From positions 186,001 to 250,000 of the forward strand of contig NZ_SBIT01000010.1 of the NCBI RefSeq assembly GCF_004765785.1: DNA of 64,000 bases, written 5' to 3'. Both the position numbers and the translations under genes were made by a program. Source of the stretch: Halorussus ruber (GTDB lineage: Archaea; Halobacteriota; Halobacteria; Halobacteriales; Haladaptataceae). The notes under the pieces were generated by a model, which had not been told where the DNA came from, ran no database searches, and saw only the letters and a program-made list of their open reading frames with translations. This document shows positions 1 through 64,000 of this stretch, piece after piece (position 1 is the stretch's first letter; each line of letters opens with the position of its first letter).

Positions 1-530
1 TCCTCCGCGCCGCGGAAGTCGGGTTCGGTCACGATTTCCATCAGCGGGACGCCCGCGCGGTTGTAGTTGACCAGCGTGTACTCGGCGGTGTCGATGCTCC
101 CGCCCGCGTGCTGGAGACTGCCGGGGTCCTCTTCGAGGTGGGCGCGCTGGATGCCGACCGTCCGGCGCTCGCCCTCGACTTCGACCGCCAGTTCGCCGTC
201 CTGACAGATGGGGGCGTCGTACTGGGTAATCTGGAACCCCTTGGGCAGGTCGGGGTAGAAGTAGTTCTTCCGGTGGAAGGTCGTCTCCTCGGGGATGTCG
301 GCGTCGATGGCCTTGCCGACCTTGACGGCCGATTCGACCGCGCCCTCGTTCAGCACCGGGAGCGCGCCGGGCAGACCGAGACACACCGGGCAGGTGTGGG
401 TGTTTGGCTCGGCGTCGGCCACGTCGGTCGAACACCCGCAGAAGATCTTCGTGTCCGTCTCGAGTTGCACGTGGACCTCCAGACCGATGACGACGGCGAG
501 GTCCGATTGCTGGACAGCCTGTGCAGTCAT
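1..530 (-). CDS. gatB: Aspartyl/glutamyl-tRNA(Asn/Gln) amidotransferase subunit B, N-terminal part
   Basis: The gene runs off the left edge; only its first roughly 176 residues are present. GatB, with GatA and GatC, converts misacylated Asp-tRNA(Asn) and Glu-tRNA(Gln) to the amidated forms in the cytoplasm. Visible GatB signatures are [19 protein letters not shown] near the N-terminus, [13 protein letters not shown] with the zinc-type cysteines, [19 protein letters not shown], and [19 protein letters not shown] at the truncated end. The start is the ATG read from 530 ([20 protein letters not shown]). It is divergent from the histidine kinase, with an 89-base gap. Confidence 0.95.
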
Positions 531-619
531 TACCCGCCAGTTTGCGGTCGGGGCGCTAAAGACTAACGAACGACGGTTCAGCAGGGTTCATTACCTCCGA
601 GTGTTCAGGTGGTGAAAAC

Positions 620-2260
620 GTGAAGGTCCGGACGAAGTTCGCGGTGCTGATGGTAGTCGTCACGCTCGTCCTCAGCGGCGTCGTCTACGGCCAACTGGAA
701 CTGGCCAAAGACCGGTCGATTTCGAGCATGGAACAGAACGTCGACCAGACGGCGACCCAGACCGCCGAGCAAATCGACGCCGAGATTCGCCAGGAGAAGA
801 ACTACGTCGGTTTCTACGCCTCGCGCCCGGAAGCCAGCAACTTCAGCCAGTCGAGCGAGTTCTTGGACCGGTTTCTCACGAACCCGCATCTCTTCGCCGG
901 GCAGGTCGTCGCGGCCAACGGCACCGTGATAGACTTCCGCGGCGACATCGCGCCCGAGGTGCGCCGCGAGACCATCGGCGAGGACCTCGGCAACCGGACC
1001 TACGTCAGCAAGACCGCCAGAACCGGCGAAATCCACGTCACCGACCCCGAGCGAGTCGAAGGGACCGACCAACACATCGTCATCATCAGCGCGCCCATCT
1101 TCGAGGAGGGCGAGATATCCGGCGTCCTCGCCGCGGCGCTTCCCGTCAACGAGTTCACCTTCCTCACGATGGTCAAGCCGCTGGAGACCGGCGTCCGGAC
1201 CGTCTCGGTCCGGGCCGACGACAAGGTCCTCCACGAGTCGCAGGCTTCCTTCGAGGAGAGCGTCTCCAGCACCGCCACCGTCTCCTCGACCGGGTGGACG
1301 ATCCGGGTAAGCCGGGACCGCTCGACGCTGGACGCTCGACTGCGAGAGGTCGCTATCATGCAGGTCGCAAGTCTGGCGCTGGTGCTGTCGTTGGTCATCG
1401 CGCTGGCGATCTGGGAGTACAACGCCAACATCCGGCAGGCCGAGAAGCTGCTGGACGGGTTCAACGCGCTCCGAGACGGCGACTACGATCAGTCGCCCCA
1501 ACTCGCCTCGGGCGAGGAGTGGCACCAGATTCGGGAAGGGTTCGAGGACCTCGCCGACGCGCTGGCCGAGCGCGAGGCCGGACTGAAGGAGCGCGAACAG
1601 CGGCTACAGGTGTTCAACCGCGTCCTGCGTCACAACCTGCGAAACGACATGACCGTCGTGGTCAACTACGCCGAGTTCGTCGCCGACGAGTCCGACGACC
1701 CGCAGGTTCGGCAGGCGGCCGAGAAAATCTCCTCGCGCGGCTGGGACCTCGTGGACCTGAGCGAGAAGGCCCGCCGGGTCGGCGACGCGATGGAGGGCGA
1801 CGACGCTGCCCCGGTCGAAATCGACCCGGAATCGGTCGCGGCCGACGCCGCAGACGCGGTCCGCGCCGAGTATCCCGACGCCGACATCGCAGTCGAGTCC
1901 GGCGACACGCCGCCAGCGAACGCAATCCCCGCGCTCGATGCCGCAGTCGAGAACCTGTGTGAGAACGCGGTCGAACACAACGAGAATCCCTCGGTGACAG
2001 TCTCGGTCGAGCGAACCACCGACGCTGACGACCAGCGGTGGGTCCGGATTGCGGTCGCCGACGACGGCTCCGGCATCCCCGACCACGAGCGGGCCGTCCT
2101 GACCGAGGGCGAGGAGACCGACCTCGAACACGGGAGCGGTCTCGGCCTCTGGCTGGTCAACTGGGTGGTCGAGCGCTCGGGCGGTCGGCTCACGTTCGCC
2201 GAGAACGACCCGCAGGGGTCGGTCGTCAGGATAGATTTACCGCCAGCTGAAGGCGAGTAA
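620..2260 (+). CDS. Membrane sensor histidine kinase (HAMP-containing)
   Basis: A 546-residue two-component sensor with a GTG start. Transmembrane segment 1 is at about residues 7-24, an extracytoplasmic sensor region spans about 30-240, a second membrane segment lies at about 246-265, and a HAMP-like linker and short coiled coil follow to about 330. The H-box is VLRHNLRND with phospho-acceptor His338. The ATPase carries N-box CENAVEHN (about 447), G1 VADDGSGIP (about 481) and G2 GSGLGLWLV. The VLRHNLRND type of H-box is the common haloarchaeal one. No response regulator lies beside it, so partner and signal are unknown. The sensor domain probably has a Cache-like fold, but that is an inference from size and topology only. 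Confidence 0.9.
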   Translation: MKVRTKFAVLMVVVTLVLSGVVYGQLELAKDRSISSMEQNVDQTATQTAEQIDAEIRQEKNYVGFYASRPEASNFSQSSEFLDRFLTNPHLFAGQVVAANGTVIDFRGDIAPEVRRETIGEDLGNRTYVSKTARTGEIHVTDPERVEGTDQHIVIISAPIFEEGEISGVLAAALPVNEFTFLTMVKPLETGVRTVSVRADDKVLHESQASFEESVSSTATVSSTGWTIRVSRDRSTLDARLREVAIMQVASLALVLSLVIALAIWEYNANIRQAEKLLDGFNALRDGDYDQSPQLASGEEWHQIREGFEDLADALAEREAGLKEREQRLQVFNRVLRHNLRNDMTVVVNYAEFVADESDDPQVRQAAEKISSRGWDLVDLSEKARRVGDAMEGDDAAPVEIDPESVAADAADAVRAEYPDADIAVESGDTPPANAIPALDAAVENLCENAVEHNENPSVTVSVERTTDADDQRWVRIAVADDGSGIPDHERAVLTEGEETDLEHGSGLGLWLVNWVVERSGGRLTFAENDPQGSVVRIDLPPAEGE

Positions 2261-2282
2261 TCGCCGGAAGAATCGCGCTCGG

Positions 2283-3974
2283 CTACTCTTTCAACCGGAC
2301 AGCCAGCAACGTCGCCAGTAGCGTCAGCACGCCCGTCACGGCACCGAGGCCCGGAACGCTGGCGTTCGTGTTCTGGCCGGTCGAGTCGTCGCGGTCGGTC
2401 TCCTCGTCGCCGGTCGGTGACTGACTGGTGGCGTCGCCGCTCACCGCGGACTCGTCTACGACCACTTCGCCGACCCGGAAGTCGTTGACGTAGACCTCGT
2501 AGGTGCCCGGGTCGGTCACCCTGCGCTCGAACGTCGTCTGGCGCATCCCGCCCGCCGCGATGGTGAGTTGCCGGTCGGCGACCGTCTCGCTACCGAGGAC
2601 GAGTTCCGCGCCGAAGGTTCCGTCTGCGTCGCCCTCGTTGGTGATGCGGACCTGTACCTTGAGGGCGTCACCCACCGAGAGAGTGCTGAGATCGACCGTG
2701 GCGTTGGCGATTTCGAACTGCGGGCGCTGTTTTCCGGCCGCGAACTCCGAGAGGCCGGGCGACCGAACCTGATAGACGTAGTGGCGCTCGGTGGTCTCGA
2801 CCAGTCTCGTCGGAAGCTCGTTCCACGTCCCGCCGTGGTACCGGTACATGGCGATTTCGTCGCGCTCGGAGGCGCTCACTCGGTCTCGCTTCACCCGGAA
2901 CCGGAAGGTGACGTCGCTGATGTTCCGGTCGGAAATCGAGTGGTCTACGCTCAGGTACGCCAGCGGCTCGGTCCCGTTGGTGAGTTCGCGGGTCGGCGTC
3001 TTCCCGGCTATCGGGGCCTCGCTGGCGGTGACGTCGAGCGTGAAACTCCCGTTTTTGGTCGGTGTCACGTTGACCGCGTCGAACGCCACGTCGGCGTCCG
3101 CCGCCTCGGTCTCGGAGACGTTCACCGAGACCGACCGGTTCGCGGTCGCGTTCGGCACGGTGACGTTTACGCTCGGGGCGCTCACGTTGGGGCCGGGACC
3201 TCTGCGGGCGCGCTCGCTCCGGTTCGATGGGTCGGTCGCGTTCCCCGGGAGCGTCGCGTTGTCGAGCAGTCCTGCTCCTCTTCCGGGGACGCCCGTTCCG
3301 TTGCCCGGTATTCCGGGCACGCCGCTCCCGTTTCCGGGTGGGCCAGTCCTATTTCCGGGTGCGTCAGTCCTGTTTCCGGGTACGCCGGACCCGCTACCGG
3401 GAGGGTCGGTCAGATTCCCGGGCGGTCCGCTCCGGTTTTCTGGGGGTCCGGGGTCGGTAGGTGGTCCGGTTTCGTTGCCGGGCGGGCCGGTTCGATTCTC
3501 CGGTGGCTCAGTCTCGTTGCCGGGCGGCCCGTTCCCGGGCGGATTTTCCGGAGGGCCGCCCGGGGCGGTCGTGTTCGGGGCAGGGACACTCGTGCCGGGG
3601 TTCGGAACGGTCGTGGTCGGCGTCGGAACGGAGGTATTCGGACTCGGGACGGTCGTCTGATTTATGGGGTCGTCCGGCGCGCTCGTCGTCTCGCTCGGCG
3701 GGTCGCCCGGAATCGGGTCGGGCGACTCGGTCGGTATCGGGGGCTTGCTCGACGGTCCGCGGGCGGAGTCGTTCGGGCGCTCGCCGCCGAGGAGCGGCAG
3801 GGTGTGTTCGGTCAGCGTCGAGTGGGTCTGGACCGAGTCATCACCTTCGGCGAATACGACACCGACGCCGGACGCGACGCTCGCGGCGACGAGGACGACG
3901 ACAGCAAGGACGACACATGCGCGACTCACGGACGCTGGGCGAAGCCACGGCTTCTGTCCACTTCCCCGAGCCAT
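2283..3974 (-). CDS. Secreted surface protein with Pro/Gly/Asn-rich stalk, PGF-pre-PGF and CARDB-like domains
   Basis: 563 residues. The N-terminus has a signal peptide with hydrophobic core VVLAVVVLVAASVASGVGVV. Residues of about 70-250 are a low-complexity stalk of imperfect PPGN-type units loaded with N-x-S/T sequons, so probably heavily N-glycosylated. A segment at about 270-410 (from SVSVNVSETEAADADVAF to SPGLSEFAAG) matches the PGF-pre-PGF domain of archaeal surface proteins. A CARDB-like beta domain follows (about 412-510). The C-terminus PGLGAVTGVLTLLATLLAV then RLKE resembles a PGF-CTERM sorting signal, with Leu in place of Phe, implying archaeosortase processing and lipid anchoring. 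Ligand or role is unknown. Family assignments are from motif recognition. Confidence 0.8.
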   Translation of the reverse strand: MARGSGQKPWLRPASVSRACVVLAVVVLVAASVASGVGVVFAEGDDSVQTHSTLTEHTLPLLGGERPNDSARGPSSKPPIPTESPDPIPGDPPSETTSAPDDPINQTTVPSPNTSVPTPTTTVPNPGTSVPAPNTTAPGGPPENPPGNGPPGNETEPPENRTGPPGNETGPPTDPGPPENRSGPPGNLTDPPGSGSGVPGNRTDAPGNRTGPPGNGSGVPGIPGNGTGVPGRGAGLLDNATLPGNATDPSNRSERARRGPGPNVSAPSVNVTVPNATANRSVSVNVSETEAADADVAFDAVNVTPTKNGSFTLDVTASEAPIAGKTPTRELTNGTEPLAYLSVDHSISDRNISDVTFRFRVKRDRVSASERDEIAMYRYHGGTWNELPTRLVETTERHYVYQVRSPGLSEFAAGKQRPQFEIANATVDLSTLSVGDALKVQVRITNEGDADGTFGAELVLGSETVADRQLTIAAGGMRQTTFERRVTDPGTYEVYVNDFRVGEVVVDESAVSGDATSQSPTGDEETDRDDSTGQNTNASVPGLGAVTGVLTLLATLLAVRLKE

Positions 3975-4001
3975 TTATTCTGACTGGCTAATTTCTCTAA
4001 C

Positions 4002-4021
4002 GGTGAACACTTATATTCACC
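4002..4021. promoter_or_regulatory. Palindrome overlapping a TATA-like element
   Basis: GGTGAA and TTCACC flank CACTTATA in the divergent intergenic region upstream of the surface-protein gene. An inverted repeat over an A/T-rich core at this distance from the 3974 start could be an operator. No independent support. Confidence 0.25.
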
Positions 4022-4124
4022 GGATAGCTCTGCTGAAGCGTGCGAATCGAACACACGTAGAAGTGATAAAATTGTTATGGGTGTCTGACGTACGTTTATG
4101 GTCCTGCCGTGGCCCAACACGGAC

Positions 4125-4409
4125 ATGAGCGACCAAGACGAGCGCGTCGAGGAACTCGAATCGAAGGTCGAGCGACTCGAAGCCACGGTGAAGGGACTGA
4201 CCGAGGAGTTGGTGGAGGTACACGACCGCCTCGAAACCCTCGAAGACGAGGCGGCCGATTCGCGGGCGGTCCAATCGACCGAATCGCGGACAGAGCGAAC
4301 GCGAGACGACGAAAGCGGGGAAAGCGACGAGGCTAAAAGCCAAGAGTCCCAGAAGGAAGACGAGACGGGGGGAGATTCCGAGTTGGGCGACGACATCATC
4401 GTCGCGTAA
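4125..4409 (+). CDS. Short acidic coiled-coil protein upstream of smc (DUF7518-like)
   Basis: 94 residues from ATG 4125 (MSDQDERVEELESKVERLE). The first half is a heptad coiled coil and the second half is a disordered, very acidic, Ser/Glu-rich tail ending DDIIVA. An upstream in-frame ATG exists at 4098, but it lies inside the TATA-like GTTTATGG, which sits about 29 bases before 4125, so a leaderless start at 4125 fits better. It is 24 bases ahead of smc in the same direction, probably one operon. I believe haloarchaeal smc genes are often preceded by such a protein, but its role is not known. It could be an SMC-associated factor by context only. Confidence 0.8.
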   Translation: MSDQDERVEELESKVERLEATVKGLTEELVEVHDRLETLEDEAADSRAVQSTESRTERTRDDESGESDEAKSQESQKEDETGGDSELGDDIIVA

Positions 4410-4433
4410 CGGGGTCCCCGCGTACGAGCAACC

Positions 4434-7400
4434 ATGCACATCAAAAAGCTCGTCTTGGATAACTTCAAGAGCTTCGGACGGCGGACCGAAATCCCGTTCT
4501 ACGAGGATTTCACGACTGTTTCGGGTCCGAACGGCTCGGGGAAGAGTAACATCATCGACAGCGTGCTGTTCGCGCTCGGGTTGGCCCGAACCCGAGGCAT
4601 CCGCGCAGAGAAACTGACCGACCTGATTTACAATCCCGGTCACGCCGACGGGAGCGAGGAGCAGGGCGGCACGCGCGAGGCCAGCGTCGAAGTCGTGTTG
4701 GACAACAGCGACGGGAACGTAGATAGGGCGCAGGTGGTCAACGCCGCGGGGTCCGACAACGTCGGCGACGTGGACGAGATCACCATCAAGCGCCGGGTCA
4801 AGGAGACCGACGACAACTACTACTCGTACTACTACCTCAACGGGCGCTCGGTCAACCTCTCGGACATTCAGGACCTGCTCGCGCAGGCCGGAGTGACGCC
4901 CGAGGGGTACAACGTCGTCATGCAGGGTGACGTGACCGAGATTATCAACATGACGCCCCACGAGCGTCGTCAAATCATCGACGAAATCGCGGGCGTCGCG
5001 GAGTTCGACGCCAAGAAAGAGGACGCCTTAGAGGAACTGGAGACGGTCAAAGAGCGCATCAGCGAGGCCGAACTCCGAATCGGCGAGAAACAGGACCGCC
5101 TCGACCAGTTGGCCGACGAGCGCGAGACCGCCCTCGAATATCAGGGCCTGCGCGACGAGAAGCAGGAGTACGAGGGCCACCTCAAGGCCGCCGAGTTGGA
5201 GGAGAAGCGCGAGGACCTCGCCCACACGCGAGACGACATCGAAGAGCGCGAGGAGGAACTGGCCGACCTGCAAGCAGAACTTGACGAGAAGCAGGGCAAG
5301 GTCATCCGCCTCGAAGACGAGTTGGAGGAACTCAACGCCGAAATCGAGCGCAAGGGCGAGGACGAGCAGCTCCGCATCAAGAGCGAAATCGAGGAGGTCA
5401 AAGGCGAGATTTCCCGACTCGAAGACGCCATCGAATCCGCCGAGGAGAAGATTCAGGACGCCGAGAACACCCGCCGACAGGCGTTCGTGGAAATCGACCG
5501 CAAGCAGGAGGACGTAGAGGAGTTCGAGAGCGACATCCGCGACCTCAAAATCGAGAAGTCCTCCGTGAAGGCCGACATCCAGCAGAAGGAGGCCGAACTG
5601 GAGGAAGTCGAGGCCGAAATCGAGGCCATCGACACCGAGTACGACGAGGTCAAAGCCGAGTTGGCCGAGAAGAAGGAACTGCTGGAGGAAGAGAAGAGCG
5701 AGAAGAACGACCTCCAGCGCGAGAAGGACCGCCTGCTGGACGAGGCCCGCCGCCGGTCGAACGCCGAGAGCGAGAAGGAAGATGAGTTGGACGAGGCCCG
5801 CGAGCAGATTCCCGAGTTGGAGGCCAAACTGGACGACTTGGACGACGAGTTGGCCAAGGCCAAGCGCAACCGCGACCAAATCGACGACGTGGTCGAGGAT
5901 TTGAAGCAGGAGAAGCGCGAGTTGCAGGACGACCTCGACTCGGTCGAGGACCAGATTCAGGCCAAACAGCAGGAGTACGCCGAACTCGAAGCCAAGGCGG
6001 GTCAGAGCGGCGACTCGTCGTACGGCCGCGCAGTCTCGACTATTCTGAACGCCGAGAAACCCGGCGTCCACGGCACGGTCGCCCAGTTGGGCGGCGTCAA
6101 CCAGAAGTACGCGACAGCCTGTGAAACCGCCGCGGGCGGCCGGATGGCTCACGTCGTGGTGGACGACGACGGCGTCGGCCAGTCGTGCATCGAGTACCTG
6201 AAATCTCGGAACGCGGGGCGGGCGACCTTCCTGCCGATGACCGAGATGCACGACCGGAACCTGCCCAGCGCGCCCAGCATGCCCGGCGTGGTGGACTTCG
6301 CGTACAACCTGCTGGACTTCGATTCGCAGTACTCCGGCGTGTTCGCCTACGTGCTGGGCGACACGCTGGTCGTCGAGGACATGGAGACTGCCCGGGACCT
6401 GATGGGCGATTACAGGCTGGTGACCCTCTCGGGCGAGTTGGTCGAGAAGAGCGGTGCGATGACCGGCGGGTCCAAGTCCGGGTCGCGCTACTCCTTCTCG
6501 AAGTCCGGCAAGGGCCAACTGGAGCGCGTGGCCCAGCGAATCAACGAGTTGGAGGACGAGCGCAAGTCCATCCGCGAGGACATCCGCGACGTGGAGAGTC
6601 GGTTGGACGACGCCCGCGACCGCAAGAGCGACGCGACGGATCAAGTCCGGTCCATCGAGTCCGACGTCGAGCGGACCGAAGGCGAACTGGAGTCGGTCCG
6701 CGAGCGCATCGACAACCTCGAAGACGAACTCGTGGCGATGGAGGCCGAGCGCGAGGCCGTCAACGAGCAGATGCAGGAGTTGGAAGACGAGATAGACGAG
6801 CGCGAGGAGGTCATCGCCGACGTTGAGGACGAAATCTCGGACCTCGAAACCGAACTCGCCGACTCGCGCATTCCGGAACTCACCTCGGAGGCCGAGGACA
6901 TCGAGGCCGAAATCGAGGAGTTCGAGGACAAGATGGACGAGTTGGACGGCCAACTCAACGAACTCCAACTGGAGAAACAGTACGCCGAGGAGGCCATCGA
7001 GGACCTCCACGACGACATCGAGCAGGCCCAGAACAAGAAGGCCGAGCAGGAGGAGGAAATCGAGGAGTTGGAGGGCAAAATCGAGGACCAAGAGGCCCTC
7101 CTCGAAGCAAAGCGCGAGGCGGTCGAGGAACTCGAAGACGAACTCGCAGACCTCAAAGACGAGCGCAAGGACGTGAAGGCGGACCTCCGCGAGGCCCAGC
7201 AGGCCCGCGACGAGAAGAAGTCCGAGGTCGAGACGGTCGAAAATCGGCTCGAAAGCCTGCGCCGGAGCGCCGAGCGCCTCGAAGCCGACATCTCACAACT
7301 GGAGGAGACGGTCGGCGAGTACGACGCCGACGAGATTCCCGACTTGGACGAAGTCGAGGAGAACATCGCGCGCCTCGAACGCCAGATGGAGGAGTTAGAG

Positions 7401-8021
7401 CCGGTGAACATGCTGGCAATCGAGGAGTACGACGACGTGAAGGCCGACTTGGACGACTTGGAGGAGCGCAAGTCGGTTCTCGTGGAAGAGCGAGAGGGCA
7501 TCCGCGAGCGCATCGACTCCTACGAGGACCAGAAAAGGGCCACCTTCATGGACGCCTACGAGGCCATCGACGACCAGTTCCAGAACATCTTCGAGCGCCT
7601 CTCGAACGGGACCGGGGACCTCCACCTCGAAGACGAAGCGGACCCCTTCGACGGCGGCCTGACGATGAAGGCCCAACCGGGCGACAAGCCCATCCAGCGC
7701 CTCGACGCGATGTCCGGCGGCGAGAAGAGTCTGACCGCGCTGGCCTTTATCTTCGCCATCCAGCGGTACAACCCCGCGCCGTTCTACGCGCTGGACGAGG
7801 TGGACGCCTTCCTCGACGCCGCGAACGCCGAGCGCGTCGGCGAGATGGTGGACGAGTTGGCGGGAGACGCCCAGTTCATCGTGGTTTCCCACCGCTCGGC
7901 GATGATGGAGCGCTCCGAGCGCGCCATCGGCGTCACGATGCAGGGCGACAACGTGAGTACCGTGACGGGCATCCAGTTGGGCGACGGCGACGAGGAAGGG
8001 GAGGTACCTGCTGATGACTGA
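4434..8021 (+). CDS. smc: Chromosome segregation protein SMC
   Basis: 1195 residues, full length for the family. The N-terminal head carries Walker A GPNGSGKS (residues 31-38). Two long coiled coils flank a hinge at about residues 520-670 (from GVHGTVAQLGGVNQKYATA to MTGGSKSGSRYSFSKSGKG). The C-terminal head has the ABC signature MSGGEKSLTALAFIFAI (about 1092) and Walker B FYALDEVDAFLD (about 1116). SMC dimers with ScpA act as an ATP-driven DNA loop extruder or condensin. The stop overlaps the start of scpA by 8 bases, showing translational coupling. Confidence 0.98.
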   Translation: MHIKKLVLDNFKSFGRRTEIPFYEDFTTVSGPNGSGKSNIIDSVLFALGLARTRGIRAEKLTDLIYNPGHADGSEEQGGTREASVEVVLDNSDGNVDRAQVVNAAGSDNVGDVDEITIKRRVKETDDNYYSYYYLNGRSVNLSDIQDLLAQAGVTPEGYNVVMQGDVTEIINMTPHERRQIIDEIAGVAEFDAKKEDALEELETVKERISEAELRIGEKQDRLDQLADERETALEYQGLRDEKQEYEGHLKAAELEEKREDLAHTRDDIEEREEELADLQAELDEKQGKVIRLEDELEELNAEIERKGEDEQLRIKSEIEEVKGEISRLEDAIESAEEKIQDAENTRRQAFVEIDRKQEDVEEFESDIRDLKIEKSSVKADIQQKEAELEEVEAEIEAIDTEYDEVKAELAEKKELLEEEKSEKNDLQREKDRLLDEARRRSNAESEKEDELDEAREQIPELEAKLDDLDDELAKAKRNRDQIDDVVEDLKQEKRELQDDLDSVEDQIQAKQQEYAELEAKAGQSGDSSYGRAVSTILNAEKPGVHGTVAQLGGVNQKYATACETAAGGRMAHVVVDDDGVGQSCIEYLKSRNAGRATFLPMTEMHDRNLPSAPSMPGVVDFAYNLLDFDSQYSGVFAYVLGDTLVVEDMETARDLMGDYRLVTLSGELVEKSGAMTGGSKSGSRYSFSKSGKGQLERVAQRINELEDERKSIREDIRDVESRLDDARDRKSDATDQVRSIESDVERTEGELESVRERIDNLEDELVAMEAEREAVNEQMQELEDEIDEREEVIADVEDEISDLETELADSRIPELTSEAEDIEAEIEEFEDKMDELDGQLNELQLEKQYAEEAIEDLHDDIEQAQNKKAEQEEEIEELEGKIEDQEALLEAKREAVEELEDELADLKDERKDVKADLREAQQARDEKKSEVETVENRLESLRRSAERLEADISQLEETVGEYDADEIPDLDEVEENIARLERQMEELEPVNMLAIEEYDDVKADLDDLEERKSVLVEEREGIRERIDSYEDQKRATFMDAYEAIDDQFQNIFERLSNGTGDLHLEDEADPFDGGLTMKAQPGDKPIQRLDAMSGGEKSLTALAFIFAIQRYNPAPFYALDEVDAFLDAANAERVGEMVDELAGDAQFIVVSHRSAMMERSERAIGVTMQGDNVSTVTGIQLGDGDEEGEVPADD

Positions 8022-9102
8022 GAACTCGTCTTCTGAGGACGACGATTTCTCCTTGAACATCGCGGGCCACGAAGAAGAGAAGCGACAGCGCGAGGCCAAG
8101 CAGTCCAACCCCTTCGGCGGTGACGCCGGGGAATCGGCGTCCGAAGACGCCCCCGAACAGCCCGAGTCGTCCGGCGATTCCGCGGACTCGCCGGACGACG
8201 GCGAGAGCGACGACGGAGAAATCGACACCGAGGAGGACTCTCTTCTCAGCGACGAACTCGACGTTGACGCCGAGGCGGACGACGACGAGGCCGAACCCGT
8301 CGAGCTACTCGTTCAGCTGGCCGAGGAGGGCGAAATCGAGCCGTGGGACATCGACATCGTGACGGTCACCGACAAGTTCCTCGACCGGTTGGACGAGGCC
8401 GACCTCCGGACCTCGGGTCGGGCGCTGTTCTACGCCAGCGTCCTCCTGCGGATGAAGAGCGACGCGATGCTGGCCGACGACGACGAGGAGGACGAGGAAC
8501 CGGAGGACCCGTGGGACGAGTGGGGACCGGGGATGGACGCGCCGATGGCCGAGGAGGGCGAGTTCGCGGGCCACGACCCCGTCGCCCAGCTCGAAGACGA
8601 GATGGAGCGTCGGCTGGAGCGCAAATCGGCCCGCGGGTCGCCCGAGACGCTGGACGAACTCGTTCGCGAACTCCGGGAGCGCGAGCGCGGGTCGTGGTGG
8701 AAGGAGTCCAGAAGCTACGACACCACCGACTCGCCAAGCGGGTTCCAGCGCGGGACTCAGACGCTGGACTACCGCACGGACGACGACATGCGCGTGGACG
8801 AGGAACCATCCGCCGACGACGTGACCGGCACGGCCCACGAGGAGGACATCGAGGCCGTCATCGACGACGTGCGCGAGGAACTCCGCGCCCACTACGACAA
8901 GGGCCGAACCGAGGTCCTGTACGCCGAAATCGAGACCATCGGCGGGTCGCGCATCCAGACCTTCCTCGCGCTCCTGTTTCTCTCCCACCGCGGGAGCGTC
9001 ACCTTGGACCAAGACGACCTGTTCGGCGATTTGTGGGTCGTAGACGGCGAGGCCGCCGAGGAGACCGACGAGTCGGACCCGCCGGAAGCGATTGCGGACT
9101 GA
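8014..9102 (+). CDS. scpA: Segregation and condensation protein A
   Basis: 362 residues, longer than bacterial ScpA because of an acidic, disordered N-terminal extension of about 85 residues. The ScpA core begins VELLVQLAEEGEIEPWDIDI and continues to a winged-helix end (FLALLFLSHRGSVTLDQDDL). A second acidic insert sits near residues 150-170. It is the kleisin that bridges SMC heads. It overlaps smc by 8 bases. No scpB follows; the operon ends here. Confidence 0.95.
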   Translation: MTENSSSEDDDFSLNIAGHEEEKRQREAKQSNPFGGDAGESASEDAPEQPESSGDSADSPDDGESDDGEIDTEEDSLLSDELDVDAEADDDEAEPVELLVQLAEEGEIEPWDIDIVTVTDKFLDRLDEADLRTSGRALFYASVLLRMKSDAMLADDDEEDEEPEDPWDEWGPGMDAPMAEEGEFAGHDPVAQLEDEMERRLERKSARGSPETLDELVRELRERERGSWWKESRSYDTTDSPSGFQRGTQTLDYRTDDDMRVDEEPSADDVTGTAHEEDIEAVIDDVREELRAHYDKGRTEVLYAEIETIGGSRIQTFLALLFLSHRGSVTLDQDDLFGDLWVVDGEAAEETDESDPPEAIAD

Positions 9103-9138
9103 GGTCGGACCGGGTTCGTTTTCTGGTGGTTTGTAGCC

Positions 9139-9372
9139 TCGAAAATCTAATTGATTGCCTAAGCAATGAAATATGTGCTTCGGGAATTGTTTTTGCTTCT
9201 CTACTTCTTCGGCGCGCGTGGCGCGACGCCGTAGCGTCGCGCCTTGCGCGCGAGGGACGAGTATCGCAGGGAGCGAAGCGACCGAGAAACGCAGGAGGTT
9301 GGGGAGGACGAGGTGCGGTCGCGGGGCGGTGCGGGAGACTCCTGTGTTCAAGCCTGTCGCTAGCTTCCCTCT
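9139..9372 (+). repeat. Dispersed structured element, family 1, copy 1
   Basis: This fills the 340-base convergent gap between scpA and mtnP. It starts with an A/T-rich stretch (TTGATTGCCTAAGCAATG), then a nested hairpin: outer arms GCGCGC at 9212-9217 and 9246-9251, inner arms GGCGCGACGC at 9220-9229 and GCGTCGCGCC at 9234-9243 with a CGTA loop. The conserved core GGTTGGGGAGGACGAGGTGC lies at 9297-9316, and the conserved tail TTCAAGCCTGTCGCTAGC at 9347-9364. Copies at 12.8 kb and 21.1 kb share all these parts. Open frames across it are not conserved as protein. Confidence 0.8.
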
Positions 9373-9442
9373 GTCCGGCGTTTCCCGGCGAGTCGAATCA
9401 AACGTCAGAATAGCGTTCGACCGAAACGACGAACCCAGTATT

Positions 9443-10297
9443 CTACTTCAGATACTCGCCGACGAACGCATCGACGCGCTCCCGCGTCTCCTCGGGAATC
9501 GCCTCGGTCGGCGTGTTGATGGTCCCCTCAAGCGCAGACCCGCAGTCACACTCTCGCTCGTCGGGCATGTTCTGGATGGCGTGTTCCACGACTTGCTTGA
9601 TGGCCTCCTCGTTCTCGGCGGCGTTGTCCAGCACCTCCTGCAAGGTGACCTCGCTGTCCTCCTTCCAGACGTCGTAGTCGGTGACGCCCGTCACGGTGGC
9701 GTAGCACATCTCGGCCTCGCGGGCGAGTTTGGCCTCCGGAATCGTCGTCATGCCGATGACGTCCCAGCCCTGCGAGCGATAGAACTCGCTCTCGGCGCGG
9801 GTCGAGTACTGCGGGCCTTCGATGCAGACGTAGGTGCCGCCCTGCTCGGCGTCGGCGTCGGTCGCGGTCTCGCACGACTCGGAGAGATGCTCGACCATGT
9901 GCGGACAGTAGGGGTCCGCGAAGGGCATGTGAACCACGATTCCGTCGCCGAAGAACGTCGAGTCGCGGTGTTTCGTCCGGTCGAAAATCTGGTCTGGCAC
10001 CAGCAACGTCTGGGGCGGGAGGTCCTCGCGCAGGCTTCCGACCGCGTTGCTCGACAGCACGCGCTCGACGCCGACCTGCTTCAGCGCGTGGATGTTGGCC
10101 TTGTACGGCGCGTTGGTCGGCGTGTGCTGGTGGTCCGGGCCGTGGCGCGGCAGGAAGGCGACCTCCTCGCCAGCCAACTCGCCGATGGTGACGGGCGCGG
10201 ACGGTTCGCCGAAGGGCGTCGAGACGTTCTCCTCGCGGGTGTTTTCGAGGGGTAGGGCCTCGTAGATGCCACTTCCCCCGATGAAGCCAATCGTCAT
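9443..10297 (-). CDS. mtnP: S-methyl-5'-thioadenosine phosphorylase
   Basis: 284 residues. It catalyses phosphorolysis of 5'-methylthioadenosine to adenine and methylthioribose-1-phosphate (methionine salvage/purine recycling). The N-terminal phosphate-binding GFIGGSGIYEALPL, PRHGPDHQHTPTNAPYKAN, the central IEGPQYSTRAES and the substrate loop GMTTIPEAKLAREAEMCYA are all present, the last being diagnostic of the MTAP branch of PNP/MTAP. A CDCGSALEGT segment near the C-terminus is a cysteine pair common in halophilic and thermophilic members. Start MTIGFIGGSG at 10297. Confidence 0.95.
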   Translation of the reverse strand: MTIGFIGGSGIYEALPLENTREENVSTPFGEPSAPVTIGELAGEEVAFLPRHGPDHQHTPTNAPYKANIHALKQVGVERVLSSNAVGSLREDLPPQTLLVPDQIFDRTKHRDSTFFGDGIVVHMPFADPYCPHMVEHLSESCETATDADAEQGGTYVCIEGPQYSTRAESEFYRSQGWDVIGMTTIPEAKLAREAEMCYATVTGVTDYDVWKEDSEVTLQEVLDNAAENEEAIKQVVEHAIQNMPDERECDCGSALEGTINTPTEAIPEETRERVDAFVGEYLK

Positions 10298-10355
10298 GGC
10301 CTACAGTCGTGGCGGTGGCTACTAAACGGCTATCCTTTCGGAACCGTTCGGTCGC

Positions 10356-10724
10356 TCACGCTTCCAGCACGCGCTGTTCCCACTCGTCGCCGACCATCGC
10401 CCCCAACACTGCGAGGCCGATTACTCCGGCGGGACCCCACGCGAGGCCCAACGCACCGCCAGCGATAGCGCCGGAAATCGCGCCAGCACCGGACGGCGAG
10501 AGTTCGTCTTCGTCTCTGGGCTTCGCTGGTGTACCGCCGTCGGCGACCGTGCTTTCAGTCCCCCGACCGCTCGGCTCCATGCTTTCGACTATATTGTGCA
10601 GACTATTAAGTTTAGGTACCACGAACGCAGTCAGGCCCGAGAGCAAACACAGAACGACCAGCAAGAGTTGCGTCTGTCTCTCCAAGTCCGCTACCTTCCA
10701 GACGGTTCCCGCCAATTCGGTCAA
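10356..10724 (-). CDS. Hypothetical small membrane protein
   Basis: 122 residues if begun at the TTG at 10724; no ATG or GTG is available upstream before an in-frame stop. Residues of about 17-38 form one membrane helix (LLLVVLCLLSGLTAFVV). A Gly/Ala-rich C-terminal pair of helices (GAISGAIAGGALGLAWGPAGV, then IGLAVLGAMVG) resembles a glycine-zipper segment. The residues just upstream of the TTG still read like protein (FKIQPHIWHG), so the true start may be non-canonical. Function unknown. Confidence 0.55.
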   Translation of the reverse strand: MTELAGTVWKVADLERQTQLLLVVLCLLSGLTAFVVPKLNSLHNIVESMEPSGRGTESTVADGGTPAKPRDEDELSPSGAGAISGAIAGGALGLAWGPAGVIGLAVLGAMVGDEWEQRVLEA

Positions 10725-10974
10725 TCCGTGCCAGATGTGTGGCTGTATCTTGAACAGAATCCCCTGAAACGTCAGTCAACCCCCGGCGCGAACGACCATC
10801 GGAAGCGACCGTAACTCCCGAACCAACCAGTCTTTTCCACTGCTCAATCCATCGACCACCTGCTCGACCCACTCGGGAATCCCGCGCATACTCACTCGCA
10901 CCGAGTTCGTCACGTCCTCGTATTTGAACCTCGGGGCGCGAGTCGAGAGAGAGAACGGAAGCGAGAGGGAGTGT

Positions 10975-11688
10975 TCAGGCCTGCACGCCGTCGTCGTTCT
11001 CGACCAGTCGCCACGCCTCGCCCTCGTCTTCGAGGACTCCCCGACGGACCATCTCGTTCAGAACTTCGTCCATGCGGTCGGGTTGGGCGATTTCCATCTC
11101 GATGCGCTCTACGTCGTGGAACTCGCTCAGGAGGTGGCGAATCTCCTCGGTGGTGAACTGCTCGCCCTCGGCCTTGTCCATCACGCCGCTGACGATATCT
11201 ATCATGTCCTCGATGAAGTTCCACGGGTAGACGATCCACGCCCACTCGTCGAGGGCTTCGCCGATGTAGTCGGGTTCGAACTCGCTGGTCTGGAGGAGTT
11301 GGAGCGTGGCGGTCCGGACCTCGCCCGCGTCCCGGTCGGTGACGTACTCGTAGGCGCGTTCGATGGAACCCCCGGTGTCGGCGATGTCGTCAATGATGAG
11401 TACGTCCTTGCCCTCGACGCTCCCCTCCGGCATCGGGTACCGGACCTCGGGTTCGTCGGACTTCTCGGCGGTCCCGACGTAGTGTTCCATCTTGAGGCTC
11501 GTCAGGTCGTCCAGTCCGAGGAAGTCACAGATACAGCGCCCGGCGAACCACCCGCCGCGGGCCAGCGCGACTATCACGTCCGGTTCGAAGGAGTCGCGCT
11601 TGACCTCGTCGCTGACGTCACGACAGAGACCGTAGATGTACTCCCAGTTCGTAATCGTACACTTGAACTCGTCGGGGAGTTCGCTCAT
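10975..11688 (-). CDS. Purine-type phosphoribosyltransferase with C-terminal extension
   Basis: 237 residues from ATG 11688 (MSELPDEFKCTITNWEYIYG). The reading frame stays open far upstream, antisense to the next gene, but homology starts here. The PRPP-binding motif is VLIIDDIADTGGS at about residues 95-107, and FEPDVIVALARGGWFAGR is the N-terminal loop of xanthine/guanine-type enzymes. A tail of about 70 residues after the Rossmann core (MDKAEGEQFTTEEIRHLLSE onward) looks like a small helical, possibly winged-helix, domain. Likely converts a purine base and PRPP to the nucleotide; substrate not determined from sequence. Confidence 0.8.
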   Translation of the reverse strand: MSELPDEFKCTITNWEYIYGLCRDVSDEVKRDSFEPDVIVALARGGWFAGRCICDFLGLDDLTSLKMEHYVGTAEKSDEPEVRYPMPEGSVEGKDVLIIDDIADTGGSIERAYEYVTDRDAGEVRTATLQLLQTSEFEPDYIGEALDEWAWIVYPWNFIEDMIDIVSGVMDKAEGEQFTTEEIRHLLSEFHDVERIEMEIAQPDRMDEVLNEMVRRGVLEDEGEAWRLVENDDGVQA

Positions 11689-11820
11689 ACCACCTCGGGA
11701 TTCGACGCCCTGCACACTTAACGGTTTACAGGTGGGTCTCAGCGAGTGCGAACCCTTGTCTCGTGCCGGTCTGCGGTCCGACCACTTAGTTCTAAGAGTC
11801 GCGCGTTCGTCGGGACGAGT

Positions 11821-12729
11821 ATGGAGACGTTGCGCACCCTTCAGGTAGACGCCTTCGCCGACGAACCGTTCGCCGGGAACGCGGCCGGAGTGGTTCCCGA
11901 GGCCGACGGACTCACCGACGACCAGATGCAGGCCATCGCCAACGAGTTGGCGGTCAGCGAGACGGCCTTCTTCCGCGAGAGCGACGAGGCCGACCGTCGA
12001 GTCCGGTACTTCACGCCGACGACCGAGGTGGACCTCTGCGGGCACGCTACCATCGCCTCCCACGCCCACCTGCTGGAGGAGGGCGTCATCTCCCCCGGCA
12101 CGCACAGCCTCGAAACCAACGTCGGGGTCCTCGAAATCGAGGTCGAGGAGGACGGGGCGATTTGGATGACGCAGGATTCGCCCGAGATTCGGGAGGTGGA
12201 ACTCGACTACGAGCGAGTCGCCGACGCGCTCGGTATCGACCACGCCGCCCTGGAGGACGTGGGCGCTGACCTCCCGCTGGCGGTCTCCTCGACCGGCCTG
12301 CCCTTCCTCGTGGTCCCCGTCAACTTCCTCGAACACGTCTCGGCGATGGACCCCGACTTCGGCGCAATCGAGGCCATCAGCGAGGAGGTCGATGCGACCG
12401 GCATCTACGCCTTCAGCTTCGACGCGCTCGGCGTCGATTCGACGCTCCACGGTCGGATGTTCGCGCCCGCCGCGGGCGTCCCCGAGGACCCCGTGACCGG
12501 CACCGCCAGCGGCGCGACGGGGGCCTACCTCCGGGAGTTCGAGGCCTTCGACGACGAGGGCGTGCCCGAGGAGATGGTCTTCGAGCAGGGCCACTTCGTG
12601 GACCGACCGGGCTACGTCCGCGTGCGAGTCGGCGACGAGGTCCGCGTCGGCGGGCAGGCCGCCACCGCGCTCGATGGTGAGTTGCGAGTTCCGGAGGCCG
12701 ACGAGGACGACGACATCATCGAAGCCTGA
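11821..12729 (+). CDS. PhzF family isomerase
   Basis: 302 residues starting METLRTLQVDAFADEPFAGN, the standard PhzF opening. Visible motifs are AGNAAGVV, the conserved glutamate in LAVSETAFF, FTPTTEVDLCGHATIASHA and EDPVTGTASGATGAYL. The two halves form the DapF-like pseudodimer. Family members are isomerases of unknown natural substrate outside phenazine producers; no phenazine genes are nearby, so a metabolite-repair or catabolic role is possible. A TATA-like ACTTAGTTCTAA lies about 30 bases upstream of the ATG. Confidence 0.85.
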   Translation: METLRTLQVDAFADEPFAGNAAGVVPEADGLTDDQMQAIANELAVSETAFFRESDEADRRVRYFTPTTEVDLCGHATIASHAHLLEEGVISPGTHSLETNVGVLEIEVEEDGAIWMTQDSPEIREVELDYERVADALGIDHAALEDVGADLPLAVSSTGLPFLVVPVNFLEHVSAMDPDFGAIEAISEEVDATGIYAFSFDALGVDSTLHGRMFAPAAGVPEDPVTGTASGATGAYLREFEAFDDEGVPEEMVFEQGHFVDRPGYVRVRVGDEVRVGGQAATALDGELRVPEADEDDDIIEA

Positions 12730-12756
12730 CTGTTCATCGCTTCAGAATTGTATATT

Positions 12757-12965
12757 TACTTTTAGGAAATGAAAACAATTGCTTAGGAACACCATTCATT
12801 TCTCTGCGGTCGGCGCACGCTGGCGCGGCTTTATGCCGCGCCATCGGCGTGCGAGGGATGAGGACCGCAGGCCGGAGGCCGAGGACCGCAATCGGTTGGG
12901 GAGGACGAGGTGCGGTCGCGGTGCAGTCGCGGTACCGCCTCGGCTCAAGCCTGAAGCTAGCATCC
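12757..12965 (+). repeat. Dispersed structured element, family 1, copy 2
   Basis: This occupies the convergent gap between the PhzF gene and the next membrane protein. Outer arms are GCACGC (12815-12820) and GCGTGC (12847-12852); inner arms are TGGCGCGGC (12821-12829) and GCCGCGCCA (12835-12843) with loop TTTAT. Relative to copies 1 and 3 the outer stem has a G-to-A change compensated by C-to-T on the other arm. The core TTGGGGAGGACGAGGTGCGG (from 12895) and the tail CTCAAGCCTGAAGCTAGC (12944-12961) are conserved. The A/T-rich head has CAATTGCTTAGG. Confidence 0.8.
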
Positions 12966-13109
12966 CGATTTCTGCGGTTTGCGGTGCTGTGCGGTTTGCG
13001 GTACCTGTCTTCCCGCAGGTTAGAGTCACATTCTCCGTTGCTCAACCAGTCGAAAGTCCAACGACTCCAATCCGAATTACCTCTCCGAACCACGCCCGAA
13101 ACCCGCCCG

Positions 13110-13541
13110 CTACGTCTGCTCGCCGAACTGGAACTCGTCGGCGGTCTCCTCGCGCTTGAGTTCCGAGACTTGCCGACGGGTCTCCGAAACGTCCCGCTCC
13201 ACGTCCGCGAGGCGGTCGTCCAGCACCGAGAGAATCTCGCTTTTGACTTTCTCGCTGTCGAAGCGGTCGCGCATCTGCTCCTCGACAGCCGCCGTGAACA
13301 CTCGCACGAAGGCGGTGACGGTGCCGACGACCCAGACCACGATGCCCAGCAACACCAGCACGAGGCCGGGTGCGGCCGTCTCCAGCGCGGCCGACAGCGC
13401 CGCGCCGCTCTCTAACTGACTGTACGCCTCTGCGATGCCCAACACGACGCCGCCACCGACCAGCGCGCCGCCGAGGAGCGTGGCGACCCCGGCGAGGACA
13501 ACGTAGTAGACTGCCCATCGAAGCGAACGTCTCGCGTCCAT
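13110..13541 (-). CDS. Membrane protein with C-terminal coiled coil, unknown function
   Basis: 143 residues from ATG 13541 (MDARRSLRWAVYYVV); an ATG nine codons earlier is also possible. Three hydrophobic segments (about 8-38, then 58-82) are followed by a charged coiled coil (VEEQMRDRFDSEKVKSEI to SELKREE), placing the tail in the cytoplasm. No family recognised. Confidence 0.65.
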   Translation of the reverse strand: MDARRSLRWAVYYVVLAGVATLLGGALVGGGVVLGIAEAYSQLESGAALSAALETAAPGLVLVLLGIVVWVVGTVTAFVRVFTAAVEEQMRDRFDSEKVKSEILSVLDDRLADVERDVSETRRQVSELKREETADEFQFGEQT

Positions 13542-13850
13542 GCGTGAGTTCCACGAACGCCGGAACATAAACTCACCCGTTTTCGTGTCGGCTGGCGTTC
13601 AGAAAGGGCGCGCGGTTCGGTGGGACAGAGTGAATCCGCTCCGGAAGTCGAGAGAAACGCCGCCGAGTCAAGCGAACATCGCCGAGTCGAGCGCCTCCGG
13701 CGGTCAGTCACATTCGAAATCCGACACGATAGACCCCTTCTCCGGCAATATTTTCGATTCTGGAAACTAAATCCGGTTTCGAGTTAAGATTCGTTTTACG
13801 GGCCGGTCGGAACATTCTTTATTCGCCTTCTTGTTCTCCCACATGCACCA
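13542..13850. other. Intergenic region upstream of ppsA
   Basis: 309 bases between divergent genes. A TATA-like TTCTTTATTC lies at 13815-13824, 27-36 bases before the ppsA ATG. No RNA gene or repeat is evident. Confidence 0.5.
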
Positions 13851-16184
13851 ATGGCTGTACTCTGGCTGGACGAAATCACCGCGGACGACCTCGAACTGGT
13901 CGGCGGGAAAGGCGCGTCGCTGGGGGAACTCACGGGCGCTGGCCTGCCGGTTCCGTCGGGGTTCGTGGTTTCGGCCGGCACCTACCGCTCGTTCATCGAG
14001 GAGACCGGCATCGAGGAGGAACTGTTCGAGGCCGTGGACGTAGATACCGAGGACTCCGCGGCGCTCGCCGAGGCCCAGTCGCGGGCCAAGGAACTCGTGT
14101 TGGAAACCGAGATGCCCGCAGAAATTCGACAGGAGATTTACGACTCCTACGACGACCTCGGCGACGGCGAGGACTTCGTGGCGGTCCGGTCGTCCGCCAC
14201 CGCCGAGGACCTGCCCGACGCTTCCTTCGCGGGCCAACAGGAGACCTTCCTGAACGTCACGCGCGAGGACCTCGTGGACCGCGTGAAGCGATGCTGGGCC
14301 TCGCTGTTCACCCAGCGCGCTATCTACTACCGACAGGAGAAGGGCTTCGCTCACGACAAGGTGGACATCGCGGTCGTCGTCCAGCGCATGGTCGACGCCG
14401 AGAAGTCCGGCGTGATGTTCACCAGTCACCCCTCGACTGGTGACCCGCGAATCATCATCGAGGCCGCGTGGGGACTCGGCGAGGCGGTCGTCTCCGGGTC
14501 GGTCTCGCCCGACAACTACGTCGTGGACCGCGAGACCGGGGCGGTGGACGAGGTCACCATCGCCGACAAGAAGACGAAGATGGAGAAAGACGAGGAGACC
14601 GGCGAGACCGTCGAGCGCGAGGTCCCCGAGGACCTGCGCGAGGCCCAAGTGCTGGACGAGCGCGACATCGAGCGCCTCGTAGAGTTGGGCGAGCGCGTCG
14701 AGGACCACTACGAGACGCCCCAAGACGTCGAGTGGGCCATCGTGGACGGCGAGGTCTTCATGCTCCAGTCGCGTCCCATCACGACCATCGACGACGGCGA
14801 CGCCCAAATCGAGACCGACGCCGACGCGGGCGCGGAGTCCGAGGGCATCGCCGACGGGAGCGGCGGCGTCGAGGCCGCCAGCGGCGGGAGCGACGCCGGG
14901 GCCGGAGGGAACAACGACGTACTCGTCTCCGGACTCGGCGCGAGTCCCGGCATCGCCTCGGGCGCGGTCCGTATCGTCAACCAGCTCGACCAGCTCGACA
15001 AGGTCAGCGAGGGCGACATCATCGTGACCGAGATGACCACGCCCGACATGGTGCCCGCGATGAAGCGCGCCGCGGGCATCGTCACCGACGAGGGCGGGAT
15101 GACCAGTCACGCCGCCATCGTCTCCCGAGAACTCGGCGTCCCGGCGGTCGTCGGCTCGACCGACGCCACCCGGACCCTGACAGACGACCAGCGAATCACC
15201 ATCGACGGCGACAAGGGCACCGTCACGGAGGGTCGCAAGGAGACCACCGAGGAGCGCGAACCCATCGAGGAGGCCCGCCCGAAGACCCCGGTCAAGCCCA
15301 TGACCGCGACCGAGGTCAAGGTCAACGTCTCCATCCCCGAGGCCGCCGAGCGCGCCGCCGCGACCGGCGCTGACGGCGTGGGCCTCCTCCGGATGGAACA
15401 CATGATTCTCTCGACCAACAAGACGCCCGCCAAGTACCTCGAAGACCACGGCGTCGACGCCTACGTCAACGAAATCGTGGAGGGCGTCCGCGGGGTCGCC
15501 GACGAGTTCTACCCCCGACCGGTTCGGGTCCGGACCCTCGACGCGCCCACCGACGAGTTCCGCCAACTGCAGGGCGGCGAGGACGAACCCGACGAGCACA
15601 ACCCGATGTTGGGCTACCGGGGCATCCGCCGTAGTTTGGACCGCCCCGACGTGTTCAAGCACGAACTCGAAGCGTTCGCCCGCCTCTACGAGATGGGCTA
15701 CGACAACGTCGAAATCATGTTCCCGCTGGTCAACGACGCCGAGGACGTCCTCAAGGCCCGCAACCTGCTGGAGGAGTCGGGCATCGACCCCGAGAAGCGC
15801 ACGTGGGGCGTGATGATAGAGACGCCAGCCTCCGCGCTCGGCGTCGAACAGATGGCCGAGCAGGGCATCGACTTCGCCTCCTTCGGCACCAACGACCTGA
15901 CCCAGTACACGCTGGCGGTGGACCGGAACAACGAGAACGTCGCCGACCGGTTCGACGAACTCCACCCCTCGGTCCTGCAACTCATCAGCCAGACCATCGA
16001 GACCTGCCGCGAACACGACGTGGACACCTCCATCTGCGGACAGGCCGGGTCGAAGCCGAAGATGGTCCAGCATCTCGTCAACGAGGGCATCAGTTCCATC
16101 TCGGCCAACATCGACGCAGTCCGTGACGTTCAGCACGAAGTCAAGCGCGTCGAGCAGCAACTCGTCCTCGATTCGGTGCGCTGA
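13851..16184 (+). CDS. ppsA: Phosphoenolpyruvate synthase
   Basis: 777 residues. It makes PEP from pyruvate and ATP (AMP and phosphate released), the first step of gluconeogenesis from pyruvate. The N-terminal ATP-grasp-like domain starts LVGGKGASLGEL and has VAVRSSATAEDLPDASFAGQ. The swivelling phosphohistidine domain has GGMTSHAAIVSRELG with His420. The C-terminal PEP-binding barrel includes GVGLLRMEH, FGTNDLTQYTLAVDRN and SICGQAGS. A low-complexity Asp/Gly/Ser linker (about residues 323-358) joins the first two domains. The pyruvate kinase catalysing the opposite direction is 12 kb downstream. Confidence 0.97.
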   Translation: MAVLWLDEITADDLELVGGKGASLGELTGAGLPVPSGFVVSAGTYRSFIEETGIEEELFEAVDVDTEDSAALAEAQSRAKELVLETEMPAEIRQEIYDSYDDLGDGEDFVAVRSSATAEDLPDASFAGQQETFLNVTREDLVDRVKRCWASLFTQRAIYYRQEKGFAHDKVDIAVVVQRMVDAEKSGVMFTSHPSTGDPRIIIEAAWGLGEAVVSGSVSPDNYVVDRETGAVDEVTIADKKTKMEKDEETGETVEREVPEDLREAQVLDERDIERLVELGERVEDHYETPQDVEWAIVDGEVFMLQSRPITTIDDGDAQIETDADAGAESEGIADGSGGVEAASGGSDAGAGGNNDVLVSGLGASPGIASGAVRIVNQLDQLDKVSEGDIIVTEMTTPDMVPAMKRAAGIVTDEGGMTSHAAIVSRELGVPAVVGSTDATRTLTDDQRITIDGDKGTVTEGRKETTEEREPIEEARPKTPVKPMTATEVKVNVSIPEAAERAAATGADGVGLLRMEHMILSTNKTPAKYLEDHGVDAYVNEIVEGVRGVADEFYPRPVRVRTLDAPTDEFRQLQGGEDEPDEHNPMLGYRGIRRSLDRPDVFKHELEAFARLYEMGYDNVEIMFPLVNDAEDVLKARNLLEESGIDPEKRTWGVMIETPASALGVEQMAEQGIDFASFGTNDLTQYTLAVDRNNENVADRFDELHPSVLQLISQTIETCREHDVDTSICGQAGSKPKMVQHLVNEGISSISANIDAVRDVQHEVKRVEQQLVLDSVR

Positions 16185-16322
16185 GGCCGCTCCCGACGAC
16201 GGATTCTTTTGCGGACCCCGCGGAGTAAGCGCCGGTTAGGTCGTATAAGCAGGTGCTAATCCGAAAAACGTCGTGGCACTATACACTCGGTTTATGAGCG
16301 ACGCGGGCGGAACACAGAGACA

Positions 16323-17279
16323 ATGGAGCCGCGCAGAGCCGCGCTCGTCGTCGCCGCCCTCCTCCTCCTGTCGGGTTGCACCGGAAGCGCCTTCGGGCCG
16401 TCGGCGACGACCACTTCGACGACCGAGACTCAGACGACGGTATCGCAGAACGCTACGAACACCACGACTGCCTCCTCGCCTGCCCCGCCGCAGGCCAACG
16501 CGACGACTGGACCAACGAACAACACCACGGAGTCGCTTCCGCCCGGCGTGAACCGGACGGGCGTCGAGGACGCCGAGGAGATGGTCGCGGCCCACCAGCA
16601 GGCGCTCAACAGCACCAGCTTCGCCTTCCAGTTCCGGGCGAACGTCTCGGCCGGTCCCGCCAGCCAGTGGACCTCCCAGCGCGGGTCGGTCGAGGAGGGC
16701 CTGTCGCCGCTGATGGTCCAGTCCGAGAGCCTCCGTCAGGTCGACAACGGGACGACCCGCGTCGGGACCGACCTCTGGGCCAACGACACTTCCGTGGTCG
16801 CCCAGTACCGCCGGGCGAACCGGACCGAACTCCGCCACTACAACCGGACCGGCGGGAATCTGGCCGACGAGACGTGGTCCCACCTCCCGCGGGCGGACCT
16901 CGACTCGCAGGTCACCCAGTCGTGGCTCCTCGAATTCGCGCTGAGCGTCGGCGAGTACGACCTCGCCGAAGTCGAGCGCCGGGACGGGAACCGAGTCGCA
17001 GTCCTCCGGGCGACCGAGGCCGCCAACGCTACCAACTTCACCGACCTGAACGCGACCATCGTCGTGGATTCGGTGGGCCGAGTCCGCTCGCTCTCGCTGA
17101 CCGCGGCCTACGCGAACGCCGAGGAGAACCGGATTCGCTACGAGTTCGAGTTGACCGAGGTCGGCAACGTCTCGGTGACTCGCCCCGCGTGGGTCGGCGC
17201 GGCAATTCCGCCGAACGAGACGACTACGACAGTGGCAGGAACAACAACGATAAAAACACAAAACACGACGACCGCTTAA
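16323..17279 (+). CDS. Secreted lipoprotein (DUF7537-like)
   Basis: 318 residues. The N-terminus MEPRRAALVVAALLLLSGC is a signal peptide ending in a lipobox with Cys19, so lipid-anchored outside the membrane. A Thr/Asn-rich linker with many N-x-T sequons follows (about 25-75), then a globular domain beginning VNRTGVEDAEEMVAAHQQAL, typical of a haloarchaeal lipoprotein family of unknown function. Ends ATIPPNET-like with a second Thr-rich tail. Confidence 0.8.
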   Translation: MEPRRAALVVAALLLLSGCTGSAFGPSATTTSTTETQTTVSQNATNTTTASSPAPPQANATTGPTNNTTESLPPGVNRTGVEDAEEMVAAHQQALNSTSFAFQFRANVSAGPASQWTSQRGSVEEGLSPLMVQSESLRQVDNGTTRVGTDLWANDTSVVAQYRRANRTELRHYNRTGGNLADETWSHLPRADLDSQVTQSWLLEFALSVGEYDLAEVERRDGNRVAVLRATEAANATNFTDLNATIVVDSVGRVRSLSLTAAYANAEENRIRYEFELTEVGNVSVTRPAWVGAAIPPNETTTTVAGTTTIKTQNTTTA

Positions 17280-17438
17280 TACCTCGATTAGCGTTGGGTT
17301 TATCTTGTAGGAATGAATACCGTTTCTCTGAAGACTTTTATAGCATCCCTGATATTTAACTAATAATTGTTATAATATTCCGCGGCTCCCCTACCATAAT
17401 AGTTAGAATATTTATATTATGTGTCGGGGTCCATACTT

Positions 17439-17457
17439 AGGAGGGGGATAGAAAATG
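17439..17457 (+). promoter_or_regulatory. Shine-Dalgarno and start codon of the AT-rich gene
   Basis: AGGAGG at 17439-17444 is followed after ten bases by ATG 17455. A strong SD is unusual here, where most starts look leaderless. The frame opened by this ATG (MSTESGGRKRRTA) ends at 17496, but shifting by one base inside the G6 run at 17470-17475 joins it to the downstream open frame, so this is the probable original start of the next gene. Confidence 0.5.
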
Positions 17458-17500
17458 TCAACTGAAAGCGGGGGGCGGAAAAGGAGAACAGCTTGACGCG

Positions 17501-18337
17501 ATGCTAACCTTATATAGTGAGCTTAGGTCTGAAATAAACCAGTCTATACAGTTTCAGAATAGAATTATCTTAAGCGAAGCCGTGGTCATCGCACTAGTGT
17601 ATGCGATGGAAGTGACACCTTTAGTAGGGTCAGCGGATGGTTCTTCAAATGGTTTACTCATGACACTTGCAGGAGTGGTCCTTCCTCCTGTGATTATTAT
17701 TTCTACTGCTCTGTGGGTGGCCGAGCAAAGTCGCATGATGAGAATCGGAGATTATCTTGAGCTTTTAGAGAACAAAATAAATGCGGAAATTGGTAAAGCT
17801 TGTTTATCATGGGAAAACTGGCTACGAGCAGGCGAGGTTACTTTCGTAGGTCATGTTCATCATGCCTCAAAGGCAATTGGATATATTGGACTGTTTATTT
17901 TTCTGGGAATCGCCAGTCTTACACTCTATCTCAAGAATGTTATTATAGCGTCTGGATTTTCAAATAAGATGATGAGCTTTGGTCAAATACTACTCTTTTT
18001 GATCTATGCCCTTTTATTTACGTTTCTAATAATGATGACTATCCCTATAATTGACTACGGGAGGGGAGAAGAACGAAAGCGGCTTGGTGAACGACTCCCC
18101 GATGGACAACGCTGGAGAGTTGATTTAGATTCCACTATTGAGCAAGACTCGGATTCTCTAATAGCGGATGGAGAAGGTGAAGAAAAGTGGGGTGATAAAT
18201 ATAGGTATTTCAACGAATGGGAGAAACATTATGAACAAGAAGTATTAAATTCTCTGTCGGAAGAAGAACCATCGCTTACTCGGGAAGATTATGAGAAGGG
18301 TACTGGATGGTGGGAAATCGTCGTATTTTGGAAATAA
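17501..18337 (+). CDS. AT-rich four-helix membrane protein, probable 5' frameshift
   Basis: 278 residues from ATG 17501, but the codons before it in this frame read GGGGKGEQLDA, so the native start is probably ATG 17455 with one surplus G in the G6 tract. Four membrane helices: about 25-43, 57-80, 128-150 and 160-183; the large C-terminal tail is charged and cytoplasmic, ending GTGWWEIVVFWK. Base composition and codon use are clearly A/T-richer than neighbours, suggesting horizontal transfer. No family recognised. It resembles in character, not in sequence, the AT-rich membrane gene at 30.7 kb. Confidence 0.75.
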   Translation: MLTLYSELRSEINQSIQFQNRIILSEAVVIALVYAMEVTPLVGSADGSSNGLLMTLAGVVLPPVIIISTALWVAEQSRMMRIGDYLELLENKINAEIGKACLSWENWLRAGEVTFVGHVHHASKAIGYIGLFIFLGIASLTLYLKNVIIASGFSNKMMSFGQILLFLIYALLFTFLIMMTIPIIDYGRGEERKRLGERLPDGQRWRVDLDSTIEQDSDSLIADGEGEEKWGDKYRYFNEWEKHYEQEVLNSLSEEEPSLTREDYEKGTGWWEIVVFWK

Positions 18338-18421
18338 GAATGAATCTTCCAAAATAAGAATGGGATTCATGTAATCGCCGCATCCGCCACGTTCAAGCCC
18401 TCCGGCCGCAAGCGTCCGAAC

Positions 18422-19588
18422 ATGACACGCTCTGTCTGGCTCAAGGCCGACGACGCGGTCGGCGACTGGGACGCCCGCCGGAAGCGAATCACGGCGGGAC
18501 TCGAAGCAGGGGTCGATTGGGTGCTGGTAGACGCCGCCGACGTGGGTCAAGTTCGGGAACTCGGCGACGTGAACGTCGCGGCGTTCACCGACGGGGACGC
18601 CAAAGTAATCGACGAGGCCGAGCCGCAGGCCGAACCAGACGCCTACGTCGTGGGCAAAGACGGCGAGGGCGACGGGACCGTCGATTTGCCCGCCGACTTC
18701 TCCGGCTCTGCTGACCTCTCGACGCTCCGGCGCGACGACGACCGGGCCGACGGGGCCTACGTCCGCATCTTCAACGAGGGCTACGAGGAGTTCGCCGAGG
18801 CGGCGGCCCAAGAGGCCGACTACACCATCGTCGTCGGCGAGGACTGGACCATCATCCCCCTCGAAAACCTCATCGCGCGCATCGGCGAGGAGACCGAGCT
18901 AATCGCGGGCGTCACGTCGGCCGAGGAGGCCGAGACGGCCTTCGAGACGCTTGAAATCGGGAGCGATGCGGTCTTGCTGGACACCGACGACCCCGACGAG
19001 ATTCGCAAGACCGTCGAGGTCCGCGAGGCCGCCGAGCGCGAGACCCTCGACCTCGACTGGGCGGAGGTCACAGCCGTCGAGCGCACCGGGAGCGCCGACC
19101 GCGTCTGCGTCGATACTGGCAGTCTGATGGACCACGACGAGGGGATGCTGGTGGGGTCGATGTCGCGGGGCCTGTTCTTCGTCCACGCCGAGACCGCCGA
19201 GTCGCCCTACGTCGCCTCGCGGCCCTTCCGGGTGAACGCTGGCGCGGTCCACGCCTACGTCCGGACGCCGGACGGCGGCACGAAGTACCTCTCGGAACTC
19301 AAGTCGGGCGACGAGGTGCAGGTCGTGGACACCGACGGCCACACCCGCGAGGCCACGGTCGGCCGGATCAAAATCGAGAAGCGCCCGATGTTCCGGGTCG
19401 AAGCCGAGTTCTCGGACGGCGACAGAGTCGAGACGCTCCTCCAGAACGCCGAAACCATCAAAATCGCCACCAGCGAGGGCCGGAAGGCGATTACGGACCT
19501 CGAAGTCGGCGACGAGATCCGAGTCTACCACGAGGGCGGCGCTCGACACTTTGGCGAAGCCGTCGAAGAGAGCATCATCGAGAAGTAA
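18422..19588 (+). CDS. aroB': 3-dehydroquinate synthase II (archaeal type)
   Basis: 388 residues beginning MTRSVWLKADDAVGDWDARR. It forms 3-dehydroquinate from the 2-amino-3,7-dideoxyheptulosonate precursor in the archaeal shikimate route. Conserved blocks are EADYTIVVGEDWTIIPLENL, RVCVDTGSLMDHDEGMLVGS and ASRPFRVNAGAVHAYV. aroD (step 2) is 0.6 kb downstream on the opposite strand. A divergent homologue lies at 37.4 kb in the P450 block; this copy is the housekeeping one because it has the full N-terminal half and sits with aroD. Confidence 0.93.
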   Translation: MTRSVWLKADDAVGDWDARRKRITAGLEAGVDWVLVDAADVGQVRELGDVNVAAFTDGDAKVIDEAEPQAEPDAYVVGKDGEGDGTVDLPADFSGSADLSTLRRDDDRADGAYVRIFNEGYEEFAEAAAQEADYTIVVGEDWTIIPLENLIARIGEETELIAGVTSAEEAETAFETLEIGSDAVLLDTDDPDEIRKTVEVREAAERETLDLDWAEVTAVERTGSADRVCVDTGSLMDHDEGMLVGSMSRGLFFVHAETAESPYVASRPFRVNAGAVHAYVRTPDGGTKYLSELKSGDEVQVVDTDGHTREATVGRIKIEKRPMFRVEAEFSDGDRVETLLQNAETIKIATSEGRKAITDLEVGDEIRVYHEGGARHFGEAVEESIIEK

Positions 19589-19609
19589 CCGCGGTACGGA
19601 ACCCGAGCG

Positions 19610-20059
19610 TTACCGCGAGACCGCGTTGCCCTCGGTCGGGCCGTTGGGACCCTCGCGCTCGGGGAGGGGCGTCGTACACCACTGACAGAAGTCGAGGTCC
19701 TCGTCCACGGGCTTGCCGCAGGCCGGACACTGCTCGCCCGCCTCCTCCTCGGCGGGAGCGCGCTGGAGCGCCAGCCAGTAGGCGTCGATGGCGCTGAACA
19801 ACCGGACCATCCAGATGGGCACGAGCGCCTCCAGCGGGAGGCCCTGCGTGGCCTCCATGGCGGCGTCGAAGGCCCCGGACATGCTCGTGGCGCTCCCGGT
19901 TTCGGGGAGCGGGACGAACAGCAAGACGGCGGCGACCGCGAACGCGAACCACATCGCCGAGCGAAGCCACTCCTTGATGTAGACGTGCCCGAGACCGGGC
20001 AGGAAGAAGGACAACACAGCGCCCAACCACGGACGCTTCTCGGTTTTCGTATGAGTCAC
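19610..20059 (-). CDS. Membrane protein with C-terminal zinc ribbon
   Basis: 149 residues from a GTG at 20059 (THTKTEKRPWLGAVLSFFLP); a TATA-like ATTTATTAACG sits about 27-33 bases upstream, favouring this leaderless start over the longer open frame. FFLPGLGHVYIKEWLRSAMW is a TM2-domain-like segment, followed by two further hydrophobic stretches. The C-terminus has a zinc ribbon CPACGKPVDEDLDFCQWC. Function unknown (DUF7575-like). Confidence 0.75.
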   Translation of the reverse strand: MTHTKTEKRPWLGAVLSFFLPGLGHVYIKEWLRSAMWFAFAVAAVLLFVPLPETGSATSMSGAFDAAMEATQGLPLEALVPIWMVRLFSAIDAYWLALQRAPAEEEAGEQCPACGKPVDEDLDFCQWCTTPLPEREGPNGPTEGNAVSR

Positions 20060-20223
20060 TAGTCGCGGGTAACCGGCCGACGTTAATAAATGCTGTCCCC
20101 GAACGCCGTCGCTGACCGTCAATGTAGGCGTTTTATTTGAAGTCCCGGGCGGTATCTGGGGGTCGTGGCGCGTCTCTCGCCGCGCCATTCGCTGTACCTT
20201 TCGCCGGTGTCGTCCCGCTTCCC

Positions 20224-20895
20224 TCAGCGCAGGTCGTCCACGAGTCGCGCCAACGTGGCGAGGTCGTACTGGCCCGGCGCGGTCGCGTCCGCTGGATCGA
20301 CCGGCGCGTAGCCGATTCTCGACCCGTAGAGCGGCGCGACCGCCCGCGAGTGGCGACCCGGTTCGCCCATCGCCATCGTCGCCACCCGCGCGCCGGCCTC
20401 GGCGAACTCGTGGGTGACCGTCAGCAAGTCGAGGACATCGCCTCGATTCTCGGCGGTCACGGCGAGTTTGCCCACGTCAGCGCGGTCGGTCGCGGCTTCG
20501 AGGAGACCCCGGAGGTCTGGTTCCGGCGGCGTGCGCTCGAAGTTGTGGACCGAGGCCACGACTTTGGTTCCGGTCCGGCGAGCGCGCTCGGCGACGCGCT
20601 CGCCGTCGCCCTCGGTCAGCGACTGGAGTTCGACATCCACCGCTTCCACGCAGACCAGTTCGGCGGCCTCGGCGAGTTGAGCGAGTCGGGCGTCGTCCTC
20701 CTCGGCCTCGCCGCCCTCCCACTCTGCCCGGTTAGTGGCGAGGACGGGCAGTTGTCCGTCGTAGTCGCGGAGTTGGGCGAGCGGGTCGTCGGCGAGGTCC
20801 ATCCGGAACTCGACCGCGTCGGCGTGTTCTCGGGCCTCGGGTTCGGCGTCGAGGTCGGTGAGGCTCGCCGTGAGGACGAACTCCTCGAAATTCAT
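20224..20895 (-). CDS. aroD: 3-dehydroquinate dehydratase, type I
   Basis: 223 residues. It dehydrates 3-dehydroquinate to 3-dehydroshikimate. Type I features are VEFRMDLADDPL, the histidine segment VVASVHNFERTPP, the Schiff-base lysine in ADVGKLAVTAEN and the C-terminal MGEPGRHSRAVAPLYGS. Slightly short compared with bacterial enzymes but all active-site blocks are present. Partner of aroB' immediately upstream. Confidence 0.95.
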   Translation of the reverse strand: MNFEEFVLTASLTDLDAEPEAREHADAVEFRMDLADDPLAQLRDYDGQLPVLATNRAEWEGGEAEEDDARLAQLAEAAELVCVEAVDVELQSLTEGDGERVAERARRTGTKVVASVHNFERTPPEPDLRGLLEAATDRADVGKLAVTAENRGDVLDLLTVTHEFAEAGARVATMAMGEPGRHSRAVAPLYGSRIGYAPVDPADATAPGQYDLATLARLVDDLR

Positions 20896-21040
20896 GTCTC
20901 GGAGTGCGTGTGGCGCGTGGAAAAGTGTACTTGTCGCGTCGAATTTGTGGGTCTGGGATAGTAGTCGTGGTGAAGAGGGCTATCGCTGGAGTAAGGCGAT
21001 TGTACCGGTACAGGACCGTGGACAGCACGAAACAGAGAAA

Positions 21041-21262
21041 CTGGCTTCAGGCTTGAACACAGGCGTCACCGCGACCGCACCGCACCGCGCCTCGTCCTCC
21101 CCAGCCTCCTCGCTCCTTCGCTTCGCTCAGTCACTCGTCCCTCGCGCGCAAGGCGCGGCGCGAGAGCGCCGCGCCACGCGCGCCGACCGCGACCGCAGAG
21201 AGTACTTCTACAATTCCTAAACAATCAAAAGAAGTGCTTAAACAATTGTTCTTACTTCTTAT
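21041..21262 (-). repeat. Dispersed structured element, family 1, copy 3
   Basis: Read on the minus strand. Outer arms GCGCGC are at 21144-21149 and 21178-21183; inner arms are GGCGCGGCGC (21152-21161) and GCGCCGCGCC (21166-21175). The core (complement of CTCGTCCTCCCCAGCC, near 21081-21096) and the tail (complement of CTGGCTTCAGGCTTGAA, 21041-21057) are shared with copies 1 and 2, as is the A/T-rich head with ACAATTGTTTAAGCAC. It lies between divergent aroD and the metG-proximal candidate RNA. Confidence 0.8.
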
Positions 21263-21322
21263 CTCCCGACTAACCTCTCGCTGCCAACCGTCTCTGCCAC
21301 CCCGCAACACCCCGAACCAACG

Positions 21323-21330
21323 TTTAAATA
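21323..21330 (+). promoter_or_regulatory. TATA box of candidate RNA gene
   Basis: TTTAAATA, a near-ideal haloarchaeal TATA box, about 30 bases before the predicted 5' end of the structured region that begins near 21355-21361 and 280 bases before the metG start. That is too far to serve a leaderless metG transcript. Confidence 0.5.
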
Positions 21331-21354
21331 TCGAGACGCCCAATCCGAAATCGT

Positions 21355-21475
21355 GCTACTCACGGTCCGAACCCCCGCGCAGTCGAGGACACGCCCTCGC
21401 GCTATGCGTATGCGCATGCCGAGCAACGCGTAGCGTCGGGAGGAGTCGCCCGGACCGTGGCGCGCGGTGTTTTTG
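21355..21475 (+). ncRNA. Candidate structured RNA (or long metG leader)
   Basis: CACGGTCCG (21361-21369) is perfectly complementary to CGGACCGTG (21451-21459). Inside are three hairpins: CGAGG/CCTCG (near 21384-21399), ATGCG/CGCAT (near 21404-21417) and ACGC/GCGT (near 21426-21436). A T5 run follows at 21470-21474, consistent with archaeal termination. No tRNA T-arm or anticodon signature is visible, and no protein-like frame. It may be an independent small RNA or a regulatory leader of metG. Confidence 0.45.
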
Positions 21476-21604
21476 GGTGGTGAAACCCGGCCGCTCGGTC
21501 GAATCGCAAGCCGACCGCTCGAAACCGACGACGAACGACAGACGACAGCATGCCCGAACACGGAAATCGGCGGGTTTTACACCCGCCACGGAGGATTGGA
21601 TAGT

Positions 21605-23788
21605 ATGAGCCACGACGACTTCCCGACGGAGAATCCGGCGGTGGTGACCTGTGGGTTGCCCTACGCCAACGGCGACCTCCACATCGGCCACCTCCGGACG
21701 TACATCAGCGGCGACGCCTACGCTCGCGCACTGGAGAAGTTAGGTCAGGAGACCGCGTTCGTCTCCGGGTCCGACATGCACGGGACCCCGGTCGCGGTCA
21801 ACGCCGAGAAGCGGGGCGTCTCCCCCGAGGAGTTCGCGCTGGAACACCACGAGAAGTACGCCGAGACCTTCCCGCGGTTCAACGTCGAGTTCGACAACTA
21901 CGGCCACACCCACGACGAGACCAACACCGAACTCACCCAATCGTTCGTCCGGTCGTGGGTCGAGAACGACCACGTCTTCGAGAAGGAGATTCAGGTGGCG
22001 TGGGACCCCGAGGCCGACACGCCCCTGCCCGACCGCTACGTCGAGGGGACCTGCCCCTACTGCGGTGCCAAAGCCCGCGGCGACGAGTGCGACGAGGGCT
22101 GTCAGCGCCACCTCGAACCCGGCGAAATCGAGGACCCGGTCAGCACCATCACGGGCAACCCCGCCGAGTACCGCACGCGAGAACACAAGTTCCTGCGACT
22201 CTCGGACTTTCAGGAGTACCTGAAGGGGTTCATCGACCGCCTCGAAGGCACCAGCAACGCCCGCAACCAGCCAAAAGAGTGGATCGAGGGCGAACTGCAG
22301 GACCTCTGTATCACCCGCGACATGGACTGGGGTATCGACTATCCGGGTGAAGGCAAAGAGGACCTCGTTCTCTACGTCTGGGTGGACGCCCCTATCGAGT
22401 ACGTCTCCTCGACCAAGCAGTACACCGAGCGCGTCGGTGCAGACGAGTACGACTGGGAGGAGGTCTGGAAGGCGGGCGCACCCGAGGCCGACGCCCCCGA
22501 GGCGGCCGACGACGAGACGTGGGACGACGCCGACACGGGCGACATCGTCCACGTCATCGGTCGGGACATCATCCAGCACCACACCGTCTTCTGGCCCTCG
22601 ATGCTCCGGGGCGCGGGCTACAACGAACCCCGCGCGGTCATGGCCAGCGGCTTCGTCAACCTCGACGGGCAGGCGTTCTCGACCAGTCGCAACCGCGCGG
22701 TCTGGGCCGACGACTACCTCGACGAGGGCTTGGACCCCGACCTCGTGCGCTACTACCTGACCACGACCGGCGGCTTCCAGCAGGACGTGGACTTCTCGTG
22801 GGAGAAGTTCCAAGAGCGCGTCAACGGCGAGTTGGTCGGCACGCTCGGCAACTTCGCCTACCGGAGCCTGCTGTTCGCGGCCCGGAACTACGACGGCGCG
22901 CCCGACGCCGACACCTCCGAGGAGGTCGCCTCGCGCATCGAAGACGCGGTCGCGGACTTCGAGGAAGCGGTCAACGACTACTCGCTCAAGCAGGCTGGCG
23001 ACGCCGCAGTCGCGCTCGCTGGCTTCGGCAACGAGTACATCCAGCGCAACGAACCGTGGAACCTGACCGGCGACGACGGCGAGTCGCGTAGCGACTCGGA
23101 ATCACCGAGCGGCGATGAGCCGCGAGGTCCCACGCGCGCAGAACAGGTCATCTACGACTGCGTCCAGATTGCGAAGGCCGTCGCCGTCCTCTCCGCGCCC
23201 ATCCTGCCCGGCAAGGCCCAGACCCTCTGGGAGCAGTTGGGCGAGGAGGGGTCGGTCCACGACGCGAATCTCGACGCCTGCCTCCAGTCGCCGCCGGGCG
23301 AGTTCGGCGAACCCGACGAACTCTTCGACAAAATCGAGGACGAGCGCGTCGAACAACTCAACGAGAAGCTACAGGAGCGAATCGAAGCGGCTACGGACGA
23401 CAGCGGCGAAGACGCGACCGAGGAGAGCGAAGACGACACCATGAGTGAAGACATCCAACCCGTCAAGGAGGACCGCATCAGCTTCGAAGACTTCCAAGAC
23501 CTCGACATCCGCGTCGGCGAAATCGAGGTCGCCGAACCCATCGAGGGCGCAGACGACCTCGCGCGCCTCGAAGTGGACATCGGCACCGAGACCCGCCAAA
23601 TCGTCGCGGGCATCAAGCAACTCCACGACCTCGACGCGCTTCCGGGGACGAAGGTCGTCGTCGTGGCGAACCTCGAACAGGCCGAACTGTTCGGCGTCGA
23701 GTCCAACGGCATGGTGCTGGCGGCCGGCGAAGAGGCCGACCTGCTGACGACTCACGAGGACAGCGTGCCGGGGACAAAGGTGCGATAG
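21605..23788 (+). CDS. metG: Methionyl-tRNA synthetase with C-terminal tRNA-binding domain
   Basis: 727 residues from ATG 21605 (MSHDDFPTENPAVVTCGLPY). Class I signature PYANGDLHIGHLR; zinc-binding insert CPYCGAKARGDECDEGC; the KMSKS loop appears as FSTSRNRAVWADD; anticodon-binding helices follow. After an acidic linker (about 595-620) comes an EMAP-II/Arc1p-like tRNA-binding domain (ISFEDFQDLDIRVGEIEVAE to GMVLAAG). In the helical domain, between NEPWNLTGDD and AEQVIYDCVQIAK, there is an unusual Ser/Arg/Gly-rich insert encoded by palindromic DNA (see 23081-23131). Confidence 0.97.
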   Translation: MSHDDFPTENPAVVTCGLPYANGDLHIGHLRTYISGDAYARALEKLGQETAFVSGSDMHGTPVAVNAEKRGVSPEEFALEHHEKYAETFPRFNVEFDNYGHTHDETNTELTQSFVRSWVENDHVFEKEIQVAWDPEADTPLPDRYVEGTCPYCGAKARGDECDEGCQRHLEPGEIEDPVSTITGNPAEYRTREHKFLRLSDFQEYLKGFIDRLEGTSNARNQPKEWIEGELQDLCITRDMDWGIDYPGEGKEDLVLYVWVDAPIEYVSSTKQYTERVGADEYDWEEVWKAGAPEADAPEAADDETWDDADTGDIVHVIGRDIIQHHTVFWPSMLRGAGYNEPRAVMASGFVNLDGQAFSTSRNRAVWADDYLDEGLDPDLVRYYLTTTGGFQQDVDFSWEKFQERVNGELVGTLGNFAYRSLLFAARNYDGAPDADTSEEVASRIEDAVADFEEAVNDYSLKQAGDAAVALAGFGNEYIQRNEPWNLTGDDGESRSDSESPSGDEPRGPTRAEQVIYDCVQIAKAVAVLSAPILPGKAQTLWEQLGEEGSVHDANLDACLQSPPGEFGEPDELFDKIEDERVEQLNEKLQERIEAATDDSGEDATEESEDDTMSEDIQPVKEDRISFEDFQDLDIRVGEIEVAEPIEGADDLARLEVDIGTETRQIVAGIKQLHDLDALPGTKVVVVANLEQAELFGVESNGMVLAAGEEADLLTTHEDSVPGTKVR
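23081..23131 (+). repeat. In-frame palindromic insert in metG
   Basis: GAGTCGC (23081-23087) and GCGACTC (23091-23097) form a hairpin with loop GTA; GCGGC (23109-23113) and GCCGC (23119-23123) form a second with loop GATGA. The peptide ESRSDSESPSGDEPRGP is not expected at this MetRS position, where a short loop normally sits. It looks like an extragenic-type palindromic repeat captured in frame. Confidence 0.5.
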
Positions 23789-23891
23789 CAGAGACACGAA
23801 CTGGAAGCTCTTTTTATCGGCATCTGAAGTTATTTTACCATAATGATTATTTATATATTAATATATGAGAAATACTTAGAAAAGAATACAT

Positions 23892-25028
23892 ATGTCTGCC
23901 TTCTTTTCTTCCATTATGGTAGAAAACCAACAAGAAAAAGGTGCAGAAGAAGGTGCGAAAAGCACGCGACGTGAGGTTCTTCGGGCGGTCGGAGCCTCTG
24001 GAACGGGGGTTCTTGCCATCCAACACGGACTTCAGGGAGTACGCGCTGGGGGCGACGACGTCAAAATCGTCACACACAAAAGTCGCAACACGGTCGCAAG
24101 GACACAGCGAGTCAGCAAACAGTGGTACGACCACAAGACTCAGGCGAAACAGGCCTTGAATCGGCTTCGGCAGAACCTCGGTGCATCACCCAATGTGCTC
24201 GGGATAAGCACTGAGACGTTAGACGAACGAATCGACGGGCTACGGAAGTTCGGAATTCGAGTTTCGTTCGACGAGGCCGAAGGCTCGCTCCCAGTTGCGA
24301 GCGAAGTCAACGGGATTCCGGTGCTGACTGAAGAGATTCCTGGATTCGACCGTGCTTGCTACACCGGCTATCAGGAGCCGATAAAGGGCGGCAACGGTCA
24401 TACGAGTCCATCTGGTGCGGCGACACTCACCTGTCGCGTATACAAGGGCGGACAGAAGTTCATGATGGGCTGTCGCCACGTGTTCGTGGACAACGACAAA
24501 GGGAACTGTGACGGATCGGACATAACCGGAACCAAATGGTCCCAGGGAGGTGACGAGGTCGGGAAGGTCGTCTACGGATATCAGAACCACGACTGTACCC
24601 TACTCGACAAGAGTACGGACGGCAACCGCGTCTTCGATAACAGCATCGTTGACGAAACGGGGTACGTCGCCGGTCGCGTCACAGCAGAGGGAGTTGATTA
24701 CCTGGCTTCGAGTAACGATACAGTTCGTAAGCGAGGACGTTCGTCGTGTAAGGAGCAGGGAGAAGTCGTCGGTACAGGTACCATCTACTGTAATAACGGC
24801 AACTACGTCGGAAACGCCGTTCGCCATACTGCACACATCGAGTCCGGTGACTCTGGCGGGCCCTCGTACCACAAAATCTCCAAATCCAACAGTTCGGACG
24901 AACTCTACATGCTGAACATCAACACGCACAGCAAGTCGATTACTGGTGACGACACGTGGGGTTCGGCGGCGTTCGCCATGCACAACAAGCGAGATATCTC
25001 GTTTGGCGGTGCGACGTTCAGCGGATAA
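23892..25028 (+). CDS. Tat-exported trypsin-like serine protease (S1 type)
   Basis: 378 residues. A twin-arginine motif TRREVLR is followed by a hydrophobic stretch (AVGASGTGVLAIQ), so Tat export is likely. A charged propeptide-like region (about 55-140) precedes a chymotrypsin-fold domain with catalytic His196 (MMGCRHVFV), Asp234 (NHDCTLL) and Ser321 (ESGDSGGPS). The protein has several cysteines, consistent with an extracellular disulfide-bonded enzyme. The start could be ATG 23892 or 23916; an A/T-rich TATA tract (23850-23868) fits 23892. GC content is lower than in flanking core genes. It probably degrades extracellular protein; the next gene is another exported protein. Confidence 0.82.
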   Translation: MSAFFSSIMVENQQEKGAEEGAKSTRREVLRAVGASGTGVLAIQHGLQGVRAGGDDVKIVTHKSRNTVARTQRVSKQWYDHKTQAKQALNRLRQNLGASPNVLGISTETLDERIDGLRKFGIRVSFDEAEGSLPVASEVNGIPVLTEEIPGFDRACYTGYQEPIKGGNGHTSPSGAATLTCRVYKGGQKFMMGCRHVFVDNDKGNCDGSDITGTKWSQGGDEVGKVVYGYQNHDCTLLDKSTDGNRVFDNSIVDETGYVAGRVTAEGVDYLASSNDTVRKRGRSSCKEQGEVVGTGTIYCNNGNYVGNAVRHTAHIESGDSGGPSYHKISKSNSSDELYMLNINTHSKSITGDDTWGSAAFAMHNKRDISFGGATFSG

Positions 25029-25112
25029 TCCCTCGCCGAACACGCTCACGTTGATAAAACAGCCTTTTTAGCTTTCGGGTGTATTATGTGGACATCTAGT
25101 TAACTGTCCGTC

Positions 25113-25679
25113 ATGAAACGGAGAACGCTACTCGTCGCGGCTGGTGTCGGGGTAACAGGCACCACTGGATTCGCGGTCCACAGTTCGAATATGAAAGAAA
25201 AAAACGTCGCCATAGAGTCGGTGGACGAGGTCCCCGAAGAGTATGGATTCAACGTGGACGCGACCGTCCGCGAACCGGAGATAACGAACGACCACACCGC
25301 TATCATCCGGATTACCGTCGAGAACGAACGAGACGAGGCCCGAAAGATTTCCGATGGAAATCGGGAGCTTTTTTCGACACTGACCAGCACCGAACCCGGA
25401 CTCCTGCTCCTCGACCGTGAGGCGTCGCCCCTCCGGACGCCAGGGTGCTGGCGACCGGTGTTCGGTCAATCGCGCTCGATGGAACTCCGAATCGCGGAGA
25501 TTCCGCCGAAGGGGACGGCCACGATAGACCTCGCCGTCTGGGGTGAATCGGGCGTCTCACTGAACGAGTGCCTTCCGACTGGAACGTTCCGCTTCGATAC
25601 GACGTATCACGTCTTCGGCGCGGAAGAGCGGGAGTTCGACTGGGGATTCGCACTCTCGGTCGAAGAACAGCAGGCGTAA
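25113..25679 (+). CDS. Exported protein of unknown function
   Basis: 188 residues. MKRRTLLVAAGVGVTGTTGF is a short Tat-like signal. The mature part has a beta-rich pattern (TAIIRITVENERDEARKISD, ELRIAEIPPKGTATIDLAVW), resembling a single immunoglobulin-like or intracellular-proteinase-inhibitor-like domain, with two cysteines. It follows the protease gene by 84 bases in the same direction, so an accessory or inhibitor role is possible but unproven. Confidence 0.7.
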   Translation: MKRRTLLVAAGVGVTGTTGFAVHSSNMKEKNVAIESVDEVPEEYGFNVDATVREPEITNDHTAIIRITVENERDEARKISDGNRELFSTLTSTEPGLLLLDREASPLRTPGCWRPVFGQSRSMELRIAEIPPKGTATIDLAVWGESGVSLNECLPTGTFRFDTTYHVFGAEEREFDWGFALSVEEQQA

Positions 25680-25838
25680 TCAGAGGTCGTCCACGACCTG
25701 CGCCAACTCCTCGGTCGGAATAAATTCTATTCGGGAGCGATGCAATAAGGGGATTGCGGCCACTTGAACAACTCGTGGCCGAGTGAATTTCGGGCCAATC
25801 ACCGGGGGTTTTTGGCCCGGACGGGCGTACCCGCCGGT

Positions 25839-27599
25839 ATGAGAAACGCCAAAATCGTCTGTACGCTGGGACCGGCCTCCGAGTCCCGACGTACCATCCG
25901 CGAGTTGGCAGACGCCGGGATGACTGTCGCCCGGCTCAACGCCAGCCACGGGACCCGAGAGGACCGCGCCGAACTCATCGACCACGTCCGAGACGTGGAC
26001 GAGACCACCGCCGACCCCCTCGCGGTGATGGTGGACCTCCAAGGCCCCGAAATCCGGACCGCCGAGACCGACGAGTCGATTCACCTCGAAACCGACTCGA
26101 CGGTTCGGTTCGTCAAGGGCGACACCGCCACGCCCGAGGAGGTCGGCCTGAGTTACGCCATCGGTAACGTCGAACCCGGCGATACCATCCTCTTGGACGA
26201 CGGGCGCATCGAGACGACCGTCGAGGAGGTCGAGGGAAGCGGCGAGGACAGCGTCGTCACCGCGCACGTCGTTAGCGGCGGCGAGCTGAGCAGTCGGAAG
26301 GGGGTCAACATCCCCGGCGTGGATTTGGACCTCGACGTGGTGACCGAGAAGGACCGCCGGGACCTCGAACTCGCCGCCGAGAAGGAGGCCGACTTCGTGG
26401 CCGCGAGTTTCGTCCGGAGCGCCGCCGACGTGCTTGAGGTCAGCGAGGTGCTGGAGGAGTTGGGCGCGGACATCCCTATCGTCGCCAAAATCGAGCGCCG
26501 GGGTGCGGTCGATAACTTGGACGAAATCGTGGAGGCGGCCTACGGGGTGATGGTCGCTCGCGGCGATTTAGGCGTCGAGTGCCCGCTGGAAGACGTGCCG
26601 ATGATTCAGAAGCGAATCATCCACCGCTGTCAGAACGCGGGCGTCCCGGTGATTACGGCGACCGAGATGCTCGACTCGATGGTCCACGCCCGGCGGCCGA
26701 CCCGCGCGGAGGCCTCGGACGTGGCGAACGCGGTGCTGGACGGCACCGACGCCGTGATGCTGTCGGGCGAGACCGCAATCGGTGACGACCCGGTGCGCGT
26801 CGTGGAGACGATGGACCGCATCGTCCGCGAGGTCGAAGAGAGTGACGAGTACGAGGAGATACGCGAACAGCGCGTCCCGGCGGCCGACGACGCCCGGACC
26901 GACGCCCTCGCGCGGTCGGCCCGGTATCTCGCGCGGGACATCGGCGCGTCGGCAATCGTCGCGGCGTCCGAAACCGGTTACACCGCGCTGAAAATCTCGA
27001 AGTTCCGGCCGCAGGTCCCGGTCGTCGCTACCACGCCGAACGACCACGTCCGCCGCCAGCTCGCGCTCTCGTGGGGCGTCAACGCCCAGTACACGCCGGT
27101 CGCGGAGGGCATCGACACCATCATCGACGACTCGGTGCAGGCCGCCCTCGACGCGGGCGTGGCCGACAGCGGCGACACCGTGGTCGTGGTCTCGGGCATG
27201 ATGTCGGAACTGGAGGGCACCAGCACGACCAACATGCTCAAGGTCCACGTCGCGGCCGAGACGATTGCGACGGGCCGGAGCGTCGTCCGCGGCCGAGTCG
27301 CCGCGCCGGTCGCCAGAACCGACGACGGGGACCTCTCGGACGTGGCGGACGGCTCGATTCTCGCCATCGACCCCGAGTTCGACGGCGAGTTCAACGGTGA
27401 CGCCGCCAAACTCGTCGGCATCGTGGACGCCCGGCCGGGGATGACGGGCTATCCGGCGATGGTCGCCCGCGAACTCGACATTCCGATGGTCAGCGGCGCG
27501 CCGCTGAACCCAGCCATTCGAGACGGCGACGTGGTGACGCTGGACGCCGAGCGCGGTGTCGTCTACGACGGCGACGTGACCCACGCCGACCGACCGTAA
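25839..27599 (+). CDS. pyk: Pyruvate kinase with C-terminal PEP-utiliser-like domain
   Basis: 586 residues from ATG 25839 (MRNAKIVCTLGPASESRRTI). It converts PEP and ADP to pyruvate and ATP. Barrel motifs are RLNASHGTREDR, MVDLQGPEIRT, IVAKIERRGAVDNLDEIVEA with the catalytic Lys, VARGDLGVE and the magnesium-binding ITATEMLDSMVHARRPTRAE. The allosteric C domain is followed by an extra domain of about 100 residues (GRSVVRGRVAAPVAR to VPMVSGAP-like), related to the PEP-utilising swivel domain but without the phosphorylatable TSH. The same extra domain occurs in Bacillus-type enzymes. Confidence 0.95.
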   Translation: MRNAKIVCTLGPASESRRTIRELADAGMTVARLNASHGTREDRAELIDHVRDVDETTADPLAVMVDLQGPEIRTAETDESIHLETDSTVRFVKGDTATPEEVGLSYAIGNVEPGDTILLDDGRIETTVEEVEGSGEDSVVTAHVVSGGELSSRKGVNIPGVDLDLDVVTEKDRRDLELAAEKEADFVAASFVRSAADVLEVSEVLEELGADIPIVAKIERRGAVDNLDEIVEAAYGVMVARGDLGVECPLEDVPMIQKRIIHRCQNAGVPVITATEMLDSMVHARRPTRAEASDVANAVLDGTDAVMLSGETAIGDDPVRVVETMDRIVREVEESDEYEEIREQRVPAADDARTDALARSARYLARDIGASAIVAASETGYTALKISKFRPQVPVVATTPNDHVRRQLALSWGVNAQYTPVAEGIDTIIDDSVQAALDAGVADSGDTVVVVSGMMSELEGTSTTNMLKVHVAAETIATGRSVVRGRVAAPVARTDDGDLSDVADGSILAIDPEFDGEFNGDAAKLVGIVDARPGMTGYPAMVARELDIPMVSGAPLNPAIRDGDVVTLDAERGVVYDGDVTHADRP

Positions 27600-27627
27600 T
27601 CGAGGTTCTGTCGTTCGTTTTCTGCGG

Positions 27628-27960
27628 TCGCTCGCACCCGGCGGAGCAACCGCCGGGGCGTGCGCTCGGTGGAACAAACCACGAGGACGCGCTCGGTGGA
27701 GCAACCGCCGGCAAACGCTCGGTGAACCAACCGACAGGGGTGGATGAAGGGGCCGCCCGGTCGCGTTCATTTTAGTCGCTCCTCGACCCCTATCCGCGAC
27801 GTGCGGTGCGGGGAGGAGCGGATATGTCGAGGAGCGACCGCGAGCGGGCGGGGGCTTCAGGAACCATTCACGACTACGGTCGCTGCCGAGCCTGCCCCAA
27901 CTCAGGACGACCGGATTGCGGCTTCAGAACTACTCTATCCACAAGAAAGAAACAAAGACA
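27628..27960 (+). repeat. Dispersed element, family 2, copy A (27-base array plus hairpin)
   Basis: This fills most of the 416-base gap after pyk. The tandem units GCGCTCGGTGGAACAAACCA (27662-27688) and GCGCTCGGTGGAGCAACCGC (27689-27716), plus partial units on both sides, have a 27-28 base period. Then comes TGGATGAAGGGGCCGCCC and a hairpin: GTCGCTCCTCGAC (27775-27787) pairs perfectly with GTCGAGGAGCGAC (27826-27838), and TATCCGC (27791-27797) with GCGGATA (27818-27824). GGGGGCTTCAGGAA follows. Copies occur at 28.6 and 59.3 kb. Confidence 0.8.
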
Positions 27961-28015
27961 CGTCTTAAAAACAGAATTAACTATCTGAAAGAGATAAAAA
28001 TATTCCTCAAAGCCG

Positions 28016-28195
28016 CTATGCCGCGAGGAGAATCACGCGGCCGAAGACGAACAGCATGGTGGCGACGCCGAGGACGACGAAGGCGGCGTTTTCGAGCGTC
28101 GGCGACCCCGGTGTCAGGGGTTCGAGTTCCTCGCGCTCCTCGGGTTCGTAGCCGTCCTCGCCCACTTCGTCGGTGTCGTACTTCCAGTCCGACAT
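28016..28195 (-). CDS. Small membrane protein (DUF7312-like)
   Basis: 59 residues from ATG 28195 (MSDWKYDTDEVGEDGYEPEE). An acidic cytoplasmic N-terminus is followed by ITPGSP-like LTPGSPTLENAAFVVLG and one membrane helix ending VILLAA. This arrangement recurs as a small haloarchaeal family; function unknown. Confidence 0.7.
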   Translation of the reverse strand: MSDWKYDTDEVGEDGYEPEEREELEPLTPGSPTLENAAFVVLGVATMLFVFGRVILLAA

Positions 28196-28374
28196 GCTCC
28201 CGAGTATGCGTCCCACCGTCAAAAGGATTGGCTACCTTCAGCGAGGAGACTCACAGAAGCAGTCGGGATTGTCGTCTCGAAAGCCCTCGCACTCGGAACC
28301 GCAGGAGTAGACGAGACAGCAATGTCCTCGAAAGCCCTCGCGCGGTTCGCCGCCGGAAGACGGTTGTGCTCGTC

Positions 28375-28432
28375 GTCGTCCGAGAGAGCGAAGCTCTCTC
28401 GTGATCACGAAAATCTCCGATTTTCGAACGAC
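28375..28432 (+). repeat. Three-way-junction palindromic repeat, copy 1
   Basis: Outer arms GTCGTC (28375-28380) and AACGAC (28427-28432) enclose hairpin CGAGAGAGC/GCTCTCTCG with loop GAA (28381-28401), a TGATCA linker, and hairpin CGAAAATC/GATTTTCG with loop TCC (28408-28426). The same unit in reverse orientation is at 63228-63285 with different loops and identical stems. Confidence 0.8.
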
Positions 28433-28542
28433 TACGCTCCTGCGCGGACTGGGACTTCCGAGGTCACACTCGCACCGGAAGACAAACCGCGTCTTCCGAG
28501 CCGTTGCCTCGCTTCGCTCGGCAAGACTTCGCTCGCGTGACG

Positions 28543-28715
28543 GCCGCTCAGCGACATATTCCTCGGCTCACTTCGTTCGCCGGAAGGCATTCCTGCTCGG
28601 CCTACGGCCTGCGCGGGCTGTGACTTCCGAGGTCTGCGTCGCTTCGCTCCGCAGACCGCCTGCGGATAGGGGTCGCTGAGACGACCACGTAAACGCGAAC
28701 CCCGCTCGCCCTTTC
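28543..28715 (-). repeat. Dispersed element, family 2, copy C (expanded loop)
   Basis: Read on the minus strand. GGACTGAAAGGGCGAGC leads to GCGTTTACGTGGTCGTCTCA, then CCCCTATCCGC. The arms CTCAGCGAC (28547-28555) and GTCGCTGAG (28672-28680) are complementary as in the other copies, but the loop is about 115 bases and itself contains small palindromes (such as CGGTCTGCGG/CCGCAGACC types). No 27-base array precedes it. The rest of the 665-base gap between the DUF7312-like gene and the NfeD gene holds the three-way junction repeat (28375-28432) and a repeated CTCGAAAGCCCTCGC at 28276 and 28327. Confidence 0.7.
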
Positions 28716-28860
28716 AGTCCTCCAGGGCCGCACTTGGTCGGCCGGTCGAAACCTGTCGGTTGGCCCACTGGCCGAAACCTGTGGTTGGTGCGCCACGCCG
28801 ACCCCGTTCTCTCTCGCAGACTGCAAAACGTTAACCGGTCGGACTCCCAAGCAGTTGCTA

Positions 28861-29423
28861 TGGCACCGCTGTTGGACTCGCTCCCGCTGTTGCTCCTCGT
28901 CGCTGGCATCGGCCTCGCCATCGCCGAGGCGCTGATACCGGGCGCGCACTTCATCGTCCTCGGCGTCGCGCTCGCGCTGGCTGGCGTGGTCGGTATTCTC
29001 CTCGGGCCGCTGGCGTCGCCGCTCGTGTTGGCCGCGCTGGTGTTGGGCTTCGGCGCGGCCTCGCTGTACGCCTACCGGGAACTCGACCTCTACGGCGGAA
29101 AAGGAGTCGCACGAACCCGCGACTCCGACTCGCTCAAGGGACAGACCGGCCGAGTGACCGAGCGCGTCACGCCCGAGGACGGACAGATAAAACTCCACGA
29201 AGGAGGCTTCAATCCCTACTACGCCGCGCGGAGCGTCCGCGACGAGATTCCAGAAGGAACCGAGGTCATGGTCGTGGACCCCGGCGGCGGCAACGTCGTC
29301 ACCGTCGAGGCCTTGGAAGCAATCGAGGACCCCATCGACCGCGAACTGGCGAAAGACCAACACGAGGAGACGACTAGCGACCCCGAGGCGACCCGCGACC
29401 CCGAGTTCGAGGAGGAAATCTGA
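28861..29423 (+). CDS. NfeD family membrane protein
   Basis: 187 residues. The N-terminal half has three hydrophobic helices (LPLLLLVAGIGLAIAEALIP, FIVLGVALALAGVVGILLG, LVLAALVLGFGAASLYAYR), and the C-terminal half is the NfeD OB-fold (LKGQTGRVTERVTPEDGQIK to VMVVDPGGGNVVTVEAL). NfeD proteins pair with SPFH/stomatin proteins in membrane quality control, and the stomatin gene follows by 98 bases in the same direction. Confidence 0.9.
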
Positions 29424-29521
29424 GCGCCAGCGGTCCTCTCGGGGCGATTGGCAAAATTTCGTCGTATTTTCAACGACGGTGAGGGGAAGGCTTAACACGT
29501 CTTCTTGCTAACACTCCGAGT

Positions 29522-30679
29522 ATGTTGGTTCCACTACAGGCCGCCCCGGTCGGCGGTTTCACGGTCGTCGCGCTACTGATTCTGGCGCTGGCGGTCATCA
29601 CCATCTGGCAGTCCGTCGAGATCGTTGACGCGACAGAGAAGCGCGCGCTGACGGTGTTCGGCGAGTACCGGAAACTGCTCGAACCCGGTATCAACTTCGT
29701 GCCGCCGTTCGTGAGCGCGACCCACCGATTCGACATGCGTACCCAGACCCTCGACGTGCCCCGGCAGGAGGCCATCACCCGCGACAACTCGCCGGTGACG
29801 GCCGACGCCGTGGTCTACATCAAGGTCATGGACGCCAAGAAGGCCTTCCTCGAAGTCGAGGACTACAAGCGGGCCGTCTCGAACCTCGCCCAGACCACCC
29901 TCCGGGCCGTGCTGGGCGACATGGAACTGGACGACACGCTGAACAAGCGCCAAGAAATCAACGCCAAAATCCGGCGCGAACTGGACGAACCCACCGACGA
30001 GTGGGGGATTCGCGTCGAGAGCGTCGAGGTCCGCGAGGTCAACCCGAGCAAGGACGTCCAGCAGGCGATGGAGCAACAGACCTCCGCGGAACGGAAGCGC
30101 CGTGCGATGATTCTGGAAGCGCAGGGTGAGCGCCGGAGCGCCATCGAGACGGCCGAAGGTGACAAGCAGTCGAACATCATCCGCGCGCAGGGTGAGAAGC
30201 AGAGCCAGATTCTCGAAGCGCAGGGTGACGCGGTCTCGACGGTCCTCCGCGCCAAGTCCGCCGAGTCGATGGGCGAGCGCGCCGTCATCGAGAAGGGCAT
30301 GGAGACGCTGGAATCCATCGGGCAGGGCGAGTCCACGACCTTCGTCCTCCCGCAGGAACTCTCGTCGCTGGTGGGTCGCTACGGCAAGCACCTCACCGGC
30401 AGCGACGTGAAGGAAGACGGCGACCAACTCGACAGCCTCGACTTCGACGAGGAGACCCGCGAACTCCTCGGACTGGACGACATCGAGGAGATTCTCGGCC
30501 AGATAGACGAGGAAGCCGAGATGGACGTCGAGGCCATGGAGAAGGAGGCCCAAGCCATCAAGGAGGGCGAGGACCCCGCGAACATCAAGAGCGCAGACGA
30601 GGTCATCGAGGAGATGGACGAGGAGGACCCCGATCTGGAGGACGTGCAGGCCGAGATGGACGCCGAACTCGAAAAGTAA
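29522..30679 (+). CDS. SPFH/stomatin-like membrane protein
   Basis: 385 residues. An N-terminal membrane anchor (FTVVALLILALAVITIWQSV) is followed by the SPFH domain (KRALTVFGEYRKLLEPGINF to VEVREVNPSKDV) and a long Glu/Ala/Arg helical stalk (MEQQTSAERKRRAMILEAQG, EKQSQILEAQGDAVSTVLRA) that oligomerises. The acidic C-terminal extension ends MDAELEK. Forms membrane-microdomain scaffolds, working with NfeD. Its last eight codons are duplicated at 31778-31801. Confidence 0.93.
   Translation: MLVPLQAAPVGGFTVVALLILALAVITIWQSVEIVDATEKRALTVFGEYRKLLEPGINFVPPFVSATHRFDMRTQTLDVPRQEAITRDNSPVTADAVVYIKVMDAKKAFLEVEDYKRAVSNLAQTTLRAVLGDMELDDTLNKRQEINAKIRRELDEPTDEWGIRVESVEVREVNPSKDVQQAMEQQTSAERKRRAMILEAQGERRSAIETAEGDKQSNIIRAQGEKQSQILEAQGDAVSTVLRAKSAESMGERAVIEKGMETLESIGQGESTTFVLPQELSSLVGRYGKHLTGSDVKEDGDQLDSLDFDEETRELLGLDDIEEILGQIDEEAEMDVEAMEKEAQAIKEGEDPANIKSADEVIEEMDEEDPDLEDVQAEMDAELEK
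30656..30679 (+). repeat. 3' end of stomatin gene, left direct repeat
   Basis: The last eight codons encode MDAELEK and a stop. They recur with only synonymous differences and a TGA stop at 31778-31801; CCTGCT follows in both places. The two repeats bracket the AT-rich membrane gene. Confidence 0.75.
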
Positions 30680-30736
30680 GCCAAGAACCTGCTAGCTCAT
30701 TACCAAATTTTTTATTCGCACTGTTAGAGGTATTTG

Positions 30737-31777
30737 ATGATGAGTGGACAGTCGTTGACAGACCCTGGTAATTTCAGAGACTGGACTCCGTTTGGAATTT
30801 TCGTCTACGTGCTTCCTGGTCTTGGAGCATTACTGCTATTGTTTCTATTCCTCCCAACGACGGCAGTCAATTTGACAGTATTGAACAAAACGGTAGACAA
30901 ATTCAACCCGTTATTCTCCTTGTTGGGCGGTTCAGCGTTCTTCGGAATCCTCGGCTTTCTAGGAACGTACTTTATTGATACTCTCGTCGCTACTTTCCCG
31001 TTTTTATTTCTTTCCAGAGCCTTCGCACGGATGCCCCAGATGCCAAAACCGTACGGTGCAGGCATCGTAACCAAAGAAACGCGGCATGAGTTCCGATATA
31101 CTTGTGACCAACTGTTTTTCCGGGATTCCTCATCGGATGGATATGAGGCTTCTCTTCGAAGGTATTCTCAGGAGGCACATCGGAGGGCAGAAGAGTATCT
31201 TTTACAGTCTGGTGTAGATAGAATACAATCCCACGCTACAATTGCTGAAGCATTTAGGAAACTGTGGGGAGTTACGATCATCGGCCTCTTTGGTGTATTT
31301 ATCTTGGGCTACAATACGTTCCTTACCGACTATCAGCGGCTTCTTGAGGTGTACTCTGTTTCTCACACAGCTAGCATCAGTGCGTGGTTCTTCTTGGTAG
31401 TCGTCGCCAATTACGGTAAACAGAAGATTGGGTCGTTGCGTAAAAAAGCCACTAAAACTCGTAAATACGAAGACCCTTGGGTGGGTTGGAAACGAATCTG
31501 TATGGGCCTTTCGTATCTCCAGACCGTATTCCTGATGTCACTTTTTCTCTCGCTCTTGTTCAGGTATGTACGTCTCGACATTGAGTATCGCAGTAATGTA
31601 GAGACGTATATAGGAGACGTCCCTTATTCGGGGCTGATATTTTTATTCATTTTTTCATTTGTATTCTATTATCAAAAGCAAAGTCACCGACTAAAGAAGC
31701 GTAGGATTCTGATGGAAAATCTACACCATGTGGCACAGTCCAAAGGCGATATTCCGAATACAGATAAAGAAAATTAG
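30737..31777 (+). CDS. AT-rich multi-pass membrane protein, unknown function
   Basis: 346 residues from ATG 30737 (30740 is equally possible); the upstream TATA-like ATTTTTTATTC lies about 25-30 bases before. Hydrophobic helices are at about 20-40, 62-95, 180-200, 210-232, 262-285 and 300-320. A charged cytoplasmic loop at about 100-178 contains TRHEFRYTCDQLFFRDSSSD. The lower GC and mixed codon use differ sharply from the stomatin gene. It is bracketed by a duplicated stomatin 3' end, so it is probably an inserted cargo gene. No family recognised. Confidence 0.8.
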   Translation: MMSGQSLTDPGNFRDWTPFGIFVYVLPGLGALLLLFLFLPTTAVNLTVLNKTVDKFNPLFSLLGGSAFFGILGFLGTYFIDTLVATFPFLFLSRAFARMPQMPKPYGAGIVTKETRHEFRYTCDQLFFRDSSSDGYEASLRRYSQEAHRRAEEYLLQSGVDRIQSHATIAEAFRKLWGVTIIGLFGVFILGYNTFLTDYQRLLEVYSVSHTASISAWFFLVVVANYGKQKIGSLRKKATKTRKYEDPWVGWKRICMGLSYLQTVFLMSLFLSLLFRYVRLDIEYRSNVETYIGDVPYSGLIFLFIFSFVFYYQKQSHRLKKRRILMENLHHVAQSKGDIPNTDKEN

Positions 31778-31801
31778 ATGGATGCAGAACTCGAAAAGTG
31801 A
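31778..31801 (+). repeat. Duplicated stomatin 3' end, right direct repeat
   Basis: Encodes MDAELEK and a stop with ATG at 31778, immediately after the stop of the AT-rich gene, with no protein-coding sequence before it. Matches 30656-30679 at 21 of 24 bases; two differences are third-codon positions and one is in the stop codon. Confidence 0.75.
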
Positions 31802-32052
31802 CCTGCTGACCCCTCCCAGTTTTCTCGCGCGTCGTCACCGACTCGCTTCAGGAGTCACGATGCCACCATTTCGTCGCGCCCATCTGATGAGAATCCCTTA
31901 TAAATTAGTGCATAATATTTGAAATTCGGTGTCTCCCTCCCTGCCGCGGATGGTCACGCGACGCCCGCTCCGGCCGAACCGCGACTGGTCGGCCGTGTGA
32001 CGTTCCCGCAAGCGAAGGTATTTTAGGTGTCCAAGATGACCTATACATGTAG

Positions 32053-32664
32053 ATGGTTGAGCGCTCCGAAGTGGATGAAAATAAGCGGGCGACCCTCCGC
32101 CGGTTCGCGGTCTTGGGGGCCGCGACGCCGCTCTCGAAGTTCCGCGGCGACGACGACGGCGGCGAGAGCGAGGCCCGCGACGCGATTGCGGGTTACGTCG
32201 CCACCACGCCGGGCGCGCACTTCTCGAAGATCCGGGACGACCTCAAACTGGGAACCGGGGAAGCACAGCACCACCTCCGACAGCTCCTCGACTCGAAGGT
32301 AGTCGAGAGCCGCAGAGACGGCGATTACCGACGATTCTACCCGGCCGAACAGTTCGCCCCGTTCGAGCAAATCGCCCTCGGCTATCTCCGCCGGGAGACG
32401 CCCCGCGGGATGCTCATCGAGTTGCTGCGCGACCCAGACGCGACCGGTAGCGACCTCGCCGACGCACTGGACGTATCGAGACCGACCGTGAGCAAGTACG
32501 CCGCCGATTTGGAGGAGGCGGGCCTGCTGGACCGCGAAGACGGCTACGCCGTCGAGCGGCCCGAGACGGTCATCACCTTGCTGGTCCGGTACGCCGACTC
32601 GTTCGGCGAGGAGGCCGCGACGTTCGCCGCGCAGGCCGACGGGTTCATCTCGTTCGACCCGTAG
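32053..32664 (+). CDS. Two-domain winged-helix transcription regulator
   Basis: 203 residues. The first wHTH is at about 43-100 (DAIAGYVATTPGAHFSKIRD, LGTGEAQHHLRQLLDSKVVE) and the second at about 115-165 (GMLIELLRDPDATGSDLADA, SRPTVSKYAADLEEAGLLDR). The tail has no obvious ligand domain. This twin-wHTH layout is common in haloarchaea. It precedes an SDR-type gene by 30 bases and the first P450 by 1 kb, so local control is plausible. A TATA-like TATTTTAGG lies about 35 bases upstream. Confidence 0.85.
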   Translation: MVERSEVDENKRATLRRFAVLGAATPLSKFRGDDDGGESEARDAIAGYVATTPGAHFSKIRDDLKLGTGEAQHHLRQLLDSKVVESRRDGDYRRFYPAEQFAPFEQIALGYLRRETPRGMLIELLRDPDATGSDLADALDVSRPTVSKYAADLEEAGLLDREDGYAVERPETVITLLVRYADSFGEEAATFAAQADGFISFDP

Positions 32665-32694
32665 TTTTTCGGTCGCCCATTCGGTCTTCTTTCT

Positions 32695-33567
32695 ATGGAC
32701 ACCGTGGCAGTCACCGGCGGGAACGGCGAAATCGGGTCGGCCGTCCTCGCGGCGCTCGCCGAGCGAGGCTATCGCACCGCCAACCTGAGCAGAGGAGCGC
32801 GCCGGGAGCAAACCGCCGACCAGTACCTCCGGACCGACTTACTCGACCCCGGCGAGGTCTACGGGTCGCTGGCGAAGGCCGACCCGGACGCCGTGGCCCA
32901 CTTCGGGACGATACCTCGGCCCGACCGGACGCCCGGTCACGTCACCTTCCGGAGCAACGCCGAGACGCCGTATCACGTGTTGGAGGCGGCCGGGGCCCTC
33001 GAAATCGAGACGGTGGTACTCGCGTCTAGCCTCTCGGCGATGGGCGCTGGCTTCGAGGACGAGGTGACGGTCGAGTACCTTCCCGTGGACGAGGCCCACC
33101 CGCTGACGCCCTCGAACCCCTACGGTCTCGGCAAGCAGGTCTCGGAAGTCGTCGCCGACGGGTTCGGTCGGCGAGGAGGTCCGCCGACGACGATTGCTTC
33201 GCTCCGGTTCCCCCTCGTCACGAGCGACGAGGAGTTGCGGACGGTCTTCGCCGAGGCCGACCGCTCGCCCGAGGCGGTCCGCGAGGCCGGGTTCTTCGAG
33301 AAGGCCAGAAAGACGCTGTTCGCCTACCTGCATCTGGACGACGCCGCGGCGCTGGCGGTCCGGGCGCTGGAAGCTGATTTCTCGGGCCACGAGGTCTTTT
33401 TCGGCTCTGCGCCGGATACGACCGTAGACGCGCCGAGCGAGGAGTTGGCGGCGCTCTACGACGCCGAGGTCCGGGGTGAGTCCTTCGAGGGGACCGAGAG
33501 CCTCCTCGACGCCAGCAAGGCCGAGAGGATGCTCGGCTGGTCGGCCGAGCGGTCGTGGCGAGAGTGA
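32695..33567 (+). CDS. NAD-dependent epimerase/reductase (extended SDR)
   Basis: 290 residues. Rossmann motif VAVTGGNGEIGSAVLAAL, active-site SSLSAMGAG and YGLGKQVSE (the Y-x3-K pair) are all present. Substrate unknown. It lies 30 bases after the twin-wHTH regulator and 81 bases before P450-1. Confidence 0.85.
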   Translation: MDTVAVTGGNGEIGSAVLAALAERGYRTANLSRGARREQTADQYLRTDLLDPGEVYGSLAKADPDAVAHFGTIPRPDRTPGHVTFRSNAETPYHVLEAAGALEIETVVLASSLSAMGAGFEDEVTVEYLPVDEAHPLTPSNPYGLGKQVSEVVADGFGRRGGPPTTIASLRFPLVTSDEELRTVFAEADRSPEAVREAGFFEKARKTLFAYLHLDDAAALAVRALEADFSGHEVFFGSAPDTTVDAPSEELAALYDAEVRGESFEGTESLLDASKAERMLGWSAERSWRE

Positions 33568-33648
33568 GAAAATTCCCGCGAGAACGTTTGTTTCGGAGAT
33601 ATTTTTCTAAACATAACACTCTTCACAAACCGACGAGACCGTGTAGCC

Positions 33649-34986
33649 ATGGCAACCGCACGCTCCTACGAGGAGATACCGAAACGGGAGGGGATTCCGG
33701 TACTCGGGAATGCCCACCAGTTCTTCAACGAGGGGCTGTCTTTCTACGAGAACTGCGAACCGCTGGGGGACGTGGTTTCGTTCTCGCTGATGAACTCGCC
33801 TGCGCTCGTGGTCGCAAATCCCGAACTCGCCAAGCAGGTGCTGGTCGAGAAAAACGAGAAGTTCGGCAAGGGACAGTTCATCAGGGACAACTTCGGCCAC
33901 GCCGCGGAGGGCGTCTTCGTCGTGGACGGCGAGACGTGGGAACAGCGCCGGTCGCTCCTGCAACCGTCTTTCCGGCCGAACCACATCAAGAAGTACAGCG
34001 AGCAAATCGTGGACGTGGTCGACCGAATGGGCGACCGAATCGAGCGCCAGTCCGGTCCTGTCGAACTCGACTACGTGATGAACGACCTCGCGCTGTCGGT
34101 GCTGACCAGCACCCTGTTCGGCGTCGAGGAGGACCACGAGATGAAAGAGCGGATTCACCGGGCGGTCGAGGACATCCAGCTCCGGTTCGGCGCGTCGTAC
34201 AACACGCTCCTCCCGCCGTGGGTGCCGACGCTCCGGAACCTCAAATACCGCCGGAGCCTCTCGGACCTCCACGACATCATCGACCGGCTCATCGAGCGCC
34301 GACTCGCCGACGACGGGGAGGGTCCGGACCTGCTGTCGGTCCTGCTGGAGGCCCGCGAGGAGAACGACCACGTCACCGACGAGGTCATCCGCGACGAGCT
34401 GCTGACGTTCACGCTCGCCGGGCACGACACCACCTCGCTGGCGATGACCTACACGTGGCACCTGCTGGCGACCCACCCCGAGAAGATGGAGAAACTTCTC
34501 GACGAGTTCGACGATGTGCTGGGCGGCGACCCGGCGTCCTTCCGCGATTTCTCGGAGCTAGAGTACTTGGAGCAGGTGATTCAGGAGGCGCTTCGACTGT
34601 TCCCGCCCATCACGCAACTGTTTCGTGAGACCGAGACCGACGTGCAACTCGGCGAATACCACGTTCCCGAGGGCGTGACGGTCACTCTGCCCCAGTGGAG
34701 CATCCACCGCGACGAACGCTACTACGATAACCCCGAGACCTTCCGACCCGAGCGGTGGGCCGACGACTTGGCCGACGAGATTCCGGAGTACGCCCACTTC
34801 CCGTTCGGCGGCGGCCCGCGCCACTGCATCGGCATGCGCTTCGCCATGATGGAGATGAAAATCGCCATCTCGATGCTCGCCCAGCGGTTCCGCTTCGAAC
34901 CGGCCTACGAGTCGCTGCCCGAGGTGGACATCGCGCTGACGCTCCAGCCGGAGGACGCGGTCGAGATGCACGTCGAACCGAAATGA
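33649..34986 (+). CDS. Cytochrome P450, copy 1
   Basis: 445 residues, full length. The I-helix acid-alcohol motif is LAGHDTTSLA (about 262-271), the K-helix ExxR is EALRLFPP, the PERF-type segment is FRPERWAD and the heme loop is FPFGGGPRHCIGMRF with Cys393. Soluble, with no membrane anchor. By eye about two thirds to three quarters identical to P450-2 along its length. Bacterial-type P450s of this sort need a ferredoxin and reductase encoded elsewhere. A TATA-like ATATTTTTCTAAACATA lies about 35-50 bases upstream. Confidence 0.95.
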   Translation: MATARSYEEIPKREGIPVLGNAHQFFNEGLSFYENCEPLGDVVSFSLMNSPALVVANPELAKQVLVEKNEKFGKGQFIRDNFGHAAEGVFVVDGETWEQRRSLLQPSFRPNHIKKYSEQIVDVVDRMGDRIERQSGPVELDYVMNDLALSVLTSTLFGVEEDHEMKERIHRAVEDIQLRFGASYNTLLPPWVPTLRNLKYRRSLSDLHDIIDRLIERRLADDGEGPDLLSVLLEAREENDHVTDEVIRDELLTFTLAGHDTTSLAMTYTWHLLATHPEKMEKLLDEFDDVLGGDPASFRDFSELEYLEQVIQEALRLFPPITQLFRETETDVQLGEYHVPEGVTVTLPQWSIHRDERYYDNPETFRPERWADDLADEIPEYAHFPFGGGPRHCIGMRFAMMEMKIAISMLAQRFRFEPAYESLPEVDIALTLQPEDAVEMHVEPK

Positions 34987-35108
34987 AAAACAGTATTTTG
35001 ACAATACATTTTATGACGAAATTGGAATTTTTCTCGGGTCAGTAGCTCGCTCACGAGACGACGAAAACAGATGCGTCCCGCGACTGTCCCCGCTGGCGCG
35101 GTCCACCG

Positions 35109-36026
35109 TTACGATAGGAGGAGTCGCCGAAGCGGGGCAGTAAGTCGGCCGACCGTTGCGGGCGTCGAAGACCCATTCCAGCCAGCGTCTCGGAGATATG
35201 CCGGGAGCGAGGTGAAATCCATCGATAGCGACGAAGTAGTGTCGGAATTGACGCCGTCGGTCTCGAACCAGCGGTACATGTCTGCGACCGACGACCCCAT
35301 CGAACGGGCCACGAGCGACGACGGTACTCGTACTGTCGAGACGGGGAGGTCAAGCGCGGCCGACATCGCGTTCGCTATCTCTGCTGGCGTCCGGACGCAC
35401 CCGACAATGTCGTAGGCGTTGCCGATGTGTCGCGCGGGCGAATCGAAGACGCGGGCCGCGGCCGTACCGATGTCAGCCACGTCCACTAATGGAACCGGCA
35501 CGTCGGACGCGACTGGGAAGGTAAACAGTCCCGTTTCGATGGCCCCGCGGAACTCTTCGAAGTTCTGAAAGTATGGGGCAGGCCGGAGAATCGTCTCGTT
35601 GAGCGAGGACTTGCGAAGGGCCTCCTCAACTGCGAACTTCGATTCGAAGTGGGGAACACCAGTATTTCGCTCGGCACACATCGCGGAACTGTAGACGAAG
35701 TGGTCGATGCCGAGGTCCTCGGCGAACTCGACGGCGTTGACGCCTTGCTGACGCTCGCCCGCCTCGGACCCTCCCGAGAAGAAGTCAGTAACGCAGAAGA
35801 TGCTGTCCACGTCTGCCGGAATCGATTCGAGGGTCGGCGGTCGTTCGAGGTCGCCTTCGACCAGTCTCACGCCGCGTCGGTCAAGCGACCGGGCCGCCGC
35901 GCTGGTCGGCGAACGGGTTAACCCGTACACGTCGTACTCGCCCGTTCGCAGGAGTTGGTCTACGACCGCACCGCCTTGGTTTCCAGTAGCACCGGTCACG
36001 AGGACCGGCGTGGTTGCCGCGGTCAT
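35109..36026 (-). CDS. NmrA-like NAD(P)-binding protein
   Basis: 305 residues. The Rossmann motif VLVTGATGNQGGAVVDQLL is the NmrA form; there is YSSAMCAERNTGVPHFESKF and the substrate-side LRPAPYFQNFEEFRGAI. Family members are redox sensors or atypical reductases; which applies here is not clear. The start overlaps the upstream wHTH stop by 4 bases (ATGA type), so the two are one transcript. Confidence 0.85.
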   Translation of the reverse strand: MTAATTPVLVTGATGNQGGAVVDQLLRTGEYDVYGLTRSPTSAAARSLDRRGVRLVEGDLERPPTLESIPADVDSIFCVTDFFSGGSEAGERQQGVNAVEFAEDLGIDHFVYSSAMCAERNTGVPHFESKFAVEEALRKSSLNETILRPAPYFQNFEEFRGAIETGLFTFPVASDVPVPLVDVADIGTAAARVFDSPARHIGNAYDIVGCVRTPAEIANAMSAALDLPVSTVRVPSSLVARSMGSSVADMYRWFETDGVNSDTTSSLSMDFTSLPAYLRDAGWNGSSTPATVGRLTAPLRRLLLS

Positions 36027-36301
36027 TGTTTTGTCTCGATTACTCGCTCGGACGACGCGCGATTCGTTGTATTGGTGAGTGCGCGTTCGCCCTCGTCGGT
36101 AATCTTGTAGATGTCATCGAAGTACCCATGCGTCTCTAGATAGCCCTGCTCGCAGAGGCGTCGAATCCGCTCTTTGACGATTTCTGGGTTCGAGTTGACG
36201 CTGGCGGTGACAACCGCCGGGTTCGTGACGAACGAGGCGTCTGCGAAGAATGAGAGAATCTCTCTGTCTGACCTCACCAGATCGGCTATCGTTTCGCTCA
36301 T
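36023..36301 (-). CDS. Small winged-helix regulator
   Basis: 92 residues from ATG 36301 (MSETIADLVRSDREILSFFA). One wHTH (SFVTNPAVVTASVNSNPEIV, KERIRRLCEQGYLETHGYFD) ends with a PhoU-like or PadR-like short wing ITDEGERALTN. Divergent from the epimerase gene and co-transcribed with the NmrA gene; the 152-base A/T-rich divergent region (TACATGTATG near 36424) is the likely target. Confidence 0.8.
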   Translation of the reverse strand: MSETIADLVRSDREILSFFADASFVTNPAVVTASVNSNPEIVKERIRRLCEQGYLETHGYFDDIYKITDEGERALTNTTNRASSERVIETKQ

Positions 36302-36453
36302 ACGAACTAACCAACACATATACATATTAAATTTTTGTTGATTGTGTGTTACTCATTAGCGTTTAGCGAACCATTGGTGACGTACTCGTGTACTCTTTTA
36401 CTAATGTATTTGAAACGGAAAAATACATGTATGTTGGATTACGATTCCTCGAC

Positions 36454-37410
36454 ATGAAGATTTTCGTCGCAGGAGCGACCGGGGTTCTCGGTCGCCGGTT
36501 GGTCGAACAGTTCAACACGAATGGACACGATGTCGTGGGACTCACCCGCGACGAGGAGGGAGACCGAATCGTCTCCTCACAGGGCGGGACGCCACATCGA
36601 GGTGACGTGACGGACTACGAGTCGCTCGTCGGCGGTGCCGAGGAGGCGGACGTTGTAATACACGCGGCGACGGCTATCCCGACCGCACAGAAGCCGACTG
36701 CCGAGGACTGGGAGCAAAACGACCGCATCCGTATCGAGGGTGCGAAGAACCTCACCCGAGTCGCCGCCGAGGTGGACGCCAACCAGTACGTCCAACCAAG
36801 CGTCGTCTGGGTGGCTCGACAGCCCGACGGGTCCAAGTTCGACGAGAGCGCCGATCCCAATCCCGACCGGACGACCAAGTCCGCGCTCGAGGCCGAATCA
36901 ATAGTGGAGACGGCAGGCGAAGAACACGGCTTCGATACCGCTATCCTCCGGTATGGCTGGTTCTACGGACCAGAATCCGCCCAGATTCGGAACATAGCCG
37001 AGAATCTCGTGAGCGGTGATATGCCGATCGTCGGCGGCGGCCTCCTCGGACGCAAGGATGCGACGGTTTCGTGCATCCACGTCGAGGACGCGGCGAGCGC
37101 ACTCGTCACCGCCGTCGAATCGGATGCTAGTGGATTGTGGCATGTGGTTGATGAAGAACCGGTGGCGGTCGAGTCGTTCCTCAAACAGTTCGCCTCTGAA
37201 CTGAATGCCGACGACCCGAGCCGCATTCCGGGGTGGCTCGCTCGGTTCTTCATCGGCAAGGACAACGTCCGGTTCTTCACGAACTCGATGCCGACGACCA
37301 ATCGGGCGTTCAAGCGCGAGTTCGACTGGGAACCGACGTATCCGACTTATCGAGATGGAGTCGAGGCCGTAGTCGAAGCGTGGGAGACGGAGAACGTTTC
37401 GTTCGTCTGA
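36454..37410 (+). CDS. NAD-dependent epimerase/dehydratase family protein
   Basis: 318 residues from ATG 36454 (MKIFVAGATGVLGRRLVEQF); earlier in-frame ATGs lie in the A/T-rich promoter. HAATAIPTAQKPT and the RYGWFYGPES segment are typical of the GDP-mannose/flavonol-reductase-like SDR branch. The usual YxxxK tyrosine is not obvious (VVWVARQPDGSKF occupies that region), so the catalytic set may be atypical. Convergent with the DHQS-II-like gene, leaving only 6 bases. Confidence 0.82.
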   Translation: MKIFVAGATGVLGRRLVEQFNTNGHDVVGLTRDEEGDRIVSSQGGTPHRGDVTDYESLVGGAEEADVVIHAATAIPTAQKPTAEDWEQNDRIRIEGAKNLTRVAAEVDANQYVQPSVVWVARQPDGSKFDESADPNPDRTTKSALEAESIVETAGEEHGFDTAILRYGWFYGPESAQIRNIAENLVSGDMPIVGGGLLGRKDATVSCIHVEDAASALVTAVESDASGLWHVVDEEPVAVESFLKQFASELNADDPSRIPGWLARFFIGKDNVRFFTNSMPTTNRAFKREFDWEPTYPTYRDGVEAVVEAWETENVSFV

Positions 37411-37416
37411 CGCTCG

Positions 37417-38571
37417 TCAATTCTCCATGATGTCCTCTTCGACCTTCACGCCGACGTGACGGCCAGCCTCGCAGACGTGACCTAACACCTCGTCACCGGG
37501 TTCGAGGTCGGTGATGTTGATAGGTTCCTCGTCGGTACCCATCACGCGGACGTGCCAATCGTCCTGCAAGATGACGTTGAGTTTCTGTTCTCCGTACTCG
37601 GCTTCGATGAGTAACAGCGGCCGCTCCTCAACCTTACTCCGTCCGACGGCGACGCTTCGGGCATTCCCATCGGTGTCCACACAGAGGACCTCCCGGCCGG
37701 CTTCGAGTTCACTCAGGTAGTACGTCGTGTCCTCGGGTGCCCAGACGTACGAATGAGAGGCCCCCGCGTTCACGCGAAAGGGCCGCAGGTCCATGTACGG
37801 GAGTGGGTGGGTCTCTGAGCAGACGAAGATGCCGCCCATTGACTTCGACCCGACGAGCATCCCTTCGCGCTTGGACATCATCGACGTCGTATCGACGCAG
37901 ACACGAGTGCCCATACCGATATGTTCGACATTCGTAACTTCGAGCGTCTGGAGTTCGATTTGCTGGTCTCGCTCGCCCGAGTATTTGGCGACGTCGTACA
38001 CGTCACTGACGTCTCGGGGACGAAGGTTGACTCCGTCGATCCCCACATCCATGACGCCGAACGCTACTTCGGCCTCATCGGCGGTTTCGACCGATTTCAG
38101 GACTGCGACGTCGTCACCTTGTAGTTCTGCGATGATTTGTTCCAGCGGGATGTTAGTCTCATCTTCGAGTTCCATGAGTCCGTAGTCGAGCCATCGCTGC
38201 TCATCCAATTGTGAGATGGCGTTTTCGAGCGTCTTGTTGTCCACGATTTGAGAGCGCAAGGTCGTCCGAAAGTCGTGTTCACGGGCCTCTCGAAGGACAT
38301 CTATATTGTCGGAGACGAGGATATCGAATTCGTCGTATTCTGTGACGGAGTTCCCGTTCTCCACGAACGTTGCCAACGAGACTCCGTTTGGATACTTGAA
38401 CTCGCCCAACTGGTCCGGCGTGAGCAACAGTGTATCAATTCCGTTGTTGAACGACGCGGAAAACACTGCTGACTCGCCCGGCGTCTCGCCGCGCGCGTCA
38501 ATCCAGATCGACCGCTGTTGGTCGCGTTCTGTTTCGACCGCGCCTGGAACGTCTTCGTACATCTCACCCAT
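37417..38571 (-). CDS. Divergent 3-dehydroquinate synthase II homologue in the accessory block
   Basis: 384 residues from ATG 38571 (MGEMYEDVPGAVETERDQQR). The C-terminal half closely follows AroB': RVCVDTTSMMSKREGMLVGS, LRPFRVNAGASHSYVWAPED, YYLSELEAGREVLCVDTDGN. The N-terminal half is divergent. The housekeeping aroB' is at 18.4 kb. In actinomycetes, GriH-type members of this superfamily cyclise a C7 aldol product to 3-amino-4-hydroxybenzoate. By that analogy this copy may make an unusual cyclic/aromatic precursor for the neighbouring UbiA and P450s; that is an inference from context. Divergent promoter shared with the broken flavin-protein gene. Confidence 0.8.
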   Translation of the reverse strand: MGEMYEDVPGAVETERDQQRSIWIDARGETPGESAVFSASFNNGIDTLLLTPDQLGEFKYPNGVSLATFVENGNSVTEYDEFDILVSDNIDVLREAREHDFRTTLRSQIVDNKTLENAISQLDEQRWLDYGLMELEDETNIPLEQIIAELQGDDVAVLKSVETADEAEVAFGVMDVGIDGVNLRPRDVSDVYDVAKYSGERDQQIELQTLEVTNVEHIGMGTRVCVDTTSMMSKREGMLVGSKSMGGIFVCSETHPLPYMDLRPFRVNAGASHSYVWAPEDTTYYLSELEAGREVLCVDTDGNARSVAVGRSKVEERPLLLIEAEYGEQKLNVILQDDWHVRVMGTDEEPINITDLEPGDEVLGHVCEAGRHVGVKVEEDIMEN

Positions 38572-38676
38572 ACTGACTTGTTCCCAATACAATAAAGTAA
38601 CTATTAGATATAAAAATTATTATATAAAAAGAATACTATAAATGGTTACCTCGATAGGAATTTTATGGATTCCCCC

Positions 38677-38955
38677 ATGACGGAACATACGTTCGGTAGT
38701 GACGGCGAACGCCGTCTTCAGGAGCAATTTGACACCGAAGATCGTGCCGAGAAATTCTACGAGACTTCGGTGAAGTCGGTGCTGACTGATCGGATGAAGA
38801 AGTTCGTCAACGAGCGAATCATGTTCGAAGTCGAGGAAGCTTACATCTACTGCGCAAAGCATATCCCGAAACTCCGAATCGAGGAGTTCGACCCGCCGTG
38901 GGGTACCGACGACGACAAGGCGAAAAAGACAGGGCACTTCACGGAACAGAAGTGA
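38677..38955 (+). pseudogene. Internally deleted pyridoxamine-phosphate-oxidase-like flavoprotein
   Basis: 92 residues from ATG 38677 (an ATG four codons upstream is also possible). The N-terminus GSDGERRLQEQFDTEDRAEK, then FYETSVKSVLTDRMKKFVNE, matches the start of a PNPOx-like FMN protein family of about 200 residues. The next residues, MFEVEEAYIYCAKHIPKLRI and PWGTDDDKAKKTGHF, match the C-terminus of the same family. The whole FMN-binding barrel between them is absent, with the frame kept. Assignment rests on my recognition of the two end motifs. It could be a relic or a repurposed mini-protein. Confidence 0.6.
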
Positions 38956-39047
38956 GCGCTTCAACCTCCGCAGTTACGTCGGCAAAAGGCTCGATCCAGA
39001 GTTAGTCTACCCCATCTTTTTAAATAAAGAATCTAAAAGGTTAACTA

Positions 39048-40391
39048 ATGGTAACAATCCAGTCGTATGAAGACCTTCCGGAGCGAGAGGGTGTACCGAT
39101 ACTCGGAAACGCCCACCAGTTCTTCGACGAGGGCGTCTCGTTCTACGAGAAGTGCGAACCGTTGGGAGACATGGTCTCGTTCTCGCTAATAGATTCGCCG
39201 GGTCTCGTAGTGGCCGACCCGGACCTCGTCCAGCAGGTACTAGTGGAGAAAAATGAAAAGTTCGTCAAAGGCGAGTTCGTGGAGGATAACTTCGGCCACG
39301 CGGCGGAGGGCGTCTTCGTCGTGGACGGCGAGACGTGGGAACACCGCCGGTCGCTCCTCCAACCCTCCTTCCGGCCGAATCATATCAAAGAGTATCGAGA
39401 CAACATCGTGACGGTAACAGAGCGAATCGCCGAGCGGATGGTTACTCAGTCCGGCGAGGCCGTCGAGTTCGACTACATGATGAATGACCTCGCACTGTCG
39501 GTGCTAACGAGCACGCTGTTCGGCGTCGAGCAGGACCACCAGACTCACGAGCGTATCCACGAACTGGTGGACGACATCCTTCTCCGGTTCGACGGCACCT
39601 CCTACAACACGTTTCTGCCGCCGTGGGTCCCAACCGTTCGGAATCTCAAGTACCGACGAGGTCTCTCGGGACTTCACGACATCATCGACCAGCTCATCGA
39701 GCAGCGACTGGCCGACGGGACCGACGGGCCGGACCTTCTCTCGGTGCTGTTGGAGGCCCGTGAGGAGGACCCTGAAGTGACCGACGAAGTCATCCGCGAC
39801 GAACTAGTGACGTTCACCCTTGCAGGCCACGATACTACTTCACTAGGACTGACCTACACGTGGCATCTCCTCGCAAACAATCCTGAGAAGCAGGAGAAAC
39901 TCTTCGCGGAACTCGATGAGGTACTCGGTGGAGACCCTCCGACCTTCGGCGACTTCCCTGAATTAGAGTACCTTGAACAGGTAATTCAGGAGGGCCTGCG
40001 CATCTTCCCGCCGGTCACGCAACTGTTCCGGGAGACTGCGACTGACGTGCAACTTGGCGAGTATCATGTACCTGAGGGCGTGACGGTTGTGATGCCTCAG
40101 TGGATACTTCACCGCGACGAGCGGTTCTACGACGACCCGGCGGCGTTTCGGCCCGAGCGATGGGCAGGCGACCTCGAAGAAACCCTCCCCGAGTACGCGT
40201 ACTTCCCGTTCGGCGGCGGTCCGCGTCACTGTATCGGGATGCGGTTCGGGATGACCGAAATGAAGATTGTTATCTCGATGTTGGCCCAGCAGTTCCGCTT
40301 CGAACCAGCCTACGACTCACTACCCGAGACGAACGTCGCGTTGACGCTCCAACCGAAGGACCCGGTCGAGATGTACCCTCGACCTCGATAA
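39048..40391 (+). CDS. Cytochrome P450, copy 2
   Basis: 447 residues. Motifs are LAGHDTTSLG, EGLRIFPP and YFPFGGGPRHCIGMRFG with Cys395. It closely resembles P450-1 throughout. TATA box TTTTTAAATAAAG at 39017-39029 is about 27 bases before the ATG, so leaderless. Bases 40110-40231 are identical to a stretch of P450-3 that is otherwise much more distant (see findings). Lower GC than P450-1. Followed by an MDR oxidoreductase in the same direction. Confidence 0.95.
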   Translation: MVTIQSYEDLPEREGVPILGNAHQFFDEGVSFYEKCEPLGDMVSFSLIDSPGLVVADPDLVQQVLVEKNEKFVKGEFVEDNFGHAAEGVFVVDGETWEHRRSLLQPSFRPNHIKEYRDNIVTVTERIAERMVTQSGEAVEFDYMMNDLALSVLTSTLFGVEQDHQTHERIHELVDDILLRFDGTSYNTFLPPWVPTVRNLKYRRGLSGLHDIIDQLIEQRLADGTDGPDLLSVLLEAREEDPEVTDEVIRDELVTFTLAGHDTTSLGLTYTWHLLANNPEKQEKLFAELDEVLGGDPPTFGDFPELEYLEQVIQEGLRIFPPVTQLFRETATDVQLGEYHVPEGVTVVMPQWILHRDERFYDDPAAFRPERWAGDLEETLPEYAYFPFGGGPRHCIGMRFGMTEMKIVISMLAQQFRFEPAYDSLPETNVALTLQPKDPVEMYPRPR

Positions 40392-40476
40392 ACGTCCGTC
40401 GGTACGCCTGCGTTTTCTCTCGGCAATTATATTTTCGACAGTATGTTTTATTAGTATAGCACAGATAATAACTTTC

Positions 40477-41448
40477 ATGCAAGCAATCAAAGTCTCGGAA
40501 TACGGTGACAGCGACGTCCTCGAAGTCGTCGAACGCGACCGACCCGACCCCGGTACTGACGAAGTCCGAATCGATGTGGAGGCCGTCGGCGTGAACTTCG
40601 CGGACATCGTACAACGAAGTGGCCGCTACCCCGAAAGCCCGGACCCGCCATTCGTTCCTGGTCTCGAAGCGGCGGGTACTATCGACGCCACCGGCGAGGC
40701 GGTCGGATTGGATGAGGGAGACCCCGTCATGGTGATGCTACGTTCGGGCGGGTACGCCGAGTACGTCGTCGCCGATGTTGAGGCAGTACTACCTATTCCG
40801 GGTGGATTAGACTTCAAAGAGGCGGCAGGCTTCCCAATACAGTATCTCACCGCACACAACTGCCTGTTTGAGTGGGGCAATCTTGATGCCGACGAGTCGG
40901 TTCTCGTCCACGCCGCAGCCGGTGGGGTTGGAACGGCCGCGGTCCAGTTGGCGTCCCAGTCGGGTGCAGAGGTGTTCGGCACCGCCAGCACCGACGAGAA
41001 ACTTGATCTCGCCGAGGACCTCGGCTGTGACCATCCTATCAACTACGAAGAAACTGATTTCGTAGACGAGGTACTTGCCGCCACCGACGGCGAAGGTGTA
41101 GACATCGCGCTTGACGGGGTCGGCGGTAATGTGCTCGGCGATACCCTTGAGGCCACCAAACACTTCGGGCGGGTCGTCACGTTCGGGGCCGCTAGTGGGA
41201 CTCCCGCAAAAGTAGATACCATGGAACTGTTTACTGCCAACCAGTCGTTAGTCGGGTTCCACCTTGCGAACTCGCTCCAACAGGACCCCTCGCGTGCGCT
41301 ATCTTCGATGACAGACCTCCAGCAACGCCTGATGACCGGCGAGCTAGAGGTCGTTGTCGGCGAAACCTTCGACCTATCCGACGCCTCCGACGCCCATCGA
41401 TTCGTGGAGAATCGTAGTTCGATGGGGAAAGTCGTTCTCTGTCCCTGA
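40477..41448 (+). CDS. Quinone-oxidoreductase-like MDR enzyme
   Basis: 323 residues. It is a zinc-free medium-chain reductase (QOR type): the N-terminal GroES-like fold ends PFVPGLEAAGTIDATGEAV, the nucleotide-binding motif is VHAAAGGVGTAAVQLA, and CDHPINYEETDFVDEV follows. No catalytic zinc ligands. It likely reduces a quinone or activated enone with NADPH. TATA-like TTTTATTAG lies about 27 bases upstream of ATG 40477. Confidence 0.88.
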   Translation: MQAIKVSEYGDSDVLEVVERDRPDPGTDEVRIDVEAVGVNFADIVQRSGRYPESPDPPFVPGLEAAGTIDATGEAVGLDEGDPVMVMLRSGGYAEYVVADVEAVLPIPGGLDFKEAAGFPIQYLTAHNCLFEWGNLDADESVLVHAAAGGVGTAAVQLASQSGAEVFGTASTDEKLDLAEDLGCDHPINYEETDFVDEVLAATDGEGVDIALDGVGGNVLGDTLEATKHFGRVVTFGAASGTPAKVDTMELFTANQSLVGFHLANSLQQDPSRALSSMTDLQQRLMTGELEVVVGETFDLSDASDAHRFVENRSSMGKVVLCP

Positions 41449-41707
41449 ACACGACAGATGCGGACGCACGTCGGGGGACTAGCTCCACAGTTGAACATCC
41501 TCGTTTTCCAGTCTGGCAATAGGACAGTAACTTCAACTCACGGATGCGCGGTTGATATCTATCTGTCGATCCGCCGTTTCATCGCCGACGTGTTCCTTGG
41601 CGATCCTATTTCTATCTTTAAATAAACAGTAAAATTCTATAATTATAGTCATAATTACCAAATCCAAATAATTTAAATAATTATAACTCCTTGCTGACAT
41701 TGCAAGC

Positions 41708-42325
41708 ATGTTTCGACGAGAAGTACTGTCGACTGGAGCGAGTTCGTTAGGTGCGTTCGGACTGAACGAGAGCGTCTTCGAGGACCTATCCGAAATGGAA
41801 CTCGATGGTCAGCACGACGATAGCAATGGCGGCAACGGCGAACCCGTCAATCTTGTGCTCGAAGGTGCGGCAAACGGCACGCTGGCGACGACTGACGGCG
41901 ATATGCAGGCGCTAGTCAGCACGTTCTCGGGCCAGACCAAGGGCACGTTTACGGGTAGCTATCAGGGTCAGCAGGTCGCCCTCGTCTATCGCTCGAAAGA
42001 AGGCGGTGACAAAGACGGCCACAGTAGCGACGATGTTGAGGCCCAGCACGGTAGCGAGTACACGACCGATCGCGCCAAGGTAATGGGCATTTCGACGCTC
42101 ATCGTGCCCGACCACGAAGTTGGCAAGAACAGCACGTACAAGCTCGCCATGCAGGGTTGGATTACGGACTGCTGTGCTAAGGACTTCAACTTCGAGGGTA
42201 ACGTCAAGAGCATCGACGCGACTGGCCGCTTCGAGGGCACTCAGATCAAAGGTAAGGTCACTTCGAAGACCGACCTCGGCTACCCCCAACGCCTCAAAGT
42301 CAAGGGTAAGAAAATCGATAAGTAA
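41708..42325 (+). CDS. Exported protein of unknown function (Tat-like)
   Basis: 205 residues. MFRREVLSTGASSLGAFGLN has twin arginines and a short hydrophobic stretch; an acidic Asn/Gly/Asp linker follows (about 32-48). The remainder is beta-rich with a Cys pair ITDCCAKDF and ends in a basic patch (RLKVKGKKIDK), which is unusual for a haloarchaeal protein. No family recognised. TATA ATTTAAATAATTAT at 41671-41684 fits a leaderless ATG at 41708. Confidence 0.7.
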   Translation: MFRREVLSTGASSLGAFGLNESVFEDLSEMELDGQHDDSNGGNGEPVNLVLEGAANGTLATTDGDMQALVSTFSGQTKGTFTGSYQGQQVALVYRSKEGGDKDGHSSDDVEAQHGSEYTTDRAKVMGISTLIVPDHEVGKNSTYKLAMQGWITDCCAKDFNFEGNVKSIDATGRFEGTQIKGKVTSKTDLGYPQRLKVKGKKIDK

Positions 42326-42355
42326 CACACCCTAGACACCACCTATTTGTTCATC

Positions 42356-43228
42356 ATGGCGATTGATTCCGGTCAAGGGCTCAAGTACAGGGTAGTGAAG
42401 ACTATCGACACGGTTCGATGGGGTCCGAGTCTCTGCATCGCCGCGACGCTCCTGACCGGAATCGCACTATCGCTTCCGCTTCGCCACCCAGTCAAGTTGG
42501 CACTTGCTATCGTACTCGTCCTTCTCGGATTTATTAACGTGAACCTCTACAATTATTTTACCGATGTGACCGAAGACCTCGAGAACGACCGATACAATCC
42601 CGTGGTCGACAGTCGATTCTCGACGCTCATCGCCGGGTATCTCGTGGTCTCGACGCTGTTGGTGTTCGTCATTAGTGCGGTCTGGCTTTCGATGTTTACT
42701 CTCTTGCTCTCGGCATTCGGTCTCCTACTTGGATTCGTCTATTCGAATCGATTCTTCCGGTTCAAGGACCAGTTCGTAGTTAAGAACCTCACCATCGGCG
42801 TCGGATACGGACTCGTGTTGCTCATCTTTCGGAGCGGGGTCAGCGGTAGCCTTACGACGCTTGATTTCGTCGTCGCGCTCTTCTTCTCGTTTTTCTCCGT
42901 GACGGGTTCGACGACGCGGGACGTGTTCGACGTGGAGGGTGATCGGAAGTCGGGAGTCACGACAATCCCGGTCAAGCTCGGCCTGACCGGCACGGCCTAC
43001 TTCCTCGCGGCCATGAGTCTGTTGCAGTTGCTCTCGGTTGTCGTTCCGGTAGCCATGGGACTGATACCGAGCATCTACCTCACGCTCGTCGTGGTCGCAC
43101 CGTTCCTGTTCAAACGACCCTACTACGTCTACCGCGAGGAAGTCGAGAAACTCACTCCGAAGGGAATCCCCGGTATCGTCGTCACGTCCGTACTCCTCCT
43201 CGCGCTTCGCGTACTCCTCGTGTGGTAG
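42356..43228 (+). CDS. UbiA family prenyltransferase
   Basis: 290 residues from ATG 42356 (MAIDSGQGLKYRVVKTIDTV). Eight to nine membrane helices. The first Asp-rich motif is NYFTDVTEDLENDRYN and the second is DVFDVEGDRKSGVTTIPVKL, the two diphosphate/Mg sites of UbiA enzymes. It transfers a prenyl chain to an acceptor, usually aromatic. The acceptor is unknown; the DHQS-II homologue and three P450s nearby suggest a specialised product. Stops four bases from the convergent P450-3 stop. Confidence 0.9.
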   Translation: MAIDSGQGLKYRVVKTIDTVRWGPSLCIAATLLTGIALSLPLRHPVKLALAIVLVLLGFINVNLYNYFTDVTEDLENDRYNPVVDSRFSTLIAGYLVVSTLLVFVISAVWLSMFTLLLSAFGLLLGFVYSNRFFRFKDQFVVKNLTIGVGYGLVLLIFRSGVSGSLTTLDFVVALFFSFFSVTGSTTRDVFDVEGDRKSGVTTIPVKLGLTGTAYFLAAMSLLQLLSVVVPVAMGLIPSIYLTLVVVAPFLFKRPYYVYREEVEKLTPKGIPGIVVTSVLLLALRVLLVW

Positions 43229-43232
43229 GGTG

Positions 43233-44564
43233 TCAGGACGACCGCGAGACGAGCGTCCCCCGGACGGGGTCTTCCGGGCGCGCGACAAGGTCCATCGTCA
43301 GCGAGAGTTCCTCCTCGGATTCGAGGTCGAACCGCCACTGGTTCGCCATCGTCGCTAGCATCGCCTTCATTTCGAGCATTGCGAACCGACTTCCAATGCA
43401 GTGACGCGGACCGCCGCCGAACGGGAAGTACGCGTACTCGGGGAGGGTTTCTTCGAGGTCGCCTGCCCATCGCTCGGGCCGAAACGCCGCCGGGTCGTCG
43501 TAGAACCGCTCGTCGCGGTGGAGGACGAACTGCGGGAGACAGAGTAGCGACCCTTCTGGAACTGTCCAGTCGCCAAACGTCACGTCTGTAGTGGTTTCCC
43601 GGAAAATGCCGTAGATGGGGGGGTACTTTCGAAGCGCCTCAGTAACGACGCGCTCGGTCACGTCCAAGCGACGGATCTCCGATGGCGTCGGTCGGTCGCC
43701 AGCGACGACCTCGTCCAGTTCGTCGGTGAGACGCCGCCACGTCTCGGGATTCCGAGCGAGTTCGTACCATATGTAGGTCAGAGCAAGCGACGTTGTCCCG
43801 TATCCCTCGATGAGAAACATCAAAATCTCGTCTCGGACTGTCTCCCTCGACAGTCGCTCCGCTCTGTCGGCGGCCACGAGCAACGATAGGAGGGTCTGGT
43901 CGTCGGGGTCCCCAGTTCGGCCGTACACCAGCACTTCATCCACGACCTCTTCGAGACTCCAGAGTGCTCGGACGAACCGAACATTCGTCGGCGTTGGTAC
44001 CCAGTGAGGTATCATCGAGGACACGACCGAACCGAACCGACCGACAACGTGGTCGATTGACTCGCGTACTGTCTGCTGGTCGATGGGAACATCGTCGCCG
44101 AATAGGGTAGTGACTAGTGCCCTCATGGTGAGTCGTTGCATCGACTCGGTGATGTCGACGGTGCTTCCGACCTCCCACGTCGCAATGTGCCGAGCGGTCG
44201 TCTCGACGATAGTAGACGCGTACTCGCTCATCCGATCTCGGTAGAACGCGGGTTGAAGCGTCTCGCGCTGGGTCTGCCACTCATCACCGCTACTCATGAG
44301 CAAGCTCTCACCGATAGCCGGGTCGAAGGCACTTTGTACGAACTCAGGCTTGTCGAACCGCTCCGGTTCGCCAGCTAGCACTCGACTGACGTGTTCAGGT
44401 TCGGTGAGAAGATAGATCGACTGACCGACAAGTGAAATCTCCACAATATCTCCGAGTCGTGCTTGCTCACGACAGTACTCGAAGGGCGATTGTGAGAACT
44501 CTACGAGATTTCCGAGGATAGGTTTGCCGGGTGGCGATGGTGGCGGAGTATCATCCGACGACAT
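43233..44564 (-). CDS. Cytochrome P450, copy 3 (atypical I-helix)
   Basis: 443 residues beginning MSSDDTPPPSPPGKPILGNL. The heme loop YFPFGGGPRHCIGSRF carries Cys389, and ExxR is EALRKYPP. The I-helix reads LIEGYGTTSLAL (about 250-261): the conserved acidic residue before Thr is Gly, so the normal proton-delivery pair is missing. Overall divergent from P450-1 and -2 but with a 122-base identical block shared with P450-2 (43399-43520). May catalyse a non-standard reaction such as dehydration, rearrangement or peroxide-driven chemistry, or be impaired. Confidence 0.92.
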   Translation of the reverse strand: MSSDDTPPPSPPGKPILGNLVEFSQSPFEYCREQARLGDIVEISLVGQSIYLLTEPEHVSRVLAGEPERFDKPEFVQSAFDPAIGESLLMSSGDEWQTQRETLQPAFYRDRMSEYASTIVETTARHIATWEVGSTVDITESMQRLTMRALVTTLFGDDVPIDQQTVRESIDHVVGRFGSVVSSMIPHWVPTPTNVRFVRALWSLEEVVDEVLVYGRTGDPDDQTLLSLLVAADRAERLSRETVRDEILMFLIEGYGTTSLALTYIWYELARNPETWRRLTDELDEVVAGDRPTPSEIRRLDVTERVVTEALRKYPPIYGIFRETTTDVTFGDWTVPEGSLLCLPQFVLHRDERFYDDPAAFRPERWAGDLEETLPEYAYFPFGGGPRHCIGSRFAMLEMKAMLATMANQWRFDLESEEELSLTMDLVARPEDPVRGTLVSRSS

Positions 44565-44721
44565 ATGTACTGTTTTGTTTTAATCATATTTACTTTAACT
44601 GATTTTAAATGTAGGTAGGGGTTGCGGCGGAACTCCTCGCAAAACAGTCGAGAAAGGTAGGCAGTAGATTCCCCCGAGCGCGTGCCAGCAGCGTACAGTG
44701 GTCTCTGTGTCGGGGTCCGAG

Positions 44722-44964
44722 TTACGTCGTGACCTTCCACGTGGTCGACGACGAATACCCCCACTTCTCGACGTCCACGTCGAACTCGCCGTCGGCGATG
44801 GCGGTCATGTTCGCACCGACTTCCTTGGCGGTCATGCCCAACTCCTCGCCGATGAGCCGAGATTTGAAGTAGGTCTTCATCTGGCCGTTCTCGCGGAGGT
44901 ACTGGAGGATGCGCTGTTGTTTGTCGGTCAGGGTGGTCGTGCCAGCAGTCGCGGTCGTGCTCAT
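44722..44964 (-). CDS. Small winged-helix protein (DUF7123-like)
   Basis: 80 residues: MSTTATAGTTTLTDKQQRIL, then QYLRENGQMKTYFKSRLIGE and ELGMTAKEVGANMTAIADGE, a compact wHTH ending KWGYSSSTTWKVTT. A widespread haloarchaeal small DNA-binding family; target unknown. It borders the accessory block on its right side. Confidence 0.8.
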   Translation of the reverse strand: MSTTATAGTTTLTDKQQRILQYLRENGQMKTYFKSRLIGEELGMTAKEVGANMTAIADGEFDVDVEKWGYSSSTTWKVTT

Positions 44965-45347
44965 GACTTACTTCATCCTTAGACGGAAACCGCCTTAGGG
45001 GATTTGGTACGTGGAGTTAACACGCCGCCGTCTTGCGATTTCATTCCGATATAGGTTGAACTAAAATGCCCCCGTGGGGGTTGTTGGTACAGCTGGTTAA
45101 TCCGGACTTTCGGCCGGAATCCGTCGGACGTCTCGACCGTATGTCATAGGGTCTCATTCCGCCAGCGAATTGGCCGTCACCGCGAGATAAGCCCGGATTA
45201 CCCGGAGTAACGACGCCACGAAACGGTTCCACGAAACGTTTTTGGCGTGAACGGGCCTGAACGACGCCGCAAGGTACCGCCTAGAGACGTGAACCTCCCG
45301 CAACGGAGCAGAAGGTACTTAGGCGGGCGGACAGACTCTCTTCGATA
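44965..45347. other. Intergenic region, no gene seen
   Basis: 383 bases between divergent genes. A CCCCC-GT-GGGGG hairpin lies near 45071-45082, followed by TTGTTGG. A second imperfect inverted repeat, CCGGACTTTCGGCCGG, lies near 45103-45118. A TATA-like GGTACTTAGG lies about 30 bases before the 45348 start. No tRNA or conserved repeat recognised. Confidence 0.4.
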
Positions 45348-47195
45348 ATGAGCGGTCGTGCAGTCGAGGTGAGCGTCGTTCTCCCGGCGTACAACGAGGA
45401 GGCGACCATCGAGAACACGGTAGAGACGACGCTCGCCACGTTAGACGAGTTCCTTCCCGCGGGGACCTTCGAGGTCATCGTCGCCGAGGACGGGTGTGAG
45501 GACCGGACGCCCGAAATCGCCGACCGAATGGCCGCCGAAGACGAGCGGGTGAGACACTACCACAGCGACGAGCGGTTGGGCCGAGGGGGAGCCTTGAATC
45601 GCGCGTTCGAGGCCGCAGACGGCCAGACGTTGGTGTACTTCGACACCGACCTCGCCACCGACATGCGCCACCTCGAAGAACTGGTCGAGAGCGTCCGGTC
45701 GGGGGAGTACGACTTCGCCACCGGGTCGCGCTGGATGCCGGGCGAGACGGCCGACCGCCCGGCGAAACGCGACGTTGCGAGTCGAGGCTTCAACGGCCTG
45801 ACTCGCCTCTTCCTCGGGTCGGAGATGCGAGACCACCAGTGCGGGTTCAAGGCGTTCGACCGGACCGCGCTGTTCGACGTGTTGTCGGAGGTAGAGGACG
45901 AGCATTGGTTCTGGGACACCGAAGTCCTCGTGCGCGCCCAGCGCCGGGGCTACGACATCAAGGAGTTCGCGGTCGACTGGGAACCCAAGGGCGACTCCAA
46001 AGTGGACATCGTCCGCGACGTGGTCGGGATGGGGAGCCAAATCATGCGGTGCTGGTGGGAGTTCACCGTCCAACCACGCATCACCAAGCGGGTCTCCATC
46101 GCGGCGGGCATCTTCCTGACCATCGTCGCGGTCCTCCTGATGGGCCAGTACCTCCCGCTGAACGAGGTCCTCGAACAGATGAGCAACGCCGACCCCGCGC
46201 TGGTCGGTGCCGCCGCGCTCGTCTACGCCATCTCGTGGCCCCTCCGCGGGACGCGCTACAAGGACATCCTCGAAGAACTCGGCTACACGGAGAACGCGGG
46301 CTTCCTGACAGGGGCGATATTCATCAGTCAGACCGGCAACCTCGTGTTCCCCGCTCGCGCCGGTGACGCGGTGCGGGCCTACGTCGTGAAGGCCCGGCGC
46401 TCGATTCCCTACCCGACCGGCTTCGCCTCGCTGGCGGTCGAGCGCGTCTTCGACCTGCTGACCATCACGATGCTGGCTGGCGTGGTCCTCATCGGTCTCG
46501 CGCTGACCGGCGCGACCGGCGGCCTCGAATCGACCCTGTTCGGTTCGACGCCCTCGGGCGCGGAGGGCGGCGACTACGGCGCGGCCGGACAGACCGCCCT
46601 CTACGTCGCGGGCGGCGTCGGCCTCGCGGCCATCCTCGCGGTCGGCGTCATCGTCGCCAGCGCGCGGTCGGACCGCAACCTCGTCCGGTGCGTCGTCTCC
46701 GGCCTGAGCAACGACTCGTACGCCGACTACGTCGCGGGCGTCATCGAGCGGTTCACCGGCGACGTCCAGACCGTCGCGGGCAACCGGAGCGCCTTCCTCA
46801 CGGTCGGCGGTTCCAGCCTCGCCATCTGGACGCTCGACGTGGTGACGGCCCTGCTCGTGCTGGTCGCGTTCGACCTCGGAGTCTCGCTCACCCTCCCGAT
46901 GCTGGTCGCGGTGTGCTTCTTCGCGGTCAGCGTCGGCAACCTCGCCAAGGTCCTGCCCCTCTCGCCCGGCGGCGTCGGCCTCTACGAGGGCGCGTTCACC
47001 CTCCTCGTCGTCGGCCTGACTCCTCTCGGCTGGAGCGTCGCGCTCGGCGCGGCCATCCTCGACCACGCGGTCAAGAACATCGTCACGCTGGTCGGCGGCG
47101 TGGCCTCGATGCTCTGGCTCAACGTCTCGCTGACGACCGCCGTCGAGGAGAGCAAGGACGCGCGGGCCGCGGCCGACCCGGCGACCGACGACTGA
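45348..47195 (+). CDS. Fused family-2 glycosyltransferase and flippase-like membrane domain
   Basis: 615 residues. The GT2 domain is at about 1-235: VSVVLPAYNEEATIENTVET, IVAEDGCEDRTPEIADRM, the DxD-like YFDTDLATDM and RDHQCGFKAFDRTALF, typical of dolichyl-phosphate sugar transferases. The C-terminal half (about 240-600) has eight or more helices with FPARAGDAVRAYVVKARRSI and LPLSPGGVGLYEGAFTLL, the UPF0104/flippase-like (lysylphosphatidylglycerol-synthase TM-type) signature. Probably makes a lipid-linked sugar and handles it across the membrane for N-glycosylation or glycolipids. Confidence 0.88.
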   Translation: MSGRAVEVSVVLPAYNEEATIENTVETTLATLDEFLPAGTFEVIVAEDGCEDRTPEIADRMAAEDERVRHYHSDERLGRGGALNRAFEAADGQTLVYFDTDLATDMRHLEELVESVRSGEYDFATGSRWMPGETADRPAKRDVASRGFNGLTRLFLGSEMRDHQCGFKAFDRTALFDVLSEVEDEHWFWDTEVLVRAQRRGYDIKEFAVDWEPKGDSKVDIVRDVVGMGSQIMRCWWEFTVQPRITKRVSIAAGIFLTIVAVLLMGQYLPLNEVLEQMSNADPALVGAAALVYAISWPLRGTRYKDILEELGYTENAGFLTGAIFISQTGNLVFPARAGDAVRAYVVKARRSIPYPTGFASLAVERVFDLLTITMLAGVVLIGLALTGATGGLESTLFGSTPSGAEGGDYGAAGQTALYVAGGVGLAAILAVGVIVASARSDRNLVRCVVSGLSNDSYADYVAGVIERFTGDVQTVAGNRSAFLTVGGSSLAIWTLDVVTALLVLVAFDLGVSLTLPMLVAVCFFAVSVGNLAKVLPLSPGGVGLYEGAFTLLVVGLTPLGWSVALGAAILDHAVKNIVTLVGGVASMLWLNVSLTTAVEESKDARAAADPATDD

Positions 47196-47215
47196 CCGAC
47201 TGACTTCACTTGTTT

Positions 47216-47413
47216 TCAGTCGATAAGCATTCGAGTCCAGTCAGCGGCTTTTCCGACGAAGTGCGGCCGAAGCGCGAACGCGACTCCGAAGAGGACGATT
47301 AGAATTCCCGTTTCGGAGGACCCGGTGGTCGCTACGAACGCACCGAATACTGCGACTACCACGCCGAACAGTCTAACGAACGCACTGAGGACGCGGTGGA
47401 GAAACCCACTCAT
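47216..47413 (-). CDS. Small two-helix membrane protein
   Basis: 65 residues: LSAFVRLFGVVVAVFGAFVA and GILIVLFGVAFALRPHFVG are the two membrane helices; the N-terminus MSGFLHR is basic. It follows the yjjX-like gene by 16 bases in the same direction, so likely one transcript. Function unknown. Confidence 0.6.
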   Translation of the reverse strand: MSGFLHRVLSAFVRLFGVVVAVFGAFVATTGSSETGILIVLFGVAFALRPHFVGKAADWTRMLID

Positions 47414-47429
47414 TCGCGTTTCTCGGCGC

Positions 47430-47948
47430 TCATTCGTACAACTCGGTCACGAACGGTCCGAGCGCGCCAGCGACTGCCTGCCGGAGCGCCCCTTCCCGGT
47501 CGATGGCGTGGGCGGTCAGCGCACCCGCCGCGCCCTGTTTCTCGGCGACGTTCTCCATGTCCAGCACGTCGTCCATCACGGGGCCTAGCTCCTCGCCCTC
47601 GCGGACTCGACTTGCGATGGATTCGGGGAGGCGGAGACGCGGCCCGGCACCCCGCCCGATTCGCTCGCCGTCGGTCGCGGCGGCCCACATGATGAGAAAG
47701 AGGCCGTCGGCGGACTCGATTTCGGCGACGCCGCCCTCCAAGCCGATTCCGAGGTCGTATTCGCCCGCCGCGAGGACGTTTCTGGCGCGGTTCTCCGCGC
47801 CCTCGACGGTTTCGGCCTCGCCGAAGGGCTGTTCGCTGACGCCCGACTCGACCGCGACCGACTCGACCGCGGCCTCGGAGAACGCTTCGAACGCCGATTC
47901 GGTCGCGGCCGCCTTGACGGGGTTCGTACTGCCGACACCGACTCGCAT
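47430..47948 (-). CDS. yjjX: Inosine/xanthosine triphosphatase (YjjX family)
   Basis: 172 residues. MRVGVGSTNPVKAAATESAF is the family opening; GVSEQPFGEAETVEGAENRA, GIGLEGGV and GPVMDDVLDMENVAEKQGA-type blocks follow. It hydrolyses non-canonical ITP/XTP and cleans the nucleotide pool. Full length. Confidence 0.9.
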   Translation of the reverse strand: MRVGVGSTNPVKAAATESAFEAFSEAAVESVAVESGVSEQPFGEAETVEGAENRARNVLAAGEYDLGIGLEGGVAEIESADGLFLIMWAAATDGERIGRGAGPRLRLPESIASRVREGEELGPVMDDVLDMENVAEKQGAAGALTAHAIDREGALRQAVAGALGPFVTELYE

Positions 47949-48019
47949 GAGCGTGAGGTGGTATCGGACGAACTTGGTGATTGCGATAGAAACAGTCGGG
48001 ATTGGAACGCTTCAGGGAA

Positions 48020-48784
48020 TCACGAACCAATTCGGTCGGGGTGGAACTTCGCGGCGAGCGTCTCGATGCCCTCCACGAGGAGGGGACTCGGCTGGTTCAG
48101 AAGCGAGTCGTCGAGGACGTGGACGTTGTCGCGCTCGATTGCCGGGAGCGACCAGTCGCGCCGGGTGACGGCCTCGGGGTCCGCGCAGTTGCCGTGGCCG
48201 CAGAGGTGGAGGACGAGGTGGTCGGGGGCGGCGGTCTCGACCTCGGCGACGGAGACCTCTCGGGAGCGCTCGCCGGGGGCCACGAAGGGGTAGCGTCCGC
48301 CCGCGGCCTCGACCGCCTCGGGGACCCAGTTGCCCGCGGCCATCGGGGGTTCGGACCACTCCTCGCAGTAGACCACCGGGCGCTCGGCGTCGGCGTCCGG
48401 GGTGAGGCGGTCCACGCGGTCGAGTCGGTTTCTGGCGCGCCGAGCGAGTGCGGACCCCTCGTCGGGGCGTCCGACCGCTTCCCCGAGGTCGGCGAACGAC
48501 CGGACCACGTCGTCCAGCGTGGCGGGCGCGGCGTGGAAGACCTCGTGGCCGCGCTCGCGGAGGTCGTCGGCGATGTCGGCCTGCAAGTCGTCGGCGGTCA
48601 GTACGAGGTCCGGGTCGCGTTCGGCGACCTCCTCGTAGTCGGGGTTGAGCCATCCGCCGACGGCCGGAGCGTCGGCTTCGCAGTGGTAGGTCGCGCCGAC
48701 GAGGCAATCGTTCGCGCCGAGCGCGTGGAGAGTCTCGGTCGCACTCGGGGCCAACGAAACGACTCGCTCGGTCTGTCCTGCCAT
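48020..48784 (-). CDS. Cobalamin/metallo-cofactor-binding protein, BtuF-like
   Basis: 254 residues from ATG 48784 (MAGQTERVVSLAPSATETLH). It has the two-lobed helical-backbone fold of periplasmic-binding proteins: VVSLAPSATETLHALGANDC in lobe 1 and the ALARRARNRLDRVDRL helix between lobes. There is no signal peptide or lipobox at this start, and the longer open frame upstream does not supply one, so the protein appears cytoplasmic. No ABC permease or ATPase is adjacent. The ligand is probably B12 or a corrinoid. Confidence 0.82.
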   Translation of the reverse strand: MAGQTERVVSLAPSATETLHALGANDCLVGATYHCEADAPAVGGWLNPDYEEVAERDPDLVLTADDLQADIADDLRERGHEVFHAAPATLDDVVRSFADLGEAVGRPDEGSALARRARNRLDRVDRLTPDADAERPVVYCEEWSEPPMAAGNWVPEAVEAAGGRYPFVAPGERSREVSVAEVETAAPDHLVLHLCGHGNCADPEAVTRRDWSLPAIERDNVHVLDDSLLNQPSPLLVEGIETLAAKFHPDRIGS

Positions 48785-49047
48785 CGCTCCGGGATTCGGA
48801 CCCCTATGGGTTAAATCGCCCGCTCGTCTCGGTCGAAATCGAAAAATCGAACTTAAATTTTTTCCTCGACGGAAGCGAGACGGGCGTCTCGGCCGGGTGT
48901 GAGAGCAGTTCACGAGAAACCCGGAAGTAAAATCCGAAAATACTAAATACCTTTCGGAACAACGCAAGGTTAAGGAACTGAGGTCCGGGGTTTTCCAGGT
49001 TTTCCCTGCCCGGTAGCCCACGCCATCTCCGTTAACGAGGAGTCAAC

Positions 49048-50016
49048 ATGTCAGACGTAAGCACTAGAGTCAAGCGAGCGGACCAAGAGGAAGAAGTAGA
49101 GGAAGAATCGAACGAACAGACCGCCTGCCCGGAGTGTAACGGCAATCTCATCTCCGACACCGAACACGGCGAGACTGTCTGCGAGGAGTGCGGACTGGTC
49201 GTGGACGAGGACCAAGTCGACCGCGGCCCGGAGTGGCGCGCGTTCGACTCCAAGGAGAAAAACGAGAAGAGCCGAGTCGGTGCGCCCACCACGAACACGA
49301 TGCACGACAAGGGCCTCTCGACCAACATCGACTGGCGGAACAAGGACGCCTACGGTAACTCGCTGGGGTCGCGCCAGCGCGAGAAGATGCAGCGTCTCCG
49401 CAAGTGGAACGAGCGATTCCGCACCCGCGACAGCAAGGAGCGCAACCTCAAGCAGGCGCTCGGCGAAATCGACCGGATGGCCTCCGCGCTCGGCCTGCCG
49501 AACAACGTCCGCGAGACCGCCTCGGTCATCTATCGGCGCGCGCTCGACGAGGACCTCCTCCCCGGTCGCTCCATCGAGGGCGTCTCGACGGCCTGCGTCT
49601 ACGCCGCCGCGCGACAGGCAGGCGTCCCGCGCAGTCTGGACGAGATTGCCGACGTCTCGCGCGTCGAGAAGAGCGAGGTCGCCCGGACCTACCGCTACGT
49701 GGTCCGCGAGCTGAATCTGGAGGTCAAGCCGGCCGACCCCGAGAGCTACGTCCCGCGGTTCGCCTCCGGGCTCGAACTCTCGGACGAGGCCGAACACCGC
49801 GCCCGCGAACTGCTCAAGACCGCCAAGGAAAAGGGCGTCCACAGCGGGAAGTCGCCGGTCGGACTGGCCGCGGCCGCGGTCTACGCCGCCGCGCTCCTGA
49901 CCAACGAGAAGACCACGCAGGCCGAAGTGAGCGAAGTCGCCGACATCAGCGAGGTCACCATCCGGAACCGTTACCACGAACTGCTAGAGGCCGAAGAGGC
50001 CCCCGCGATGGCCTAA
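49048..50016 (+). CDS. tfb: Transcription initiation factor TFB
   Basis: 322 residues. The N-terminal zinc ribbon is CPECNGNLISDTEHGETVCE (then ECG), followed by the B-reader/linker GPEWRAFDSKEKNEKSRVGA. Two cyclin repeats follow, with the DNA-contacting helix SEVADISEVTIRNRYHELLE in the second. Recruits RNA polymerase to TBP-TATA complexes. Haloarchaea carry several tfb genes; which paralogue this is cannot be told here. The 263-base region upstream is A/T-patchy with CTTAAATTTTTT near 48850. Confidence 0.95.
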   Translation: MSDVSTRVKRADQEEEVEEESNEQTACPECNGNLISDTEHGETVCEECGLVVDEDQVDRGPEWRAFDSKEKNEKSRVGAPTTNTMHDKGLSTNIDWRNKDAYGNSLGSRQREKMQRLRKWNERFRTRDSKERNLKQALGEIDRMASALGLPNNVRETASVIYRRALDEDLLPGRSIEGVSTACVYAAARQAGVPRSLDEIADVSRVEKSEVARTYRYVVRELNLEVKPADPESYVPRFASGLELSDEAEHRARELLKTAKEKGVHSGKSPVGLAAAAVYAAALLTNEKTTQAEVSEVADISEVTIRNRYHELLEAEEAPAMA

Positions 50017-50093
50017 CGTCGGCCGACTGCAAGTTACAACTGTTTTGAACCGAAAAATAATTCTGTGGGACCAGAGATAGGACCACAGAGCGG

Positions 50094-51116
50094 ATGGAGA
50101 CCGAACACCGGATTCACGTCGGCGACGCCCGCGAGATGACTGCCGTCGGTGACGACTCTGTCGAACTCGTCGTGACCTCGCCGCCGTATCCCATGATAGA
50201 GATGTGGGACGACCTGTTTTCGGAACTGAATCCCGACATCGAGGAGTACGTGGCGCGGGGCGACGGCGAGGCCGCCTTCGAGGCGATGCACGCCGCGCTC
50301 GACCCCGTCTGGGACGAACTCTCGCGGGTCCTCGTCGAGGGCGGCATCGCCGCGATCAACGTCGGTGACGCCACCCGGAGCGTCGGCGACGGGTTCCAAC
50401 TCTACCCGAACCACGCCGAACTGATCACTCGGTTTCGGGAGCGTGGCTTCGACTTGCTTCCCGACGTGCTGTGGCGCAAGCCGGTCAACAGCCTCACTAA
50501 GTTCATGGGGTCGGGGATGGTGCCGCCCAACGCCTACACCACGCTGGAACACGAGTACGTCCTGCTGTTTCGCAACGGGGGCGAGAGCCGGTCGTTCGAG
50601 ACGGGCGCGCAGCACCGCTACGAGTCGGCGTACTTCTGGGAGGAGCGAAACGTCTGGTTCTCGGACCTCTGGACCGACGTGCAGGGCGAGGGCCAAGACT
50701 TAGACCACGACGAACTCCGGACCCGGTCGGCGGCCTTCCCCTTCGAGGTGCCCTACCGGTTGGTCAACATGTACTCGGTCTACGGCGACACCGTGCTGGA
50801 CCCCTTCTGGGGGACGGGCACCACCAGCCTCGCGGCGATGGTCGCGGGGCGCAACTCGACGGGGTACGAACTCAGCAGGGAGTTCCGCGAGGTGTTCGAC
50901 GACCGCCTCGCCGAAATCGAGGAGTTCGCCGACGAGAAGAACCGAAAGCGCCTCGACGCTCACCGGGAGTTCGCGGAGGGCGAAGACCTCGGCTACGAGG
51001 CCGAGAACTACGACTTCGGCGTCAAGACCAAACAGGAGCGGGAGTTGCAACTCTACACGGTCGAGGACTACCGACGGGACGGCGACCACTACGTGGTGGA
51101 CCATCGACCGTTCTGA
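50094..51116 (+). CDS. zim: Orphan DNA methyltransferase, CTAG-type
   Basis: 340 residues. Catalytic motif IV TSPPY is at residues 28-32 and the AdoMet motif DPFWGTGTT at about 237-245, the order of beta-class N4-cytosine/N6-adenine enzymes. Target-recognition region between. No restriction enzyme is adjacent, so it is an orphan. Haloarchaea share a conserved solitary CTAG m4C methylase (Zim); the opening (HVGDAREM then SPPYPMIEMWDDLF) looks like that family, but the specificity is my recognition, not proven here. Confidence 0.75.
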   Translation: METEHRIHVGDAREMTAVGDDSVELVVTSPPYPMIEMWDDLFSELNPDIEEYVARGDGEAAFEAMHAALDPVWDELSRVLVEGGIAAINVGDATRSVGDGFQLYPNHAELITRFRERGFDLLPDVLWRKPVNSLTKFMGSGMVPPNAYTTLEHEYVLLFRNGGESRSFETGAQHRYESAYFWEERNVWFSDLWTDVQGEGQDLDHDELRTRSAAFPFEVPYRLVNMYSVYGDTVLDPFWGTGTTSLAAMVAGRNSTGYELSREFREVFDDRLAEIEEFADEKNRKRLDAHREFAEGEDLGYEAENYDFGVKTKQERELQLYTVEDYRRDGDHYVVDHRPF

Positions 51117-51198
51117 CCGTCGGCGAGTGGCTTTGTCGCTCGATATCGCGTTTCATTCCAGCGAAAACGATATATAAAGCGGCGCACACTACCGAGCT

Positions 51199-51639
51199 AT
51201 GAGCGATAGCCTCCACTTCGGCCTCTTCTTCGTCGGCATCTTTCTGCTGACGGGCGCACTCGTCGTCGGCGTCGGGGCCTTCGAGTACGAGGTCGCGTCC
51301 CTCGGAACCACCGACGCGATTCCCGAGGACACCGAGTCGCTGGTCTCCTACGGCGACCTCTCGGAGCGCGACCGGGGAACGGTGGACCGGGCCATCGCGG
51401 GCGAGCGACTGGTCTTCCGCGACCCGACCGACCTGCCGGGGCCGAAAAAGACGAAGGGGAAACTCGCCGTCCAGCGCGACGGCGAGACGTACCTCGTCAC
51501 TCGGCGCATCTTCTTCAACTGGCGGACCGACTTCGGTCTGGCCGCAATCGGGATGACGCTCGGCGGGATTGTGGCCACCAGCGAGGCCATCCGTCGCCAT
51601 CACTTCCCCCACCGAAGCGTGGTCTGGACCGCGCGGTGA
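51199..51639 (+). CDS. Membrane protein, tandem paralogue 1 (DUF7979-like)
   Basis: 146 residues. The N-terminal helix FGLFFVGIFLLTGALVVGVG is followed by an extracellular domain ending RRIFFNWRTDFGLAAIG and a second helix. Shares the whole layout and the FFNWRTDFG motif with the next gene; ancient tandem duplication. Function unknown. Confidence 0.75.
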   Translation: MSDSLHFGLFFVGIFLLTGALVVGVGAFEYEVASLGTTDAIPEDTESLVSYGDLSERDRGTVDRAIAGERLVFRDPTDLPGPKKTKGKLAVQRDGETYLVTRRIFFNWRTDFGLAAIGMTLGGIVATSEAIRRHHFPHRSVVWTAR

Positions 51640-51743
51640 CACCGGGCGATTCGAGTGTTCCCGCGGCCGATGTGGCGCTTCGAGCGAGGCCGAGACGACG
51701 TGTAGGGGGAAAATAATATATCCTGTAGAAGACACGAGCGAGT

Positions 51744-52184
51744 ATGGGAAAGAACCTCCAGTTCGCGCTGCTGTTCGTCGGATTCAGCCTCCTCGTGGGG
51801 GCGCTCGTCGCGGGCATCGGAGCCTACGAGTACGAGGTCAAGAAGGTCGATACGGTGACTGGTATCGCGCCGGAGTTGGAGGAGTTCATCGTGTACGAGG
51901 ACCTCGACGGTCGCCAGAAGCGAATCGTGGACCGGGCGCTCGCTGGCGAGGCGGTGGCGGTCCGGCGCGCCGACGAACTGCCGGGCAAGCGCGAGAAGAT
52001 GGGGAAACTGGGCGTGGACAAGAACGGCACCTACTACGTCCTGACCCGCCGGATGTTCTTCAACTGGCGGACCGACTTCGGGATGGCATCGCTGTCGATG
52101 GGCTTTGCCGGTCTCGCGGCGATTTCGGAGGCGATTCGGCGACGCCGGTTCTCCCACCGGCCGGTATACTGGCTCCAGCGGTGA
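51744..52184 (+). CDS. Membrane protein, tandem paralogue 2 (DUF7979-like)
   Basis: 146 residues, identical in length to its neighbour. FALLFVGFSLLVGALVAGIG, the VDRALAGEAV segment and RRMFFNWRTDFGMASLSMG correspond one to one with paralogue 1. Each has its own upstream A/T-rich patch (AAAATAATATATCC near 51710), so they may be separately expressed. Confidence 0.75.
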   Translation: MGKNLQFALLFVGFSLLVGALVAGIGAYEYEVKKVDTVTGIAPELEEFIVYEDLDGRQKRIVDRALAGEAVAVRRADELPGKREKMGKLGVDKNGTYYVLTRRMFFNWRTDFGMASLSMGFAGLAAISEAIRRRRFSHRPVYWLQR

Positions 52185-52206
52185 GCGACGGCGAACCGCG
52201 CGGCGC

Positions 52207-52419
52207 TCAGCGCCGACTGAGTACGAGCAGTCCGCCAGCGAGCGCCGAGATACCGAGGAGATACGGCCCCACCATTCCCAAGACGCCCGTCGTCGCCGCG
52301 CCGACGAACGCCAGCGCGAGGAGCGCGGCGGCGAGCGCTCCGGCGGTCCGGACCTCCGGCGCGTCGCCGGAGTCCGCGTCGGTGCCGACCGGCCGAGCGT
52401 CCGCCTCGTTCGAGGGCAC
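52207..52419 (-). CDS. Small two-helix membrane protein
   Basis: 70 residues with an acidic N-terminus and two Ala/Gly-rich helices (ALAAALLALAFVGAATTGVL, YLLGISALAGGLLVLS). Function unknown; a spurious frame cannot be excluded, but hydrophobic patterning and an ATG start support it. Confidence 0.5.
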   Translation of the reverse strand: MPSNEADARPVGTDADSGDAPEVRTAGALAAALLALAFVGAATTGVLGMVGPYLLGISALAGGLLVLSRR

Positions 52420-52556
52420 GTCCGGAGAGAGACCGTCGAACCCGATAAGTGTCGGTGGTTCGACTCAGCCGTAATTACATTGCCTAAAGAAATATTAACA
52501 TTTACTAAATAAATGAAAACGTTTCTTTAGCGGGCGAGCGGACTGCTCGCTCGGAG

Positions 52557-53138
52557 TCAGTCCGACGGGGTGGTCGTCGCCGGTTCCGACGCCGCCGACT
52601 CCTCTGGCGATTCCTCCGACGACGCACCTTCTGAGGCCGACCCTTCTGCCGATTCCGCCGCCGACGAACTCTCTGCCGCCGACCCCTGCGCCGAGGAGTC
52701 GGAGCCGGACCACGAACTGCTCTCGCCGTCGTGGAGGACGACGTGGTCCTCGTCGCCGTGGACGACGGTGAGGTCGAAGCTCTCGGTCGGGACGAAGACG
52801 ACCGCGCGGTAGTGGAGTTCGCCCGCGCAGTCCCGGCGCTCGGCGTCGGTGGTCTCCTCGCGCGCCGTGAGCGTCAGGGTGTAGTTACCGGACTCCTCGG
52901 CGAGCGAGGCGTCGAGCGCGTGGCCCGGCGAGGAGGCGACGAACACGTCCTCGACTACGACGCGCGTCCCGCCGTCGGTGGGTCGCTGTTCGAGGCGACT
53001 CTGGTAGGAACTGTCGTCGCACTCGGTGTCGAGGACCTCGACGCTTCGCACGGTGGCGGCGGACTCGGACCCGACGACGAACGCGCCAGCGCCGACTGCG
53101 CCGACGAGGAGGAGGGCGGCAATCGCTTTCCGTCTCAT
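52557..53138 (-). CDS. Secreted or membrane-anchored protein with Ser/Glu-rich tail
   Basis: 193 residues from ATG 53138 (MRRKAIAALLLVGAVGAGAF, a signal or anchor helix). The middle domain has two cysteines (DTECDDSSY, ERRDCAGELHY) and beta character. From about residue 140 to the end it is almost entirely Ser, Ala and Glu, a flexible wall-spanning-type tail. No lipobox. Function unknown. Confidence 0.7.
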   Translation of the reverse strand: MRRKAIAALLLVGAVGAGAFVVGSESAATVRSVEVLDTECDDSSYQSRLEQRPTDGGTRVVVEDVFVASSPGHALDASLAEESGNYTLTLTAREETTDAERRDCAGELHYRAVVFVPTESFDLTVVHGDEDHVVLHDGESSSWSGSDSSAQGSAAESSSAAESAEGSASEGASSEESPEESAASEPATTTPSD

Positions 53139-53204
53139 GACAGCTGTACAGAACATTCCGGGCGTGATGTGCTTTGGGGTGGTTCGACGGCCCTCGCGCG
53201 ACAC

Positions 53205-53393
53205 TTAGTCGCCCTTCTGCCCGCCGTACACCGCGAAGTTGTAGTACTGCCAAATCGACGCGAGTTCGACCGTCCCCGCGCCGAGTTCGAGGACGCGAAT
53301 CTCCTCGGTTCTGTCGTGGGGCGGCGCGTTCAGGACGGCGTCGTGGAGTTCGTCGTACTCCGGGGTGCATACATCGGCAGTTCCCGCCCGCAT
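53205..53393 (-). CDS. Small protein of unknown function
   Basis: 62 residues from ATG 53393 (MRAGTADVCTPEYDELHDAV), ending WQYYNFAVYGGQKGD. IRVLELGAGTVELA looks like the first motif of a class I methyltransferase, but the protein stops soon after, so it is either a complete small protein or a truncated relic. The much longer frame running upstream over the next gene is not coding. Confidence 0.45.
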   Translation of the reverse strand: MRAGTADVCTPEYDELHDAVLNAPPHDRTEEIRVLELGAGTVELASIWQYYNFAVYGGQKGD

Positions 53394-53465
53394 CTTTGAC
53401 GAGTGAACTCCCGTTGACCACCGTTTCCCGGCGAATTTTTGACGCTGGCGAACCGAGATGGAGAC

Positions 53466-53903
53466 GTGAAGGAGTACGAGCGAAAACAACTGCTGGAGCG
53501 CGTCGAGCGCGAGGGGGCGACCGTCGGCGCGGACATCCCGGAGACCATCGACGTGCAGGACGAGGAGATAGACCTCCGAGAGTTCGTCTTCGAGATCAAG
53601 CGCCGGGACACCGTCCCCTCCGGCGAGCGCGACCGGGTGGACCGGGCCAAGAAGAACCTCCGGCGCGAGCGCCTCCAGCGCAAACAGCGCCTCGAAGAGG
53701 CCGACATCTCCCGCGAGGAGGGCGAGGACCTCGTCGGGGCCATCATCGGCATCGACCGGGCGCTCAACGCCTTGGAGAGCCTCGGGCCGACCAGTCTCGA
53801 ACAGGAGGCCGAGGCCCAAGAGGCCGCAGATCAGAAGCGCTGGATGTCCTTCCTCAAGCAGGCGCTGGGCCGCGAGGACGCCAGCAGTCGCGGACGACTG
53901 TAA
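53466..53903 (+). CDS. DUF5788-like protein in the polX operon
   Basis: 145 residues from GTG 53466 (KEYERKQLLERVEREGATVG). N-terminal globular part with DEEIDLREFVFEIKRRD, then a basic/acidic helical stretch and an acidic helix ending in FLKQALGRED. Three bases separate it from polX, so co-transcription and translational coupling are likely. Role unknown. Confidence 0.8.
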   Translation: MKEYERKQLLERVEREGATVGADIPETIDVQDEEIDLREFVFEIKRRDTVPSGERDRVDRAKKNLRRERLQRKQRLEEADISREEGEDLVGAIIGIDRALNALESLGPTSLEQEAEAQEAADQKRWMSFLKQALGREDASSRGRL

Positions 53904-53906
53904 ACC

Positions 53907-55646
53907 ATGAGACGGAACGACGAAATCGCAAGTCTCCTCGAAGAGTACGCCGACCGAATCGAAGCTCAGGGCGTCGAGTACAAGCACCGGACGTATCGGC
54001 GGGCCGCCGAGAGCATCCGCGACCATCCGCGACCCATCGAGGAGGTCGCGGAGGGCGGTCCCGAGCCGGTCCGAGAGATTCAGGACGTGGGCGAGTCCAT
54101 CTCGAAGAAGGTCGTGGAGGCAGTCGAGACCGGCACCTTCGAGCAACTGGAGGAGGTCCGCGAGGAGTTACCCGTCGAGATGGCCGAACTCACCAGCGTC
54201 GAGGGCGTCGGCCCCAAGACGGTCGGCGACCTCTACCGGGCGCTCGACGTGCGGGACTTGGACGACCTCGAAAACGCCGCCCGCGAGGGCGAGATTCGGG
54301 AGGTCTCCGGGTTCGGCGAGAAGACCGAGCAGAACATTCTGGAGGGCATCCAGTTCGCCCGCGAGTCCCAAGGCCGGGAACTGCTCGGGGACGCCCGCCC
54401 GGTCGGCGAGGCCGCACTCGACTTCTTCGAGGCGATTCCGGAAGCCGACAGGTGCGAACTCGCGGGGTCGCTCCGCAGATGGAAGCCCACCATCGGCGAC
54501 ATCGACGTGCTGGTCGGGAGCGACGACCGACGGGCGGTCATCGACGCCTTCACCGACTGGGAGAACGCAGACGAAGTCATCGAGGCCGGGACCGACAAAG
54601 CGGCAGTCCGCTCGGAGGGCCAGCGCGTAGACCTCCGGGTCGTCGTCCCCGACGAGTTCGGGAGCGCGCTCCAGTACTTCACCGGGAGCAAGGAACACAA
54701 CATTCGCCTGCGCAACTACGCCATCGAGCGCGACCTGAAAATCAACGAGTACGGCGTGTTCGATATCTCGGACGTAGACGACCTCGACTCCGGCCAGCGA
54801 GTCGGCGAGCGAATCGCGGGCGAGACCGAGGAGGGGATGTACGACGCCCTCGGTTTGCCCTTCATCGAACCCGAGATGCGCGAGGACCGCGGGGAAATCG
54901 ACGCCGCCGCGAACGACGCCCTGCCGGACCTCCTCGAAGCGGGCGAGATTCGCGGCGACCTGCACCTCCACACCGAGTGGTCCGACGGCGAGTACACCAT
55001 CGAGCAGATGGCCGAGGCCGCCGCCGAGTTCGGCCACGACTACATCTGCGTCTCGGACCACGCCACCGGGCCGGGGATGGTCGGTGGCGTCGGACTCGAC
55101 GACGAGGAGTTGCGCGAGCAGGTAGCGGAGATTCGAGACCTCGAATCGGCCCTCCCGGTCACCGTCTTCGCGGGCGTCGAGGCCAACATCGACAAGGACG
55201 GCGCAATCAGCGTCGGCGACGACCTGCTGGCAGAACTGGACTGCGTGGTCGCCTCGCCCCACAGCGCCTTGGAGGGCGACGCCACCGACCGCCTCGTCGC
55301 CGCCATCGAACATCCCAGCGTGGACATCATCGGCCACCCCAGCGGCCGGATGATTCACCGGCGTCCCGGCGTCGAGTTGGACATCGACGTGGTGGCCCGC
55401 GCCGCCGCCGAGAACGACACCGCGCTGGAAATCAACAGCAATCCCCACCGACTCGATTTGTGGGGGAGCGCGGTCAAGCAGGCCGTCGAGGAGGGCGCGA
55501 CTATCGCCATCGACACCGACGCTCACTCCCCGCCGGAGTACGAGTACGTCCGGTACGGCGTCCACACCGCCCGCAGAGGGTGGGCGCAGGCCGACGACAT
55601 TCTGAACACTCGAGACGCCGAGGGCGTCCGGGAGTTCCTCCACTGA
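53907..55646 (+). CDS. polX: Family X DNA polymerase with PHP exonuclease domain
   Basis: 579 residues. Helix-hairpin-helix repeats are in the first 150 residues (SVEGVGPKTVGDLYRALDV, REVSGFGEKTEQNILEGIQ). The nucleotidyltransferase core has LAGSLRRWKPTIGDIDVLVG with the catalytic aspartates. The C-terminal PHP domain (from about 345) has GDLHLHTEWSDGEYTIEQM, DHATGPG, GVEANIDKDG and IDTDAHSP metal ligands, a probable 3'-5' exonuclease or AP-site nuclease for gap-filling repair. Confidence 0.95.
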   Translation: MRRNDEIASLLEEYADRIEAQGVEYKHRTYRRAAESIRDHPRPIEEVAEGGPEPVREIQDVGESISKKVVEAVETGTFEQLEEVREELPVEMAELTSVEGVGPKTVGDLYRALDVRDLDDLENAAREGEIREVSGFGEKTEQNILEGIQFARESQGRELLGDARPVGEAALDFFEAIPEADRCELAGSLRRWKPTIGDIDVLVGSDDRRAVIDAFTDWENADEVIEAGTDKAAVRSEGQRVDLRVVVPDEFGSALQYFTGSKEHNIRLRNYAIERDLKINEYGVFDISDVDDLDSGQRVGERIAGETEEGMYDALGLPFIEPEMREDRGEIDAAANDALPDLLEAGEIRGDLHLHTEWSDGEYTIEQMAEAAAEFGHDYICVSDHATGPGMVGGVGLDDEELREQVAEIRDLESALPVTVFAGVEANIDKDGAISVGDDLLAELDCVVASPHSALEGDATDRLVAAIEHPSVDIIGHPSGRMIHRRPGVELDIDVVARAAAENDTALEINSNPHRLDLWGSAVKQAVEEGATIAIDTDAHSPPEYEYVRYGVHTARRGWAQADDILNTRDAEGVREFLH

Positions 55647-55650
55647 GTCG

Positions 55651-56124
55651 ATGGCCGCCGACTCGTCGCGTCGGACGCCGGGCGAGACGCCGCTTCTCCT
55701 CGACGCGATGGTCGGCAAGTTGGCGACCTATCTCCGGATGTGCGGATTCGACGCGGCGTATGCTCTCGACCGGGGAATCGAGGCCGACGACGCGCTCTTG
55801 GACCTCGCCCGCGAGGAGGACCGACTGCTCGTCACGCGAGACGCCGAACTGGCTTCGCGCGCGGACGGACTACTTATTTACTCCCGCGACGTGACCGACC
55901 AGTTGCGGGAACTGGCCGACGCGGGATTCGCGCTCGAACTGTCGGAACCGGCGCGGTGCGCCGAGTGCAACGGCGAGTTGGTCGCGGTCGAGAGCGACGA
56001 TTCGACGCCGGAGTACGCGCCGGATGTCGGAGAAACGCGGGTTTGGCGATGTCCGGACTGCGGACAGCACTTCTGGAAGGGGAGCCACTGGGAGTCGGTC
56101 GCGGCAACGCTGGCGGGCCTCTGA
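55651..56124 (+). CDS. Mut7-C RNase domain protein
   Basis: 157 residues. LLDAMVGKLATYLRMCGFDA and LLVTRDAELA form the PIN-like Mut7-C nuclease, and the C-terminal zinc ribbon has CAECNGELVAV and CPDCGQHFWKGSHW. Four bases after polX, so third gene of the operon. Probable RNase; partner unknown. Confidence 0.9.
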   Translation: MAADSSRRTPGETPLLLDAMVGKLATYLRMCGFDAAYALDRGIEADDALLDLAREEDRLLVTRDAELASRADGLLIYSRDVTDQLRELADAGFALELSEPARCAECNGELVAVESDDSTPEYAPDVGETRVWRCPDCGQHFWKGSHWESVAATLAGL

Positions 56125-56194
56125 CGAGGGTTTCACTTTTACTTTCACCGAGCGTGGCGAGTGTTCTTGTGCCGATAGTTCGTGCTGTCGAGAT

Positions 56195-57286
56195 ATGGAC
56201 GACCGAGTACGGATGCACGCCGAACTCCTCGTGGACCACTGTACCGACGTGAGCGCCGACGACAACGTCCTCATCAGAGCGCCGACGCAGGCCGAGGAAC
56301 TGGTCGTGGCTCTCTACGAGCAACTCGGCGAGCGCGGTGCGCGCCCGACGACCTCGTGGCTGAATTCCCGCGCGAGTCGGGCCTACAACCGTGAGATGGA
56401 CAGCGAGGACTACCGGACGAAGGACCACGACCTCGCGGCGATGAAGGAAACCGACGTGGTGATTCTGGTCGGGGGCCTGCGAAACGCCGCCGAGATGAGC
56501 GACGTCGACCCGGAGAAGCGAGCGGCGGCCGGTCGGGCGCGCCAGCCGATTCTCGAAGAGCGCCTCGACAAGCGATGGGTCATCACCAAACACCCGACGG
56601 CCGCCGACGCCCAGAAGGCCGAGATGAGTACAGAAGGCTGGAAGGAGTTCGTCTACGGCGCTATGGACCGGGACTGGGAGGCCCAGCGCGAACGACAGGA
56701 ACAGTTAGTCGAGATTCTCGACCCGGCCTCGGAGGTCCGGGTCGTCTCGGGCGAGACCGACCTCCGGATGTCGATAGACGGGATGGAAACCCTGAACGAC
56801 TACGGTACGGGGAACATGCCCGGCGGCGAGGTCGCCACCTCGCCGGTTGTCGATAGCGTCGAAGGGACGCTGTTCGTGGACGTTCCCTTCCGTGAGAGCG
56901 GGCGCGAAGTCCACGACGCTCGACTGGAGTTCGAGGAGGGCGAGGTCGTCGAGTTCGACGCTGGCCGGAACGAAGACGTGTTGGAGCGCCTGCTGGAAAC
57001 CGACGCGGGCGCGCGCCGGGTCGGCGAACTCGGCGTCGGCATGAACCGGGGCATCGACCGACTCTCTCACAACATGCTGTTCGACGAGAAGATGGGCGAC
57101 ACCGTCCACGTCGCGCTCGGCGAGGCGATGGACGAGTGCGTCCCCGACGACCGCGAGTTCAACGAGAGCAGTCGCCACGTGGACGTGCTCGTGGACGTGA
57201 GCGAGAACTCGTTCATCGAGGTGGACGGCGAGGTAATCCAGCGCGACGGCGTCTTCCGGTTCGAAGAAGGGTTCGAGAGAGCGTGA
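56195..57286 (+). CDS. M29-family aminopeptidase
   Basis: 363 residues from ATG 56195 (MDDRVRMHAELLVDHCTDVS); the frame opens earlier inside the preceding gene, but homology starts here. LRMSIDGMETLNDYGTGNMP, GGEVATSPVVDSVEGTLF, HNMLFDEKMGDTVHVALGEA are the metal-site blocks of thermophilic aminopeptidase T/AmpS. Cytoplasmic peptide degradation. Confidence 0.9.
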   Translation: MDDRVRMHAELLVDHCTDVSADDNVLIRAPTQAEELVVALYEQLGERGARPTTSWLNSRASRAYNREMDSEDYRTKDHDLAAMKETDVVILVGGLRNAAEMSDVDPEKRAAAGRARQPILEERLDKRWVITKHPTAADAQKAEMSTEGWKEFVYGAMDRDWEAQRERQEQLVEILDPASEVRVVSGETDLRMSIDGMETLNDYGTGNMPGGEVATSPVVDSVEGTLFVDVPFRESGREVHDARLEFEEGEVVEFDAGRNEDVLERLLETDAGARRVGELGVGMNRGIDRLSHNMLFDEKMGDTVHVALGEAMDECVPDDREFNESSRHVDVLVDVSENSFIEVDGEVIQRDGVFRFEEGFERA

Positions 57287-58267
57287 TTAGCTGTTCGGTT
57301 CCCACTGCTCGCAGGCGTCCATGTCGTCCATCGTCCGGCCGTAGTAGGCGCACCGGGGTTGCATCCCGTCGCTGGTCCGGACGTACTCGAAGTGCTTGCA
57401 GTTGCCGCAGTAGGCGTCGGTGGTCCGCTGGCGGGGTTGGTCCGGCGCGTCGGCGTCGTCCAGCGGCGACGTGATATCGTCGCTCGCGGTTCCGCCGTCG
57501 CTGGTGGCGACGCCGCGACCGGTCTGGCGGTGGCCTTTTGATTGCTGGTTAGGCTGGTTCGTCTGGGTCGGCGTCTCGCCGTCGGGCGTGTCGCCGAAGA
57601 AGCCGACGCCGCCGAGGCCGGTCTCGGCTTCGCCCGGGGGCGAAGTCGGCGTGGGGTCGTTGTCGGGGTTGCCCGCGGCAGCGTCGGCCAGTCCGGTCTG
57701 GAAGGCGCGCAGGTCGTCAAAGTCGTCGAACTCCTCGAGTTCGCCCTTCTCGACCTCGACGGTTCGGACCTCTCCGCCCTGCGAGATTTCGAGCGTGACG
57801 GTCCCGCCGGGGTCGTTTCTGGTCTTGAAGTTCGCCACGGCGACGAACAGACACCAGAAGGTGACGAGGACGCCGAGGAAGTAGACCACGACCACCTGGA
57901 AGGTGAAGTCCGGTCCCTCGCCGACGCCCGCCCAATGGTAGGGGTAGGCGTTCGTGAACAGCGCGACCCCCAGCACCGCGATGCCCGCGCCGATTGCGGC
58001 GGCGGCCCGGACGCGCTGGCTCGCGGGCAGGACGCTGAAGATGCCGACGAACACCGCCGGGACGCCGAGACCGGCCAGCACCCCGGCGATTTCGCGGCCC
58101 TGCCAGTACTTGAGGCCGAACGCGGCGTGGATGCCCGTCGTGGACATGAAGATGCCGAGGACGACGAGCAGCACCCCGGCGACGAACAGGCCGACGCCGA
58201 GGTAGAGCCGCCGGACGTTCCCGACCTCCCCGACGTTCTCCTCGTAGGCCTCCGCGAGGCTAGTCAT
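57287..58267 (-). CDS. Membrane protein with C-terminal Cys motif (DUF7139-like)
   Basis: 326 residues from ATG 58267 (MTSLAEAYEENVGEVGNVRR). Five hydrophobic helices in the first 150 residues, then a cytoplasmic region with a Gly/Pro/Asn/Thr-rich linker, and a final Cys-rich segment YCGNCKHFEYVRTSDGMQPR with CAYYGRTMDDMDACEQW, a possible small zinc or Fe-S site. Function unknown. Confidence 0.8.
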   Translation of the reverse strand: MTSLAEAYEENVGEVGNVRRLYLGVGLFVAGVLLVVLGIFMSTTGIHAAFGLKYWQGREIAGVLAGLGVPAVFVGIFSVLPASQRVRAAAAIGAGIAVLGVALFTNAYPYHWAGVGEGPDFTFQVVVVYFLGVLVTFWCLFVAVANFKTRNDPGGTVTLEISQGGEVRTVEVEKGELEEFDDFDDLRAFQTGLADAAAGNPDNDPTPTSPPGEAETGLGGVGFFGDTPDGETPTQTNQPNQQSKGHRQTGRGVATSDGGTASDDITSPLDDADAPDQPRQRTTDAYCGNCKHFEYVRTSDGMQPRCAYYGRTMDDMDACEQWEPNS

Positions 58268-58654
58268 GTACGGGCCATCGCACGCGAACAAGTAAACGTT
58301 GCGTCAGACGCGCGTCGGATTTATCGGCTCGAATCAAATTTCGGTTCTCGGACGGGAGAGGCGAAGCGATTCACCACGAAATCGACGGCGAGCGGCTAGT
58401 TCTTCGTCGCGGGAGAGAGTGGCCGCCGGGCCGCGAGGTGCCGGAAGCGCGGCGATACTCCTCTAGAGACAACTTTACAATTCTTACAATTATTTGTATA
58501 CTTACTAGATAAATAATATTATTGCTAATGGCTCGTTGACTCCAGACCCGTCATCTCGACCACGCGACTCCCGACCGGAACTTCCGCCGGGCAGACACCT
58601 CAGTCGTCCCGCGAAGTCACCACCCTTTTCCACTTCGCCCCCGAACCCCCGGGC
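58268..58654. other. Intergenic region with a sharp A/T-rich patch
   Basis: 387 bases. Most is GC-rich, but 58470-58530 is almost all A/T, including AATAATATTATTGC, with a run of direct CTTACAATT-like repeats (TTTACAATTCTTACAATTAT). Not attributable to a promoter of normal length. No gene seen. Confidence 0.4.
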
Positions 58655-59059
58655 ATGGCAGACGACAACTCCGAGGAGAACGCACCTGACGAGACCGAAT
58701 CCGAAGGAGAGAGCGAGGAGAAGTCCTTCCGCGAGCGCGTCGAGGAGATTCGAGAGAAGCGCGCCGAGGAGGGCGAGGGCGAGGAGGGCGACCGACGCGA
58801 GAAGATGGAAGAGATGATGGGCGGCGGCCCCGGCGGCATGGGCGGCGGTGGCGGTAACCCGTTCGCGCAGATGATGGGCGGCATGATGGGCGGCGGCCCC
58901 GGCGGCATGGGCGGCGGTCCGGGCGGCCGACCCGGCGAGAGCGAGTCCCGCGGCGACGAGGACCTCGTCCGCGAGGTCCGACAGCTCCGCGACGAGGTCC
59001 GCGACGCGACCCGTCAGCTCCAGCGCATCGCCGACGCCGTCGAAGACCTCGACGACTGA
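58655..59059 (+). CDS. Gly/Met-rich acidic protein with coiled-coil end
   Basis: 134 residues: acidic N-terminal tail, a charged helix, then low-complexity MMGGGPGGMGGGGGNPFAQM repeated as MMGGGPGGMGGGPGGRPGES, then the coiled coil VREVRQLRDEVRDATRQLQR. Possibly an assembly-forming or RNA-associated protein; function unknown. Confidence 0.7.
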   Translation: MADDNSEENAPDETESEGESEEKSFRERVEEIREKRAEEGEGEEGDRREKMEEMMGGGPGGMGGGGGNPFAQMMGGMMGGGPGGMGGGPGGRPGESESRGDEDLVREVRQLRDEVRDATRQLQRIADAVEDLDD

Positions 59060-59099
59060 CGCGGTCGAGATTCGGACGTTCGGTTTTTCGTTTTTGATG

Positions 59100-59530
59100 A
59101 TCGGGAGTGGTAGTCGTGTTTTTCGGTAGTGAAGCCTCCGTCGCTCTGTCTCGATGGAATTGGGAGCGCGAACAGCAGGACTGCGGTGGTGTCTTCCTGA
59201 ATCCCCCGGTCGGTCGCTCTGTCTTGATGTAGTCAGGACCGCGAACAGCAGGACTGCGGCGATAATGTCTTTTTGAAGCCCCCGGTCGGTCGCGGTCGCT
59301 GGCCGACATATCCGCTCCTCTCCGCAACACCCGTCGCGGATAGGGGTCGGCCAGACGACCAAGATAAACGCGACCGACCGGCCCCTTCATCCACCCAAAC
59401 AGGGGTTCGTTTCACCGAGCGCATTCCGGCGGGAAGTTTCACCGAGCGCGTCCCGGTGGTTTGTTTCACCGAGCGTTCGCTGATGTGCGCGGTGCCGGGT
59501 GCGTCCCGGTGATTGGTTCCACCGAGCGCG
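59100..59530 (-). repeat. Dispersed element, family 2, copy B (27-base array plus hairpin)
   Basis: Most of the 599-base gap. On the plus strand, TTTCACCGAGCG recurs at 59410, 59437 and 59464 (exact 27-base period) and, as TTCCACCGAGCG, at 59517. The hairpin is GTCGCTGGCCGAC (59295-59307) against GTCGGCCAG-A-CGAC (59346-59359), with inner TATCCGC (59309-59315) and GCGGATA (59336-59342). Downstream on the minus strand are two degenerate units containing GCAGTCCTGCTGTTCGCG-type sequence about 70 bases apart (near 59170 and 59240). Confidence 0.8.
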
Positions 59531-59658
59531 CCGCGGCGGTCCGGCGGACCGCCGCGCTTGCTGGCGATCTCCCGGGAGATGGGTGTCTGTTGGCGATGCG
59601 TCAGTTTCCGCGAGCCGTGGATTTATTACCGGCAGTCCGGCTATTTCGAATCGTAACA

Positions 59659-60954
59659 GTGTCCGAGTCGAGCGGCGGGTCGCTCCGCCTCTTCAAGAAC
59701 AGCGAGTTCCTCGCGCTCGCCAGCACCGCGTTCGCCCGGAGTCAGGCGTACTCGACGATTCTCATCGCGCTGGCGCTGTACGCCGACATGTTCCAGACCT
59801 CCGGCACCGTCGAGGGGCTGTTCGGCACCGCGTTCGCCGCGGTCCAGTTGCTCATCGTCCTGCCGCTCGGCCGGTACGTCGATTTGCGCGACTCGAAGCG
59901 CCTGCTTTTGGTCGGACTGGCGCTCAACGTCGCCGTCTTCGTCGGCTTCGCGTTCGTCTCGACCGTCGAACACGTCGTCCTCCTCCGGGTGGTGCAGGGG
60001 CTGGGCGCGAGCATCCTCTGGATTACCGGGATGACCGCCGTCGGGGAAATCAGCCCCGACGAGTCCCGCGGCCTCTGGATAGGAACCTACAATCAGGTCG
60101 GCGCGTTTTCGAGCCTCTTCGGCGACATCTTCGGCGGCCTCCTGCTGTTCGTCTACGGCTTCGAGGAGACCTACGCGGTCCTGTCGCTGTTCACCATCGT
60201 CGCCTTCCTCTCGGTGTTCGCCTTCCTGCGGGACAACCCCGGCGGGAAGGCAGACCCCGAGGAGGCCTCGGGCTACGAGACCATCGTGGACCTGATGGAG
60301 CGCCGGGCCATCAAGGCGCTCGTGTTCTTCCGGGGCGCGTTCAGCGTCGGCAAGATGGCGGTCATCATCTTCCTGCCAATCTACGCCCGGACCGAGTTCG
60401 GCATCAACGCGCTCGTCATCGGCGGCATCATGGCTGGCGGCAAGTTGACCAAGTCGCTCACGCAGGGGAAAGTCGGCGACTTGACCGACCGCTTCGGCGA
60501 GAAGTACCGGTTCATCCTCGCTGGCGCGGTGACGTACGCGGTCGGGACCGCGCTCATCCCTCTCGCAGGGTTCGCGGAGGGAATCGTCCCCGGCGTGACC
60601 CTCGCCGCGCTCGGCCGCGAGTTGGCGCTTCCGGGGGCCTTCTTCGTCCTGTTCGCGGCCTACGCGGTCCTCGGCGTGGCCGACAGCCTCCGGCTTCCCG
60701 CCAGCATGGCGCTGTTCGTCGAGGAGGGCGAACACTTCGACGCGGTCGGGTCGAGCCTCTCGCTGCGCTCTATCGCGTGGAAGGTCGGACAGGTCGGCGG
60801 GCCGGTGCTGGTCGGGGCCATCTGGGACGCGACCTCCGTCCTCGTGGCGTTCTGGACCGCCGCGGCGTTCATCGTGGTCTCGGCGGGCGTCTTCGCCGTG
60901 ATGTTCACGATGGAACCCGCGCCGGAACACGCCGCGACTCCGGCGGACGACTGA
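59659..60954 (+). CDS. Major facilitator superfamily transporter
   Basis: 431 residues from GTG 59659 (SESSGGSLRLFKNSEFLALA); TATA-like ATTTATTACC lies about 30-40 bases upstream. Twelve helices in two halves; motif A-like PLGRYVDLRDSKRLLLVG between helices 2 and 3 and TQGKVGDLTDRFGEKYRFI in the second half. Substrate unknown; related in character to drug/metabolite exporters. Confidence 0.9.
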   Translation: MSESSGGSLRLFKNSEFLALASTAFARSQAYSTILIALALYADMFQTSGTVEGLFGTAFAAVQLLIVLPLGRYVDLRDSKRLLLVGLALNVAVFVGFAFVSTVEHVVLLRVVQGLGASILWITGMTAVGEISPDESRGLWIGTYNQVGAFSSLFGDIFGGLLLFVYGFEETYAVLSLFTIVAFLSVFAFLRDNPGGKADPEEASGYETIVDLMERRAIKALVFFRGAFSVGKMAVIIFLPIYARTEFGINALVIGGIMAGGKLTKSLTQGKVGDLTDRFGEKYRFILAGAVTYAVGTALIPLAGFAEGIVPGVTLAALGRELALPGAFFVLFAAYAVLGVADSLRLPASMALFVEEGEHFDAVGSSLSLRSIAWKVGQVGGPVLVGAIWDATSVLVAFWTAAAFIVVSAGVFAVMFTMEPAPEHAATPADD

Positions 60955-60971
60955 CTCCAGAAGGCGGTAAA

Positions 60972-61014
60972 AAGCGGCGAAAAGCGGCAAAAAGCGGCGA
61001 AAATCGACAGGCCG
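60972..61014 (+). repeat. Short decamer tandem repeat
   Basis: Four units of about ten bases: GGTAAAAAGC, GGCGAAAAGC, GGCAAAAAGC, GGCGAAAATC. It sits just after the transporter stop, at a convergent gene end, and is probably slippage-derived. Confidence 0.6.
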
Positions 61015-61040
61015 AAAATTGAGAAGCGCGTCGCCGACGC

Positions 61041-61307
61041 TCAGACGGTCATCTCGCTGGTGCCGCGAATCACGTCCACGGCCTCGGCGTCGATGGACTC
61101 CGTTTCGAGCCAGTGGGGCACGAAGTTCTGGCGGTCGAAGTCGTCGCGCTCGTCCTCGGTCCCGATGATGCACCAGAGCTGGGGCTCGTCCGGGCCGTGC
61201 CAGTCGCCCTGCCGGTTGATGGCGTAGCAGACGCGCTCGCCGCCATCGTACTCGATGATGGCGTCCTTCCGGATTCCGGGGTCGCCGTGGATGATGAGTC
61301 GCTTCAT
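61041..61307 (-). CDS. HAH_0734 family protein
   Basis: 88 residues: MKRLIIHGDPGIRKDAIIEY, CYAINRQGDWHGPDEPQLWC, FDRQNFVPHWLETESIDAEA. A small conserved haloarchaeal protein without membrane segments; function unknown. Confidence 0.8.
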   Translation of the reverse strand: MKRLIIHGDPGIRKDAIIEYDGGERVCYAINRQGDWHGPDEPQLWCIIGTEDERDDFDRQNFVPHWLETESIDAEAVDVIRGTSEMTV

Positions 61308-61364
61308 GCTCGCCGATTCGGAAGGAGCGTGTTTAAGCGCTTCGGGAAAGACCGGAGAGACCGC

Positions 61365-61679
61365 CTATCTCACGTAGGAGCCGACGTGTTCCATGTGGTA
61401 GACGATTTCGTCCGAGAGGTGGTCGAGGTAGCCCGAGTGGTCGTCGCCGACCTGCGAGGTCCCGTCGAACTCGGTGTAGTTCGGGGCGGGCGTGTTGCCG
61501 TCCTCGTAGCCCGTCTCGCCGAGCGCCTTGTCGAACTCGAAGGAGTCGTAAATCCACTGCAGCACGTCGTCCTCGTGGTTGTGGTCGTTGAACATCCCGC
61601 CGACGACGTTGCTGACGGCGTCGTAGGTGTCGGGCCACTCTGCACGGCGCTTGAGGAACTGACGTCGGTTGGTCGTCAT
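61365..61679 (-). CDS. Hypothetical acidic protein
   Basis: 104 residues. MTTNRRQFLKRRAEWPDTYD resembles a twin-arginine opening but lacks a hydrophobic core, so not a signal. The remainder is acidic and His/Asn-rich (GGMFNDHNHEDDVLQWIYDS). TATA-like TTATTAATAATT lies about 25 bases upstream. Unknown function. Confidence 0.65.
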   Translation of the reverse strand: MTTNRRQFLKRRAEWPDTYDAVSNVVGGMFNDHNHEDDVLQWIYDSFEFDKALGETGYEDGNTPAPNYTEFDGTSQVGDDHSGYLDHLSDEIVYHMEHVGSYVR

Positions 61680-61740
61680 CGACCTTCTCCCGACCGATTT
61701 TATTAATAATTTTACTATTGGAATAAGTGCCCAAACGGTT

Positions 61741-62145
61741 TCACCGGACGAAATCTTCGATGGCTTCGGCGACCGAGTCGTCGTGTTCCTCGACTCGGCG
61801 CTCGTAGCAGACCTTGCAAATCAGCCCCGCTCGGCCGACCGGGACGCGGTCGGGGTCCGGGTCGTCCCGCCCGAAGTAGTAGCCACAATCGGCACAGACC
61901 AGCAAGTCGTCGGCGGGCGCGAGCCACCCTCGGAGGGCGCGATACGCCGCGTCACCGGCCAGCAGGTCGTCGGGCGCGAGTTCGTCGGGCCAGCAGTCCG
62001 ACCGGACGAGGAGGCTCCCGTGTTCTTCGTTGACGTGCGCTGCACCTTCTTCGCGGGCGACCTGTCGGGCCTGCTCGCTGTCGTCGCCGGTCGCGTGGAC
62101 GCGGTGGTCACAGTGGACGCACTCGAAGCGGTGTTGGACTCTCAT
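61741..62145 (-). CDS. Zinc-ribbon protein, unknown function
   Basis: 134 residues from ATG 62145 (MRVQHRFECVHCDHRVHATG). Two Cys pairs, CVHC near the N-terminus and CADCGYYFGRDDPDPDRVPV with CKVCYERRVEEHDD in the middle, suggest two zinc-binding knuckles. Overlaps the upstream gene by 4 bases (ATGA), so translationally coupled. Confidence 0.75.
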   Translation of the reverse strand: MRVQHRFECVHCDHRVHATGDDSEQARQVAREEGAAHVNEEHGSLLVRSDCWPDELAPDDLLAGDAAYRALRGWLAPADDLLVCADCGYYFGRDDPDPDRVPVGRAGLICKVCYERRVEEHDDSVAEAIEDFVR

Positions 62146-62882
62146 GGGGAACCAGTCGCCCCCGGTCCGGACTCGTCTCGGTCCACGGTCGCGTCCTCGG
62201 CGAGTTCGTAGCGTCTGGTCTCGTGACGGGGGACGAGTGCGCCTCTCGGCCCCTGCCGGAGGTAGCGCGCCCGCTCGGTTCCGCGGTCGGCGACCGACTC
62301 GGCGACGAACACGCGGTCGCTCCCGGCCACCGATTCGAGCGGCGTCTCCTCGGCCAGCGCCAGCGGGAGTCGGACGACGACTTCCTCCGGTCCGGCCGGA
62401 AGTGCGTCGGCGAGCGCGTCGGCGTCCCGGCGGTCGAGTTCCGGGTCCGCGAGGAGGTCGAGATAGCGCTCGACCAGAATCGGCTCGTCCGGGCCGGGAC
62501 CGCCGTCGGTGGCGACCGAGGCCTCGGGCGAGGCGCTTACCGGGGCGTCCTCGAACGCGCCGCGGACCTCCTCGTAGGTGACGAGTTCCGGCGGGCTTTC
62601 GCGGAGCCACTCTCGGAGTCGGTCTACATCGAGTTCGTTGACGGCCTTTCGGCCCCGAACTCCGTCGTACTCGGCGCACTCCCAGCCGGGGTCGGCGAAT
62701 CGGACGAAGCGGTTCCCGGCCGGACCGGCCCAGCGCAGGCAGAGGTCACTCGCTCGGCGCATCGCGGTCAGGAAGTCCCGCGGTCGGGGACTCGCCGCCC
62801 GGTCGGTCAGGTGATAGTTGCGGACGCGCTGTACCGGTGCGCTCTCTCCGGCGGACGCGAGCGACTCGACGACTCCCGTCAT
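62142..62882 (-). CDS. Hypothetical protein, operon with the zinc-ribbon gene
   Basis: 246 residues from ATG 62882 (MTGVVESLASAGESAPVQRV). NYHLTDRAASPRPRDFLTAM and WECAEYDGVRGRKAVNELDV are followed by an acidic Leu-rich second half with RYLDLLADPELDRRDADALA. No membrane segments. Function unknown. Confidence 0.7.
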   Translation of the reverse strand: MTGVVESLASAGESAPVQRVRNYHLTDRAASPRPRDFLTAMRRASDLCLRWAGPAGNRFVRFADPGWECAEYDGVRGRKAVNELDVDRLREWLRESPPELVTYEEVRGAFEDAPVSASPEASVATDGGPGPDEPILVERYLDLLADPELDRRDADALADALPAGPEEVVVRLPLALAEETPLESVAGSDRVFVAESVADRGTERARYLRQGPRGALVPRHETRRYELAEDATVDRDESGPGATGSP

Positions 62883-63118
62883 CGCTCTCCTCCCGAGCGA
62901 GGCTGTTTCTCGCCCTCGTGAAACCCCGTGCGGTCCATTCCGTGCGTTGCAAACCCGGTCGAATGGCAGGTTTTCATGGTCTCCTCCGAGACCGCGAAAT
63001 CGGAGCGCAACCGCCGCCACACCACCACGCGCCCCTTTCTTTCACGGCCTTCATGTATAATTTGTTCTGGAACAACTTAAACTCGTGCCGCCCGCGGTGA
63101 AAGTGACTTCCTCCCACC

Positions 63119-63227
63119 CTACTCGCTCACCACGGAGGCGGTTCGCTCGGTAAGGGTGGGCTTCCTGCTTCCACGACGCGCTTTGCAGACACCAAATCGG
63201 TGTCCGTAGGGAGCGCAGTCTCCACAG
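63119..63227 (-). pseudogene. C-terminal remnant of an IS200/IS605-type TnpB
   Basis: Read on the minus strand, the sequence gives VETALPTDTDLVSAKRVVEA then GSP, a one-base frameshift, and TLTERTASVVSE with a stop, which I recognise as the usual C-terminus of haloarchaeal TnpB. The rest of the gene is absent; the left side ends where the three-way-junction repeat begins (63228). The remainder of the 539-base gap (62883-63421) holds that repeat and the TATA-like GGTTTTAAGC before rpl44e. Confidence 0.7.
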
Positions 63228-63285
63228 GTCGTTCGAAAATCTTCGATTTTCGTGATCACGAGAGAGCAAAGCTCTCTCGAACGAC
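63228..63285 (-). repeat. Three-way-junction palindromic repeat, copy 2
   Basis: Outer arms GTCGTT (63228-63233) and AACGAC (63280-63285) match perfectly; hairpins are CGAAAATC/GATTTTCG with loop TTC and CGAGAGAGC/GCTCTCTCG with loop AAA, linked by TGATCA. Same unit as 28375-28432, inverted. Abuts the TnpB remnant. Confidence 0.8.
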
Positions 63286-63421
63286 TCCTTGAGGACGGGG
63301 CATTAGCGCTTGATTTTTTAGGTAAAGCTGGCGCGGCGCGCGAGTGGGACTCGCCGACGGCGATTGTGAACCAAACGGGTTTTAAGCCCCGTGGCCCTAC
63401 ACCACGACAAGGTAGATATCT

Positions 63422-63703
63422 ATGCAGATGCCACGACGGTTCAATACGTACTGCCCGCACTGCAAGGCACACGAAGAGCACGAAGTCCAGAAGGTCCGGA
63501 CCGGCCGCTCGTCCGGCATGAAGTGGGACCAGCGCAAGCAGCGCGAGGGTTCGAAGGGTATCGGGAACCGCGGTCGGTTCTCGAAGGTGCCCGGTGGCGA
63601 CAAGCCCACGAAGAAAACCGACCTCAAGTACCGCTGCAGCGAGTGCGGCAAAGCCCACCTCCGCGAGGGATGGCGCGCTGGCCGACTCGAACTGGAGGAC
63701 TAA
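63422..63703 (+). CDS. rpl44e: Ribosomal protein L44e
   Basis: 93 residues starting [20 protein letters not shown], as I recall for Haloarcula L44e. Zinc-binding CPHC and [20 protein letters not shown] are present, with the conserved [20 protein letters not shown]. Large-subunit protein near the E site. First of a three-gene set with rps27e and the aIF2-alpha gene. Confidence 0.97.
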
Positions 63704-63704
63704 C

Positions 63705-63878
63705 ATGGCAGGAAACTTCTACACCGTGCAGTGTCCGGACTGCGACAACGAACAGACCGTCTTCGGAAAGGCCGCGACCGAGGTCGCCTGCGCCGTCTGC
63801 GGCGCGACCCTCGCCCGGCCGACCGGCGGCGACGCCGAATTCGAAGGCGAAGTGACTGACACAGTGGAAGCCCGATGA
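63705..63878 (+). CDS. rps27e: Ribosomal protein S27e
   Basis: 57 residues. The C4 zinc ribbon is [13 protein letters not shown] and [16 protein letters not shown]. One base separates it from the rpl44e stop and its own stop overlaps the next start by 4 bases. Confidence 0.97.
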
Positions 63879-64000
63879 AATACAGCGGCTGGCCCGACAC
63901 CGGCGAACTCGTCGTCGGCAAGATAGACGAAATCGAGGACTTCGGCGTCTTCGTGGACCTCTCGGAGTACGAGGGCAAGCGAGGACTCGTCCACGTCAGC
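63875..64000 (+). CDS. eif2a: Translation initiation factor aIF2 alpha, N-terminal part
   Basis: Only the first 42 residues are in the window: [20 protein letters not shown] and [20 protein letters not shown] open the S1/OB domain of aIF2-alpha. Runs off the right edge. The conserved L44e-S27e-aIF2-alpha order supports it. Confidence 0.93.

Follow-up and report, generated by a model that had tools for sequence, protein, structure and literature searches.

The intergenic region upstream of metG in this part of the Halorussus ruber genome raises the question of whether a structured segment at positions 21323-21475 is an RNA gene in its own right, or belongs to the control of the methionyl-tRNA synthetase gene that follows it. 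The window analysed here is a stretch of 64,000 nucleotides (positions 186,001 to 250,000 of contig NZ_SBIT01000010.1), and the features described between 21323 and 23788 lie on its plus strand. The region is located between a minus-strand ORF of 223 aa (20224-20895), which is aroD-like by eye, and metG (21605-23788), the putative regulated gene, which has relatives in 291 of the 292 genomes of the class and whose closest named relatives belong to Halorussus species. Downstream of metG, an ORF at 23892-25028 with a twin-arginine-like start (RREVLRAVG) and an SGDSGGP motif resembles by eye a secreted chymotrypsin-like serine protease. The metG upstream regions of about 120 haloarchaeal genomes were gathered.

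The first-pass annotation had described the segment as a candidate new RNA gene with a strong TATA box and a cloverleaf-like closing stem plus three arms. The TATA box TTTAAATA of the putative promoter, here named P1, is present at 21323-21330. The 9-bp closing stem is exact, with CACGGTCCG (21361-21369) complementary to CGGACCGTG (21451-21459), and the T5 run after the structure is found at 21470-21474. The MFE fold contained the closing stem, together with two clear inner hairpins in place of the three that had been proposed. The segment had been said to lack tRNA hallmarks, in agreement with ARAGORN, which gave no tRNA or tmRNA match in the window. No Rfam family matched at the gathering score, the T-box covariance model included, and a permissive scan returned two chance-level matches to a viral family and nothing relevant. 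The folding energy of the segment was weakly above chance (12 of 200 shuffled sequences folded equally well, z -1.87), and a larger stretch showed no excess over shuffled sequences (z -0.34). No universal or conserved intrinsic terminator was found, since the T5 run is present in this genome and the position is T-rich in Halorussus, but the run is not conserved in other genera. The segment was matched upstream of metG in 17 of the 18 Halorussus genomes searched (its own included), and conservation extends to about 21490 and resumes at 21560-21587.

The segment had not been noticed as an ORF. Reading a conserved ATGCG...TAG stretch in frame back to the promoter revealed a leaderless leader-peptide ORF of 26 codons (MLLTVRTPAQSRTRPRAMRMRMPSNA, 21353-21433), with a GTG start at 21353 and a TAG stop at 21431-21433, so that a short ORF lies between the putative promoter and the gene. 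Its start codon is conserved and lies 30 nt after the TATA box. This is where a leaderless haloarchaeal message is expected to start, which fits the prediction of P1 as a promoter. The ORF is intact in 17 of 17 Halorussus genomes and is recognisable at the same place upstream of metG in about 27 haloarchaeal genera, where beyond Halorussus the recognisable stretch consists of ATGCG...TAG followed by CGCCGGGTGGACC. Related metG leader peptides include MTATGLPDNMRMRAFF, MTHAASPGMRPMYSF, MPATASPGMRGMMTSF, MTVHADSPTCAMRSMHLL, MTSVHPTSMRMRMGLF and MTTARTPAPARSMRMQR, each ending at a stop codon, and the spacing from TATA box to start is 29-31 nt in nearly all related leaders. In more than half of the metG upstream regions examined from haloarchaea, no leader is present. 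Where it occurs, the segment is not in the first place a structured non-coding RNA but a leaderless mini-ORF whose stop is preceded by Met codons.

The reading frame was evaluated by looking for an open frame that begins with ATG or GTG 29-31 nt after a TATA-like box. The Met-Arg frame satisfied this in 31 of 36 genomes, a figure helped by selection, since the genomes were picked by eye for the ATGCG...stop motif and the downstream element, many of them from a scan for in-frame MR mini-ORFs. Either of the other two frames satisfied it in none of the 36. This zero count, the start-codon spacing and the composition-blind test described below are less exposed to that selection; several of the tests count related genomes as separate. 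The frame was disrupted in two genomes (L023 and L029).

The leader peptides diverge except for the Met codons just before the stop. In H. ruber these are codons 18, 20 and 22 (ATG CGT ATG CGC ATG, 21404-21418), the presumed sensing codons. Among 24 peptides, approximately one per genus, all 41 non-start Met residues fall within the final nine positions of the peptide, where they take up 41 of 216 places, indicating that the cognate codons are concentrated in this part of the leader ORF. The Arg codon that follows the anchor Met differs in its third base (C in 16, T in 11, A in 4 and G in 3). Some Natrialbaceae leaders, with the endings MRS, MRP or MRV, have a single Met besides the start. Across genera the N-terminal half shows little conservation, and peptide length ranges from 12 to 38 residues.

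Comparison of the metG upstream region among relatives, which had been suggested as a check for conserved pairing, showed that the closing stem is kept in Halorussus and that pairing covaries between genera. Within Halorussus, 89% of the cells of the stem are paired, compared with 16-44% for slid controls, with compensatory changes at three of ten pairs. The closing stem, whose 5' arm is inside the leader ORF and whose 3' arm lies beyond the stop codon, is real, and translation would have to cross the 5' arm. Judged from the sequences, it is the version, in Halorussus, of a more widespread pairing that joins the 5' part of the leader to the RNA after the stop and leaves the Met codons in the loop. 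For this pairing the summed best perfect helix was 531 with the true partners and 442 ± 18 with swapped partners, and none of 20,000 permutations reached the true value; in different genera, for instance, GGTCCACCACGCG pairs with CGCGTGGTGGACC, and GGTCCACCCG with CGGGTGGACC. When duplexes were first scored by energy, own and swapped partners differed only slightly (142 of 5000 permutations), and the pairing claim therefore rests on the perfect-helix score.

Shortly after the stop codon is a conserved element containing CGGGAGGA (21436-21446; CGGGTGGACC in most genera), which can form a small hairpin or pair with the 5' part of the leader. A leader ribosome could alter RNA pairings that are supported by covariation, the alternative states being predicted. 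The inner hairpin CGCTATGCGT/ACGCGTAGCG (21400-21435), which holds the Met codons and the stop codon, is found in Halorussus only; compensatory changes were looked for in it and none was seen, and it was dropped as evidence. Farther downstream, the element GGGTGGTGAAACCCGG (21475-21490; GGCGAAACCC in most genera) is conserved. A pairing of GAAACCCG (21482-21489) with CGGGTTTT, at the P2 box described next, was considered and rejected: it is possible in Halorussus and by eye shows no covariation in the GCGGGCTTTAG genera.

A second putative promoter, P2, is marked by a TTTTA box at 21575-21579, 30 nt before the metG ATG and inside the inverted repeat GGCGGGT (21569-21575)/ACCCGCC (21581-21587). 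Of 42 leader-bearing genomes, 39 have the box, and in 33 of these it stands 28-33 nt before the ATG; it is also kept in genomes without the leader. A basal leaderless promoter for metG is therefore probable, and the gene could probably be made from it without the leader. The inverted repeat is kept across many haloarchaea, and its right arm is missing in some genomes lacking the leader (L026, L034 and L045). A second upstream ORF over P2, MPEHGNRRVLHPPRRIG, with its stop directly before the metG ATG, is in frame by eye in many Halorussus and in Haladaptatus. Since its frame is lost in Halostella and what is conserved is the nucleotide sequence, the P2 promoter is the better reading.

Leaders of the same kind were found at other synthetase genes. 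In the H. ruber genome, the Phe-rich leader MPSEPQTGGSVRKPRDQRAGFGFFFAP (L144, C3) is located 261 nt before the pheS ATG and is followed by a strong hairpin, CCCGGTCGG/CCGACCGGG; the same pattern recurs in approximately 25 of 30 haloarchaeal pheS upstream regions. The leader MQSALRTWRWQTPGERTVS lies upstream of the 407-aa TrpRS gene (L174, C2), and MRLTVSVVRRTV (L209, C3) lies 98 nt before the valS ATG; other haloarchaea with a more distant ValRS type have a peptide ending in GPRxxVFVGAx in place of the VVR leader. Two related Haloferax trpS genes are preceded by 23-aa Trp leaders, MVSTSRATCWRWRSTWEVDSIAV and MVSTSHANCWRWHAFREVDSIAV. Each of the three was confirmed by searches across the class, which showed GFGFFF ahead of the stop for pheS, WRW for trpS and VVR for valS.

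When mini-ORFs were chosen by TATA position and length only, blind to composition, the cognate residue was enriched 10.0-fold for Met at metG, 11.3-fold for Phe at pheS, 15.2-fold for Trp at trpS (counted over the first part of the peptide) and 4.2-fold for Val at valS, against approximate proteome frequencies and with related genomes counted separately. The other three tested residues reached 0- to 1.6-fold in the same part of the peptide. The trpS leader stem also covaries, with the Trp codons in its loop (636 for true and 498 ± 20 for swapped partners). In the metG and trpS leaders alike, therefore, the putative sensing codons lie between arms that a ribosome would open.

No cognate leader was seen upstream of the Leu, Ser, His, Tyr, Thr and Cys synthetase genes, no Trp leader at the trpC and chorismate-binding genes tested, and no Phe leader in the pheS upstream regions of three g9 genomes (possibly Haloferax). 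In the H. ruber genome, candidate leaders with some cognate codons precede the ProRS gene (L204, MRPAKTP before the stop) and the IleRS gene (L197, MGNYNTNLQAIVTRTTPITDPTAQPNPI before the stop).

Several explanations could account for the conserved blocks upstream of metG. A structured, untranslated small RNA gene independent of metG would explain the TATA box, the closing stem with its covariation in Halorussus and the T5 run. Such a gene should contain no conserved open reading frame, whereas here an in-frame ORF with a leaderless start is recognisable in about 27 genera, and the other frames failed in every genome of the frame test. The constant position upstream of metG, the cognate-codon pattern at four synthetases and a folding energy near chance also speak against it, making this explanation highly unlikely. 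The first-pass annotation had named two possibilities, of which the results support the leader that controls the synthetase and count against the independent small RNA gene. The conservation of the ORF and its own promoter would also suit a small protein with a function of its own, or a regulatory peptide, encoded beside metG, a very improbable reading given the poorly conserved N-terminal half and the variable length of the peptides. If the conserved blocks served a transcription factor as operator or promoter DNA, the ORF being incidental, the retention of the P2 box within its inverted repeat across many haloarchaea would be expected. Such an account could cover 21560-21587; in the leader segment, however, conservation follows codons and RNA pairing, and for the locus as a whole the account is extremely improbable.

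A translated leader could also act more simply, without sensing Met-tRNA, by uORF repression, by ribosome delivery or reinitiation at metG, or by protection from termination. The ORF itself is well supported, and polarity and translational coupling are known in archaea (PMC12548453). However, coupling reportedly weakens over gaps larger than 30-40 nt (PMC12548453), while the gap between the leader ORF and metG is 171 nt, and simpler action leaves unexplained both the presence of its own amino acid in each synthetase leader and the covarying pairing around the cognate codons. It is thus an unlikely alternative. The ORF and its start spacing, the Met codons, the covarying pairing, the P2 box and the leaders at pheS, trpS and valS are all read from sequence, and it is quite likely that the metG leader is an archaeal leader-peptide attenuator sensing the charging of Met-tRNA.

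In such an attenuator, the P1 transcript would start at the GTG at 21353, or within a base or two of it, and would encode the leaderless 26-residue peptide with Met codons in its 3' third. The RNA would pair across the Met codons, the 5' part of the leader with the sequence just past the stop codon, and the progress of the ribosome through the leader would set these pairings and thereby the amount of P1 transcript that becomes productive metG mRNA. With plentiful charged Met-tRNA the ribosome would reach the stop codon, and when it is scarce the ribosome would stall on the Met codons. The stalled state, if bacterial attenuators are a guide, should raise MetRS output. P2, 30 nt before metG, would supply a leaderless basal transcript. 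We infer translation, stalling and the direction of control, as well as its level, which could be transcription termination (intrinsic or by FttA/aCPSF1), translation or mRNA stability. Polarity in archaea is believed to require FttA (PMC12548453), and a review on coupling in archaea discusses whether aCPSF1 termination and ribosome coupling may exclude each other (PMC8116511), so that termination by a factor is one candidate.

Leader-peptide attenuation is a textbook case of how ribosome and RNA polymerase are coupled in bacteria. It is known from trpL, pheL, hisL and the pheM leader of E. coli pheST, and synthetase genes are among its targets. The metG leader shares with these systems a short upstream ORF, cognate codons at a critical position and surrounding RNA with the potential for alternative pairings. 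It differs in its archaeal host, its leaderless start at the promoter, the second promoter by the gene and the lack of a conserved hairpin and U-run terminator. T-boxes also control synthetase genes by tRNA charging, but they bind tRNA directly, with no translation and no ORF. Control of a synthetase by charging, predicted here, would be shared with them, whereas the metG leader has an ORF and no Rfam match.

In experimental transcription start site maps of H. volcanii, Babski et al. (2016; Table 2) gave uORFs in long 5'-UTRs, of 23 aa for trpS (HVO_A0127) and 26 aa for pheS (HVO_2948), as possible small proteins; metG is not in that table, and the passage on uORFs does not connect them with cognate codons, RNA pairing or attenuation (PMC4983044). 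The H. volcanii trpS uORF matches in length the Haloferax trpS leaders described here, which come from two other Haloferax genes. In the open-licence PubMed Central literature no report of leader-peptide attenuation in archaea was found, nor a paper that ties the trpS uORF to its cognate codons, and papers elsewhere could exist.

Taken across the class, it is rather probable that haloarchaea control at least four synthetase genes (metG, pheS, trpS and valS) through leaderless leaders rich in cognate codons, by a translation-dependent attenuation that senses charging, operates without a bacterial-type terminator and stands beside a leaderless basal promoter. With the set of Met, Phe, Trp and Val leaders, the cell can probably detect through stalled ribosomes that charged tRNA is running short. 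The locus also carries a warning, that short leaderless ORFs can pass for structured RNA genes. If the proposal is true, control by tRNA charging through stalled ribosomes would exist in a genetically tractable archaeal class, and the four-amino-acid leader set would support a functional coupling of transcription with translation and would provide ready-made reporters.

Follow-up and report, generated by a model that had tools for sequence, protein, structure and literature searches.

A dispersed, hairpin-forming DNA element family, apparently undescribed, with three copies in a segment of the Halorussus ruber genome

INTRODUCTION

The attC site of integrons works as a folded single strand, with arms that vary but remain complementary and with unpaired features that are fixed. 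In the leading region of bacterial conjugative plasmids, hairpins and ssb genes occur together. REPs are palindromes of 20 to 40 bp, two large superfamilies of which are tagged with GTAG or CGTC (PMC3733652), and the rolling-circle origin of RepSNJ2 is a hairpin of about 22 nt beside the Rep gene, the integrity of which matters and not the sequence of its stem (PMC13107129).

Here, we describe a family of dispersed, hairpin-forming DNA elements, apparently undescribed so far, with three copies in the 64,000-nucleotide stretch of the Halorussus ruber genome that we analyzed (the window). The element resembles each of the systems above in part. Its variable complementary arms and fixed unpaired features resemble those of an attC site, and we propose that it too functions as a folded strand; however, it lies outside cassette arrays, and no ends resembling RYYYAAC/GTTRRRY were seen. 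Like REPs, BIMEs, and REPINs, it is a dispersed, intergenic, imperfect palindrome with at least 100 copies and clustered half units. We liken it to REPs, which TnpA-REP (RAYT) recognizes as single-strand hairpins, but it differs from them in its length of about 125 nt and in its several fixed internal loops. With MITEs and other small nonautonomous elements it shares a short, noncoding, dispersed inverted-repeat structure and the existence of occupied and empty sites, but no terminal inverted repeats referable to a known transposase were seen, and its stems vary between copies while the loops are fixed. On plasmids, an imperfect hairpin near a gene for a putative single-strand-binding protein and, on pNG500, near conjugation genes recalls Frpo/ssi promoters, oriT, and the hairpins of rolling-circle origins; yet no Rep or relaxase was found beside the element, and its dispersal over chromosomes is massive.

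Literature searches, sequence strings included, returned no description of the element, no haloarchaeon is mentioned in the text of RepRanger, a survey of bacterial and archaeal REPs, and Rfam gave no match at gathering or lax thresholds. A preliminary description of the window, which knew of no matching RNA or DNA element, is supported in this. We consider it probable, with some reserve, that the element is a nonautonomous foldback DNA element of haloarchaea, recognized by an enzyme as a folded single strand, which has dispersed to intergenic sites of Halorussus and several other genera.

RESULTS AND DISCUSSION

Structure of the element

The element family is real and strongly structured. Each complete copy is an imperfect hairpin of about 125 nt, and R1, a covariance model built from eight copies, gave E values of 7e-32, 3e-29, and 3e-11 for the three copies in the window:

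59270 to 59396, plus strand: copy B, a complete hairpin and the highest-scoring copy in the genome (R1, 146 bits; model positions 1 to 139)
27738 to 27863, minus strand: copy A, a complete hairpin (R1, 135 bits)
28517 to 28723, plus strand: copy C, degraded, with additional sequence in the tip (R1, 59.6 bits, E value of 3e-11)

The complementary arms that the preliminary description had reported near 27.78, 59.30, and 28.55 to 28.68 kb are all there, at 27775-27787/27826-27838, 59295-59307/59347-59359 (with an additional A at 59355), and 28548-28556/28672-28680, the last in copy C. The repeat that it delimited at 27775 to 27838 is, however, only the middle of a longer hairpin: beyond these arms copy A, which has the plan of copy B on the minus strand, continues with a second variable stem (27753-27765/27839-27851) and then a TGAAG/CTTCA stem, with CCC/CCC between the two. 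Likewise, the three copies exist but differ in strand, the one at 27.8 kb being on the minus strand and those at 28.6 and 59.3 kb on the plus strand, and the copy at 28.5 kb is present but degraded (59.6 bits versus 135 and 146). The parts of the hairpin are listed for copy B, together with the tandem units that flank copies B and A:

59274 to 59278, plus strand: 5' side of the predicted outer stem, TGAAG (3' side CTTCA, 59385 to 59389)
59279 to 59281 and 59382 to 59384, plus strand: predicted fixed CCC/CCC internal loop, inside the TGAAG stem
59282 to 59294, plus strand: 5' side of the variable outer stem of 13 bp (3' side, 59369 to 59381)
59295 to 59306, plus strand: 5' side of the middle stem, GTCG plus CTGGCCGA (8-bp variable part), the covarying arms of the preliminary description (3' side, 59347 to 59359)
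59307 to 59309, plus strand: conserved asymmetric internal loop CAT, opposite AGGGG (59342 to 59346)
59310 to 59315, plus strand: 5' side of the apical stem, ATCCGC (3' side GCGGAT, 59336 to 59341)
59360 to 59368, plus strand: 3'-side bulge of 9 nt, CAAGATAAA in copy B
59140 to 59293, plus strand: tandem 5' units of about 73 bp, 2.1 copies (Tandem Repeats Finder score of 210)
59409 to 59475, plus strand: tandem 3' units of 27 bp, GTTTCACCGAGCGCATCCCGGCGGGAA (Tandem Repeats Finder)
27640 to 27737, minus strand: comparable tandem 3' units of copy A (approximate limits, set by eye)

Folded as DNA, copy B reaches −40.7 kcal/mol (z = −7.65) and copy A −37.5 kcal/mol (z = −6.22). As single-stranded RNA or DNA, the intact copies fold 5 to 7.7 standard deviations below dinucleotide shuffles, and with DNA parameters the folds are stable on both strands. 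The window contains exactly three occurrences of CCCCTATCCGC and the whole genome nine; the pattern read backwards has none in the genome. Other copies have GAAAG/CTTTC as a variant of the outer stem, and their bulge contains a small hairpin, for example GGGCCTCCGGCCC. The ends of the element are conserved (TTCTTGAAG and CTTCATCCCACC), with an invariant CA..CC.CC in the 3' tail. This tail and the two internal loops (CCC/CCC and CAT/AGnGG) are fixed across genera, CATAT and ATAGnGG being near-invariant in the copies of Halorussus, Halosimplex, Haloarcula, and Halopiger. Each tandem 5' unit contains GAACAGCAG and the 5' outer arm, a layout that recurs at other copies, as do comparable units on the 3' side.

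Halorussus and Halosimplex share an extra module on the 3' side of the element, CCTC(A)C(G)CCTCCCCAACC..., seen in the 3' flanks of loci L013, L016, L021, L032, and L035 and of L189, L201, L206, and L228. A short tandem array of AAAAGCGGCG units at 60964 to 61003 of the window (Tandem Repeats Finder) is unrelated to the element.

Copy number and distribution

The 4.3-Mb genome contains at least 146 copies by the R1 model, a lower bound, with 150 of 3,295 candidates scored. Of the 119 copies examined as distinct sequences, 112 are intergenic in a genome with a coding density of 75%, and the element is in this respect, like a REP, a high-copy-number extragenic imperfect palindrome. Neighboring genes are oriented at random around the copies (34/26/23/17), no neighbor gene recurs among the 119, and close pairs of copies are as frequent as expected (12 observed versus 11.8). 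The copies prefer neither strand, and an orientation directed by replication was rejected, since neither this genome nor congener G006, which has 100 copies, shows significant runs. Across 17 congeners, the R1 counts, capped at 55, range from 0 (G009), 1 (G014), and 6 (G005) to at least 50 in eight genomes; in G009, none of 55 scored candidates was a copy, and most other congeners have dozens.

Among haloarchaeal genomes of at least 90% completeness, 89 of 391 contain the element, and these belong to 32 of 84 genera; named records include Halorussus, Halosimplex, Haloarcula, Halopiger, and Halomicroarcula. Copies are found on plasmids of Halorussus, Haladaptatus, Haloarcula, Salinibaculum, and Halorientalis. 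Four bacterial organisms matched the sequence pattern without a match to the model and were treated as chance, and phage records, searched with a virus origin in mind, had no match for the element.

Covariation of the stems

In the 119 distinct copies from the genome, 94.2% of the cells pair and 34 of 36 base pairs have changed on both sides. Two-sided cells number 487, whereas shuffles gave 132 (standard deviation of 8) and slid structures no more than 69. Across genera (94 sequences), changes on both sides were seen in 33 of 36 pairs, with 331 cells versus 101. Because these alignments were fitted to the model and favor the structure, a mutual-information test with average-product correction was run too, against columns that were simulated along a FastTree tree and matched in their numbers of changes. 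Under this null, which is rough, 10 column pairs were significant; eight of them are true pairs and one adjoins a true pair. The element thus has compensatory changes beyond phylogeny, as structured RNAs in general have, and the covariation of the arms claimed in the preliminary description is significant in a covariance-model analysis of about 120 copies and across genera, with the fold conserved.

Within the genome, two-sided changes affect eight of eight pairs in the variable part of the middle stem and six of six in the apical stem; in the variable outer stem, compensatory changes were found in eight of eight scored pairs within the genome and in 11 of 13 across genera. The outer stem has been wholly rewritten between genera and is still paired (for example, GCCCGGTCGC in Halorussus, ACGCCGCTGGCG in Haloarcula, and CGCCGCTGTGGCG in Halopiger). 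One-sided intermediates are scarce among the copies of the genome; alignment columns 49/253, for example, have 67 C-G, 48 G-C, and 2 U-A pairs and no mismatch.

RNA, DNA, or mutation

In a selected RNA helix, G-U pairs are usually tolerated and A-C mismatches are rejected. In the element, counts for the inner helices were 28 G-U versus 32 A-C cells among the copies of the genome, and across genera they were 47 versus 48. A model-free alignment of the arms gave 16 versus 37 (P = 0.005), a skew that, if anything, would mean mild tolerance of G-U on the opposite strand. The stems of tRNAs would have served as a yardstick for G-U, but the six usable tRNAs were too few. Since G-U and A-C are equally rare, intermediates are scarce, and the copies are intergenic with random gene orientation, we favor a constraint that acts at the level of DNA, with which few mismatched intermediates and such equal rarity are expected. 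The small RNA that the preliminary description named first is not supported, given the equal counts and the random orientation.

More broadly, the copies could have arisen by multiplication of a structured RNA gene, for a small RNA or for an RNA that partners a protein, and their stems would then covary under selection for the RNA fold. Significant covariation with fixed internal loops is typical of RNA motifs, and from its conserved position 5' of a plasmid OB-fold gene (see below) the element could make an RNA partner. We nevertheless think such a family unlikely, if the least unlikely of the alternatives: G-U makes up about 2% of pairs and is no commoner than A-C on the modeled strand, genes are oriented at random, a single genus includes genomes with 0 and with at least 146 copies, and no Rfam family matched. 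A role as terminator, riboswitch, or 5' leader is out because orientation to the neighboring genes is random. Searches for tRNA and tmRNA genes found none in the window.

The preliminary description regarded compensation as the classic mark of selection. The covariation is significant, but it is not proof alone, because small, unrelated hairpins nested in the element also keep their complementarity, those of inserts in the tip (TTGCC/GGCAA, TCGCC/GGCGA, and TCACC/GGTGA) as well as those of the bulge (GGGCC/GGCCC and GGGTC/GACCC). Arm-to-arm copying at DNA hairpins during replication could therefore be a real alternative cause for part of the signal. In its extreme form, the covariation would be entirely mutational, the two arms of a long DNA palindrome being matched to each other by template switching or gene conversion without selection for the fold, and the element would be an ordinary degenerate intergenic repeat. 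The near absence of intermediates at columns 49/253 agrees with this, and the 5' half is duplicated in tandem, consistent with slippage during replication of a hairpin. However, the mismatched loops CCC/CCC and CAT/AGnGG are fixed across genera when their correction would be expected, so something preserves them, which argues that arm-to-arm copying is not the whole cause; a purely mutational origin appears quite improbable to us.

The tip insert, a double hairpin of about 52 nt (GGAAGACAAACCGCGTCTTCC plus TYRCC...GGYRA), is present in nine copies (L085, L089, L098, L108, L097, L086, L082, L001, and L102) at the identical tip position, CGCACC^GCCCG, between ACC direct repeats, which flank this nested insert only. 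It is a second small element, nested site-specifically in the hairpin tips, and one such insert hairpin lies in the window at 28477 to 28497.

Probable mobility and the proposed foldback element

The reading as a foldback DNA element draws on the wide differences in copy number within the genus, on the copies carried by plasmids, and on sites that are occupied in some genomes and empty in others. The site 3' of the pyruvate kinase gene has the element in 3 of 18 genomes (H. ruber, G002, and G012) and an outer-hairpin remnant in G003, and it is syntenic and element-free in most other congeners. At the second site, 5' of the MFS gene (59659), H. ruber has the element and G003 has a different copy, whereas the closest relatives have none. 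Some of the empty sites could be explained by loss instead of gain. Target-site duplications are not readable, because intergenic flanks have diverged too far between species. In combining noncoding sequence and dispersal with occupied and empty sites, the element is like a MITE.

A third observation concerns a gene between copies A and C:

28016 to 28222, minus strand: DUF7312 gene (PF23994)

Among 18 congeners compared, this gene is inverted only here and in G007 and is forward in the others showing it, as expected from recombination between the inverted copies A and C. A composite transposon made of two inverted copies about 0.8 kb apart was rejected: the genes inside the five pairs of this kind are unrelated genes of the host, and close pairs occur about as often as expected. 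Dispersal, occupied and empty sites, and inversion between inverted copies make a mobile DNA hairpin the best fit of the three options in the preliminary description (small RNA, mobile DNA hairpin, or recombination site). The element behaves like a small mobile DNA hairpin, a kind of small foldback or palindromic element that is possibly plasmid derived.

Searches for Y1 transposases and integron integrases yielded no candidate for a mobilizing gene. The Y1 transposase (PF01797) is absent from five congeners with at least 29 to 55 copies each (G001, G002, G003, G010, and G011), with a positive control in Haloferax volcanii; a REP/RAYT system is thus not the engine, and the length and ends of the element do not suit one either. 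The integron integrase (TIGR02249) gave only matches below the cutoff, which were also present in 14 of 14 control genomes, and none in G000; an attC site was rejected because no integron integrase scored above the cutoff in the genus. The Y2 transposase of the IS91/Helitron type (PF04986) had no match anywhere, control genomes included.

We hypothesize that some enzyme recognizes the foldback element in its folded, single-stranded form and that the fixed loops and tail are the sites of protein contact. The stems would be free to change as long as they stay paired, both through selection for the fold and through arm-to-arm copying at replication, and recombination between inverted copies would invert the DNA between them. 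If this is right, haloarchaea own an abundant family of mobile DNA hairpins, present in more than one-third of the genera searched, and the mobilizing enzyme, once identified, might show that single-stranded DNA can be moved in a way not seen before. The compensated, variable stems and fixed loops indicate the bases that a protein would read. The case also warns that covariation by itself is no proof of RNA.

The Haloarcula plasmid copy

On Haloarcula plasmids, one co-oriented copy lies 490 to 610 nt 5' of an OB-fold gene at 16 of the 18 evaluable loci, that is, those with an OB-fold homologue of at least 59% identity; at distant homologues (35 to 40% identity) in other haloarchaea, the hairpin is absent. 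The gene encodes a protein of about 380 amino acids annotated as a member of the SOSS complex subunit B family, with weak matches to the OB fold. On pNG500, the one plasmid inspected for this, the locus adjoins genes for a conjugal transfer protein and a type IV secretion DNA-binding protein. The arrangement resembles, by analogy, the leading region of bacterial conjugative plasmids. That each OB-fold gene has a single copy, fixed and co-oriented, suggests a functional site more than a parasite, which counts against the foldback-element reading; the hairpin may also have a role in plasmid biology.

The dispersed copies may derive from this one as their functional parent, or it may itself be a domesticated copy. 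In a more far-reaching version, a single-stranded DNA hairpin of conjugative plasmids (an oriT, single-strand origin, or promoter for an RPA-like OB-fold protein) would have escaped and spread selfishly to more than 100 chromosomal sites in several haloarchaeal lineages without a known transposase class, a scenario that we find unlikely. Less likely still, the element would serve conjugative or rolling-circle plasmids as a functional single-stranded DNA site (oriT or a single-strand origin or promoter), and its chromosomal copies would be remnants of plasmid or ICE integration. The co-oriented copies at 16 of 18 loci, in a long noncoding region with conserved blocks, and the conjugation genes beside the pNG500 copy speak for a plasmid site; however, the Halorussus copies have unrelated single genes for neighbors, none of them shared, the H. 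ruber genome has no OB-fold homologue at an E value of 1e-15, and the OB-fold relatives of other haloarchaea do without the hairpin. For the foldback-element reading, too, the single plasmid copy by the OB-fold gene offers a genetically tractable place for testing function.

The noncoding region 5' of the OB-fold gene extends over more than 1 kb and contains additional conserved blocks (L266, 5421 to 6663; L183, 5168 to 5662), for example, GCGTGGGGCTGGCAG, CATCCGGCACTCGCTTGGCCGCGCGGGATG, and TACGGAAAGGCACGACGCACGC besides the hairpin. The plasmid copy of Haloarcula sp. GH36 (L272, 4001 to 4147) has lost most of the inner hairpin and kept the outer stem, and L120 is a remnant of the outer stem only.
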